DNA of 36,907 nucleotides. It comes from a virus. The stretch spans positions 1 to 36,907 of the IMG/VR virus record IMGVR_UViG_3300042566_000927; one strand, given 5' to 3'. The notes under the pieces are model-generated. The model saw only the letters and a list, made by a program, of their open reading frames with translations. It was not told the DNA's origin and searched no databases. Positions 1 through 36,907 of this stretch are shown piece by piece. A program made the translations under genes and the position numbers. The stretch's first letter is position 1; each line of letters opens with the position of its first letter.

Positions 1-241
1 GTTCCGCGCGCGCGACTTCCAGGCCCTCTACCGAGGATTCGCCATGCGCCGCGAGGCGCCCCCCTACCCGGCGCACCTGATCGGCCGCTTTGAGGCACAA
101 AACCGGATGGCCGGCCAGAAGGTCGCCGAACCGGTGCTGATCGGTAACCCCCACGACTGCCGCCAAGTGCTGAGGTTGTCCACTGGTAACCCCGTGCAGA
201 TTACGCGGGCCGCAGATGCTGTTCCGATGCTGATCGAATGA
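1..241 (+). CDS. DUF6475-like replication-region protein, C-terminal part (5' end cut by the window)
   Basis: The reading frame is open from base 2 to TGA at 239-241 and encodes the last 79 residues of the protein that is complete at 36123-36752. The last 40 residues are identical. The part before that differs by a few residues (for example APPYPAH against IPPYPRQ) and by many silent bases. The protein probably works in phage DNA replication, because its full-length copy follows directly on the initiator-like gene; this is inference from position. DUF6475 is a family name recalled from similar phage proteins and was not tested by a search. Confidence 0.8.
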   Translation, partial: FRARDFQALYRGFAMRREAPPYPAHLIGRFEAQNRMAGQKVAEPVLIGNPHDCRQVLRLSTGNPVQITRAADAVPMLIE

Positions 242-246
242 CATGC

Positions 247-309
247 CGATGGCAGACACCTACATAACAATTCCGATGGCACGGCTGGTCGAGCTTGAGG
301 CGGCCGAGC
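247..309 (+). repeat. 63-bp direct repeat, copy 1 of the MADTYITI gene start
   Basis: Bases 247-309 match 500-562 with three mismatches (269, 300, 302) and no gap. The repeat covers the start codon and first 20 codons of two neighbouring genes. The same segment recurs at 36758-36820 through the terminal redundancy. Confidence 0.9.
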
Positions 310-551
310 GCGAGCGGCTGCTGGCGCTGGCGAAGAGGCGCGCCGCCCACGAGGCAAGCGCGGCGGCACACCATGCCGGCAGGTGGCAGCAGGCCCACGA
401 GCACCACCTGACGCGGCACGCGGCGATGCGCGACCTGATCGACGCGCTTGAAGGGCAATGCTTGAGCGACGTGCCAGGCCCCGCCTTCCCGGAGCAAAAC
501 GATGGCAGACACCTACATAACCATTCCGATGGCACGGCTGGTCGAGCTTGA
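249..551 (+). CDS. Small phage protein of unknown function, MADTYITI paralogue 1
   Basis: This is a 100-residue protein if started at ATG 249; an in-frame ATG at 243 would add two residues. I prefer 249 because homology with the next gene begins there (MADTYITIPMARLVELE). The middle is charged and probably helical (AERERLLALAKRRAAHEA), suggesting a coiled coil. The last 17 or so codons read, in another frame, through the duplicated start of the next gene, so the C-terminus is a by-product of the tandem duplication. No function is recognised. It follows the replication gene by 7 bases and reappears, cut off, at the right end of the window. Confidence 0.75.
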   Translation: MADTYITIPMARLVELEAAERERLLALAKRRAAHEASAAAHHAGRWQQAHEHHLTRHAAMRDLIDALEGQCLSDVPGPAFPEQNDGRHLHNHSDGTAGRA

Positions 552-562
552 GACAGCCGAGC
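500..562 (+). repeat. 63-bp direct repeat, copy 2 of the MADTYITI gene start
   Basis: This is the second copy of the repeat at 247-309. It lies inside the 3' end of the first gene, where it is read in a different frame, and it forms the true start of the second gene. Confidence 0.9.
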
Positions 563-747
563 ACGAACGCGACATTCTGCGGAGCCAGACGCTTGACCTT
601 GCGCTGCTGGTTGGGCGCTTGATCCGGCGCATGCGTGCCGCGCGCACCGGGGAGGGCATTGCGGCCGGCGACGAAGCGCTGGAGCAGCAGTGCATCGGCT
701 ACCTGCGCTGCAAGGGCCTGACGAGCCCGCTGCGCGATGGGGCCTAA
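502..747 (+). CDS. Small phage protein of unknown function, MADTYITI paralogue 2
   Basis: This is an 81-residue protein starting MADTYITIPMARLVELE, the same start as the gene at 249, followed by an unrelated basic, probably helical body (LLVGRLIRRMRAARTGEG). It overlaps the first paralogue by 50 bases. The stop codon TAA (745-747) lies inside GCCTAAC, the R'' box of the attC-like site at 742-840. That is the usual position of the stop codon in integron gene cassettes. The function is unknown. The shared N-terminus with different C-termini suggests swapping of the distal part of the gene. Confidence 0.75.
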   Translation: MADTYITIPMARLVELETAEHERDILRSQTLDLALLVGRLIRRMRAARTGEGIAAGDEALEQQCIGYLRCKGLTSPLRDGA

Positions 748-840
748 CGTAGAGGTAAGCTGACATGCACGGCGATACACTGTTGGACGTTGCGACCATG
801 CCGGATGCCGTGCATGGTCAGCTTGACCGCGATGTTAGGC
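742..840 (+). other. Integron-type attC recombination site, complete (99 bp)
   Basis: The outer boxes are GCCTAAC (742-748) and GTTAGGC (834-840); they fit RYYYAAC and GTTRRRY and pair perfectly. Inside them are unpaired six-base spacers (749-754, 828-833). Next is a stem of GT (755-756), AAGCTGAC (757-764) and ATGCACGGC (765-773). It pairs with GCCGTGCAT (807-815), GTCAGCTT (817-824) and AC (826-827). This leaves G816 and G825 as two single-base bulges on the same arm. The remaining 33 bases (774-806) form the variable terminal loop. This is the known plan of attC: R box, spacer, L box with extrahelical bases, variable loop. The upstream gene stops inside the left box and the downstream gene starts 21 bases after the right box. 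Confidence 0.85.
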
Positions 841-860
841 ATCCCGCCACAAAGCGCGAG

Positions 861-1121
861 ATGCTGCTGTATCACGCCACCACGCCAAAGAAGGCGCAGC
901 GCTACCGCGCAAGCGGTCGGATCATTGCCCCGGTGCGCGGTTTCACGACGCTACAAGCAGCGATGGCCTGGGCCTGCAAGACGGGCCGAAGCGTGGTGCT
1001 GCAAGTACAGGGCGACGACTGCCACAAGCTGCCAGACCACCACAACGCATTCGGAGAGGCGTGGTGGGTGGATCACGATGTTGTGGCGTGGAAGTGCGTC
1101 TTCTCGCCGAAGGATGCCTAA
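861..1121 (+). CDS. Cassette-like 86-residue protein of unknown function
   Basis: The start at ATG 861 is chosen because the longer frame from 765 would run through the hairpin arm and loop of the attC-like site. From 861 the protein begins MLLYHATTPKKAQRYRASG. That opening resembles the 'YHATT..KA..I...G' pattern of small ADP-ribosyltransferase-like folds, but this is a weak resemblance and I do not assign an enzyme. The stop TAA (1119-1121) lies inside a second GCCTAAC (1116-1122). The gene thus has an attC site before it and an R'' box at its end, like a one-gene integron cassette of about 290 bp. Confidence 0.7.
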   Translation: MLLYHATTPKKAQRYRASGRIIAPVRGFTTLQAAMAWACKTGRSVVLQVQGDDCHKLPDHHNAFGEAWWVDHDVVAWKCVFSPKDA

Positions 1122-1122
1122 C
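1116..1122 (+). other. Lone attC R''-type box (GCCTAAC) at a stop codon
   Basis: GCCTAAC contains the TAA stop of the preceding gene. No matching GTTRRRY box or hairpin follows before the next gene at 1146, so only the left edge of a site remains. Its pairing with the complete site at 742-840 makes a remnant plausible; a chance match is possible for a single 7-mer. Confidence 0.45.
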
Positions 1123-1145
1123 TGCAAGATGTCAGGAGGCATGGA

Positions 1146-1427
1146 ATGAGGCGCGCGGCAAAAGTTGACAGCAACCACGCGGAGATCGTCGACGCCTTGC
1201 GCCAGGTAGGCTGCTCGGTGCAGTCGCTGGCCGCCGTTGGCGCAGGCTGCCCCGACCTGCTCGTCGGCCGGGGCGGGAAAGCGTGGCTGCTCGAGGTCAA
1301 GGCCGAGCGCGGCCGAATGACGCCCGACCAAGTCGTCTGGTTTGCGCTCTGGTCTGGTCCGCCCGTCGTCGTGGTGCGGTCGGCCGAAGATGCGCTCCAA
1401 GTCGTGGGGGGCAGCTACGTTGCGTGA
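1146..1427 (+). CDS. VRR-NUC domain nuclease (PD-(D/E)XK fold)
   Basis: This 93-residue protein matches the small stand-alone VRR-NUC nucleases of phages. The visible catalytic pattern is G-C-PDLLVGRGG followed by WLLEVKAERG. These give the Asp of the PD motif (near residue 37) and the E-x-K pair (near residues 50-52), and MTPDQ follows, as is typical. Such enzymes are thought to cut branched DNA such as Holliday junctions during phage replication and packaging; that role is from the family. AGGAGG lies just upstream at 1134-1139. The gene overlaps the start of the next by 8 bases or more. Confidence 0.85.
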   Translation: MRRAAKVDSNHAEIVDALRQVGCSVQSLAAVGAGCPDLLVGRGGKAWLLEVKAERGRMTPDQVVWFALWSGPPVVVVRSAEDALQVVGGSYVA

Positions 1428-1863
1428 CGACGCTGACGTTGTGCGCATCGAGTATGCCCTGGACGCCCAACTGAAGAATTGGGGCCGGTGGGCGCGACAG
1501 CGGGCTTGGCTGTCATCCTGCCGCTCAATCGAGGGCCGCTATCGGCCCGAGGCGGGCGAAGTCTGGGATCGAGACCCCAAGCCGTTGCCAGTTGACGCGC
1601 TGGAGGCGTGGCGGGTGGAGGTCAACTGGCGCTACTTGCCATGGCGCGAGCGCATGATGCTCCGCGCGTACTACGTTACCGCCCCACGGTCGTCCGTGCC
1701 GGCTTGGGAGCGGCACAAGCGCGACACGTGCCGCAGGCTTGGGCTGCATCGCAACGAGTGGGCCTACATGGTGCAGCGCGGCGCGGTGATGCTGGACAGC
1801 ATCTTGCAATCTGATTATTGCCGCGTTAGTATTCGCGTCAAGCAATTCCCCCCGCACGGGTAG
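1420..1863 (+). CDS. Probable late-gene regulator with sigma-region-4-like helix-turn-helix
   Basis: The frame is open from 1342. I place the start at TTG 1420, which follows a G-rich Shine-Dalgarno stretch and overlaps the upstream stop by 8 bases; ATG 1390 is the alternative. From 1420 the protein has 147 residues and begins with the pattern RIEYALDAQLKNWGRWARQ. The C-terminal half (LPWRERMMLRAYYV, then RRLGLHRNEWAYMVQRG) looks like the helix-turn-helix of sigma region 4 and of the ArpU/RinA class of late regulators. Its place directly before a promoter, a terminator and the packaging genes matches that of late activators or Q-type antiterminators. The specific mechanism is inferred. Confidence 0.55.
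   Translation: MRDDADVVRIEYALDAQLKNWGRWARQRAWLSSCRSIEGRYRPEAGEVWDRDPKPLPVDALEAWRVEVNWRYLPWRERMMLRAYYVTAPRSSVPAWERHKRDTCRRLGLHRNEWAYMVQRGAVMLDSILQSDYCRVSIRVKQFPPHG
1804..1832 (+). promoter_or_regulatory. Candidate late promoter
   Basis: TTGCAA (1804-1809) and TAGTAT (1827-1832) are separated by exactly 17 bases, four of six matches in each box. The stretch is AT-rich against a GC-rich background and lies at the end of the regulator gene. Transcription would begin near 1839, about 40 bases before the terminator at 1878-1904. Confidence 0.45.
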
Positions 1864-1877
1864 GTGCGCGTCGCCAA

Positions 1878-1904
1878 GGCTGCCTAGTAGGCGGCCTTTT
1901 TTTT
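1878..1904 (+). terminator. Intrinsic terminator before the late operon
   Basis: A seven-pair stem, GGCTGCC (1878-1884) with GGCGGCC (1890-1896) including one G-T pair, has the five-base loop TAGTA and is followed by eight T (1897-1904). This is a strong rho-independent terminator. It ends early transcription after the regulator gene, and would also stop a transcript from the candidate promoter at 1804 unless that transcript is antiterminated. Confidence 0.88.
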
Positions 1905-1906
1905 CG

Positions 1907-2227
1907 ATGCCATTAAAAACGCTCGAGCCTCGGCTGGCGACGCTAGACACTCGCCGCGTCAGCACGTTCACGCTGCACCAGCAGCGCGGGCTATCCACCG
2001 CCCGATGGCAGCGCACCCGTGCCCGAATCCTGACTCGAGACAATGGCGTTTGCGTTTGTGAGGATTGCAGGCAAGCAGGCCGGCTACGTGCCGCCCATGA
2101 GGTCGACCATATCGTGCCTGTCTGGGAAGGAGGCAGCGAAGACGACAGCAACCTGCAGTCGATTAACCGCGAGTGTCACAATCTCAAGACGGCGCGTGAA
2201 GCCAAGCGCAGGGCAGGGGGGATGTAA
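1907..2227 (+). CDS. HNH endonuclease, packaging-associated
   Basis: This 106-residue protein has the phage-type HNH motif. The zinc-binding pair CEDC (near residues 51-54) is followed by HEVDHIVPVWEGG (catalytic His in DHI), then DSNLQSINRECHNLKT. Small HNH proteins next to terminase genes of HK97-like phages, such as HK97 gp74, assist terminase in cutting cos DNA. The same role is inferred here from the neighbouring terminase genes. The ATG follows the terminator T-tract directly and has no clear Shine-Dalgarno sequence. Confidence 0.9.
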   Translation: MPLKTLEPRLATLDTRRVSTFTLHQQRGLSTARWQRTRARILTRDNGVCVCEDCRQAGRLRAAHEVDHIVPVWEGGSEDDSNLQSINRECHNLKTAREAKRRAGGM

Positions 2228-2312
2228 AGTCTGCGGCCGGTTGGAACATAGACCGCGCTTGCAACCACGCGCGGATTAAATCCCTGCCCCAGAAATTCAA
2301 AGAAGGAATCAA
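2228..2312 (+). other. Intergenic region before terminase, candidate cos region
   Basis: This 85-base gap holds the inverted repeat CCGCGC (2253-2258) / GCGCGG (2269-2274) with a ten-base loop, then an AT-richer stretch with the Shine-Dalgarno AAGAAGGA for the small terminase. A cos site often lies just before the small terminase gene in HNH-associated phages. The location is a guess from context. Confidence 0.25.
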
Positions 2313-2591
2313 ATGGCCGGAGTTAAAGGTAGAAGCGGAGGGGCGCGACCTGGTGCTGGCCGGCCAAAGGCTCCGCCGGAGCCGACGCCGGTTGACGATG
2401 CGCGCGATTTCCTGACTGCCGTCATGCGCGGCGAAATTACGCCGTCGACCGCGCAGTTGGACGCGGCAAAGACACTGCTGCGCGCCCAGGTGACGGGAGT
2501 CAAGGCGGAACGGCAGAAGAAGGCTGACGCTGTGGCCGTCGGCAAGTTTGCTGCCGCTGAACCGCCGCGCCTGGTTGTCAACAACAGCTAA
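2313..2591 (+). CDS. terS: Terminase small subunit
   Basis: This is a 92-residue protein, short for the family. It begins with the basic, glycine-rich segment GVKGRSGGARPGAGRPKAPP that is common at the start of phage small terminases and related DNA-binding proteins. The middle (DDARDFLTAVMRGEITPSTAQLD) reads as helices. It recognises the packaging site and hands DNA to the large subunit. The assignment rests on the basic N-terminus and on the one-base TAATG overlap with the large terminase gene. A good Shine-Dalgarno sequence (AAGGA) precedes the start. Confidence 0.75.
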   Translation: MAGVKGRSGGARPGAGRPKAPPEPTPVDDARDFLTAVMRGEITPSTAQLDAAKTLLRAQVTGVKAERQKKADAVAVGKFAAAEPPRLVVNNS

Positions 2592-4258
2592 TGCAGTGGT
2601 CGACCGCATGCCCGGACTGGTCCGAAAAACTCGTCCGGCGGGAGTCGATCATTTCGGCGCCGCTCTTTGAGCGTGAAGCGACTTCTGCGCTCGCGGTATT
2701 CGACGAGCTGCGCATCGTTGATGCGCCTGGCTCGCCGACAATGCGTGACGCGTGCCGGCCTTGGCTGCGCGACTTTGCGGCCTCCATCTTCGGCAGCTAT
2801 GACGCGGAGACTGGCCGCAGGTTGATCACCGAGTACCTCTTGCTGATCAGCAAGAAGAATGCGAAGAGCACCGGCGCGGCGGCCATCATGCTGACCGCGC
2901 TCATCCGCAACTGGCGAAGGTCTGGCGAGTTCGGGATCTTGGCGCCGACGATTGAGATTGCGAACAACTCATTCTGGCCTGCGCGCGACATGGTCCGCGC
3001 CGATGACGAGCTGCGCGAGATGATCCATGTGCAAGAGCACACGCGGACGCTGACGCACAGGGTCACAGGCGCAACGCTCAAGGTGGTTGCAGCGGATAAT
3101 GAATCCGTCGGAGGAAAGAAGTGGATCGGCACGCTTATTGACGAGCTTTGGCTGTTCGGCAAGCGGCCGAATGCCGAGAACATGCTGCGCGAAGCGATTG
3201 GAGGACTGGCGAGCCGCCCCGAAGGCTTCGTGATCTATCTGTCCACGCAGTCGGACGAGCCGCCGGCTGGTGTCTTTCGCCAGAAGCTGCACTACGCACG
3301 CGGCGTGCGCGACGGACGGATTGCTGACCGGCACTTTCTGCCAGTGCTGTATGAGTTCCCGAAGTCGCTGCTTGACGAGAGAGCCGAGCGCGACCCCGCG
3401 AACTTCTACGTTACCAATCCGAACATCGGCGCGAGCGTCGACGCACAGTTTCTAGTGCGCGAGCTGCAGAAAGCCGAGGAGTCGGGCGAGGAGTCGCTAC
3501 GCGGCTTCCTGGCAAAGCACCTGAATGTCGAGATTGGACTCGCCTTGCAGTCTGATCGCTGGGTCGGCGCAGACTACTGGCAAGCGCAGGCCAGGCCCTT
3601 GTGTCTTGATCAGATTATCGAGCGCAGCGATGTTCTGACGATGGGGATTGACGGTGGCGGCCTTGATGACCTGCTCGGCGTTACCGTGATTGGCCGCGAT
3701 GCAGAGTCGCGCGACTGGCTTAGCTGGTCGCGCGCATGGGCGCATCCGACCGTGCTTGAGCGGAGGAAGTCGGAAGCGTCCCGCTTCCGCGACTTCGAGA
3801 ACGATGGCGACCTGTCGCTGGTCCGTCAGATCGGCGAAGACGTGATCGAGGTCGCGCAGATTGCCGCGCGCCTGAATGACAGCGGCAAGCTCGACAAGAT
3901 TGGCGTCGACCCGCAAGGCATCGGGGCGATTGTTGATGCGATGATTTCCGAGGGTGTGGAGCAAGACAAGATCATCGGCATCTCACAGGGTTGGAAGCTC
4001 ACCAGCGCAATCAAGACCGTAGAGCGCAAGCTCGCTGAGGGCGGGCTGTATCACTGTGGCCGTCCGATGATGGCCTGGTGCGTTGGGAACGCGAGAGTCG
4101 AGCCGAGGGGTAATGCTGTGATCATCACAAAGCAGGCAGCCGGCTTCGCAAAGATCGATCCGCTTATGGCGCTATTCAACGCGGCGGCGCTCATGGCGCT
4201 GAATCCGGCAGGTGGTGCGTCGCTTGACAGCATCATCAATTTTCCGATCAGTGCATGA
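2591..4258 (+). CDS. terL: Terminase large subunit (HK97-like, Terminase_1 family)
   Basis: This 555-residue packaging motor has the expected motifs in order. The Walker A-like loop SKKNAKSTG is at residues 87-95, Walker B TLIDEL at 181-186, and the coupling motif LSTQSDEP near 218-224. The nuclease domain begins with TMGIDGGG (Asp354) and continues to the C-terminus. The ATPase domain drives DNA into the prohead and the nuclease domain cuts concatemers. The gene overlaps the portal gene by four bases (ATGA), so the two are translationally coupled. The length is normal for the family. Confidence 0.95.
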   Translation: MQWSTACPDWSEKLVRRESIISAPLFEREATSALAVFDELRIVDAPGSPTMRDACRPWLRDFAASIFGSYDAETGRRLITEYLLLISKKNAKSTGAAAIMLTALIRNWRRSGEFGILAPTIEIANNSFWPARDMVRADDELREMIHVQEHTRTLTHRVTGATLKVVAADNESVGGKKWIGTLIDELWLFGKRPNAENMLREAIGGLASRPEGFVIYLSTQSDEPPAGVFRQKLHYARGVRDGRIADRHFLPVLYEFPKSLLDERAERDPANFYVTNPNIGASVDAQFLVRELQKAEESGEESLRGFLAKHLNVEIGLALQSDRWVGADYWQAQARPLCLDQIIERSDVLTMGIDGGGLDDLLGVTVIGRDAESRDWLSWSRAWAHPTVLERRKSEASRFRDFENDGDLSLVRQIGEDVIEVAQIAARLNDSGKLDKIGVDPQGIGAIVDAMISEGVEQDKIIGISQGWKLTSAIKTVERKLAEGGLYHCGRPMMAWCVGNARVEPRGNAVIITKQAAGFAKIDPLMALFNAAALMALNPAGGASLDSIINFPISA

Positions 4259-5502
4259 GCTTTCTGACAACCTTCTCGCGCTGGTTCGGACGCAGCGCAA
4301 CACTTGCTGATCGCACCGGCGATCAGCTCGTGTTGCCGTCGGCGACCCTTGTCGAGAACACCCAGCCGCTCGGGCCAGACTCGGCTCTGCAGTTGGCAAC
4401 GCTGTACCGCTGCGTCGATCTGCTCAGTAAGACCGTCAGCACGCTCCCGCTGTTCGTGTACGAGCGGGATGCTGACGGCCAGCGCCGCCTCGCGCGCTCA
4501 ACGGTGCTGTGGTCGCTGCTGCACGATGCGCCCAACGCCCTCGCAACTGCATCCGAGTTTTGGGGCGCCATGGTTCTCAACCTGCTCCTGCGCGGTAATG
4601 CCTACGCGCGGGTGCAGCGCAACACCCGCGGCGACCCTGTGGCGCTGTGGCCTATGTCCTCCGAACAAGTCGTTCCCTACATCGACCCGGAAACTGGAGC
4701 CCTGTTTTACGAATACCAGCGCAATACCGAGCGCTGGCTGCTGCCTGCCGAAGAAGTTCTGCATGTGCGCGACACCGGCAACGGCATCGTCGGCCTTTCG
4801 CGGATCGACTTCATGCGCGCCAGCGTGAACGAAGCCGCGCGCGCCCAGGCTCAAGCAACGCGCCTTTTCGCAAACGGCAACAAGCCCACCGGTGTGCTTA
4901 TGGTCCCCGCCAAGCTGAGTGATGAGCAGCGCGCGCGCCTGCGGCAAAACTTTGGCGAGATCGCCTCGGGCCTTGAGTCGCGCCTGTTCATCCTTGAGGC
5001 TGACATGAAGTACCAGCCGATCAGCCTCTCGCCCAATGACGCGCAGCTTCTCGAAACGCGCCGTTTCAGTGTCGAGGAAATCTGCCGTTGGTTTGGCGTG
5101 CCGCCGGTACTGGTAGGCCACAGCAACGTCACGACTTGGGGCAGTGGCATCGAGCAGATTCTTGACGGCTTCTACAAGCTGACCGTTCGGCCCATGCTTA
5201 CCCTTATCGAGCAAGCCATCGCGCGCCGCGTGCTCACGCCCGCGCTGCGCAGCCGCTACACCGTCGAGTTTAGCTTCGACGCGCTGTTGCGCGCCAACAT
5301 CAAGGACCGCATGGAGGTCTACTCCAAGGCGGTACAGAACGGTGTCATGACCCGCAATGAGGCGCGCCAGCTTGAGAACCTGCCGCCAGTCCCCGGGGGC
5401 GAGCTTGCCACCGCTCAGATCAATCTTGCGCCACTGACCATGCTTGGACAGTCCGTATCCAAAGGAGCCGCTGATGCTTCGCAAGACCCTGTCGATCAGT
5501 GA
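4255..5502 (+). CDS. Portal protein (HK97 family)
   Basis: This 415-residue protein has the HK97-type portal pattern. ALQLATLYRCVDLLSKTVSTL lies near the N-terminus, then LNLLLRGNAYARVQRN, WPMSSEQV and HVRDTGNGIVGLSRI. The conserved segment FGVPPVLVGHSNVTTWGSG comes near residue 281. It forms the ring through which DNA enters and leaves the capsid. It lies between the terminase and protease genes, the standard order, and its 3' end overlaps the protease gene by 29 bases. Confidence 0.95.
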   Translation: MSFLTTFSRWFGRSATLADRTGDQLVLPSATLVENTQPLGPDSALQLATLYRCVDLLSKTVSTLPLFVYERDADGQRRLARSTVLWSLLHDAPNALATASEFWGAMVLNLLLRGNAYARVQRNTRGDPVALWPMSSEQVVPYIDPETGALFYEYQRNTERWLLPAEEVLHVRDTGNGIVGLSRIDFMRASVNEAARAQAQATRLFANGNKPTGVLMVPAKLSDEQRARLRQNFGEIASGLESRLFILEADMKYQPISLSPNDAQLLETRRFSVEEICRWFGVPPVLVGHSNVTTWGSGIEQILDGFYKLTVRPMLTLIEQAIARRVLTPALRSRYTVEFSFDALLRANIKDRMEVYSKAVQNGVMTRNEARQLENLPPVPGGELATAQINLAPLTMLGQSVSKGAADASQDPVDQ

Positions 5503-6160
5503 CGCCCAGGTCAAGTTCGCCGCCGATGGCAGCGCTGGCTTTACCGGCTACGCCTCGGTCTTCGGCGGCGTTGACTCATATGGCGACACCATCGTCCGCG
5601 GCGCCTACGATTATTCGCTGCGCACGCACGGCAAGCCCAAGATGTTCGTCAATCACGACAGCATGGGCCTTCCTGTCGGCAAGTGGCTTGTCGCCAAGGA
5701 AGACGATCACGGCCTGTACGTCGAGGGCGAGTTCACGCCCGGCATGGCCCGCGCAGAAGAAGCGCGCGCCGCGCTGGAGCACGGCACCGTCGATGGCCTG
5801 TCAATCGGCTACCTGCTGAAGAAGGGCGACTATGACGAGATGGAGGACGGTAAACGCGTGATCCGCCGCGTGAGCCGTTTGTTTGAGGTCTCCGTCGTGA
5901 CGTTCCCGGCCGATGAAGCTGCGCGCGTCGACCTTGCCAGCGTCAAGTCCGACGAGGTCGACTCCATCGAAACCGTTCGAGATTTTGAGTACTTCTTGCG
6001 GGATGCAGGCGGGCTCAGCAAAGGGCTGGCGCAAGCGCTCGTCAGCCGCGTTCGCGTGCTGTTCGGGACGGGGGATCCGGCTTCGGGCGACACGCAAGCG
6101 AAAGCTGCGCAAGAAGTGCAGGCCATTTTGCAGCGCATGCAGCAACGCCTTAATCCGTAA
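5474..6160 (+). CDS. Prohead protease (HK97 gp4-like serine protease)
   Basis: This 228-residue protein starts at ATG 5474, chosen over the longer frame from 5444 because AAAGGAG sits at 5461-5467. Conserved features are FTGYASVFGGVDSYGDTI, the catalytic histidine in FVNHDSMGLPVG (His61), and the catalytic serine in GTVDGLSIGY (Ser110), followed by LFEVSVVTFPAD. The enzyme cleaves the N-terminal scaffold (delta) domain of the capsid protein during head maturation. The C-terminal 60 residues are less conserved and probably hold its own processing site. Confidence 0.93.
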   Translation: MLRKTLSISDAQVKFAADGSAGFTGYASVFGGVDSYGDTIVRGAYDYSLRTHGKPKMFVNHDSMGLPVGKWLVAKEDDHGLYVEGEFTPGMARAEEARAALEHGTVDGLSIGYLLKKGDYDEMEDGKRVIRRVSRLFEVSVVTFPADEAARVDLASVKSDEVDSIETVRDFEYFLRDAGGLSKGLAQALVSRVRVLFGTGDPASGDTQAKAAQEVQAILQRMQQRLNP

Positions 6161-6183
6161 CTCATCTTCAAGGAGATCTAGCA

Positions 6184-7347
6184 ATGGACATGTCAGACGT
6201 CATGAAGGGCATCGGCGCCCTCGAAGCCAAGCTCAACAGCTACGCAGAGAAAGCCGAACAAGAGATCAAGGCCGCCGGCTCCGTGTCGGTGGAGACCAAG
6301 AGCGCCATCGCTGCGCTCGGCACTCAGCAGCGCGAGATCGCTGACCGCCTGTTGTCGCTCGAGCAAAAGCAAGGTGCGCCGCGCGGCGCGGAGGGCGCCA
6401 TGCAAACCATGGGCTCCGAGTTCACCGCCGCCGATCAATACAAGGCTTTTGTCGGCGGCCAAGTGCGCACTGTGCGCATCGAACTGAAGAACACCACCGT
6501 TGGCAGCGACACCACGGTCGCACCCGACCGCCGCCCTGGCGTCACTGGAGGCGCGTTTCGCCGGTTCCTGGTTGAAGGCGCCATGAACGCGCTGCCCACC
6601 ACGAGCAACGCCGTCGAGTTCACTCGCGAAGCCACGTTCGTCAACAACGCGGCGGAGACGGCGGAAAGCAGCGCCAAGCCCGAGACCGATATCACGTTCA
6701 ACTTGCAGACCGCGCCCGTGCGGACCATTGCACACTGGACCCGCATCAGTCGCCAGCTTGCGGCAGACGCGCCGGCCGTGGCCGCGTACATCAACACCCG
6801 CATGCGCTACGGCGTCGATCTGCGAGTCGAGAACCAGCTCATCAACGGCAACGCCAGCGGTGCCAACCTGTCCGGCATCTTCCACACCGGCAACTTCACG
6901 CCGCACGGCTACACCGCCGCCAGCATGAGCGCCTGGGTCGGCAACCCGCAGCGCTTTGACCTGATCCGCCGCGTGATCGGTGACCTGCAGGCCGCTGACT
7001 ACCCGCCCAACGCCATCCTGCTCAACCCCACCGACTGGGCGGTGATCGAGGTCCTCAAGGACACGCAAGGCCGCTACCTGCTCGGCAACCCCAGCAGCGC
7101 CGCGGCGCCCGCCATCTGGGGCATCCCGGTCATCCCGACCAACGCCGTCACCGCCGACACGTTCCTTGTCGGCGCACTCGACATGGCCGCCACCATTTAT
7201 AACCGTGATGGTGTGGCCGTGGCCCTGTCCGAGGAAGACGCGAGCAACTTCACGACCAACCTCGTCACCATTCGCGCCGAGCGGCGCCTGGCGCTCGGCA
7301 TTGAGCGCCCGGCTGCTCTGCGTGGCGGCGACTTGACCCCGGCCTAA
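6184..7347 (+). CDS. Major capsid protein (HK97 fold)
   Basis: This 387-residue protein has the HK97 plan. An N-terminal coiled-coil delta segment of about 90 residues (LEAKLNSYAEKAEQEIK, later DRLLSLEQKQ) serves as scaffold and should be removed by the upstream protease. The shell domain carries patterns such as VEFTRE, AHWTRISRQLAADAP and PNAILLNPTDWAVIEVLKD, then GIPVIPTNAV near the C-terminus. A strong Shine-Dalgarno AAGGAGATC at 6171-6179 fits high expression. The gene is not coupled to the protease gene. Confidence 0.95.
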   Translation: MDMSDVMKGIGALEAKLNSYAEKAEQEIKAAGSVSVETKSAIAALGTQQREIADRLLSLEQKQGAPRGAEGAMQTMGSEFTAADQYKAFVGGQVRTVRIELKNTTVGSDTTVAPDRRPGVTGGAFRRFLVEGAMNALPTTSNAVEFTREATFVNNAAETAESSAKPETDITFNLQTAPVRTIAHWTRISRQLAADAPAVAAYINTRMRYGVDLRVENQLINGNASGANLSGIFHTGNFTPHGYTAASMSAWVGNPQRFDLIRRVIGDLQAADYPPNAILLNPTDWAVIEVLKDTQGRYLLGNPSSAAAPAIWGIPVIPTNAVTADTFLVGALDMAATIYNRDGVAVALSEEDASNFTTNLVTIRAERRLALGIERPAALRGGDLTPA

Positions 7348-7378
7348 TCGGCCGTCCGCATCGCAGTCGGAGCACGTC

Positions 7379-7606
7379 ATGCAGCGCATCAAATTCAAGA
7401 CCACCGTGTTCAGCACCACGTTCGGCACGCTGGCTGAGGGTGATCTGCTCACGTGCTCCGCTGCGCATGCGGAGCATTTTGTTGACGAGTTGAAAGTCGC
7501 CGAGCGTGTGCTGCCAGCCGCTGCTGTTGCGCCTGCGGTCGAAGCAGAACAGGCCATGCCTGCCGAAGCGACAAAGGCTCGCAGGCGCAGCGGTTCCGCT
7601 AAGTAG
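7379..7606 (+). CDS. Small head-region protein of unknown function
   Basis: This 75-residue protein has an N-terminal part with beta-strand character (RIKFKTTVFSTTFGTLAEGD). It then has an alanine-rich, low-complexity segment and a basic end (KARRRSGSAK). Small proteins of this kind often follow the capsid gene in HK97-like phages, some as head decoration or neck factors. No family is recognised. It lies between the capsid gene and the terminator at 7663-7700. Confidence 0.6.
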   Translation: MQRIKFKTTVFSTTFGTLAEGDLLTCSAAHAEHFVDELKVAERVLPAAAVAPAVEAEQAMPAEATKARRRSGSAK

Positions 7607-7662
7607 CCCTGCCCAGCCGCGAGCGCATCTAACCCTTCAGTGGGCAGCAGCAAGCCCCTTTG

Positions 7663-7700
7663 CCGGCGCCGGGTTCAACCCCGCGCCGGTCTTTCATTTT
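7663..7700 (+). terminator. Intrinsic terminator downstream of the capsid gene
   Basis: An 11-position stem (7663-7673 with 7079 + 600 to 7689, that is 7679-7689) has one C-C mismatch and the five-base loop TTCAA, and is followed by the T-rich TCTTTCATTTT. It lies in the 105-base gap between 7606 and 7712. It probably lowers read-through into the next head genes so that capsid protein is made in excess. Confidence 0.75.
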
Positions 7701-7711
7701 GAGAAGGTCGC

Positions 7712-8365
7712 ATGGACCAATTCTTCGCCAACGGCAGGCAGGGCCTCGGCACTGGCCTGATTGACCTCGACACCGCCGTCCTGAAGGCAGCGCTGCTGCG
7801 CGGCTACACCTACAACGCCGCGCACACGTTCGTGAGCGACGTTACTGGTGCGGGCGGCACGCTGGTTGCCACCAGCGCCGCACTCGGCGGCGTGTCGTTC
7901 GCTGACGGCGTGCTCGACGCCAACGACGTTACCTGGACCGCAGTGGCTTCGGGTGCCGCCATCCCTGACATCCTGCTATTCCAGTCGAGCGCGGTCACCG
8001 GCGGTGCAGACGTTGCCGCCAGCGCCCAGCGCGTGGTCGCCATTCTCGACGGCCAGTTCCGTTTCACGGTGGCCGCCAACGCCTCCAGCGGCGCCGTGGC
8101 TGTCACGGTCGACGCGCTACAGCTCGGCATCGCCAACGGCGCTCAGGCCACGCTCATCAGTGGCACCGGCCCCGCCACCATCACGCTGTCGTCCGCCGCA
8201 AGTGCCGGCGCGCGGTCGATCACTGTATCCGCGCTCGGCAGTGCCGCCAACGCCGAAGCGGTGTACGAGATCGCTTACAGCGGCAGCAACCTACCAATCA
8301 CGCCCAACGGCGGTGACATCACCGCGGCGTGGAGCAACGGCGCCAACCGCATCCTGCGAATCTAG
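7712..8365 (+). CDS. Probable virion structural protein (head decoration or fibre)
   Basis: This 217-residue protein is rich in Ala, Gly, Ser, Thr and Val. It begins MDQFFANGRQGLGTGLIDLD and continues in beta-strand-like segments (ATITLSSAASAGARSITVSA). The start pattern ('a tagged N-terminus, then DLDTAVLKAALLRGYTYN') resembles phage head or tail accessory proteins that follow the capsid gene. Its position within the head module and preceding terminator support a virion protein; its exact place in the particle cannot be told. Confidence 0.6.
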   Translation: MDQFFANGRQGLGTGLIDLDTAVLKAALLRGYTYNAAHTFVSDVTGAGGTLVATSAALGGVSFADGVLDANDVTWTAVASGAAIPDILLFQSSAVTGGADVAASAQRVVAILDGQFRFTVAANASSGAVAVTVDALQLGIANGAQATLISGTGPATITLSSAASAGARSITVSALGSAANAEAVYEIAYSGSNLPITPNGGDITAAWSNGANRILRI

Positions 8366-8367
8366 TC

Positions 8368-9918
8368 ATGGCTGACAACGTCACCCTGCCTGGTGCCAGC
8401 GAGGTCATCGCCACCGATGACATCGGCGGTGTCCAGTACCAGCGCACCAAAATTACCGATGGCCTGGCCGATTCGACGACGCACATGCGCGTCCTGTCGA
8501 AAAATCCGCTATTCACCGACGCGGGCGCAGTAGTACGGCAAGCGCCGTGCGATATCTGGTCGGTCGGTTTTGCTGCGTCTGGCTCGAGCCTGCTTGCGGC
8601 CGAATTCACACAGCGCCGGCTCGGCACCGGCGTTGGTGTCACGCAGGGGTCGAGCAACCTGCTAATTACGACCGGGACGACCGCCAACAGCGAATTTCTT
8701 GCGCGCTCGACGCAGGCGTTTATGGGCGCGTTCACGGCGCGCGCTAAGACCATCCTTAGTCAGCGGATCGCCAACAATAACTTCGTGGCGATGCTGGCCG
8801 ATCTGGTCGGCGAGGGATTGTCCTGCACGATCAACAGCGCGACAAGTATCAGCGTCACGCTGACCGCGCACGGATTCACGGCCGAGAACGTCGGCCAAAG
8901 CATGTTCGTTGGCGCGATCAACGGCGCGAACGGCGTGCCCGGTCGTTATGCCATCGCGTCTCTACCTAACGCGAACACGATCAACTTCACCGTCGCCGGC
9001 TGGCCTGCGAGCGGTAGCTGCACCGTCGATTTGTTCGGTCTGAACTACATCCGCACGCTGTACACCGGCACGACCGCGACCAACGCCTCCGTCGATGCAC
9101 AGCGGCGCGGCTGGAACTCGGGCGACACCACCGCGACCATCAACACGACCGCGTCACCGGGTCACGTCATCCAGATGTACACGGATGGTCGCAATGTCAG
9201 TTTTTCCGACGCGCTAGTCGCGTCAAGCACGACGCCGACCGTCACGACCCGAGCGAGCCGGATCGAAAACATTCCGGACGATGACGTTGAACTGTACTTC
9301 TACCTGTGGTCGTTCAATGGCGCGACCGCGCCTGCCAGCACAACCACCTGGACGGTTGGATTCGTCGCGGTCGAGGATACGGTAAACGCGCCTACGTTTA
9401 TCGCTGGCGTGCGCCCGCTGGGAGCACAAGCCGCGCTGCCTGTCACGTTCCCCGCCGCGCAGCCGGTAACGGTGTCAAGCGGCACGGTCACGGCAACTGT
9501 CGCCAATGCCACGATTGCGGCAGGCACGGCGGCTATCGGCGACGTCGGCGTGCAGTACCGCGGCAGCTCCACTGGTGCCGCGACGCCCGTCAACCTCAGT
9601 TCCCCCGCCACGCCGGCAGCGCAGGCGGCCAAGGGTTCGGCCGGTCGCTTGATTAAGGTCTATGCCGTCAACAGCAACGCCTCCGCGCGCTATCTCAAGG
9701 TGTTCAACACTGCCGCCGGCTCCGTGGTCATGGGAACGACCTCGGCCGTCCTCGATATCGCTTTACCGCCCAACAGTGTGCCCGTCGATATCTTGACGGG
9801 CGAAGGCGGCGTCGGGTTTGCAGCCGCCATCAGCGTTGCCATCACAGGTGGACGCGGGAACACCGACAACACCGCCATCACGTTGAACGACGTGACTGGT
9901 TTCATCACCTACGCCTAG
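8368..9918 (+). CDS. Large virion structural protein, beta-rich (head or tail accessory)
   Basis: The start at ATG 8368 lies three bases after the previous stop; the longer frame from 8329 would overlap that gene. The 516-residue product begins MADNVTLPGASEVIATDD and IGGVQYQRTKI, a signature I have seen at the start of many phage structural proteins annotated as head fibre or decoration proteins. The rest is Thr/Ala/Val-rich with beta repeats and a middle 'SISVTLTAHGFTAENVG' segment. The C-terminal part (GSVVMGTTSAVLDIALPPNS, then GEGGVGFAAAISVAITGG) resembles the small beta domains found in such proteins. No enzyme motif is visible. Confidence 0.6.
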   Translation: MADNVTLPGASEVIATDDIGGVQYQRTKITDGLADSTTHMRVLSKNPLFTDAGAVVRQAPCDIWSVGFAASGSSLLAAEFTQRRLGTGVGVTQGSSNLLITTGTTANSEFLARSTQAFMGAFTARAKTILSQRIANNNFVAMLADLVGEGLSCTINSATSISVTLTAHGFTAENVGQSMFVGAINGANGVPGRYAIASLPNANTINFTVAGWPASGSCTVDLFGLNYIRTLYTGTTATNASVDAQRRGWNSGDTTATINTTASPGHVIQMYTDGRNVSFSDALVASSTTPTVTTRASRIENIPDDDVELYFYLWSFNGATAPASTTTWTVGFVAVEDTVNAPTFIAGVRPLGAQAALPVTFPAAQPVTVSSGTVTATVANATIAAGTAAIGDVGVQYRGSSTGAATPVNLSSPATPAAQAAKGSAGRLIKVYAVNSNASARYLKVFNTAAGSVVMGTTSAVLDIALPPNSVPVDILTGEGGVGFAAAISVAITGGRGNTDNTAITLNDVTGFITYA

Positions 9919-9931
9919 AGAGAGGATCAAC

Positions 9932-10228
9932 ATGACGACCAGAGCAGCAAGTATCGACGTGCTCGTGCGCGATGACGCGCAGGGCACCGCCACCGGCACC
10001 CCGTTTGGCGTCATCAACGTGGAGATGGCGCAGGGCACGACCGAAGACGATGGCGTCACCGTGGTCATCGGCAACGGGTATCTGCCCAACATCGGATCAG
10101 CCGCGCCGGCGGACATCAAAGTCACCGTGCATCAGCCGCCCATCGAAACCCAGCCGGCTGCGCTCTTGAGCCGCGTCGATGACGCCGTCGAGAACACCAG
10201 CACCCTGACATTTAATTTGACGCCGTAA
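9932..10228 (+). CDS. Small virion-module protein of unknown function
   Basis: This 98-residue, acidic protein has an alternating hydrophobic pattern consistent with beta strands (ASIDVLVRDDAQGTATGTPF, then TFNLTP at the end). It has a good Shine-Dalgarno sequence (GAGAGAGGA) and follows the large structural gene by 13 bases. No family is recognised. Its place between head accessory proteins and the connector suggests a minor structural role. Confidence 0.6.
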   Translation: MTTRAASIDVLVRDDAQGTATGTPFGVINVEMAQGTTEDDGVTVVIGNGYLPNIGSAAPADIKVTVHQPPIETQPAALLSRVDDAVENTSTLTFNLTP

Positions 10229-10232
10229 TCCC

Positions 10233-10865
10233 ATGCTGCTGCTGCTGCTAAACCAGCCGGCCAGCGGCAGCACGGCGACCGTCAATGTTGGCGGTACTGC
10301 CTCTAGGGAAGAGCCCGGCGGTGCGCAGGTTGCTGGCAGCGCGGTAACGCTGTCGGTCGGTGGGTCGGCTGAGGTATCTGGCGGCGGCGGTCTCGTCGCC
10401 ACGCTCAGCGGGGTTTCGCTCGTCGTTGGTGGGACCGCACAGCCAGAGGTCGCTGGCGGTTTCGCTGCCGCCGCTGGCGTTGCCACTTTGCAGGTTGGCG
10501 GCGCTGCCGAGCCCGACCGCGCGGGCGGCCTAGTCGCCGCGCTCGGTGGGGCGGCTCTTGCCATTGGCGGCTACGCTGAACGCGAGGGCATTGGCGGCAT
10601 CGCCCTCGGTGCCGGCGCGGTATCGCTCGCCATCGGCGGTGCGCGCGAGATTGAGCGAGCCGGCGGCGCGGTGATCGCCTTTTTGTCCGGCAATGCGCTG
10701 CAGCTCGGGGGCGTTGCAGAACCGGCTCGCGCGGGGGGCGTTGATGTGCTGAGGCTTCGCATGCCGCCTGCGGGCGGTAGCGGCCGGCCGCGGGCGGAAC
10801 GTGACCAGCGGCCCGTCCAGATCAACACCGCGCGCCCGGCGCAACAGAACACCACGAGGAACTGA
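10233..10865 (+). CDS. Gly/Ala-rich repeat protein with seven imperfect repeats of 22-29 residues
   Basis: This 210-residue protein starts MLLLLLNQP and then holds about seven degenerate units. Each has a hydrophobic strand ending in GG (TVNVGG, TLSVGG, SLVVGG, TLQVGG, ALAIGG, SLAIGG, ALQLGG), then A-E-polar residues, then a GG turn and a short hydrophobic stretch. The regular 'strand-GG-AE-AGG' spacing suggests a repeat fold such as a beta-solenoid or a fibrous spacer. The basic, Gln/Pro/Arg-rich tail (GSGRPRAERDQRP) is outside the repeats. No family is recognised; location in the head-neck cluster suggests a virion part. It overlaps the connector gene by one base. Confidence 0.7.
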   Translation: MLLLLLNQPASGSTATVNVGGTASREEPGGAQVAGSAVTLSVGGSAEVSGGGGLVATLSGVSLVVGGTAQPEVAGGFAAAAGVATLQVGGAAEPDRAGGLVAALGGAALAIGGYAEREGIGGIALGAGAVSLAIGGAREIERAGGAVIAFLSGNALQLGGVAEPARAGGVDVLRLRMPPAGGSGRPRAERDQRPVQINTARPAQQNTTRN

Positions 10866-11431
10866 TGGGACTTGTCCGCGAATCTGGTCCTAGTAGCGAG
10901 CCCGTCACTTTGGCTGAAGCCAAGCTGCACTTGCGTGTTGACGGCGCTGATGAAGACGCGCTGATCGGCGTGTTCATCACTGCTGCGCGCGAGTCTGCCG
11001 AGCAGGAGCTTGGCCGCTCCATCATCGCTACCACCTGGGCGCTCACGCTCGATGCGTTCCCGACCAGCATCCGGCTTCCCATGCCGCGCGCCACCGCCGT
11101 TACGCGCATCGACTATCTTGATGCCGACGGCGTCGCGCAAGTCATGAACCCCGTCGGCTACCAGCTAATCGCCGCCAGCGAGTTTGAGGCTTGGATCGAG
11201 CCCGCCTACGGCTACGCCTGGCCCGCCACGCGCCAGCAGCCCGAGGCCGTAAAAGTCACCTACGTGGCCGGCTGGACCAACGCGGCTGCGGTGCCGGCCG
11301 CCATCAAGAGCTGGATGCTGCTGGCTATCGGCGACATGTACGCCAACCGCGAGCGCAGTTCCGATAAGCCCGTTGTGCCGCACGGCTTCGTGGCCGGGCT
11401 TTTGGACCCTTACCGCGTGTGGGGTGTGTGA
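10865..11431 (+). CDS. Head-tail connector protein (HK97 gp6-like)
   Basis: This 188-residue protein begins with the pattern EPVTLAEAKLHLRVDGADED followed by LIGVFITAARESAEQELGRS, typical of the Phage_connect_1 / gp6-like head-tail connectors. It continues with YQLIAASEFEAWIEPAYG and a YVAGWTNAAAVPAAIK segment, then the helix ending in MYANRE. The protein forms a ring under the portal. The context of head closure and neck genes right after it agrees. Confidence 0.9.
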   Translation: MGLVRESGPSSEPVTLAEAKLHLRVDGADEDALIGVFITAARESAEQELGRSIIATTWALTLDAFPTSIRLPMPRATAVTRIDYLDADGVAQVMNPVGYQLIAASEFEAWIEPAYGYAWPATRQQPEAVKVTYVAGWTNAAAVPAAIKSWMLLAIGDMYANRERSSDKPVVPHGFVAGLLDPYRVWGV

Positions 11432-11432
11432 G

Positions 11433-11768
11433 GTGCGCGCCGGCCTGCTGGACCAGCGCGTCACCCTTGAGCAGCCCTCTGAGTCGCGTGATCCTCAGTA
11501 CGGGACCATGACTAAGACATGGGTCGCGGTCGCCACAGTGTGGGCTGCGGTCGAGCCCCAAAGCGGCCGCGAGTACCTCTCGAACGAAGAGCCCGGCGCC
11601 GAGCTTGCCCTACGCGTGCGCGTGCGCTACAGCAGTCAAGTGGCTGACTGCTCGCCCAAGTGGCGCGTCAAATGGGGCGGCCGGCTGCTGCAGATCAACG
11701 CCGTGATTAACCCGCTCAGCGCGGACGAAGAGTTGCAGCTCGTCTGCACCGAGTACCGGCAGGGGTAA
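11433..11768 (+). CDS. Head closure / head-tail adaptor protein (SPP1 gp16-like)
   Basis: The start is GTG 11433, just after the upstream stop; longer versions in the same frame would overlap the connector gene without homology. The 111-residue product begins MRAGLLDQRVTLEQPSESRD and continues TKTWVAVATVWAAVEPQSGR, then RYSSQVADCSPKWRVKW. This is the standard pattern of the head-tail adaptor family (PF05521), which closes the portal channel after packaging. Confidence 0.88.
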   Translation: MRAGLLDQRVTLEQPSESRDPQYGTMTKTWVAVATVWAAVEPQSGREYLSNEEPGAELALRVRVRYSSQVADCSPKWRVKWGGRLLQINAVINPLSADEELQLVCTEYRQG

Positions 11769-11771
11769 CGC

Positions 11772-12257
11772 ATGGCCGCACAGTTCACGGTCCGCATCGA
11801 AAACATCGACGCCATTCGACAGCGCCTGTCCGGGCTATCGCAGCGCCTTAGAACAAACATTATGCGCGGCGGCATGCGGGCCGCGGTGGCAGTTATTCGC
11901 AAGCTCGCGCGTGAAGAAGCGCCGCGAGGTCGTACTGGCAACCTGCGCCGCTCCATCCGCGTGAGTACCCGCAGCTTTAGAGACGGCACCGTCACCGGCA
12001 CCATCAAAGCCGGCGGTCCGGTGGCGTTTTACGCCAACATCGTCGAGGTCGGCGCGCAGCCGCACCGCATCAGCGTTACCCGTGCCAATGCGCTGGCGCT
12101 TGGCCCGCGCACCTTTGTCAAGGCGGTGGACCACCCCGGCTTTGCCGGACGCGGCTACATGCGCAAGGCCGCAGAGCAGGGCGAGCGCGCTGCCTCTGCC
12201 GCATTTGAGCAGTACGTCCAGCAGCGCGTCGCCAGCTACATGGAAACCGGGAAATGA
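11772..12257 (+). CDS. Neck / tail completion protein (HK97 gp10 family)
   Basis: This 161-residue protein matches the HK97 gp10 pattern. A start on IENIDAIRQRLSGLSQRLR is followed by the conserved basic patch REEAPRGRTGNLRRSIRV, and then AFYANIVEVGAQPHRI with a glycine-rich RGYMRKAAEQ near the end. It joins the tail to the head. The next gene overlaps it by four bases (ATGA). Confidence 0.88.
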   Translation: MAAQFTVRIENIDAIRQRLSGLSQRLRTNIMRGGMRAAVAVIRKLAREEAPRGRTGNLRRSIRVSTRSFRDGTVTGTIKAGGPVAFYANIVEVGAQPHRISVTRANALALGPRTFVKAVDHPGFAGRGYMRKAAEQGERAASAAFEQYVQQRVASYMETGK

Positions 12258-12661
12258 GAGCCGAGCGCGCAGTCAAGGCGCTGCTCGACGGCGCCAGCGG
12301 TGTTACGGCCATCGTTGGGGCGGGCGGCGCAGCCCGGATCTACGGCGCCGCGGCACCACAAGAAGCTGCAGCGCCGCTCATCGTGTACAGCCTGCAGGGC
12401 GCCGAGCGCGAGCCCGTGCTGGCGCCCACCGCCGAGCGAGTTGTGCAGTCGCTTATTGACGTGCTGTGCGTGGCACCCACCTACCCCGCACTCAAGGCCT
12501 TGGCTGAAGAAGTGCGCCTAGCACTCAATGGCGCGAGCGGCACGCAAGGCGGAACGAGCGTTCTTGGCATTGTTATTGAGAGCGAGGGGCCAGACCAATA
12601 TGAGCCCCAGCTCGACGAGTTTGGCAAGACCTGGACCTTCCGTGTCATGCACACGGAGTAA
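12254..12661 (+). CDS. Tail terminator / tail completion protein (DUF3168)
   Basis: This 135-residue protein has the DUF3168 layout. It has an N-terminal helix RAERAVKALLDGASGVTAIV, the strand RIYGAAAPQEAAAPLIVYSL, then VQSLIDVLCVAPTYPALKAL, and a C-terminal FRVMHTE strand. The family caps the tail tube and joins it to the head. Its position between gp10-like and tail tube genes is the usual one. Confidence 0.85.
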   Translation: MRAERAVKALLDGASGVTAIVGAGGAARIYGAAAPQEAAAPLIVYSLQGAEREPVLAPTAERVVQSLIDVLCVAPTYPALKALAEEVRLALNGASGTQGGTSVLGIVIESEGPDQYEPQLDEFGKTWTFRVMHTE

Positions 12662-12677
12662 CTAAGGAGAAAGCAGC

Positions 12678-13334
12678 ATGGCACGTATCTTCGTTAACGG
12701 CAGCACCCCGAGCATTGCCAACACTTTCCGCACCAGCGCCAACATCACCGCAATCAGCAACGCGGCTAACGCCGTGGCCACGCTCGCTGCCGGACACGGC
12801 ACGGTAATTGGCGACTTCGTTGAGATCCTCACTTCCGGATGGAGCCGGCTGGTTGGCCGCGTTTTCCGCGTAAGCGCTGTCTCTACCAACGACGTGACTC
12901 TGGAGGGCTGCGACACAACCAGCACTTCGCGTTTCCCGGCCGGCCAAGGCGGCGGCAGCCTGCGCGCCGTGCTCACGTGGAGCGACCTGCAGCAGGTCAA
13001 TGAGGTCAACGTCGAGGGTGGCGAACAGCAGTTTCAGGAAGGTCAGTACATCGACAATCCGCTGCAGTTCCGTTTCCCGACGAATCAGACGCCGATTGAC
13101 GTGAACTTCAACGTTGACGACGATCAGGCGCTCGCCTACTGGAGTCAAGTGCGCGCAGCGGCCGACTCGCTGGTCGCCAGGCCGCTGCGCATCCGTGACG
13201 CCAACGGTGTGCCGCGCGCTGTCGGCAGCGGCGTATGGAGCTACAGCGCCGCGCCTGCCTTCGCTGTCAACAATGTGCTCAAGCGCACCATCAACATCGC
13301 GCTGTCGGCTCAATTCACCGAGTACAATAGCTGA
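12678..13334 (+). CDS. Major tail tube protein
   Basis: This 218-residue protein has a good Shine-Dalgarno sequence (AAGGAGAAAG) and is the expected single tube protein of a long non-contractile tail. It is beta-rich, with VIGDFVEILTSGWSRLVGRV and VTLEGCDTTSTSRFPAGQGG, and LTWSDLQQVNEVNVEGGEQQ in the middle. The C-terminal NNVLKRTINIALSAQFTEY is the last strand. No Ig-like addition is seen. It lies directly before the tail chaperone genes. It overlaps the next gene by one base. Confidence 0.85.
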   Translation: MARIFVNGSTPSIANTFRTSANITAISNAANAVATLAAGHGTVIGDFVEILTSGWSRLVGRVFRVSAVSTNDVTLEGCDTTSTSRFPAGQGGGSLRAVLTWSDLQQVNEVNVEGGEQQFQEGQYIDNPLQFRFPTNQTPIDVNFNVDDDQALAYWSQVRAAADSLVARPLRIRDANGVPRAVGSGVWSYSAAPAFAVNNVLKRTINIALSAQFTEYNS

Positions 13335-13732
13335 TGACCGACGTTGATCGACTAGTGGCCGCTGCACTCGCGGCGCGCCGCTTCAATCTTTCTCTGGGAC
13401 CGCGCGTCTGCATGGATTTGCAAGAGCCCACGCATCACGAGCTGCAGTTGCTGGCGGTGCGCTCCAAGGGCCGCGGCGGCGAAGAGGATCTGCTGATCTG
13501 GACTAGGCGACTGGTTTTGCAGTCGATTGTCGGCTGGATCGGCGTGCGCCAATCCGATCTGCTTGCCGCCGAGCCGGTTGACCTAGAGCCCGATCCGCCG
13601 GTCGACTTTGACCCCCGGCTGATCGAGCCGCTGCTCGACGCCAACGTCGGCTGGACCGAGCAGGTCCGTGACGCCCTTTTGGCCCGCGTGCATGCGCGGC
13701 GCGCTCGCGTCGAGGCCGCAGCAAAAAACTAG
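13334..13732 (+). CDS. Tail assembly chaperone, short form (gpG-like)
   Basis: This 132-residue zero-frame product of the chaperone pair ends AAAKN before TAG at 13730-13732. It is acidic in the middle (DLEPDPPVDFDPRL) and otherwise helical, as for tail chaperones. It acts with the longer frameshifted form on the tape measure protein during tail assembly; that role is from the lambda gpG/gpGT model. Its last two codons are part of the slippery site at 13723-13729. Confidence 0.8.
   Translation: MTDVDRLVAAALAARRFNLSLGPRVCMDLQEPTHHELQLLAVRSKGRGGEEDLLIWTRRLVLQSIVGWIGVRQSDLLAAEPVDLEPDPPVDFDPRLIEPLLDANVGWTEQVRDALLARVHARRARVEAAAKN
13723..13729 (+). promoter_or_regulatory. Programmed -1 ribosomal frameshift site (A AAA AAC)
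   Basis: The heptamer A AAA AAC is read in the zero frame as GCA AAA AAC and is followed at once by the stop TAG (13730-13732). It fits the X XXY YYZ rule exactly. After a -1 slip the ribosome reads CTA at 13729-13731 and the frame stays open for 89 codons. A stop codon directly after the slip site is expected to favour a pause. Confidence 0.85.
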
Positions 13733-13998
13733 ACGAGCGCCTGGCCTGGGAGCGCGGCCAGGCGCAAAAAGATCGCGAGCGGCTGCAGGCTGCCGGCCTG
13801 CATGGTCTGGCCGCGCAGATGGCCCCGCCCAGCCTGAGTGCAGACGTAAGCACTCTTTGGCACGCCTGGCGCTTCTGTGGCGGGTGGGTGCCGGAGCGGC
13901 TGCCGCTGTACCACGCGCTCCACCCAGTTGATGATCCCTTGCTGCTCGTCGAGTTGATGCATCTGCTGCGTGACCGCCTCTCACAGGAAAAACCATGA
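13729..13998 (+). CDS. Tail assembly chaperone, frameshift extension (gpT-like part of the gpGT fusion)
   Basis: This is the -1 frame extension joined to 13334-13729 through the slippery site, giving a fusion of about 221 residues. The extension reads LDERLAWERGQAQKDRERLQ, then a hydrophobic WHAWRFCGGWVPERLPLYHA segment, and ends LLRDRLSQEKP before TGA at 13996-13998. It has no start codon of its own near its beginning, so it is made only by frameshift. The stop overlaps the tape measure start (ATGA). In lambda the extra T domain binds the tail tube and tape measure. Confidence 0.85.
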   Translation, partial: LDERLAWERGQAQKDRERLQAAGLHGLAAQMAPPSLSADVSTLWHAWRFCGGWVPERLPLYHALHPVDDPLLLVELMHLLRDRLSQEKP

Positions 13999-15788
13999 CC
14001 AACCAGGCCAAGATCGTCATCACCGCGGAGGACAAAACATCCTCAGTGCTGCGTGGCGTTCTCGGTAGCGTCCAAAGTACAGTCGCCGCGTTTGCGGCGC
14101 TGGGTAGCGGCGCCGCACTGGGCGCCGTCACCCGCCTGGCGGGCGCGCTTGATGACCTGGCCGATACTGCCCGCGGTATTGGCGTGTCGGCTGAGGGCCT
14201 GTCCGCCTTTCAGCTTTCGGCCCGCGCTGCCGGCGTCTCGTCGGAAGAACTGTCCGCCGGGCTTGGCAAGTTTTCCCAGGTGCTTGAGGACGCCCGCTCC
14301 GGCAGCAAGGAAGCTGAGAGCACGGTCCAAGCCCTTGGCATCGGCCTTCGCGAGTTGCGCTCTGGCTCGCTGACCACTGAGGGCGCACTCGCCCGCGCGG
14401 CCGATTCGCTTGCCAAGTACGCCGACGGGTTCGAGAAGACCGCCCTTGCGCGCGACGCGTTTGGCCGCGGTGGCGCCAAGTTCATCACCTTCTTGTCCGA
14501 GGGCTCTGATGGGCTGCGCAAGTTCGGCGGCGTATCGCAGCAGGCCGTTGATGAGGCCGGCAAGCTGCAAAACGAGATTGACCAATTGGCCGCCTCGTGG
14601 GAGAAGCTCAAGCTGAGCGTGGGTGGTGCCATCGCCGGCATCGTTAACGCCACGCTAGAGCTAAAGCGCGGCTCGCTCGACTCGCAGCTAGAGACCACGC
14701 AACGCGCCCTCACCGAGATCAATGAGGCGCTGGAGCGTGCCAAGCCCGGCAGCCGCATTGAAGCCAACTTGCTGGCACAGCTCAAGGCCGAAACTGAAAA
14801 GCTGCGGCAGATTGAGCAGACCATCATCCGGCGAGACTTTGTCGGTCCACCGGTGCCGCTGGAGCGCGCTCCCGTCCGTGCGCAGCAGCCACGTCAGTCC
14901 GAGCGGCCGCGCGCGGAGGAAATCTCAGAGGCCAGCCGTGAGCTGGCTCAGTTCGTTAGCCAGCTTGAGCGCCAGCGCGACGTGGTGGAAGAGATCACCG
15001 ACGTAGAGCGTGCGCTGCAGTTGCTGCGCGCCAACCCGGCAATCGACACGCCGCAGGTGCGCGAGCTGCTGTTCCTGGAAATTGATCGGACCGAGGCTGC
15101 GCGACAGCGCCGGATAATTGATGAGGAGATCCGCCGCATCAATGCCGAGGAGCTTGCGCAGACGCGCGCTCTGCGCGACCAGGTGCTTGAGCTGGCGGGC
15201 GTTGCCGAAGAAGAGCGCAAGCGCAAGCTGACCGAGCAGTTGGAGATCCTCATTGAGCAGCGTGCCTTGACCGCTGAGCAGGCAGAGCGCGCCGTCAATG
15301 GAATCGCTGGCATCCGCGATGAGATAGACAAGACCAAAGACGCCACCGAGCAGTTTGGCCTGGCTTTCGCCAGCAGCATCGGCAATTTCATTGAGGACGG
15401 CGGCCGCGGTGGTGTCAAGAGCTTCTTCGAGGCGTTGCTGCAAGACCTCCTAAAGCTAACCACGCAGCTTCTGATCGTTAAGCCTCTGGCTGAGGCATTG
15501 AAAGCTGCGTTCAGTGGTGGCGGCGGCGTCGGTGACAGCATCAGCAGCCTGTTCGCCGGCTTCTTTGCCGACGGCGGCTTCATTCCGCCCGGCCGGTTCG
15601 GCGTCGTGGGTGAGCGCGGGCCTGAGCTGGCCTTCGGTGGCCGCAGCGGCCAGACCATCCAGCCGATGGGCGGCCCCACCATCAACATCAACCTGCCGCC
15701 CGGCAGCAACGTTACCCGGCAGACGGCCAACCAGATCGCCGGTGCCGTGTCGCGCCAGCTCGCTATAGCCAACCGCCGCAACGGGTAG
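13995..15788 (+). CDS. Tape measure protein
   Basis: This 597-residue protein is largely helical. It starts NQAKIVITAEDKTSSVLRGV with the common 'ITAEDKTS' opening, then Ala-rich hydrophobic stretches (FAALGSGAALGAVTRLAG) and long charged coiled coils around residues 220-420 (EEISEASRELAQFVSQLERQ). The C-terminus has the hallmark GGFIPPGRFGVVGERGPELA (near residues 526-545). At about 0.15 nm per residue it predicts a tail near 90 nm, a short to medium siphovirus tail. It overlaps the chaperone extension by four bases. Confidence 0.93.
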   Translation: MTNQAKIVITAEDKTSSVLRGVLGSVQSTVAAFAALGSGAALGAVTRLAGALDDLADTARGIGVSAEGLSAFQLSARAAGVSSEELSAGLGKFSQVLEDARSGSKEAESTVQALGIGLRELRSGSLTTEGALARAADSLAKYADGFEKTALARDAFGRGGAKFITFLSEGSDGLRKFGGVSQQAVDEAGKLQNEIDQLAASWEKLKLSVGGAIAGIVNATLELKRGSLDSQLETTQRALTEINEALERAKPGSRIEANLLAQLKAETEKLRQIEQTIIRRDFVGPPVPLERAPVRAQQPRQSERPRAEEISEASRELAQFVSQLERQRDVVEEITDVERALQLLRANPAIDTPQVRELLFLEIDRTEAARQRRIIDEEIRRINAEELAQTRALRDQVLELAGVAEEERKRKLTEQLEILIEQRALTAEQAERAVNGIAGIRDEIDKTKDATEQFGLAFASSIGNFIEDGGRGGVKSFFEALLQDLLKLTTQLLIVKPLAEALKAAFSGGGGVGDSISSLFAGFFADGGFIPPGRFGVVGERGPELAFGGRSGQTIQPMGGPTININLPPGSNVTRQTANQIAGAVSRQLAIANRRNG

Positions 15789-15792
15789 CCGA

Positions 15793-16695
15793 ATGAGTTT
15801 CATGGAAAGCCCGCGCTTCCCCGAGCGCATCAGCGTACAGGCAAGCGGTGGACCGGGGTACAGCACCGATATCGTCACCGTGCGCGCTGGGTTCGAGAGC
15901 CGCAACATCAACTGGTCTCAGTCCCGCGCGCGATTCGACCTGTCACATGCGCCACGCACCGAGGCGCAGAAGGACGAACTGCTCGCCTTCTTTCGGATGG
16001 CGCGCGGTGCAGCCTACGGCTTCCGCTACAAAGATTGGGGGGATTTTCGCGTGACGCACAGCAACGGCGTAATGCGTGGTCTCGTCGGTACGGTGGAGCA
16101 GGGCACGGCCGGGCAGGGCTTCGGCGTTGCAACCTATCAACTGTTCAAGCGGTACGGCACCGGCTCGTTCGCGGAAGACCGCCGCATTCGCAAGCCAGTG
16201 CCAAGCACGGTGGCGGTCTTGCGCAACGGTGCCCCGGTCACGTTTGGCACGCTAGCCGGACAGGCGACACTAGACAACACTACCGGCGTGCTCACGTTTG
16301 TCGCTGACCAGACACGCAACATCAGCAGCCACATCGTTGGCGCTACACACCAGCTCACACTAGCCAGCGCATTTTCGCCCAATTTGGTCGTGGGCGGCCG
16401 CGTGTGGGTGACCGGCGTTACCGGCACCGCGGCCGCCGTGCTCAACAATCGCAGCCACTCGGTCACTGGCGTAAGCGGCGCCGTCGTTATTTTGGGCACT
16501 GCCACTAGCGGTCTTACGGCCACTGGCGGCGAGGCCAGATTTTTCCCGCAGCCGACCGAAACGCTGACGTGGTCTGGCGAGTTTGACGTGCCCGTGCGCT
16601 TTGAGTCCGACGAAGCGCGCATCCAGATTATCGACCGCACGCAATCCGAGCTGCTGTACGCGTGGCAGACGCAGCTCGTCGAGGTGCGGACATGA
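15793..16695 (+). CDS. Tail tip protein, DUF2460 family, with an internal insertion
   Basis: This 300-residue protein has the DUF2460 frame. It includes RFPERISVQASGGPGYSTDI, LSHAPRTEAQKDELLAFFRM, AYGFRYKDWGDFRV and, at the end, LTWSGEFDVPVRFESDE. Family members are usually near 210 residues. Here about 80 extra residues (about 176-256) are inserted before the LTWSGEF segment. They are Gly/Thr/Val-rich with a strand pattern (GGRVWVTGVTGTAAAVLNNR), probably a small beta domain exposed on the tail. It is the first of four genes (DUF2460, DUF2163, NlpC/P60, tip) ordered like the Rhodobacter gene transfer agent tail module. Confidence 0.88.
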   Translation: MSFMESPRFPERISVQASGGPGYSTDIVTVRAGFESRNINWSQSRARFDLSHAPRTEAQKDELLAFFRMARGAAYGFRYKDWGDFRVTHSNGVMRGLVGTVEQGTAGQGFGVATYQLFKRYGTGSFAEDRRIRKPVPSTVAVLRNGAPVTFGTLAGQATLDNTTGVLTFVADQTRNISSHIVGATHQLTLASAFSPNLVVGGRVWVTGVTGTAAAVLNNRSHSVTGVSGAVVILGTATSGLTATGGEARFFPQPTETLTWSGEFDVPVRFESDEARIQIIDRTQSELLYAWQTQLVEVRT

Positions 16696-17534
16696 AGACC
16701 CTGTCCACTGGTCTGCAAGAACATCTTGCGCAAGAGGTCACGACCCTGCGCACGCTGGTGAGAGTCACGCGCCGCGATGCGCAGGTGTTCGGATTTACGG
16801 ATTCGGACGACGATATCGAGTATCAGTCGGTGCTATACCGCGCGCGCAGCGGCGCCAGCGGATCTGCCGTCGTATCGGGCGCCGACCTGTCAACCGACAA
16901 TCTTGAGGTGCTGGGCCTGCTGTCCGGCAGCGACATTACCGAGGCGGACCTGGAGGCTGGCGTGTGGGACGCCGCGCAGGTGATTGTGTCGCAGGTCAAC
17001 GTGGCGAACCTGTCGCAGGGCGAACTAATGCTTCGCGTCGGTCAGTTTGGTGAGGTCGAGCGCGCCAACGGCACTTGGCGAGTCGAGGTTCGTGGCCTTA
17101 CAAACACGCTGCAGCGGACCATCACTCGCACCTACCTCCCGACCTGCGATGCAGACCTGGGTGATGCGCGCTGCGGCGTCAACCTGACCTCGCGCACTCA
17201 GAGCAACACCGTCGCAACTGTGCTTAGCGCGCGGCAGTTTGTTAGCCCAACCCTGCCTGGCGCTGCCGGTGTGTACGCTGGCGGCCGCCTGACCTGGACC
17301 AGCGGCGGCAACGCGGGCCGTCAAATGGAGGTGCTCAACAACGACGGGGCGGGCGGTGTTCAGCTCGTTCTGGACATGCCGGTACTCATTGCCGTGGCTG
17401 ACCAGTTCACCATCGTTGAGGGTTGCAACAAGACGATTAATCACTGCGCCAACAAGTTTGGCAATGTCGTCAATTTCCGTGGATTCCCACACGTGCCCGG
17501 CGTCGACAAGACGTTGCGCTACGGGGGCAGTTGA
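16692..17534 (+). CDS. Tail tip protein, DUF2163 / BR0599 family
   Basis: This 280-residue protein starts at ATG 16692 with a four-base overlap. Family features are EVTTLRTLVRVTRRDAQVFG and FTDSDDDIEYQSVLY. The Cys pairs CDADLGDARCGVNL and EGCNKTINHCANKFGN come before the C-terminal FRGFPHVPG. In gene transfer agent and lambda-like tails the corresponding protein (lambda gpL-like) is part of the hub and may bind an iron-sulphur cluster through its cysteines; that is family knowledge. Four cysteines are present. Confidence 0.9.
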   Translation: MKTLSTGLQEHLAQEVTTLRTLVRVTRRDAQVFGFTDSDDDIEYQSVLYRARSGASGSAVVSGADLSTDNLEVLGLLSGSDITEADLEAGVWDAAQVIVSQVNVANLSQGELMLRVGQFGEVERANGTWRVEVRGLTNTLQRTITRTYLPTCDADLGDARCGVNLTSRTQSNTVATVLSARQFVSPTLPGAAGVYAGGRLTWTSGGNAGRQMEVLNNDGAGGVQLVLDMPVLIAVADQFTIVEGCNKTINHCANKFGNVVNFRGFPHVPGVDKTLRYGGS

Positions 17535-17968
17535 TGAGCGTGACCTCACAACAGGTTGTGGCTGCCGCTCGCGGCTGGCTGGGCACGCGCTGGCAGCATC
17601 AGGCCAGCGTCAAAGGCGTGGCGTGCGACTGCGTGGGCCTAGTGGCCGGTGTGGCGCGCGAGCTGGGACTGCTGCACGCCGACCTGCCGCCCTACGAGCG
17701 CACTGCCGACGGGGCCACGCTCACCCGGCTGTGCGCGCAGCACATGCGACGCGTGCCGCTGCCCAGCCTGCAGCCGGGCCACGTGGCCATGCTGCGCTTT
17801 GAGGCCTACCCCACGCATCTCGCAGTAGTGGGTGACTACGCCCACGGCGGCCTGTCCCTCATTCACGCCAGCGCGCCCGCGCGTCGCGTTATCGAGCACC
17901 GGCTCGACGACGTGTGGTGGTTTCGACTGGTCAATGGGTTCGCGTTGCCGGGCGTGGAGTACGCATGA
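17534..17968 (+). CDS. Tail-associated NlpC/P60 peptidase
   Basis: This 144-residue protein (ATG 17534, one-base overlap) has the NlpC/P60 triad. It has the catalytic Cys33 in CDCVGLVAGV, His95 in YPTHLAVVGDY, and a polar third residue at His111 (LIHAS). It is packed with the tail tip and probably cuts peptidoglycan cross-links during DNA entry, as assumed for lambda gpK-like and gene transfer agent homologues. It overlaps the tip protein gene by four bases. Confidence 0.92.
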   Translation: MSVTSQQVVAAARGWLGTRWQHQASVKGVACDCVGLVAGVARELGLLHADLPPYERTADGATLTRLCAQHMRRVPLPSLQPGHVAMLRFEAYPTHLAVVGDYAHGGLSLIHASAPARRVIEHRLDDVWWFRLVNGFALPGVEYA

Positions 17969-20900
17969 GCGACGCCGCGGCTCGAAGTGGCCTCACGCTG
18001 ATCGGTCAGTCTGCCGGGGCGGCTATCGGCGGGCCAATCGGCGCTGCCGTCGGCGGCGCTATCGGTAACGCGGTAGGCTGGTGGTTATTCCCCGAGCAGA
18101 TCACCGCCGAGGGGCCGCGCCTGTCCGAGCTGACGGTGCAGGCGAGCACCTACGGCGTGACCGTCCCGGTCGTGTACGGCCAATGGAGATTGACCGGCAA
18201 CATCATCTGGGCGGCGGACATCCGAGAGACGCGCCAAGAGCGCGACGCAGGCGGCAAGGGCGGCCCGCAGCAGACGCAGGTCTCTTACACCTACGATGCG
18301 AGTTTCGCCGTGGGCCTGTGCGAGGGTCCAATCGCGGGCGTGCTGCGCATCTGGGCCGACTCGCGCCTGGTATATGACGTGAGCGCCACCGCAGACGCCG
18401 AGGCGGTGGCCGCCAGCATCAACGTAGGCGACGTGATCACCGTCTACACCGGCACGCAAACGCAAATGCCGGACCCGACCATTGAGGCCGCGCTCGGCGT
18501 AGGCAACGTGCCCGCCTATCGCGGCCTGGCCTACGTCGTGTTCCGAGACCTTGCCCTCGGTGACTACGGCAACCGGATACCCAACCTGTCTTTCGAGGTC
18601 GTTGAGAACGGCGACCTGGAGCCCGGCTTCAGGGTGCTGGACGTGGCCGCGCCCACCGAGCCGCTGTACCGACTGAACTCCGCGCCACTCCGACAAGACC
18701 CGATCATCAGCACCTTTGGCGGCGGCATCATCCGCACGCTGAGCTCGAGAAATATGGGGCAGACCCGGCTGTACGAGGTGACTGGCGCTTACATCGGCGC
18801 CACCTCAGCTTCCTACGGCGAGTCCAACCTGCCGCCGTTTGGCGTCCTCAATGACCCGCCGAACGGGTTTTATTGGGGTGGCTGGCAGCTCGGCGAGTCC
18901 GGTTACACGATCTTCAACCACATCACGAAGGACTCGCCCGAGCGCTTTCTGCGCTTTGACAACGTAAGCGAGTCAATCCAGAGCCTCGAAACAGGTACGC
19001 CGATTCAAGGCTTGCAGTTGGCCGGTCTCGTCGCGTGCGTTGACTGTCTGCACTACGTTGTGCTCACGTATACAGTCTACTCGACGCCGAGCAACTGGTA
19101 CTTGTTCCGATGGAACGGCGTGGGGCCGGAGCTGGTGCGCAGCGGTACGGTCGATGCGGTGAATGGCGAAGACTTCTTGACCTTCGGCGTCTCTCCGGTC
19201 AATCAATTCAGCGGCCGCCGGGAAGCCGCCATGCTGGAGTCCGACCTCACGCATATGTGGGTGTATCTGGACGACGGTGATCTCGCGGTCTACAAGCTGG
19301 ACCGCGACAACGTGCTGCGCCGCGTGTTGCTGTTCGATGGCTCGACCGCCCGTCGGCCGCGCATGGAGTTTGTTACCGGCTCCGTAGCGCTCAACGCAGA
19401 CCGCGGGCTGTGCTGCGTGCTCGGCACGACCGAAGGTGACGTCACCCGCATCTACGTCTACAGCCGCCTGACCGGCGGCAGCACCGGAACGCGCACGGTC
19501 TCGCAGGTGATTAATGGCCTGTGTCAGCGTGCGGGGCTGACGGTCGGCCAACTCTCGTCGTCCACGTTAACTGACCCGGTCATCGGGTATGGAGTCAGTC
19601 AGCCGCAGACCGCGCGCTCGGCTATCGAGGCGCTTAGCCGCGTGTACCCGTTCACCGGCGTGGAGAGCGGCACGCAGTTGAGATTTGCCGGCCGCAACAG
19701 CGCCGCCGTGGCGACCATCAACGCGGACGATCTGGGCGCCACGGCCGGCGATGATGTTGTTGATCTCGTAGTCTCCACGCGCGCGCAGGAAACCGACCTG
19801 CCGGCCCGTATGACACTACGCTACCCGGCCGTTGATGCAGACTATCAAGTCGGCGCGCAAAGCGCGCGGCGCATGATCACCGGCAGCGAGCAGGTGCTCG
19901 AGCTGGATATCCCAGTCGCCCTGACAGACCAGCGCGCGGCAGAGGCGGCGCAAGTATTGCTGTCTGAGGCGTGGGTCGCCCGCAACCAGCGTCAATTTGC
20001 GACCACGCGCAAGTGGGCCTCGCTGGAGCCGGGCGACGTGGTCAACCTGGCGCTGCCGCAGGCCACTTACACCGTGCGCATTGTGCGCAAGAGCGAGGCT
20101 GGCGGACTGGCGCAGTGGGAGGCAGTTGACCATTCGAGTGCGGCGTACACAACGAGCGTAGTAGCGGGGCAGACTCCGCCCGGCGTGCCGGTAGGCCTGC
20201 CGGCCGTTACGCAGTGCGAGATAATGGACTTGCCGCCTCTGCGCGACATTGATGACGACGGCGGCGTGTACGCAGCTGTCTTCCAAATCAGCGGCCGCCG
20301 CTGGAACGGCGCGGTCATCGAGCGGCGGCCCATCAACGTCGCTACGTGGCAAGCAGTGGAGACCGTCTATTCGGGCGGTACACTAGGCTGCATGGTCACA
20401 GTGCTGCCGCCGTTCGCGGGCGGCAACAGGTGGGACCAGTCCAGCGAAGCTCAGGTCGAGATGTTGTCCGGCGCGCTGTCCAGCGTAACAGAGCTGGCCG
20501 TACTCAACGGCGCTAACGCCGCACTGATCGGCGACGAGATTGTGCAGTTCCGCGAGGCAACGCTGCTCAGCGGCACGACCTACCGGCTACGCGGTTTTCT
20601 GCGTCAGCGCCGCGCAACCACCGCAGAGGCGGCAACGCACACGGCCAACGAGCGATTTGTCCTGCTCGACGCTGACAGCCTGCGGCGGATCAACGTGTCT
20701 CTGGGAGAGGTGGGCTACACGTTCGTTTACACCGGCGTCACGCTGGGGGGGCGGCGTGACCTCATGTACAGGCAGACCGTTAAACACACCGGCCGGGCGA
20801 TCAAGCCCCTGAGCCCAGTGTTGCTTAACGCAGTGCGAGGCGCGGACGACAGGCTGCGTTTTACGTGGACCCGCCGCGCACGGATTAATGCGGGCTGGAA

Positions 20901-21711
20901 CGATTTTGCCGACGTGCCGCTCGATGAGCCAGATGAGCTCTATGACGTTGAGCTCGTTACTAACGACGTTCTCGCTCTCCGATTGCTGTATCTGCCCGAC
21001 TGGGATCGCCGCGAAGTGGAGTGGACATTAGGCCAGCAGATCGCCGCGACTAACCGGCCGGTGCAGCAGGTGGTGTTGCGTGTGTGGCAGAAGAGCAATA
21101 GAGTCGGCCGGGGTGAGCTGGCCGAGGCGGTGGTCAGTGCGCCACTGATGCCGTTTGTCCGCAACTGGAACGACGGCTCGCTGGCCGGGCACACGCTGTT
21201 TGGCAATGGCACCCCTGCACACGCAATCGTGTCGTCCCGGTATCAGCTTAGCAACGGTTCCGGCGGAACCTCCAACAGCCGGCTCGACACGGCGTACTCC
21301 GTGGCCAACTTCGTGCTCGAGGTTGATCTTGTTGTCAGCAGCAACGCCGGCCGTCACGGCGTCGTTTACCGGACGACGGGCTGGGGTAACGTCAGCGTTG
21401 GCGCGTTCGCCTACGCGGCCTGGGTCTTGCCGGTCGCCGGCACGGGTCTGCAATTGCGGCTGCAGAGCGGCGGCAACAACCCGGCCGGCGGATTCGAGAA
21501 CGACTTGCAAATCGTCAGCATTCCCGGTCCAGACTCCGGCACATTCCGGATGCGTCTCGAGGTCAGCGGCAGTACGCACAGAGTGTTTATCAACGGCGTG
21601 CAGCGCATCTCGGTAGTAGATAGTGCGTTCCTCAGCCCCGGCCAGTTCGGGTTGTACATGACCTTGAACACAGCGGTCGCGCAGTTTGACAATCTCCGCA
21701 TCGACTACTAA
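17965..21711 (+). CDS. Tail tip / host specificity protein (gpJ-like hub) with C-terminal lectin-like domain
   Basis: This 1248-residue protein starts at ATG 17965 with an ATGA overlap. The N-terminus has a glycine-rich hydrophobic segment (AGAAIGGPIGAAVGGAIGNA), then the hub pattern STYGVTVPVVYGQWRLTGNI and SFAVGLCEGPIAGVLRIWAD. The central region carries the phage tail-3 type pattern and fibronectin-like strands. From about residue 1062 a separate domain follows (LRLQSGGNNPAGG, RMRLEVSGSTHRVFINGVQR, QFGLYMTLNTAVAQFDNLRI) with the shape of a concanavalin A-like / LamG carbohydrate-binding fold. The hub joins the tail to host recognition; the C-terminal domain is the likely receptor binder. 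Confidence 0.9.
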   Translation: MSDAAARSGLTLIGQSAGAAIGGPIGAAVGGAIGNAVGWWLFPEQITAEGPRLSELTVQASTYGVTVPVVYGQWRLTGNIIWAADIRETRQERDAGGKGGPQQTQVSYTYDASFAVGLCEGPIAGVLRIWADSRLVYDVSATADAEAVAASINVGDVITVYTGTQTQMPDPTIEAALGVGNVPAYRGLAYVVFRDLALGDYGNRIPNLSFEVVENGDLEPGFRVLDVAAPTEPLYRLNSAPLRQDPIISTFGGGIIRTLSSRNMGQTRLYEVTGAYIGATSASYGESNLPPFGVLNDPPNGFYWGGWQLGESGYTIFNHITKDSPERFLRFDNVSESIQSLETGTPIQGLQLAGLVACVDCLHYVVLTYTVYSTPSNWYLFRWNGVGPELVRSGTVDAVNGEDFLTFGVSPVNQFSGRREAAMLESDLTHMWVYLDDGDLAVYKLDRDNVLRRVLLFDGSTARRPRMEFVTGSVALNADRGLCCVLGTTEGDVTRIYVYSRLTGGSTGTRTVSQVINGLCQRAGLTVGQLSSSTLTDPVIGYGVSQPQTARSAIEALSRVYPFTGVESGTQLRFAGRNSAAVATINADDLGATAGDDVVDLVVSTRAQETDLPARMTLRYPAVDADYQVGAQSARRMITGSEQVLELDIPVALTDQRAAEAAQVLLSEAWVARNQRQFATTRKWASLEPGDVVNLALPQATYTVRIVRKSEAGGLAQWEAVDHSSAAYTTSVVAGQTPPGVPVGLPAVTQCEIMDLPPLRDIDDDGGVYAAVFQISGRRWNGAVIERRPINVATWQAVETVYSGGTLGCMVTVLPPFAGGNRWDQSSEAQVEMLSGALSSVTELAVLNGANAALIGDEIVQFREATLLSGTTYRLRGFLRQRRATTAEAATHTANERFVLLDADSLRRINVSLGEVGYTFVYTGVTLGGRRDLMYRQTVKHTGRAIKPLSPVLLNAVRGADDRLRFTWTRRARINAGWNDFADVPLDEPDELYDVELVTNDVLALRLLYLPDWDRREVEWTLGQQIAATNRPVQQVVLRVWQKSNRVGRGELAEAVVSAPLMPFVRNWNDGSLAGHTLFGNGTPAHAIVSSRYQLSNGSGGTSNSRLDTAYSVANFVLEVDLVVSSNAGRHGVVYRTTGWGNVSVGAFAYAAWVLPVAGTGLQLRLQSGGNNPAGGFENDLQIVSIPGPDSGTFRMRLEVSGSTHRVFINGVQRISVVDSAFLSPGQFGLYMTLNTAVAQFDNLRIDY

Positions 21712-21725
21712 GACTAAGGACACCC

Positions 21726-22397
21726 ATGGCCGACAGCAGCGGATTCAGCCTGCCCGACTTCATTGCGGAAAATCAGGCGCAAAAGGAAGTCACAGCCAAC
21801 GGCTTTTTCGACGCGGGCAGCCCGGCGATTTTGTTCGGCCGCCGCGTATCGACCTCCGGATTGCTCACCTGGGGATTCTATGGCGGCGAGTTGCTCGTCG
21901 ACGGCGTGCTCACGGCGATCAACAACGGTTCCGTCGCGCTCACCGTTAGCGCGACCAATTTCGTCGAAGCGACGCGCGCAGGCGCGGTCAGTGCTAACAC
22001 CACGGGATTCACCGCCGGCCGCATCCCGCTCTATGAAGTGGTGACCAACGCAACAACCACCACCTCCTGGACCGACCGCCGCGCATGGGTTCAGCCTGCA
22101 CACGTTGCCGGCCTGCTCGCGCGCGCGATGGCGACCGACGCCAACATCACCCTGACTGCCGCCGAGGCGCGCAACCAGATCCTGCGCATTACCTCCAGCG
22201 TCAGCCTCACCGCCACGCGTGACGTCGTGCTGCCACTGGCACCACAGATCTGGGTGGTGAGCAACGAGACCACCGGCGCGCAGAGCTTGCGCTTCATCGG
22301 CGCGACCGGCACTGGCGTGACTGTAGCTAATGCGCGTCGCGCGGTGATATTTGCGGACGGAACGAACATTGTGCGCGCCAGTCCAGATCAGGCGTAA
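21726..22397 (+). CDS. Tail fibre-like protein (DUF2793-like start)
   Basis: This 223-residue protein begins SSGFSLPDFIAENQAQKEVT, like the 'QAQKHVT' opening of DUF2793 tail proteins. It continues with beta strands such as ILFGRRVSTSGLLTWGFYGG, and ends in strand-rich VNVN-like segments (TLTAAEARNQILRITSSVSL, then GAQSLRFIGATGTGVTVANA). It has a good Shine-Dalgarno sequence (TAAGGA). It is the last gene before the lysis module and probably sits on the tip protein. Confidence 0.75.
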   Translation: MADSSGFSLPDFIAENQAQKEVTANGFFDAGSPAILFGRRVSTSGLLTWGFYGGELLVDGVLTAINNGSVALTVSATNFVEATRAGAVSANTTGFTAGRIPLYEVVTNATTTTSWTDRRAWVQPAHVAGLLARAMATDANITLTAAEARNQILRITSSVSLTATRDVVLPLAPQIWVVSNETTGAQSLRFIGATGTGVTVANARRAVIFADGTNIVRASPDQA

Positions 22398-22434
22398 ATT
22401 CTCGATTGCGCATCCTATCTACGAAAGGTCCATC

Positions 22435-22629
22435 ATGATGACTCGACTTCGGCGCCGGCTTGCGTCCATCTTCATCCGGCTTGCATATCGCGTGCGGCCG
22501 TCGTCCGACACAGTGTCCTCCGCGAAAGGCGGTCTCGGCGGCCCCGGTGCTGCGGATGCTGCCGCCCCGCGCAATTTGACCGCGCCAGCGAAGGGCGGTC
22601 TCGGCGGCCCCGGTGCTGCGGACGATTGA
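22435..22629 (+). CDS. Small basic protein with duplicated AKGGLGGPGAAD motif
   Basis: The start at ATG 22435 (second ATG at 22438) follows GAAAGGT; the longer frame overlaps the fibre gene. The 64-residue product has a basic amphipathic N-terminus (MMTRLRRRLASIFIRLAYRV) able to bind membrane, then two copies of AKGGLGGPGAAD at residues 31-42 and 53-64. The duplication is exact in protein and is encoded by 35-bp repeats. No family is recognised. Position at the start of the lysis module suggests a membrane-related role. It overlaps the next gene by 17 bases. Confidence 0.6.
   Translation: MMTRLRRRLASIFIRLAYRVRPSSDTVSSAKGGLGGPGAADAAAPRNLTAPAKGGLGGPGAADD
22522..22556 (+). repeat. 35-bp direct repeat, copy 1
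   Basis: Bases 22522-22556 match 22588-22622 with one mismatch, a spacing of 66 bp, and encode the repeated AKGGLGGPGAAD. Confidence 0.95.
22588..22622 (+). repeat. 35-bp direct repeat, copy 2
   Basis: This is the second copy of the 35-bp repeat. It also contains the GTG start of the next gene at 22613, in another frame. Confidence 0.95.
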
Positions 22630-23038
22630 CGCGCGCATTGCGCTGTGCGTCGTGGTCGCTGTATTGACTGCCGCAGACCTGCATTACGTGGTCGCGGCGC
22701 AGTGGCCGGACGCTGAGTCCTGGCGCATAGCCCGCCGCGCAAAATACGTAGCCGACGGAGCGGCGCACGCGCTGCTGCTCGCCGTGGTGCTGTACCTGTC
22801 GCAACAGGTCATGCGCGGCCGGGCGCTGATCGTCTGCGCCGTCGCGGTGCTGTACGGCGCGGCGCATGGCGTCATGCAAGCCGCCTGTGGATACGCGGCA
22901 TACTTCATGGACCGACCCGCGGTGCGCGCCGCCGGCGGCTTGTGCGAGCGCGCTAACGGCTGGGAGCTGATCGTCGTGTGTGTCGTCGTCTCTATCGCAA
23001 TCGCCCTCGTCTGGGGTCGCCGACATGGCCGCCGCTGA
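22613..23038 (+). CDS. Membrane protein with about four transmembrane segments, lysis module
   Basis: This 141-residue protein starts at GTG 22613. Predicted membrane segments by eye are residues 8-26 (IALCVVVAVLTAADLHYVV), about 48-66 (GAAHALLLAVVLYLSQQVM), about 71-96 and about 116-134 (LIVVCVVVSIAIALVW). It ends in a basic GRRHGRR. Several short membrane proteins in a row before the endolysin suggest holin or antiholin functions, but I cannot tell which of the three is the holin. Confidence 0.65.
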   Translation: MLRTIDARIALCVVVAVLTAADLHYVVAAQWPDAESWRIARRAKYVADGAAHALLLAVVLYLSQQVMRGRALIVCAVAVLYGAAHGVMQAACGYAAYFMDRPAVRAAGGLCERANGWELIVVCVVVSIAIALVWGRRHGRR

Positions 23039-23399
23039 ATCAACCGCCTGGCCGGTGGCGGCGGCCGCGTCACTCGCCGCATCCACAATGGGCCAACACT
23101 GGCTGCTCCTTGGCGTGCCGCCCGCAGTGTGGTTTGCCTGCGTCGCCGGCGCAATATGGGGCGCGACGTGGTTCGAGGCGCATCGGCCGGTTGCGCGGCC
23201 GATTGCCATCGTCGCTAACTTTGGGGCGGGCCTAGTGCTATCGACCGGCCTCGACGAGTACGCGGACCTGGGCACGTGGGCGCACGCAACGGCTGGATTC
23301 GTCGCCGCGGCGTGGCCGGTGATGATCGCGCAGGCCGTGCGCGACTCGATCATCGGGGCAATCCACAAGATCGTCGGCCGCGAAGGCGGGAAACAATGA
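23025..23399 (+). CDS. Membrane protein, candidate holin
   Basis: The start at ATG 23025 (MAAAESTAWPVAAAASLAAS) overlaps the upstream gene by 14 bases; a GTG at 22980 in frame would add 15 residues of no clear value. The 124-residue product has three hydrophobic segments: about 10-30, about 31-49 (VPPAVWFACVAGAIWGATWF) and about 86-103. It ends in a charged tail (KIVGREGGKQ). The size, three segments and position two genes before the endolysin fit a holin. Confidence 0.6.
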   Translation: MAAAESTAWPVAAAASLAASTMGQHWLLLGVPPAVWFACVAGAIWGATWFEAHRPVARPIAIVANFGAGLVLSTGLDEYADLGTWAHATAGFVAAAWPVMIAQAVRDSIIGAIHKIVGREGGKQ

Positions 23400-23698
23400 T
23401 GACCGCTCAGTACGCCCTGTGCTTTGCGCTGCTCTGGTGGGCCGTCGTGCGCAGCGGGCACATGGGGCCGCGAACGCCGCTTATCGACAAGTGCGCCCTG
23501 GCCGCGCTCGGCGGGGCCGCGGCTGCCTACATCGTCGAGCTGCACCAGTACGGCAGCCCACATATCGGCGCCCCGCTGCTGCTGCTCGGCGCAGCGCTGT
23601 GGGTGCTGCCGCCGACCGTGCGCTGCTGGCTCTGCAGCATCAAGTCGTTTCGGCACGTACTCAGGCAGGCCAACGTGGAGTCGCGCAATGATCGATGA
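23396..23698 (+). CDS. Small membrane protein, lysis module
   Basis: This 100-residue protein has two adjacent ATG codons (23396, 23399), and the first overlaps the upstream stop by four bases. Hydrophobic segments are near residues 3-18, 33-47 and 59-74 (APLLLLGAALWVLPPTVRCW), followed by a basic tail (KSFRHVLRQ). It is a second candidate holin or antiholin. The stop overlaps the endolysin start by 11 bases. Confidence 0.6.
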   Translation: MMTAQYALCFALLWWAVVRSGHMGPRTPLIDKCALAALGGAAAAYIVELHQYGSPHIGAPLLLLGAALWVLPPTVRCWLCSIKSFRHVLRQANVESRNDR

Positions 23699-24188
23699 CG
23701 ACCCGCCCTGGCTAGAGATCGCCCGCACTTACGTCGGCGTGCGCGAGATCCCGGGACCACAGCACAACCCGGTTATCGCGCGCTGGCTTCATGGCCTGCG
23801 CGCGTGGTGGCACGATGATGAGACGCCGTGGTGCGGCACGTTCGTAGCCGCCTGCCTACAGCAGGCCGGGCATCCTGTCGCGCGCCACTGGATGCGCGCC
23901 CGCGCGTGGCTTGAGTGGGGCCTGCCGATCGGCGTCGGCGCTCTGGGTGCTGTGGCGGTGATCAAGCGAGGCGACAACCCGCAGCAGGGGCACGTGGGCT
24001 TCGTGGTCGGATGGTCCGCGGAGGGGCGGCTGCTGCTGCTCGGCGGCAACCAGTCCGACGAGGTCAACGTCCGCGCGTTCGCCCCGGACCGGCTGCTGGG
24101 CTACCGCTGGCCGCTCGGTTACCCGTCGCCGACCGCGCCCGCGCCGCACCTGACGCGGGTGGCGCAGATGTCCGCGGGCGAGGCGTAG
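23688..24188 (+). CDS. Endolysin, TIGR02594 family (CHAP/NlpC-like peptidase)
   Basis: This 166-residue protein starts at ATG 23688. Family features are PPWLEIARTYVGVREIPGP, the catalytic Cys49 in TPWCGTFVAACLQQAG, His102 in QGHVGFVVGW, and Asn121 in LGGNQSDEVNV. It is predicted to cut peptidoglycan as the phage lysin. It has no signal peptide or transmembrane start, so it would need a holin for release. It is the last rightward gene before the leftward block at 24212-25060. Confidence 0.9.
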   Translation: MIDDDPPWLEIARTYVGVREIPGPQHNPVIARWLHGLRAWWHDDETPWCGTFVAACLQQAGHPVARHWMRARAWLEWGLPIGVGALGAVAVIKRGDNPQQGHVGFVVGWSAEGRLLLLGGNQSDEVNVRAFAPDRLLGYRWPLGYPSPTAPAPHLTRVAQMSAGEA

Positions 24189-24202
24189 CGCGGCAATGCC
24201 CC

Positions 24203-24220
24203 GCCGCCGCGTCAGGCGGC
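24203..24220. terminator. Weak hairpin between convergent genes
   Basis: GCCGCC (24203-24208) and GGCGGC (24215-24220) form a six-pair stem with loop GCGTCA, without a T-tract. It lies between the endolysin stop and the leftward HTH gene, whose stop codon (24212-24214 on the minus strand) is in the loop and arm. A role as terminator is possible but weak. Confidence 0.25.
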
Positions 24221-24424
24221 CTGCTGGCGCGTTTTCATGGCGTGGGTAGGGTGTTGCCCCACCCGCAACCGGAAAAGCTCCCAGGCGGCCGCGTCGAGGT
24301 TGCGCGTGCCGGCTTCCGCGTCCTGCCATGCTCGCAGGCTGCGGTGGCACAGCGCGCCGGCCTGAGTCTGCGTCAGTCCGGCCGCTTCGCGGGCGGCGCG
24401 GATTTCACTTGGTATCGGCGTCAT
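24212..24424 (-). CDS. Small XRE-type helix-turn-helix regulator
   Basis: The start is ATG at 24424 (MTPIPSEIRAAREAAGLTQT); the longer frame to 24463 adds residues that lie inside the upstream gene. This 70-residue protein has a Cro/XRE helix-turn-helix in residues about 7-48 (EIRAAREAAGLTQTQAGALC, then RSLRAWQDAEAGTRNLDAAA) and a WELFRLR segment. It is the last gene of a three-gene leftward unit. It might repress the promoter at 25119-25146. Confidence 0.75.
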   Translation of the reverse strand: MTPIPSEIRAAREAAGLTQTQAGALCHRSLRAWQDAEAGTRNLDAAAWELFRLRVGQHPTHAMKTRQQAA

Positions 24425-24812
24425 GCAGAAGTCCGTGGCGCGCGAAGTCGGACGTAAACGCATCGGCAGTGGCTTCCGCTTGATGCAGTGTGAGCGTGCG
24501 GGCCGCGTCAGTCGGGTAATCCGCGTAGCCCGTGCGTCGGCTGCCCTCCCGACGCACGACCGTCCAGCCTGTTGCCTGCGCTTCGGCGGCCATGAAGGTC
24601 ACGATGGTCGCGTAACCGATGTGGCCGTGCCAGCGCACCAGCTGTTCAGGCCAGCCGCGCAGCGGCTCGATATCTGTCACGTCGCCGATGTTGTATTGCG
24701 CCCGATGCTGCTGCTGCGTCAGTCCGGCGATCACGTGGCGAGTCAACAGCCCGCTATCTTCGCGCGAGTAGACGATCAGTTTGATGGCGTTGCGGTTGGG
24801 ATGGTTGTTCAT
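24405..24812 (-). CDS. Protein of unknown function in the leftward block
   Basis: This 135-residue protein starts MNNHPNRNAIKLIVYSREDS. It has mixed helix and strand character, with ITDIEPL-like acidic parts and a C-terminal helical segment ending HGLLHDADTK. No family is recognised. It overlaps the HTH gene by 20 bases. The pair might be a toxin and antitoxin, but nothing in the sequence proves that. Confidence 0.65.
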   Translation of the reverse strand: MNNHPNRNAIKLIVYSREDSGLLTRHVIAGLTQQQHRAQYNIGDVTDIEPLRGWPEQLVRWHGHIGYATIVTFMAAEAQATGWTVVRREGSRRTGYADYPTDAARTLTLHQAEATADAFTSDFARHGLLHDADTK

Positions 24813-24832
24813 TCGTATCTCCAGCCTCTGCT

Positions 24833-25060
24833 CTATTTAACGATCAAATTCACATCGGCGTTTGTGAGGTCTGCCCAGCGGATATAGACCGTTGCGCCGC
24901 CGTTTCCTTGGTAGCACAGGCCCTCCAGATCGTCTTGAAGATTCCGAAACTCGTCGCTTGTTAGCTTTTGGCGGGTAGCTGGTGATTCGCGGCGTGCGAA
25001 CTCACGAAGTGCTTGCCTGCGCGTCGCGGCGCCGGTTGTCGGTACGTTGTAGTAAGCCAT
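24833..25060 (-). CDS. Small protein of unknown function, first gene of the leftward block
   Basis: The start ATG at 25060 follows GGAG at eight bases; the longer frame to 25111 has no Shine-Dalgarno sequence and would begin downstream of the promoter. The 75-residue product begins MAYYNVPTTGAATRRQALRE and is charged, with a compact C-terminal half (LCYQGNGGATVYIRWADLTN). No family is recognised. It would be expressed from the strong promoter at 25119-25146. Confidence 0.65.
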   Translation of the reverse strand: MAYYNVPTTGAATRRQALREFARRESPATRQKLTSDEFRNLQDDLEGLCYQGNGGATVYIRWADLTNADVNLIVK

Positions 25061-25118
25061 TTTTTGCTCCAGCCCCTGAGTCCCGAGGCGCGGCGGATGC
25101 GGTGCATCCATGAACCGA

Positions 25119-25146
25119 ATACTACACGCTTTGTGTGGCTTGTCAA
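25119..25146 (-). promoter_or_regulatory. Strong leftward promoter with an operator-like repeat
   Basis: On the minus strand a perfect TTGACA (25146-25141) and TAGTAT (25124-25119) are separated by 16 bases. Between them is the inverted repeat ACAC...GTGT. Plus-strand bases 25122-25135 (CTACACGCTTTGTG) match the control region at 31908-31921 (TTACACGCTGTGTT) at 11 of 14 positions, which suggests a shared repressor. Confidence 0.75.
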
Positions 25147-25160
25147 GCGGAGATTTAACT

Positions 25161-25274
25161 ATGACGAAAAAACAACACGTCTATCGCTACCGCAGCGCGG
25201 TCACCGGCCGCTGGGTCACCTCAGACTACGCCCGCCGCTACCCCGCGCGCACTGTGCGGGAGCGTGTGCGATGA
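25161..25274 (+). CDS. Small phage protein (37 residues) before the spanin genes
   Basis: This short gene runs from ATG 25161 to TGA 25272-25274, with GGAG at 25150-25153. It encodes MTKKQHVYRYRSAVTGRWVT and then SDYARRYPARTVRERVR. The 'YRSAVTG+xVT..YA..+P.TT..E.V' pattern is one I have seen in many phages as a small conserved protein without a known function. It overlaps the Rz start (ATGA). It is the first rightward gene after the leftward block. Confidence 0.8.
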   Translation: MTKKQHVYRYRSAVTGRWVTSDYARRYPARTVRERVR

Positions 25275-25648
25275 CGCTCAGCATTCAGCTGGCCGCCGCC
25301 GCGGCCGCGCTGGCCGTAGCGTTTGGGGCCGGCTGGCAGATCAACGGCTGGCGACTCGAGGCTGGGGAGATGGATCGCGTCGAGAAGGTCATGCAAGCGC
25401 GCGAGGCGGGCTTGGAGCGCGTTGCCGGCGTGTCGGCTGCCTACCAGCAGGTCGCAGCCGAACTCAGGCGTCTAGACTCCGTCAACCGTGTGGAGACCAT
25501 CCGTGAAGTTGCTCGCGTGGAGTATCGCTGTCAGCTGCCTGCTGACGGCCAGCGGCTGCTCGACGACGCCGTTAACGCCGCAAACAGTGCGGCCACAGGC
25601 CGACCTGCTGCAACCGTGCCCGCTGATCGCCAGCCGCCCCCTGGCTGA
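25271..25648 (+). CDS. Rz: Rz-like i-spanin
   Basis: This 125-residue protein has an N-terminal membrane anchor at residues about 3-24 (LSIQLAAAAAALAVAFGAGW), then a long charged helical periplasmic part (LEAGEMDRVEKVMQAREAGL, then AELRRLDSVNRVETIREVAR) as in lambda Rz. With the o-spanin it joins inner and outer membranes at the last step of lysis. The o-spanin gene is embedded in its 3' part in another frame, the usual Rz/Rz1 arrangement. The C-terminus is Pro-rich (RQPPPG). Confidence 0.85.
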   Translation: MTLSIQLAAAAAALAVAFGAGWQINGWRLEAGEMDRVEKVMQAREAGLERVAGVSAAYQQVAAELRRLDSVNRVETIREVARVEYRCQLPADGQRLLDDAVNAANSAATGRPAATVPADRQPPPG

Positions 25649-25742
25649 CCTGGGCGAGCTGCTGCTGTGGACGCGCGATCTGGTCGCGCAGTACGGCGAG
25701 TGCGCCGCCCGCCAGCGCGCGTTAGCCGATGCGGTCAGATAG
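25503..25742 (+). CDS. Rz1: Rz1-like o-spanin lipoprotein
   Basis: The start at GTG 25503 gives MKLLAWSIAVSCLLTASGC, a short signal peptide with lipobox ending in Cys19; GTG 25488 in frame is less suited. The 79-residue product is larger than many Rz1 proteins and extends 94 bases beyond the end of Rz. The mature part is Pro/Leu-rich (STTPLTPQTVRPQADLLQPC) as expected for an outer-membrane spanin that meets Rz in the periplasm. The overlap with Rz is 146 bases. Confidence 0.85.
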   Translation: MKLLAWSIAVSCLLTASGCSTTPLTPQTVRPQADLLQPCPLIASRPLADLGELLLWTRDLVAQYGECAARQRALADAVR

Positions 25743-25815
25743 CTGGGGTTGCTGCCTAAATTAAGTTGGGCGTCTCAAACCGTTCACCCGCGCACCTGCA
25801 AGCGAAAAGCGGGGC

Positions 25816-25845
25816 TTGACCCAGGCCCAGCCCCCGTGCTAGCAT
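25816..25845 (+). promoter_or_regulatory. Candidate promoter with extended -10
   Basis: TTGACC (25816-25821) and TAGCAT (25840-25845) are 18 bases apart, with TGC just before the -10 box (25837-25839) as in extended -10 promoters. A transcript would start near 25852 and run into the hairpin region. Confidence 0.4.
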
Positions 25846-25851
25846 TCACCC

Positions 25852-25967
25852 CGCTAGGCATGCAGTTTCTCCTTTCCCCAAAGCCAGCCCGCTTTGGTCG
25901 GGGCTCCTGACACGGGAGCTGTGTTGCCTCATCTAGAAGGCCTCGGTGTTGACGCACCGGGGCCTTC
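25852..25967 (+). ncRNA. Candidate structured small RNA or convergent terminator region
   Basis: Three successive hairpins are visible: CCAAAGC (25878-25884) with GCTTTGG (25891-25897); GCTCC (25903-25907) with GGAGC (25915-25919); and a 13-pair stem, 25936-25948 with 25955-25967, with one G-T pair and a six-base loop. The last lacks a T-tract. The region is noncoding and begins just after a candidate promoter. It could be a small RNA or a two-way transcription block. Confidence 0.35.
25936..25967. terminator. Strong 13-pair hairpin between convergent operons
   Basis: GAAGGCC plus TCGGTG (25936-25948) pairs with CACCGG plus GGCCTTC (25955-25967), with loop TTGACG and one G-T pair. It lacks a T-tract on either strand, so it may end or slow transcription from both sides without being a classic terminator. 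Confidence 0.45.
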
Positions 25968-26007
25968 GCCTAACCACTCGCTCAAGTTGACCCGCCGCGG
26001 CGGGCTA
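25968..26007 (+). other. attC left half-site with terminal hairpin
   Basis: GCCTAAC (25968-25974) fits the R'' box. It is followed by TCGCTCAAGTTGACC, similar to the known left-half consensus TTCGTTCAAGCCGAC, then the hairpin CCCGCC/GGCGGG. No right half (L', R') follows; the stop codon of the leftward gene lies at 26005-26007. It looks like an attC site that lost its right half. Confidence 0.6.
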
Positions 26008-26238
26008 TCGTGTTCTCGCTTCGTCACCAGCGGCAGCCGCCCACAGCTCCGGCACCCGCTGTGCTGTAACCATCAATTCGCTCGGCATCGGGTAATGCCG
26101 CAGCAGCGCATACAGGCGGCGCAGCGCTTCTCGTGGCACGCGCACGGTATCGCCGTTGCCGTGCATATACGGCTCTAGCCGCTGCACTTCTCGGGCCATC
26201 TCAAGGACGGCGTGCGTTCGTTCGTTCGGCGTTGTCAT
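26005..26238 (-). CDS. Small protein of unknown function (MTTPNE leader 1), last gene of the leftward operon
   Basis: This 77-residue protein starts MTTPNERTHAVLEMAREVQR and reads as helices (PREALRRLYALLRHYPM). The start overlaps the previous stop (ATGA). The first 16 bases of the gene are identical to those of two other genes upstream in the operon, though the bodies are unrelated. No family is recognised. Confidence 0.65.
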   Translation of the reverse strand: MTTPNERTHAVLEMAREVQRLEPYMHGNGDTVRVPREALRRLYALLRHYPMPSELMVTAQRVPELWAAAAGDEARTR

Positions 26239-26594
26239 TTTGTCTTCCCACCAATAAATCCGTTGTCAGGCGGACCCCATCCGCGCTCAAGCATTGCAAG
26301 CAACTCGGCGTCGCTGTCGCCTCGGAGAAGGCGGTCATGGACGGTGACGCAAAGATCGCGTAGCTTTTCAATGTGTGTGCGCGCTCGCCATAGCTCGGCA
26401 ACCGTGTGTGCAATTGACTCGCCGCAATGTTGCGGTTCATCAATCAGCTGTTGAGGCACGCCTTGACGGATAAGATGCACCGCTATCAAAGCGGCGTGTC
26501 GGCTTGCGGCGCATGTGTTCGTCACGTCTTCGCACGCTTGACTCATCGCTTCGATAGCAACCTTGCCGCTTCCGGCCGCGTTCGGCGTTGTCAT
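26235..26594 (-). CDS. Protein of unknown function (MTTPN leader 2)
   Basis: This 119-residue protein starts MTTPNAAGSGKVAIEAMSQA, is mainly helical, has two cysteines in the first third, and ends WGPPDNGFIGGKTK. A GAAGGA Shine-Dalgarno sequence precedes the start. It overlaps its neighbours by four bases on both sides. No family is recognised. Confidence 0.65.
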   Translation of the reverse strand: MTTPNAAGSGKVAIEAMSQACEDVTNTCAASRHAALIAVHLIRQGVPQQLIDEPQHCGESIAHTVAELWRARTHIEKLRDLCVTVHDRLLRGDSDAELLAMLERGWGPPDNGFIGGKTK

Positions 26595-26752
26595 CGTTCG
26601 TCCTTCGCGCCCGCGTGGCGGGCAGGTTGACCCGAAAGTTCGACCCTCCGCCGCATCAACATTCGCAAGGCAATTTCCGCCGCCAGCAGTTGCGTATACA
26701 CCGCGTCCATTGAACGCTGCTGCTCGTGCCGAAACATCGAGTTAGGAGTCAT
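26591..26752 (-). CDS. Small protein of unknown function, 53 residues
   Basis: The gene has ATGA overlaps at both ends, which is the main evidence that it is real. It encodes MTPNSMFRHEQQRSMDAVYT, then QLLAAEIALRMLMRRRVEL, and ends SGQPARHAGAKDER. The middle is an amphipathic helix. The last 14 codons are read through an attC-like half-site (GGTCAACCTGCCCGCC plus the hairpin GCCCGC/GCGGGC), so the C-terminus may be an addition from that element. Confidence 0.6.
   Translation of the reverse strand: MTPNSMFRHEQQRSMDAVYTQLLAAEIALRMLMRRRVELSGQPARHAGAKDER
26595..26645 (-). other. attC-like left half-site inside a coding region
   Basis: Read on the minus strand, GTCGAAC is followed by TTTCGGGTCAACC and the hairpin GCCCGC-CAC-GCGGGC. 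This matches the element at 29035-29085 (GTTCGAGCTAACC plus the same hairpin) in order and spacing. The R'' box is imperfect (G at the fourth position). It ends near the GAAGGA Shine-Dalgarno of the next gene. Confidence 0.45.
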
Positions 26753-27030
26753 TCTGGAAACCACGCTTTCCCGGATAAATACTGCTTCTGAGCCCTACGA
26801 TATTTTCCCGTTGCTTGGTCATCTCCGTTTATTGCGCGTCCCGACTTCCCCTTAAAATACACCGTATCTTTTCGCGCCATAGCCTTTGCCTGTTTTTCAT
26901 AACACGTTACGCATATCGGTGTCTTACCGGCCTTCCGCGTCCGCTTTAGGCTTTCGTCTTTGTGCCTCCCACACGACCCACAGTAAAACTTCGTCATGGC
27001 TGGCCCCCTAACTTCGTTCGGCGTTGTCAT
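26749..27030 (-). CDS. Small zinc-ribbon-like protein (MTTPNE leader 3)
   Basis: This 93-residue protein has two CxxC pairs, CGSCGRH (near residues 17-20) and CVTC (near 38-41), that form a zinc ribbon. The rest is very basic (KAMARKDTVYFKGKSGRAIN) and could bind nucleic acid. The start at 27030 overlaps the previous stop; a second start at 26997 (MTKFYCGSCGRHKDES) would leave out a stretch that contains CCCTAAC on the plus strand, an attC-type remnant. The start is therefore uncertain. Confidence 0.65.
   Translation of the reverse strand: MTTPNEVRGPAMTKFYCGSCGRHKDESLKRTRKAGKTPICVTCYEKQAKAMARKDTVYFKGKSGRAINGDDQATGKYRRAQKQYLSGKAWFPE
27006..27030 (+). other. attC-like remnant, left half only
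   Basis: CCCTAAC (27006-27012) is followed by TTCGTTCGGC, close to the TTCGTTCAAGC of attC left halves. The first base of the R'' box is C rather than a purine. No hairpin follows. It overlaps the shared MTTPNE gene start on the other strand. Confidence 0.3.
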
Positions 27031-27311
27031 CGTTCTTCCTTCGTGCGCCCCCTGCTGAACAACCGCCCGCTACCGGCAGCGCAAATCCACACGTCGTCTT
27101 GCGGCCGCTGTCCCGCGAGCATCAGCGCGCGCTCGCCTTCGGCGCACAGACTGACCGCGGCATGGCGCTCCGCCTCGGCCAGCAATCGCGCGTCGCGCTG
27201 TCCAACCGACATCCCCCACGGCCAGATCACGAGCGCGGCAGCCACGCTCGCCACCGCCAGGCCGGTCGTGAAGCCAGCGGCGTACTCAATGCGTTCGATG
27301 GGCAGCTTCAC
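27027..27311 (-). CDS. Membrane-anchored protein of unknown function
   Basis: The start is GTG 27311 (GTGA overlap with the upstream stop); a longer frame to 27359 would lie inside the previous gene. The product has 94 residues, beginning MKLPIERIEYAAGFTTGLAV. It has one membrane segment at about residues 13-32 (GFTTGLAVASVAAALVIWPW), then a charged helix (RDARLLAEAERHAAVSLCAE) and the end RGRTKEER. It might be exported on the outer face of the inner membrane. No family is recognised. Confidence 0.6.
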   Translation of the reverse strand: MKLPIERIEYAAGFTTGLAVASVAAALVIWPWGMSVGQRDARLLAEAERHAAVSLCAEGERALMLAGQRPQDDVWICAAGSGRLFSRGRTKEER

Positions 27312-27715
27312 GAGCCGGCCCCCGCTGCGCGCCGGGCGCGGGCGCGCTGACCGTGGCACTGCTTGCAGTACGCATGCAGAGTTTGCCGGCCGGTGTTGAC
27401 CATCGAGTAAAACTGCGCGGCCGGCTTAACCTCGGCGCAGTCTGAGCAGCGCTTTTCCTCGGGCAGTACTGCAGGCGTCGTTGCGTGTCTCTGGCGCCCC
27501 CGGCTCGGCGCGGCGGCGGGACGCCGGTCGTCTAACTGGGTGGCCGGCGGCATCGTTACGCGGCGCGGCTCGCGCACAAGCTCAAAGCCGGGATGACTGA
27601 GCTGCACCGCGACTACGGTGATTCCCTGTCCGTCTCGGTCGGGCTGGCCGACATAGTATCGGTGCAGCTCGGTGCCGGGATAGCGGCGGCGGAAGCAGAT
27701 CATGCGGTCCTCCAT
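27308..27715 (-). CDS. Zinc-finger protein of unknown function
   Basis: This 135-residue protein has an N-terminal strand-rich part (CFRRRYPGTELHRYYVGQPD), a Pro/Ala/Arg-rich linker, and a C-terminal zinc finger with two CxxC pairs. The finger reads RCSDCAEVKPAAQFY, then AYCKQCHGQRAR. This treble-clef-like finger is found at the start of several phage endonucleases, but here no nuclease motif follows. It probably binds nucleic acid. Confidence 0.65.
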   Translation of the reverse strand: MEDRMICFRRRYPGTELHRYYVGQPDRDGQGITVVAVQLSHPGFELVREPRRVTMPPATQLDDRRPAAAPSRGRQRHATTPAVLPEEKRCSDCAEVKPAAQFYSMVNTGRQTLHAYCKQCHGQRARARRAAGAGS

Positions 27716-28047
27716 ACACGGTAGCGGCCGTCGATCTCGCGCCGCTGTTTAGCTTGGGCGCCCAGGCGCCGAATTGCAGTCGTCAGGCTGTTGGCCTCTC
27801 GTTCGAGCGCAACAACAACGCTGTCGCCGGCTTGCATGCGCACTGCGATATTGGTCCACCGGCCGAAATTGCCCTTCGGCACCGGCACGCCACGCTCGAT
27901 GACTGGCGGCTTTGGTGCCGGCCGCGCAGGCAGCGCAAACGCGCTGGCCGATCGATTGACGCGCCGCGCTTCGACGTCCGGCTCGGTGTCGTCATCGCTC
28001 AGGCAGTGTCGCCGGCTCGTGGGCAGGTCTGCCATCCGGGTGGTCAT
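27700..28047 (-). CDS. Protein of unknown function, 115 residues
   Basis: The start is ATG 28047 (MTTRMADLPTSRRHCLSDDD), with GGGAGG upstream and an ATGA overlap. The longer frame would lie in the previous gene. The C-terminal half (GRWTNIAVRMQAGDSVVVAL, then NSLTTAIRRLGAQAKQRREI) reads as helices ending in RYRVWRTA; such a pattern may be a helix-turn-helix-like DNA binder. No family is recognised. Confidence 0.6.
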   Translation of the reverse strand: MTTRMADLPTSRRHCLSDDDTEPDVEARRVNRSASAFALPARPAPKPPVIERGVPVPKGNFGRWTNIAVRMQAGDSVVVALEREANSLTTAIRRLGAQAKQRREIDGRYRVWRTA

Positions 28048-28340
28048 GCGTCCTCCCACCAGATCACGTCGCAGCCGCGCACGCGCGCGCAGTAGACCGC
28101 GCGGCCGACGTAGCCGTCGATCTCGCTGTACTCGGACTGCCGCTGGTCTAGCCACGCGCGCAGATTGCCGGGGTGTTCGAGCCAGATTGCCGGGGGTGCG
28201 GGCGGCGCGATGTGCATGTTGCGCACGCGGGCGCCTACACTGCACAGCGTCTCAGCGGCTTCGCGCGCAAGCTGGAGCGGGGACAGCGTGCTCATAAGCG
28301 CGTCTAGGCGCTCGGTGTCAATGTTCAGCGGGAAGGTCAT
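28044..28340 (-). CDS. Protein of unknown function, 98 residues
   Basis: This protein begins MTFPLNIDTERLDALMSTLS and ends in GRAVYCARVRGCDVIWWEDA. It overlaps its upstream and downstream neighbours by four bases each (ATGA), so it is part of a tightly packed operon. No family is recognised. Confidence 0.65.
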   Translation of the reverse strand: MTFPLNIDTERLDALMSTLSPLQLAREAAETLCSVGARVRNMHIAPPAPPAIWLEHPGNLRAWLDQRQSEYSEIDGYVGRAVYCARVRGCDVIWWEDA

Positions 28341-28831
28341 TCGATTATCAGCCGGTCGCGTTTAACGATGCGGGCGCCTTGAACGTCTTGCCCGCTCTTG
28401 ATTGCTACTTTGATGCCGGTCTTGTCCGGCTCGCGCGTCGTCTTCACGCGCATAAATTGCTCGGCTAGCAGCGACTGGTCATAGATCTCTACTGACTCGT
28501 CGCGGCCCGGATAGAGTCGCACGCGCAGCAACTTGTCATCGCTGGCAATCTCGGTGATGCCTGCCGTGCGCATACAGTCGGCCATATAGCTGCGCAGATG
28601 CACGGCGCGCGAGCGCATTGCCTTGACGCGCCGGCTGATCTCTTCGAGACGGCCGTCGATTGCATCGGCTTCCAGTTCGCGCTGTGCGATGTATGCGGCT
28701 ACGGCCGCGCCCTTCCGCTCGACCAGCTCGCGTGCTGTGCCGTACTCGGCAGGCAGTTCGCCGGTTTCGGGGTCGATCTGATCCAGGGCGGCGGCTAATT
28801 CGGTCGCGGCCTGGTATAGGGTCACATTCAT
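28337..28831 (-). CDS. Siphovirus Gp157 family protein
   Basis: This 164-residue protein matches Gp157 in layout. It starts VTLYQAATELAAALDQIDPE, then a coiled coil (AAVAAYIAQRELEADAIDGR, then RRVKAMRSRAVHLRSYMADC). It ends in a basic IKSGQDVQGARIVKRDRLII segment. Gp157 of streptococcal phage Sfi21 was linked to phage resistance of the host; its molecular role is not known. It lies in the early operon next to small unknown genes. Confidence 0.85.
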   Translation of the reverse strand: MNVTLYQAATELAAALDQIDPETGELPAEYGTARELVERKGAAVAAYIAQRELEADAIDGRLEEISRRVKAMRSRAVHLRSYMADCMRTAGITEIASDDKLLRVRLYPGRDESVEIYDQSLLAEQFMRVKTTREPDKTGIKVAIKSGQDVQGARIVKRDRLIIE

Positions 28832-28844
28832 GATTCGATTCCTA

Positions 28845-28851
28845 GTTAGGC
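28845..28851 (-). other. attC R''-type box at a stop codon
   Basis: On the minus strand GCCTAAC contains the TAA stop of the gene at 28846-29034. No hairpin follows, only 14 bases to the next start. It may be a remnant or chance. Confidence 0.3.
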
Positions 28852-29034
28852 CCCAATGCCGTGCGCCCGCTCCAAAGCGGCAGCAAACGTCACCATCGCG
28901 CTGTATTCTCCGTCGGTCAACTCGGCCCCTCCGACATGCGCCTCAATCAGTTTGTCTAGCTGCTGCGCCGTCAGGGGCTTCCGCATTTCCATTCGACCCG
29001 CGTCGGCGGCGCTCGGTGCTTGGTCTGTGTTCAT
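28846..29034 (-). CDS. Small protein of unknown function, 62 residues
   Basis: This protein has an acidic N-terminus (MNTDQAPSAADAGRMEMRKP) and a helical body (LTAQQLDKLIEAHVGGAELT). The Shine-Dalgarno AGGAG lies ten bases upstream, directly after the attC-type half-site at 29035-29085. The TAA stop is inside GCCTAAC. No family is recognised. Confidence 0.65.
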   Translation of the reverse strand: MNTDQAPSAADAGRMEMRKPLTAQQLDKLIEAHVGGAELTDGEYSAMVTFAAALERAHGIGA

Positions 29035-29085
29035 CTTTACTCCTGTTGCGCCCGCGTGGCGGGCCGGTTAGCTCGAACGTTAGGC
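29035..29085 (-). other. attC left half-site with terminal hairpin (minus strand)
   Basis: On the minus strand the order is GCCTAAC (29085-29079, holding the stop of the gene at 29080), then GTTCGAGCTAACC (close to TTCGTTCAAGCCGAC of attC left halves), then the hairpin GCCCGC-CAC-GCGGGC. After that come an AGGAG Shine-Dalgarno sequence and the next start codon. The right half is missing. Confidence 0.6.
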
Positions 29086-29325
29086 ATCAAAGCGCAGCGC
29101 CTCCAGTCGCGCAAGTTGCTTGCGCAGGCTGGCAATCTTTGCCTTGCGCATCACCTCGGCGCGAGCCAAGGCACTTTCGCGCGTGCGGTGCCACTCTTTA
29201 CCCTCGCCGTGCAGGTATTTCATCGATCCGACCTGGACCATTGAGCTGCCAACTTCCCCAAATTCCTCGCCCTCTTGCTCGATCAATCCCTCTGTAAGAG
29301 CGTATTTGCTGTTCCAAATCTTCAT
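29080..29325 (-). CDS. Protein of unknown function, 81 residues
   Basis: This protein begins MKIWNSKYALTEGLIEQEGE and has a strand-rich N-terminal half (VGSSMVQVGSMKYLHGEGKE). A basic C-terminal helix follows (AEVMRKAKIASLRKQLARLE). A GGAGAAGC Shine-Dalgarno sequence precedes the start. The stop lies inside an attC-type R'' box. No family is recognised, though the pattern 'KYALTEGI' occurs in small phage proteins. Confidence 0.65.
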   Translation of the reverse strand: MKIWNSKYALTEGLIEQEGEEFGEVGSSMVQVGSMKYLHGEGKEWHRTRESALARAEVMRKAKIASLRKQLARLEALRFDA

Positions 29326-29361
29326 TGCTTCTCCAAGTTGGGGCCTAAACTGACGTTCGGA

Positions 29362-29748
29362 CTACTCGATGATGAAACCGCTAGTCGCTGCGTATGCCTG
29401 TATGCGCGTTACGTAGTCGGCAAACTCGTGGACGCTGAGGGTTGTTGTGCTGATAGGCGTTTGTCCGCCGCCCGGCATGTCTTCCATGCCGATGTACTGG
29501 CCGGCAAAGTGGGCATGCCATGCCTCGCTGCTGTACTGCCTGCCGTCGATCCATGCTTGCTCGCTGATCTCGCGCAACAGCGCCCAGTACAGGCGATTCT
29601 GCTGCACGTTTCGTTTCGCCTTGTGCTCCGTGACGTGGACGGCCAGCGGCCGGCCGTCCCGCGCCATCGCGCGCGCGTTGGCCTTCAGGAAAGCCGACAA
29701 AGCGCGGACGTGCGTCTCGTCACGGAGCACGAAGACTCGGTTTACCAC
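29362..29748 (-). CDS. ninB: NinB-like recombination protein (lambda Orf family)
   Basis: The start is GTG 29748. The 128-residue product has NinB features: an N-terminal strand VNRVFVLRDETHVRALSAFL, the segment AVHVTEHKAKRNVQQNRLYWA that is the family signature, and a C-terminal HEFADYVTRIQAYAATSGF. Lambda NinB/Orf helps recombination by acting at SSB-coated DNA. Its neighbour is an SSB-like protein, which fits. The genes overlap by seven bases. Confidence 0.88.
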   Translation of the reverse strand: MVNRVFVLRDETHVRALSAFLKANARAMARDGRPLAVHVTEHKAKRNVQQNRLYWALLREISEQAWIDGRQYSSEAWHAHFAGQYIGMEDMPGGGQTPISTTTLSVHEFADYVTRIQAYAATSGFIIE

Positions 29749-30392
29749 GGGATGTCGTCGTCCATCGCTGCCATGCCGCTATCAGCGGGCGCGGACGCTG
29801 CGGCGGCTTGGTTGACGCTAGGCTTCTTCTGCCATTCGGCGCAGGCCCGGATCGTCTCCTTTAGCTTGTCACTGAATGCCTCGAACAGCGTCATGTCCGG
29901 CTCGGTCACGTCGAACAATTGCAGCGCGGACACAGCAGCCGGCACGCTGTTGCGCATCGCCTTCGGCACCGGGCTGATGCTAGCGACGTTGGAATAGGTC
30001 TTGCCGTCGCGGGCGTCGTGCTTGACGTTGATTAGCGCGGGGACGCCGAGCAGCTTCGACACATCAAAGCCGGCCAGCTCCTCCGGCGTGAATGCGCGAC
30101 CGCGCCAGGACTCGAGGTCAGCTCGCAGGATGGACTTTTCACCGAGACTCAGCGTGTACCGCTTGCTGATAATCAACGGTTTTCCGTCGTCCGTCTTGAG
30201 CGGCGTGCCGTCTTCATCCTCGCCGTGCAGCTCCCATGTCAAAGCCACTTTTCGGGCCGGCGGCTTGGGCTTGCCTTGGTACTCACGCGGCTGCGTGCCC
30301 AAGTCGATAACCCGCACACACCGGCCGGTGTGGACGCCTTGCGGCACGGGCCGAAAATCTCCGCCGCCGGTGTCAGATGCAATCAATGCCAT
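29742..30392 (-). CDS. Probable single-stranded DNA-binding protein
   Basis: The start is ATG 30392 (MALIASDTGGGDFRPVPQGV) with GGAG upstream. The 216-residue product has an N-terminal beta-rich domain (GRCVRVIDLGTQ, then ARKVALTWELHGEDEDG) like an OB fold. The C-terminus ends GMAAMDDDIPW, which is close to the acidic DDDIPF tail by which bacterial SSB recruits partner proteins. The gene lies directly upstream of NinB in the operon. The SSB role is inferred from the tail and position. Confidence 0.6.
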   Translation of the reverse strand: MALIASDTGGGDFRPVPQGVHTGRCVRVIDLGTQPREYQGKPKPPARKVALTWELHGEDEDGTPLKTDDGKPLIISKRYTLSLGEKSILRADLESWRGRAFTPEELAGFDVSKLLGVPALINVKHDARDGKTYSNVASISPVPKAMRNSVPAAVSALQLFDVTEPDMTLFEAFSDKLKETIRACAEWQKKPSVNQAAAASAPADSGMAAMDDDIPW

Positions 30393-30555
30393 GTTGTTTC
30401 TCCATCCCACTGTCACGGGCCGTGGGGCGCCTCTCCGGAATGCCAGCCGCCCATCGCAGGGCGGCAATCTCGTCTTGCGTCAGTTTGCGGGTGGACGCGG
30501 CGCGCAGCGCCTCGTCGCATATCCGCTCAATGTCGGTTGTGTAGTACTCATTCAT
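30373..30555 (-). CDS. Small protein of unknown function, 60 residues
   Basis: The start ATG at 30555 gives MNEYYTTDIERICDEALRAA, which continues in a helical STRKLTQDEIAALRWAAGIP. The gene overlaps both neighbours (8 and 20 bases). Its 3' end carries the Shine-Dalgarno of the SSB-like gene (GGAGAAAC). No family is recognised. Confidence 0.6.
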   Translation of the reverse strand: MNEYYTTDIERICDEALRAASTRKLTQDEIAALRWAAGIPERRPTARDSGMEKQHGIDCI

Positions 30556-30709
30556 GGCCGGCCTCGAGGAAGGCGCGCACCTGAAGCCCGTTGATGTGCG
30601 CACGCCACGTGGCGTGCAGGTATGCGTGGTGATGCGGCCCGGCGTTCAAGGCAACAAAGCGCCAGAATAGGTACGCGAGTAGCGCTGTGATCGCATGCAG
30701 CAGGCTCAT
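30548..30709 (-). CDS. Small membrane protein, 53 residues
   Basis: The start ATG at 30709 overlaps the previous stop. The protein begins MSLLHAITALLAYLFWRFVA with one membrane segment (about residues 3-21), then a histidine-rich part (AGPHHHAYLHATWRAHINGL). No function is recognised. Confidence 0.6.
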   Translation of the reverse strand: MSLLHAITALLAYLFWRFVALNAGPHHHAYLHATWRAHINGLQVRAFLEAGHE

Positions 30710-30849
30710 TGCCTTATCTCCAGGCATGCGAACCACAGCGCCGCCCACGTGGTCACGCCGATCACAGCGAGTGCCAAATCGGTCCATTCGGCCGGCCTGT
30801 TCAGTTGGCGTAGCCAGTCCACGCGGCTTTGGGTGGCGTTGTCAGTCAT
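30706..30849 (-). CDS. Small membrane protein, 47 residues
   Basis: This short gene begins at 30849 (ATGA overlap with the upstream stop) and stops at 30706-30708, itself overlapping the next start. It encodes MTDNATQSRVDWLRQLNRPA, then a membrane segment (LALAVIGVTTWAALWFACLE). The overlaps at both ends support it as a real gene. No family is recognised. Confidence 0.6.
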   Translation of the reverse strand: MTDNATQSRVDWLRQLNRPAEWTDLALAVIGVTTWAALWFACLEIRQ

Positions 30850-31085
30850 GGCGCCTTCACCGCGTGGACGGCCTCAGCGGCCTCGATCAGCGCGCGGGCC
30901 ATCGCAAGGGCCTCATCGCGAGTCAGCACACCCGACAACATGGCGCGAGGGGCCGACAGGCTGAGGAAAACGGCATCGTTTTGGCGGGCCGCCAGCGTCG
31001 ACCACGGCGCGACGTAAATGTGTAGTTCGGTTGCGCCGACAGACCGCGTGCCGTCGGCGTGGCGCTTAATCAGCGGGTTCAACAT
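30846..31085 (-). CDS. Small protein of unknown function, 79 residues
   Basis: The start ATG at 31085 follows GGAGGA. The protein begins MLNPLIKRHADGTRSVGATE and continues LHIYVAPWSTLAARQNDAVF and a helical AMARALIEAAEAVHAVK. The previous gene stops in TGATG overlap. No family is recognised. Confidence 0.6.
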   Translation of the reverse strand: MLNPLIKRHADGTRSVGATELHIYVAPWSTLAARQNDAVFLSLSAPRAMLSGVLTRDEALAMARALIEAAEAVHAVKAP

Positions 31086-31294
31086 CACATCCTCCTGAGT
31101 CGTTGCTGGATAGCGAGTTGCAGTGCGCCCAGGCGAGCGCACTCGACCGCCTCGTCCGGCCGCGCAGCGCCGCGATCAAGCGCGCGGCACAGTCGCGCTT
31201 CCGCGTCCCGCTGGGCGGCGATAACTGCGGCACGTTCGGCCAGCAGCTCGGCAGCCGTCAGGTCGTCGTGCTGAATCTGATAGATCGATCGCAT
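31085..31294 (-). CDS. Small helical protein of unknown function, 69 residues
   Basis: This protein begins MRSIYQIQHDDLTAAELLAE and is almost entirely helical and charged (AERAAVIAAQRDAEARLCRA, then ALQLAIQQRLRRM), so a coiled coil is likely. GAGG precedes the start. No family is recognised. Confidence 0.6.
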   Translation of the reverse strand: MRSIYQIQHDDLTAAELLAERAAVIAAQRDAEARLCRALDRGAARPDEAVECARLGALQLAIQQRLRRM

Positions 31295-31322
31295 GTGCTA
31301 CCTCGAGTCGTTATGCCTGGGC

Positions 31323-31541
31323 TCATTGCGCTGTGTCGTACTGCTTCCACCACGCGCGGGCCGTCTTCAGCGCATCGGCATGGTTACGGCCGCTGCCCGC
31401 TGCGTTCCACTCGCCCGCGTCGTGCGGGTCAATCTGGCAGTGCCACCAAACCGGCATGTCGCCTTGCTGCTCGCGCACCAGCTTGTAGGGCACCAGCGTG
31501 CCGTTGTGATCCTTGAATCTGCCTTCAGTTGCCAGTTTCAT
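31323..31541 (-). CDS. Small protein of unknown function, 72 residues
   Basis: This protein begins MKLATEGRFKDHNGTLVPYK and has the pattern PVWWHCQIDPHDAGEWNAAG, followed by a helical HADALKTARAWWKQY. It overlaps the DUF551 gene by four bases. No family is recognised. Confidence 0.65.
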   Translation of the reverse strand: MKLATEGRFKDHNGTLVPYKLVREQQGDMPVWWHCQIDPHDAGEWNAAGSGRNHADALKTARAWWKQYDTAQ

Positions 31542-31801
31542 TGCCGCTCTCGTCGTTCGTTAGGTGGTGAAGGAAGTGGCATCCAGTGCGTGATGTTCCA
31601 GTCTCCGTTGTAGCCCTCTGCGCCGCCACCAAGTCGCCCGTCTGTGCTGTAGAACCACAGTTTTGCAAAGGCGTGCCCGGTGTGGCTGTCTGCAATCCAC
31701 ACCAACACGCGCCTCCCATCGCGCGGCGCTGTCTCGATTGGCTGCCACGCGCCTAACTGGTCGTTCGAGCCGAGCGCCCCCGGCGTTGCTTCTGTGGTCA
31801 T
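31538..31801 (-). CDS. DUF551 domain protein, first gene of the leftward operon
   Basis: This 87-residue protein has the DUF551 core: LGAWQPIETAPRDGRRVLVW, then the aromatic NITHWMPLPSPPNE. The function of DUF551, common in phages, is unknown. The extra N-terminal residues (MTTEATPGALGSNDQ) are coded by the reverse strand of an attC-type left half (31751-31773); the core domain starts only after them. GGAGGA precedes the start. It lies closest to the divergent control region. Confidence 0.85.
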   Translation of the reverse strand: MTTEATPGALGSNDQLGAWQPIETAPRDGRRVLVWIADSHTGHAFAKLWFYSTDGRLGGGAEGYNGDWNITHWMPLPSPPNERRERQ

Positions 31802-31846
31802 CGTTCCTCCGTTGCCGGGGTCACCGGCTCAACTTCTACGTTCGCG
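31751..31846 (+). other. attC-like site, degenerate right box
   Basis: GCCTAAC (31751-31757) is followed by TGG and TCGTTCGAGCCGA (31761-31773). This differs from the classic left-half consensus TTCGTTCAAGCCGA mainly by G for A. On the right are CCGGCTCAACTTCTACG (31824-31840) and GTTCGCG (31840-31846), resembling CGGCTTAACTCAAGCG and a damaged R' box. The start of the DUF551 gene lies inside it on the other strand. Confidence 0.45.
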
Positions 31847-31867
31847 TTGCGTCGTTCGATGGAAGGC

Positions 31868-31896
31868 ATTAAACAGCATGTTTCGCCGCATGTCAA
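31868..31896 (-). promoter_or_regulatory. Leftward early promoter
   Basis: On the minus strand a perfect TTGACA (31896-31891) and TTTAAT (31873-31868) are separated by 17 bases. The palindrome AAACA-GCA-TGTTT (31871-31883) overlaps the -10 box and may be an operator. It drives the operon from 31801 to 26005. Confidence 0.85.
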
Positions 31897-31902
31897 CAGT
31901 CC

Positions 31903-31913
31903 GTGTATTACAC
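31903..31913. promoter_or_regulatory. Operator-like palindrome between divergent promoters
   Basis: GTGTA-T-TACAC (31903-31913) is a perfect palindrome of five-base arms lying midway between the -35 boxes of the two divergent promoters. Its right side continues into TACACGCTGTGT, shared with the leftward promoter at 25119-25146. It is a likely site for the Cro-like protein encoded at 31979. Confidence 0.65.
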
Positions 31914-31919
31914 GCTGTG

Positions 31920-31949
31920 TTGACAAACCACATAAACGTGGTGTTTAAT
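31920..31949 (+). promoter_or_regulatory. Rightward early promoter
   Basis: A perfect TTGACA (31920-31925) and TTTAAT (31944-31949) are separated by 18 bases. The spacer holds the inverted repeat ACCAC-ATAAAC-GTGGT (31927-31942), another operator candidate. It drives the Cro-like gene and the rightward early genes. Confidence 0.8.
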
Positions 31950-31978
31950 CAAGCATGTTCATCCGCGCATTGGCACCC

Positions 31979-32215
31979 ATGAATCGCACCCCTTCTGACG
32001 CGCTCGACGAAGCGATCAAGCAGACCGGCGGGACCAAACAGCTAGCCGACCGGCTCGCTGTGACCGTTCAAGTGGTCTCTAACTGGCGCGCCCGCGGGGT
32101 GCCAGCCGAGCGCTGTCCGGACATTGAGCGCGTAACGGGCGTGCGCTGCGAGCGTCTGCGTCCGGACGTTGACTGGCACGTGCTGCGCGTCGCCGGCCGC
32201 AATGCGGAAGGATGA
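31979..32215 (+). CDS. Cro/YdaS-like transcription regulator
   Basis: The start is ATG 31979; the longer frame from 31955 would begin at the transcription start. The 78-residue product (MNRTPSDALDEAIKQTGGTK, then QLADRLAVTVQVVSNWRARG) has the helix-turn-helix of the YdaS/Cro family and the ending VPAERCPDIERVTG. It probably binds the operators at 31871-31942 and perhaps 25122-25135. The last 46 bases are repeated at 33652-33697. Its stop overlaps the methyltransferase start (ATGA). Confidence 0.85.
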   Translation: MNRTPSDALDEAIKQTGGTKQLADRLAVTVQVVSNWRARGVPAERCPDIERVTGVRCERLRPDVDWHVLRVAGRNAEG

Positions 32216-32217
32216 GG
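32172..32217 (+). repeat. 46-bp direct repeat, copy 1 (end of the Cro-like gene)
   Basis: Bases 32172-32217 match 33652-33697 with one mismatch (C32177, G33657). The copies bracket the first methyltransferase gene. Confidence 0.95.
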
Positions 32218-33645
32218 ATGGACGAAGCGCTGACTAAGGCCCTGAAAGTTGCGATTGGCAACGCTGAACTGTGGCAGGGAGACTGCCTCGATGTGCTGCG
32301 CACTCTGCCGGATTGCAGCGTTGACAGCATTGTGACCGATCCGCCGTATGGCCTGACCGCCAACAAGAAGGGTGGGTCTGGCGTTGCCAGCATAAATCTG
32401 GACAGCCCTTATGGACGATCGCGCATTGGCACCGGCAACGGCTCAGGCGGCTTTATGGGCATGAAATGGGACCGCGACGTCCCCAGCGTGGAGGTGTGGC
32501 GCGAGTGCTTGCGGGTGCTCAAGCCGGGCGGCCATCTGCTGGCGTTTGCCGGCACCCGCACGCAGCACCGGATGGCGTGCCGAATTGAGGATGCGGGCTT
32601 CGAGATCCGCGACATGATCGCCTGGGTGTACGGGTCGGGGTTCCCGAAGTCGCTGGATGTGTCGAAGGCAATTGACAAGGCGGCGGGCGCGGAGCGGGAG
32701 GTGCTAGGGCCGGGCAGATGGAATCATGTCAAGGGCTGCAACGATCTGCAATCGGATTGCCTGATTCGACCAGGTGGGCAGCATGAAGAAACCGCCCCCG
32801 CCACCCCAGAAGCGCAGCAGTGGGCCGGCTGGGGCACTGCTCTAAAGCCCGCCCTCGAACCCATCACCGTCGCCCGCAAGCCGCTGGCCGGCACGGTGGC
32901 CGCAAACGTGCTGGAGCATGGTACGGGGGCGCTGAATGTGGATGGGTGCAGGGTGGGGGATGAAGTGACAACCAGCATTCTTCACGGGAAATCATCCGAT
33001 GCCTTTGGAATAGGTCAAAAGCGACCCACATTCGGAACAAAAGAAAACCCTCCCGGCCGCTGGCCCGCCAACCTGATCCACGACGGCAGCGAGGAGGTGC
33101 TGACGGCGTTTCCGGTGACGACAAGCGGCAGTTGGAGTGGACAGAAGACGGGCCGAGGAAGCGCTAACTCTGGAGACTGGGGAAAGAAAGATAGGGAATT
33201 TCATTGGCAAGGCGACTCCGGGTCCGCCGCCCGCTTCTTCTACTGCGCTAAGGCGAGCAAGGCGGATCGGGATGAGGGGCTGGATGGGCTAGAGGCTAGG
33301 CGCACGACCTTTGCCGATGGCACAGGGTTGAAAAACAACGGGGACGGCACGCCGCGAAACCAACAGCCGAGCAACCGAAACCATCACCCAACAGTCAAGC
33401 CCACCGACCTGATGCGTTACCTCTGCCGCCTGGTCACGCCACCTGGCGGCGTGGTGCTGGACCCGTTTATGGGCAGCGGCAGCACAGGCAAGGCCGCAAT
33501 GTTGGAAGGGTTCAGGTTCATCGGCATTGAGCGCGAGGCGGAATACGTTGAGATCGCTAAAGCGCGCATAGCCCGCGCCCAGGCCCAGGGGCAGCTTCTG
33601 TCGCCCGAAGAACCGCGCGAATGCGTGCAGGAGGGACTGTTGTGA
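32212..33645 (+). CDS. DNA methyltransferase (N6-adenine / N4-cytosine type), copy 1
   Basis: This 477-residue protein has the beta-class order of motifs. Motif IV DPPYGL is at residues 43-48, then KPGGHLLAFAGTRTQHRMAC, then HPTVKPTDLMRYLC near 391-404 and motif I (LDPFMGSGSTGKAAM) near 416-430 followed by FIGIERE. DPPY points to N6-adenine. The large middle (residues 150-380) has Gly/Asn-rich segments and is a likely target recognition region. It probably protects phage DNA from host restriction. The gene is flanked by 46-bp direct repeats and ends in front of an ACCTAAC box, suggesting acquisition. Confidence 0.93.
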   Translation: MRMDEALTKALKVAIGNAELWQGDCLDVLRTLPDCSVDSIVTDPPYGLTANKKGGSGVASINLDSPYGRSRIGTGNGSGGFMGMKWDRDVPSVEVWRECLRVLKPGGHLLAFAGTRTQHRMACRIEDAGFEIRDMIAWVYGSGFPKSLDVSKAIDKAAGAEREVLGPGRWNHVKGCNDLQSDCLIRPGGQHEETAPATPEAQQWAGWGTALKPALEPITVARKPLAGTVAANVLEHGTGALNVDGCRVGDEVTTSILHGKSSDAFGIGQKRPTFGTKENPPGRWPANLIHDGSEEVLTAFPVTTSGSWSGQKTGRGSANSGDWGKKDREFHWQGDSGSAARFFYCAKASKADRDEGLDGLEARRTTFADGTGLKNNGDGTPRNQQPSNRNHHPTVKPTDLMRYLCRLVTPPGGVVLDPFMGSGSTGKAAMLEGFRFIGIEREAEYVEIAKARIARAQAQGQLLSPEEPRECVQEGLL

Positions 33646-33646
33646 A

Positions 33647-33653
33647 ACCTAAC
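33647..33653 (+). other. attC R''-type box (ACCTAAC) after the first methyltransferase
   Basis: ACCTAAC begins two bases after the methyltransferase stop. It is followed not by an attC hairpin but by the 46-bp repeat of the Cro gene end, and then by a second ACCTAAC that opens the complete site at 33702-33759. Confidence 0.4.
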
Positions 33654-33697
33654 TGGGACGTGCTGCGCGTCGCCGGCCGCAATGCGGAAGGATGAGG
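33652..33697 (+). repeat. 46-bp direct repeat, copy 2 (after the methyltransferase)
   Basis: This is a copy of the last codons of the Cro-like gene (32172-32217) placed downstream of the first methyltransferase. It has no start of its own and is not translated as a gene. Confidence 0.95.
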
Positions 33698-33701
33698 TGA
33701 G

Positions 33702-33759
33702 ACCTAACGGGCCGGTTCAGGGGCCGCCGTAGGCGGTCCCTTGGAACCGGGTGTTAGAG
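33702..33759 (+). other. Integron-type attC recombination site, compact (58 bp)
   Basis: ACCTAAC (33702-33708) opens the site and GTTAGAG (33753-33759) closes it; five outer pairs form (CTAAC/GTTAG), and the last R' base is G, not a pyrimidine. The inner stem pairs CCGGTTC (33712-33718) with GAACCGG (33744-33750), AG (33719-33720) with TT (33741-33742), GGG with CCC, and CCGCC with GGCGG around the loop GTA. This leaves T33737 and G33743 as single-base bulges on one arm, the classic attC sign. The length is typical of short attC sites. The second methyltransferase gene starts 26 bases after it. Confidence 0.75.
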
Positions 33760-33785
33760 GGCCTGTATCCGAAGCGAAGGAATGT

Positions 33786-34589
33786 ATGAACCGCGTGATT
33801 TTTGGTGACTGCCGCGACACGATGCGCGACCTGCAGGCGCAAGGCGTGCGCGTGCAGTGCTGCGTGACGAGCCCGCCCTACTTCGGGCTGCGCGACTACG
33901 GCCACCCTGGGCAGATTGGCCTGGAGAAGACGCCGGCCGACTACGTGGCTGCGCTGGTGGAAGTGTTTGGCCTGGTGCGCGAGTTGCTTACCGAAGACGG
34001 CACGCTCTGGCTGAACGTGGGGGACGTGTTCGCCGCAAGCGGCAAAGGCGGAGGCGGTAGTGCGGGGGACCGCGCGTGCTGGGCCACGGTGCGCGAGCGC
34101 AAGGGCTTCAGGATGCCGCCGAGCGGCTACAAGAGGAAAGACCTGACGCTGGTGGCGTTTGCCCTGGCCGACGCGCTGCGCCGCGATGGCTGGTACATGC
34201 GGCAGACGATCATTTGGCGCAAGCCTGCGGCCGTGGAGCCGCTGCGGCTTGACCGGCCGGCGACAAGCCACGAATACCTGTACCTGCTGGCGCGCAACGA
34301 GCACTACTTCGCCCGCAACCCTGGCGCGAAGTGGTGGGGCCATTCGGTGTGGGACGTGACGAGCGACAGCGACGGGCAGCACCCGGCTGCGATGCCGACC
34401 GAACTGGCGCAGCGGTGCATCCTCTGCGGCAGTGAGCCCGGCGACCTTGTATTCGACCCGTTCATGGGCAGCGGCACGACCGGACGCGCGGCGGCCAGCC
34501 TGGGGCGGAAGTGGCTCGGCTGTGAGCTGAACGACGACTACAGCCGCATGCAGCAGGAGAGGACGGCCCAAAGTGCGCTGGCCCTCTAA
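33786..34589 (+). CDS. DNA methyltransferase (SPPY type), copy 2, cassette-like
   Basis: The start is ATG 33786 with AAGGA upstream. The 267-residue product has motif IV SPPYFGLRDYG at residues 29-39, a motif often seen in N4-cytosine enzymes, and motif I DPFMGSGTTGRAAASLG near residues 222-238, followed by WLGCELNDDY. The order is again IV then I. It is not closely related to the first methyltransferase outside the motifs. The gene has a complete attC-like site before it and stops (TAA 34587-34589) inside CTCTAAC, with GTTAGGC following at 34629. Confidence 0.93.
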   Translation: MNRVIFGDCRDTMRDLQAQGVRVQCCVTSPPYFGLRDYGHPGQIGLEKTPADYVAALVEVFGLVRELLTEDGTLWLNVGDVFAASGKGGGGSAGDRACWATVRERKGFRMPPSGYKRKDLTLVAFALADALRRDGWYMRQTIIWRKPAAVEPLRLDRPATSHEYLYLLARNEHYFARNPGAKWWGHSVWDVTSDSDGQHPAAMPTELAQRCILCGSEPGDLVFDPFMGSGTTGRAAASLGRKWLGCELNDDYSRMQQERTAQSALAL

Positions 34590-34950
34590 CGAACTGTTCG
34601 ACCGCCACGGTATGCCCACCCACGATGCGTTAGGCGTCCGGCTGAAACGTGCCGGCCAGCAGCGCGCGCTCGAGTCAAGCGGCCCGGATTGGGGCGACCA
34701 GATCAGCGCGGCCTTCCGCCGGTGGGCGGCCAATCGCGTTGGCGCAGACATCTGCATCGAGGATTTTCGCGAGCAGGTTCCCGCCAGCCTGTACCCGGCT
34801 ACGCACAAGGGCTGGGGCGCATTGCCGCGCGTGCTAGTCGCCGCGCGCTTAATCGCGCCCCGAGTGGATAGCGAGGGCAATGCGATCTATAGGCCGGCGC
34901 GCAGCCAGCGTACCCATGCCCATCCTGTCAGGATCTGGAGGGTGCTTTGA
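34573..34950 (+). CDS. Early-region protein of unknown function, 125 residues
   Basis: The start is uncertain: GTG 34573 overlaps the methyltransferase, and ATG 34612 (MPTHDALGVRLKRAGQQRAL) lies inside the attC-like stretch. The body has a pattern common in phages before replication genes: DWGDQISAAFRRWAANRVGA, then ICIEDFREQVPA and THKGWGALPRVLVAARLIAP, with the end HAHPVRIWRVL. This looks like a winged-helix fold. The function is unknown. It is coupled to the Ref-like gene by overlap. Confidence 0.7.
   Translation: MRWPSNELFDRHGMPTHDALGVRLKRAGQQRALESSGPDWGDQISAAFRRWAANRVGADICIEDFREQVPASLYPATHKGWGALPRVLVAARLIAPRVDSEGNAIYRPARSQRTHAHPVRIWRVL
34584..34635 (+). other. Degenerate attC-like boundary after the second methyltransferase
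   Basis: CTCTAAC (34584-34590), holding the methyltransferase stop, and GTTAGGC (34629-34635) have the spacing of a short attC site (52 bp). Five outer bases pair. The first R'' base is C rather than a purine, and the inner part lacks a clear L stem. It may be a decayed site or chance. Confidence 0.35.
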
Positions 34951-35228
34951 GCCGCATCCGCCGCTGGCACGACCGCGTTGCGGCAATGGGCTGCATCTGC
35001 TGCCGCCTGATGGGCCGCGGCGCCGACGTGCCGGCCACGATTCACCACATCCGCGAAGGCGAGGCGGCCGGCGCCGGGCAGCGCGCCGATGATGCGCTGG
35101 TGGTCCCGCTGTGCCCTGACTGCCATCAAGGGCCGAAGGGCGTGCATGGCGACAAGACCTATTTGCGCATCATCAAATGCAGCGAGCTGGATCTGCTGGC
35201 GATGGTGATCCGCGAAGCGATGCGTTAA
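34947..35228 (+). CDS. Ref-like recombination-associated nuclease
   Basis: The start is TTG 34947, with GGAGGG upstream and overlap with the previous stop. The 93-residue product has the zinc/HNH pattern of P1 Ref-family proteins: MGCICCRLMGRG, then IHHIREG, and LCPDCHQGPKGVHGDK. P1 Ref is a RecA-dependent nuclease that cuts at D-loops. Here the protein is much shorter than P1 Ref, like the many phage homologues that keep only the nuclease core. Confidence 0.85.
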   Translation: MSRIRRWHDRVAAMGCICCRLMGRGADVPATIHHIREGEAAGAGQRADDALVVPLCPDCHQGPKGVHGDKTYLRIIKCSELDLLAMVIREAMR

Positions 35229-35350
35229 TTGGCCTTGCCGCGCGTGGACGTTTGCGGCACAATGAGGATGCGGGGAAATGCGACCGGCCGTCGTCGTGGT
35301 GCCCACTCATCACTTACCCGCGCCTTTCAAATGCTCCAGTGGGGGTGCTC
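35229..35350 (+). other. Intergenic stretch before the initiator-like gene
   Basis: This 122-base gap holds TTGCCG (35236-35241) and, 17 bases on, CACAAT, a possible weak promoter with four of six matches in each box. A G-run at 35341-35345 serves as Shine-Dalgarno. Nothing else is seen. Confidence 0.3.
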
Positions 35351-36142
35351 TTGCCGACTAGGTATCTGAAGCCAGGAATCCGCGACAGCGAGCGCATCAA
35401 CGCGCTGTCCGCGGATTCCGAAGTCCTGTTTTATCGCCTGCTTGTCACTGTTGACGACTTCGGTCGATTCGACGCGCGGCCCGCGATGGTCAAGGCGGCA
35501 TGCTTCCCGATCAAGGATGACCAGACCAGCGAAACGTGCGAGCGTGGCCTTGCCGAACTCGCGCTGGCCGGCCTGATCGCCGTCTACAAGGTCGATGGCA
35601 AGCCATTCCTGCAGATGCAGAAATGGGACAACAGCCCGCGCGCACGTGAAAGCAAGTTTCCTAAACTGACGGACGAATGCGCGCAACTGTATACGGAGGC
35701 GTGCAAGCCGCGCGCAGTTGCAGTCATGCCGCGCACACTTCTACCCGTAACCGTAACCGTAACCGGAACCGATAACCGAGAACCGGAAACCGAGAACCGG
35801 AAACCGGAAAACAAGAGCGCTTCGCGCTCCGCGCCTGCGGCGCCGTCAGAAGTTGACGAGCAGGTATGGGCCGATTTTCTGGCAACACGCAAGCAACTGA
35901 AAGCCGCCGTGACAGAAACGGCCCTAGATGCGATTCGCCGCGAGGCGACCTTAGCCGGCATGTCGCTGGAGGATGCGTTGCGCATGTGCTGCGCTCGAGG
36001 TTGGCGAGGATTCAAGGCTGAATGGGTACAGACCAAGGGGCAACCCCCAGGGAAACAGTCCGCGCTTGAAGAGCGCAACCGACAGGCCGCGCAAGAATGG
36101 TTGCGTATGAAAGAGGCTCAAGATGCCGCTGCGTCAATCTGA
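35351..36142 (+). CDS. Replication initiator-like protein (helix-turn-helix, with internal AACCG repeats)
   Basis: I place the start at TTG 35351 (MPTRYLKPGIRDSERINALS), right after GGGGG; GTG 35345 is an alternative. The 263-residue product has an N-terminal winged-helix pattern (VLFYRLLVTVDDFGRFDARP, then LAELALAGLIAVYKVDGKPF) common in phage replication proteins. A linker of low complexity follows (about residues 134-157, TVTVTG, then REPETENRKPENK). The C-terminal domain is helical (VWADFLATRKQLKAAVTETA, then CCARGWRGFKAEWV). It occupies the place of lambda O. Confidence 0.75.
   Translation: MPTRYLKPGIRDSERINALSADSEVLFYRLLVTVDDFGRFDARPAMVKAACFPIKDDQTSETCERGLAELALAGLIAVYKVDGKPFLQMQKWDNSPRARESKFPKLTDECAQLYTEACKPRAVAVMPRTLLPVTVTVTGTDNREPETENRKPENKSASRSAPAAPSEVDEQVWADFLATRKQLKAAVTETALDAIRREATLAGMSLEDALRMCCARGWRGFKAEWVQTKGQPPGKQSALEERNRQAAQEWLRMKEAQDAAASI
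35749..35806 (+). repeat. Nine AACCG repeats inside the initiator gene, candidate replication origin
   Basis: AACCG occurs at 35749, 35755, 35761, 35767, 35774, 35781, 35788, 35795 and 35802: three intervals of six bases, then five of seven. The stretch encodes the low-complexity linker. In lambda the origin iterons lie inside gene O, so these repeats may be binding sites for the initiator. The different spacing also fits simple repeat growth. Confidence 0.5.
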
Positions 36143-36752
36143 CCGCTCCGCTTTCGTGGAAATGCTGACCTACGTCGGAGCGCTGTACGGCCGCGACGTG
36201 TCCCCGGGCGTGATTGACCTGTATTGGTCCGCGTTGCAGCAATTCGACCTGTCAGCCGTTCGCCAGGCCCTTGACCGGCACGTTAAATCGCCGGATGCCG
36301 GCCAGTACATGCCAAAGCCAGCGGACCTGATCCGCATGATGGGCGGCACCAGCCAGGACGCTGCGATGCAGGCGTGGGCTAAGGTCGAGCGGGCGATTAG
36401 GACTGTTGGCGGCCACGAGTCCGTGGTCTTTGACGACCCGTTGATTCACCGCGCGATCGACGACATAGGCGGATGGATCAAGCTGTGCGCAGTCTTGGAA
36501 GACGATTTGCCGTTCCGCGCGCGAGATTTCCAAGCGCTTTACCGTGGCTTTGCCATGCGCAGGGAGATTCCGCCATACCCGCGGCAACTGATTGGCCGCT
36601 TTGAGGCGCAAAACCGGATGGCTGGGCAGCAGGTCGCCGAACCGGTGCTGATCGGTAACCCCCACGACTGCCGCCAAGTGCTGAGGTTGTCCACTGGTAA
36701 CCCCGTGCAGATTACGCGGGCCGCAGATGCTGTTCCGATGCTGATCGAATGA
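36123..36752 (+). CDS. DUF6475-like replication-region protein
   Basis: This 209-residue protein starts MPLRQSDRSAFVEMLTYVGA and reads LYGRDVSPGVIDLYWSALQQ, then VRQALDRHVKSPDAGQYMPK and PADLIRMMGGTSQDAAMQAW. The pattern of 'helper' proteins next to initiators (N-terminal helical domain that judges growth state, then loading region) suggests a helicase-loader-like role in the place of lambda P; this is inference. It overlaps the initiator gene by 20 bases and is repeated, cut off, at the window start. Confidence 0.75.
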   Translation: MPLRQSDRSAFVEMLTYVGALYGRDVSPGVIDLYWSALQQFDLSAVRQALDRHVKSPDAGQYMPKPADLIRMMGGTSQDAAMQAWAKVERAIRTVGGHESVVFDDPLIHRAIDDIGGWIKLCAVLEDDLPFRARDFQALYRGFAMRREIPPYPRQLIGRFEAQNRMAGQQVAEPVLIGNPHDCRQVLRLSTGNPVQITRAADAVPMLIE

Positions 36753-36907
36753 CATGCCGATGGCAGACACCTACATAACCATTCCGATGGCACGGCTGGT
36801 CGAGCTTGAGGCGGCCGAGCGCGAGCGGCTGCTGGCGCTGGCGAAGAGGCGCGCCGCCCACGAGGCAAGCGCGGCGGCACACCATGCCGGCAGGTGGCAG
36901 CAGGCCC
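36512..36907. repeat. Terminal redundancy, right copy (pairs with 1-396)
   Basis: This is the right copy of the terminal overlap. See the left copy at 1-396 for the pattern of identity. Confidence 0.9.
36760..36907 (+). CDS. MADTYITI paralogue 1, 5' part (cut by the window end)
   Basis: This is the same gene as at 249-551, here cut after 49 codons. It differs at one base (C36780 against A269), which is also the base found in paralogue 2 at 522. The change is silent in the reading frame. Confidence 0.75.
   Translation, partial: MADTYITIPMARLVELEAAERERLLALAKRRAAHEASAAAHHAGRWQQA

Follow-up and report, generated by a model that had tools for sequence, protein, structure and literature searches.

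Genes and features at the locus

The window, the whole stretch of DNA that was analysed, is a complete IMG/VR record of 36,907 bp from a tailed phage. Its large terminase is ~62% identical to the terminases of Pseudomonas siphophages, and its two ends overlap (1-396 corresponds to 36512-36907 at 94% identity), so the record is close to complete. That the overlap is 94% rather than 100% identical probably reflects a terminal redundancy assembled from two strain variants. No tyrosine recombinase or intI was found in the window (no PF00589 match). The features are listed below, with a bar inside a motif marking a cut or junction.

502-747, plus strand: gene left of the array, 81 aa, with its stop codon within the left box
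742-840, minus strand: attC site, canonical on the minus strand (R'' = 840-834, L'' = 827-807, loop, L' = 773-755, R' = 748-742)
742-748, minus strand: R' box GTTAGGC (plus-strand GCCTAAC), with the predicted IntI cut at 747/748
816 or 817, minus strand: extrahelical base, G on the plus strand, from the DNA fold and the polarity rule (PMC2727003)
825, minus strand: extrahelical base, G on the plus strand, from the DNA fold
834-840, minus strand: R'' box GCCTAAC; plus-strand GTTAGGC, Val-Arg in the frame of the gene
748-1122, plus strand: cassette A, 375 bp, attC then one gene, with two GCCTAA|C cuts as borders
765-1121, plus strand: cassette gene, 118 aa from ATG 765, 107 aa from ATG 798 or 86 aa from ATG 861
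1117-1123, minus strand: right-hand cut box GCCTAA|C, the attI-equivalent end of the array, cut at 1122/1123
1123-1170, plus strand: frameshifted 3' remnant of a small Cys-rich gene, uninterrupted in L133, L136 and L138 (frame read by eye)
2313-4258: terminase, followed by portal (4255), major head protein (6184) and tape measure (13995)
17914 and 35177: tail protein and O-like replication protein, respectively
33702-33759, minus strand: second attC, same polarity, boxes ACCTAAC and GTTAGAG (23.7 bits, E = 5e-4 over the window)
33786-34589, plus strand: probable second cassette gene, an N6/N4 DNA methylase (PF01555), with right junction CTAA|CGAACTG at 34589/34590

The gene upstream of the hairpin ends inside the left box, as the original prediction held, with the TAA of 502-747 lying within 742-748. 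The same prediction placed the start of the downstream gene 21 bases past the right box, which is true of the shortest reading only; an open frame already begins within the attC, at ATG 765 or 798. The cassette gene (765-1121) had no match in Pfam, PHROG or NCBIfam, and homologues were found in 36 IMG/VR loci and in Aeromonas and Pseudomonas phages. In the latter, namely Aeromonas phages 2L372X and phiA047 and Pseudomonas phage PPAT (L256, L257 and L258), no attC was found near the homologue, which in PPAT lies directly 3' of a primase/helicase gene. Three further loci (L030, L032 and L033) have the cassette-A gene in common with the window only from position 849, the attC-coded N-terminus having been lost in frame, and here the cassette has turned fixed.

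The gene preceding the array has a peculiarity of its own. A 67-bp direct repeat (246-313 and 499-566) duplicates its N-terminus, MADTYITIPMARLVELE, and three relatives (L127, L131 and L132) have a single copy of the repeat followed by different C-terminal bodies, a pattern that suggests a variable gene at the left edge of the array.

The hairpin at 742-840 is an attC-like site

attC boxes are defined as the inverted repeats RYYYAAC and GTTRRRY, a form that GCCTAAC (742-748) and GTTAGGC (834-840) fit. These boxes had been predicted to frame the site and they pair perfectly. The predicted stem (755-773 with 807-827) is likewise completely paired apart from G816 (or G817) and G825, both on the right arm, and is closed by an apical loop that does measure 33 nt. 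The six-base spacers (749-754 and 828-833), described as unpaired, are mostly so, although some of their bases can pair in the minimum-energy fold. The second extrahelical base is a C, one base off the usual A. The DNA fold of the hairpin has an energy of -29.4 kcal/mol (z = -6.1), equalled by none of 200 shuffles. Its box and stem score is 20, whereas the highest score reached when the full 36.9-kb window was dinucleotide-shuffled 400 times was 10.

Comparison with bacterial attCs gave the same picture. A covariance model (R1), built solely from 14 attCs of intI-adjacent arrays in bacterial genomes, matched 742-840 on the minus strand with 32.9 bits (E = 1.3e-5 over 220 kb). When R1 was run with filters off, the length limit of the model blocked a full match at this site (9.8 bits, partial). 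Because R1 undercounts the longest attCs, these were scored with our own loop-tolerant script, which gave 44.7 for 742-840, 17.4 for the highest-scoring window position outside an attC and no match of at least 30 in 347 kb of shuffled sequence. The score of 742-840 is mid-range among the attCs scored; the scorer did not recover the published P12002L sites. The sequence type of the window attC matches gammaproteobacterial integrons. At gathering thresholds Rfam had no match, ARAGORN found no tRNA, and no DNA similarity to window positions 701-900 was found among INPHARED phages or PLSDB plasmids. Anatomy, shuffles and covariance model together support the prediction of an integron attC within a phage, and we conclude that 742-840 is a genuine attC-like site.

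A terminator or translational control element that merely resembles attC would also form a hairpin here, overlapping a stop and a start codon, and mRNA hairpins can affect expression. We consider this explanation extremely improbable: there is no T-run, the R boxes are exact, the spacers are in place, the extrahelical bases are confined to one side, a covariance model of attCs matches, and cassette borders fall at the boxes. The attC itself may nevertheless have an added regulatory role.

Polarity and predicted cut

When the gene-sense strand of bacterial intI-linked arrays is read, the extrahelical bases occupy the left arm, whereas in the window both are on the right arm of the plus strand, which is the R''-L'' arm of the minus strand. 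The attC is therefore read on the strand opposite to the genes. The original prediction had assumed the opposite polarity, and only the minus-strand reading places the extrahelical bases on the R''/L'' arm. When extrahelical bases were moved to the other arm of an attC, the recombining strand switched and the cut moved to the other box (PMC2727003). From these mutants and the polarity of the window site, the predicted cut is GCCTAA|C at 747/748 and not at 834/835.

This polarity redefines the cassette. With the minus strand as the canonical reading of the attC, the mobile unit would not be the gene at 502-747 plus attC, as first proposed, but the attC with the gene to its right (748-1122). A cassette gene in the same sense as its attC is usual, if not strictly defining; the cassette gene of the window is antisense.

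Near-identical phages exchange cassettes at the predicted cut

Close relatives of the window phage allowed before-and-after comparisons. Window positions 1-749 and 1115-1950 are common to these relatives at 95-98% identity. In seven of them (L127-L130, L132, L134 and L137) the backbone is 95-98% identical, cassette A is missing, and other cassettes, with other genes, are in place between the left box and 1115/1116. The breakpoint in the R' box at 747/748 is common to L127-L130, L134 and L137. As the relatives are 95-98% and not 100% identical, several exchange steps may be merged in these comparisons.

The clearest pair is L134 and L137, which differ by one 537-bp attC+gene unit, present in L134 at GCCTAA|C beside the right junction, with a left flank that is 98% identical. 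By comparison of the alleles, this unit sits where an integron would be expected to insert at attI. Units of attC plus gene are thus gained and lost precisely at the R' cut, as cassettes are.

Three relatives (L133, L136 and L138) have no cassettes at this site. Their sequence reads GATCAT|CTGCAA and diverges from the window exactly at 1122/1123, and the empty place is inside the small Cys-rich gene whose frameshifted 3' remnant lies to the right of the window junction (frames read by eye). Allele comparison suggests that junction 1122/1123 is used like attI. On the attC strand the empty site is G|AT. Cassettes reportedly also integrate at attG sites with the target motif GWT, with which the empty place agrees. 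For the left end of the array, no empty allele was found among known relatives.

A probable second site carries DNA-modification genes

Site 2 spans 33702-34589. The same borders, ACCTAA|C and CTAA|CGAACTG, enclose other DNA-modification genes in two relatives, a Mom gene (PF25680) in L137 and a C5-methylase gene (PF00145) in L132. Since a whole attC is present only in the window lineage, L132 and L134 having no intact one, we grade site 2 as a probable second cassette site. In L132 the site-2 gene has its TGA stop just ahead of the box, and ordinary mosaicism may therefore contribute at this site as well.

On a near-identical contig piece (L031) the two attCs are separated by 3.5 kb. A CALIN is a cluster of at least two attCs within ~4 kb that lacks intI; this is the spacing seen in L031, and the window has no tyrosine recombinase.

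These exchanges could instead come from mosaicism driven by RecA or a phage recombinase, with the GCCTAAC boxes and hairpins serving as short homology linkers and the attC fold as a relic. Phage genomes are mosaic, L030, L032 and L033 have a breakpoint at 849, away from the box, and the missing attCs at site 2 of L132 and L134 point the same way. We nonetheless hold this to be unlikely, because homologous recombination is not efficient over boxes of only seven bases, the insertions and losses of single cassettes are clean to the exact base, the stems and extrahelical bases are preserved in hundreds of divergent sites, and intI adjoins the arrays in many phages (see below).

Antisense cassettes are common in viral genomes

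We searched IMG/VR with one degenerate 22-mer as seed, which matched at least 119 stretches. Among the matches listed, at least 269 attCs were found in 73 viral loci. According to the original prediction, phages do not normally carry integron cassettes, yet integron components have been published in 21 phages (PMC9892861) and such carriage proved common in the survey. The hairpin at 742-840 is also not the only such site: the window has a second attC at 33702-33759, and other phages have up to 12 attCs per locus, some with their own intI.

Orientation was nearly uniform. Among the matches listed, coding flanks were antisense rather than sense to the attC by 358 to 5, and 70 of the 73 loci were antisense. 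ORF length gave ambiguous strand calls in these GC-rich phages, so a codon-usage test was used and a PHROG control added. The codon-usage test, trained on the window phage, called 12 of 14 known genes correctly. In the PHROG control, 110 antisense cassette ORFs gave 51 families and 60 opposite-strand control ORFs gave 2; the families among the antisense proteins include DNA methyltransferases, Mom and RNA ligase. Bacterial intI-linked arrays were mostly sense, with both flanks sense at 33 of 46 sites by the ORF method and a sense to antisense ratio of 12:4 by the codon method, which left most sites undecided.

Long viral attCs (> 80 nt) differ from short ones in where translation could begin. 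An ATG whose frame stays open for at least 30 codons past the box occurs within 90 of 161 long sites, and an internal ATG with an open frame within 9 of 126 short ones. A Shine-Dalgarno-like sequence together with an ATG inside the attC was found in 71 of the 161 long sites and 1 of the 126 short, and 82 of the 126 short sites have this pair just past the box instead. The window ORF (765/798-1121) passes through the hairpin, and its homologues in L034 and L035 are also open into their attCs. Judged from these reading frames, a cassette gene with a loop start would span its own attC loop and run to the next cut, ending with the TAA in the next box.

Alternatively, the array could be a passive CALIN fragment that came from the chromosomal integron of a bacterium and undergoes no further exchange in phages. 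Such a fragment would account for the gammaproteobacterial sequence type of the window attC, and published phage CALINs have been read as captured fragments (PMC9892861). This origin is very improbable given that the genes are inverted relative to bacterial cassettes and that near-identical phages differ in their cassettes. Moreover, a search of one genome each of 84,980 species found the cassette gene in two MAG contigs only, neither of them a chromosomal integron as far as examined, and it was absent from the plasmids searched. L067, a 4.8-kb contig from a 'Pseudomonadales' MAG, probably belongs to a phage; it carries a pair of attCs together with the end of cassette A.

Phages with their own integron integrase

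Three of 37 array-bearing records encode an integron integrase above the NCBI curated cut-off (425-428 bits versus 265), and these three contigs carry head, tape-measure, tail-fibre or primase genes. A wider IntI scan retained 80 viral loci of 290 relatives. attCs lie upstream of intI in 46 of the 59 viral IntI loci with room for them, in every case on the strand used by integrons. Their cassette genes lie antisense to the attC by 153 to 4 and are thus co-directional with intI. Terminase (phrog_9) was found in 8 of 39 IntI records and portal (PF04860) in 8 of 39; only these families were tried, so the phage identity of the remaining IntI records rests on IMG/VR. Two IntI phages (L287 and L288) are 99.9% identical, with backbones that match at 99-100%, and differ by three gains or losses of whole cassettes, of 616, 451 and 757 bp, each exactly at the cut.

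The closest solved structure to the phage IntI is that of Vibrio cholerae IntI (2a3v, E = 4e-71). In INPHARED, 9 of 50,697 records have an IntI relative at E <= 1e-40, at most 53% identical to the G310 IntI query, and these nine are mostly known class 1, Vibrio and Shewanella cases. In a tree that included ten bacterial IntIs and four bad rows (L291, L296, L308 and L344, which look like wrong-frame ORFs), most viral IntIs fell outside the group holding the bacterial ones. With that sampling and those rows, the phage IntIs only provisionally form separate lineages. One cassette beside the intI of record G310 (L266:8774-9142) has a weak match, below cut-off, to the Acb2/Tad1 hairpin domain (PF24729) and is possibly an anti-defence gene.

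A model for cassette exchange

We consider it highly probable that 742-840 is a functional-type attC of a one-gene phage cassette (748-1122) that is exchanged as a whole unit by an IntI acting in trans. The integron integrase would come from the host or from a co-resident IntI-encoding phage. It would recognise the folded attC strand, which, because the extrahelical bases are on the right arm, would be the coding strand of the phage. Cutting at GCCTAA|C would then let attC+gene units enter, leave or replace one another as wholes. Because the next cut box can supply the TAA with which a gene ends, an exchange would leave reading frames unbroken, and in long attCs, where ribosome-binding site and start codon lie in the loop, the next gene would be translated out of the hairpin. 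The cassette genes are thus co-directional with the phage operon and inverted relative to the attC, contrary to the arrangement in bacterial integrons. The phage would probably benefit by being able to replace anti-defence and other accessory genes rapidly, in particular those for DNA modification.

A broader reading, towards which we lean slightly, is that tailed phages keep an integron system of their own, with distinct IntI lineages, inverted start-in-loop cassettes, a recombinogenic coding strand and a phage-private pool of accessory and anti-restriction genes, which the inversion would isolate from the bacterial pool and in which integrase-less phages would be served in trans.

Relation to known integrons

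Phage attCs, CALINs and recombination by IntI1 are already known: integron components were described in 21 phages, and five of six phage attCs were positive in IntI1 recombination assays (PMC9892861). The TJE1-type phage CALINs, with sites of a kind that IntI1 recombines, are like the window in being integrase-less attC arrays with methyltransferase cassettes (Qi et al. 2023, PMC9892861). In Tetrasphaera phage TJE1, however, the attCs are on the same strand as the genes, whereas those of the window and the survey are antisense, and the survey phages add loop starts, natural swaps and IntI lineages outside INPHARED. The complete integrons of temperate phages (Vibrio p16, the class 1 integron of P1, Shewanella M16-3; PMC9892861) also combine a phage-borne intI with attCs, but have been traced to host or class 1 integrons, and their IntIs are at most 53% identical to that of G310.

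Gammaproteobacterial chromosomal integrons resemble the phage arrays in attC anatomy and sequence, and in the intI-attC geometry of the IntI-bearing phages. They differ in that bacterial cassette genes are mostly sense; those of the phages are antisense, point toward intI and continue the phage operon. The attG integration reportedly described by Loot and colleagues in 2024 (Nat Microbiol 9:228, cited in PMC12444791) is similar in using a place that is neither attI nor attC, as the G|AT empty allele would be, but the phages compared here reuse one place, apparently in the manner of an attI. The literature searched, with preprints and most subscription journals lying outside it, held no report of uniform inversion, the start-in-loop design, phage IntI lineages or cassette swaps between sibling phages, and these four features appear to be new.

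Phage mosaicism is usually ascribed to homologous or illegitimate recombination. The cassettes described here would contribute a further mechanism, one that is site-specific and moves a single gene at a time, and of which natural before-and-after pairs exist. Integrons would then serve viruses as well as bacteria. The cassettes also suggest how phages could trade methyltransferases and Mom to counter host restriction. The findings raise the question of why the cassettes are inverted, whether for the DNA strand that is exposed or for pool separation. Were a bacterial integron to capture a phage cassette, the gene would point against the promoter of that integron, and vice versa; as a speculation, the inversion could thus keep phage and bacterial cassette pools apart.

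Three records (L324, L326 and L327) have a phage-type IntI at the very edge of the IMG/VR record, and the corresponding arrays may begin just beyond the borders that were called. The three have numbers in the style of IMG genomes and are probably proviruses of sequenced isolates, which could provide cultured hosts.
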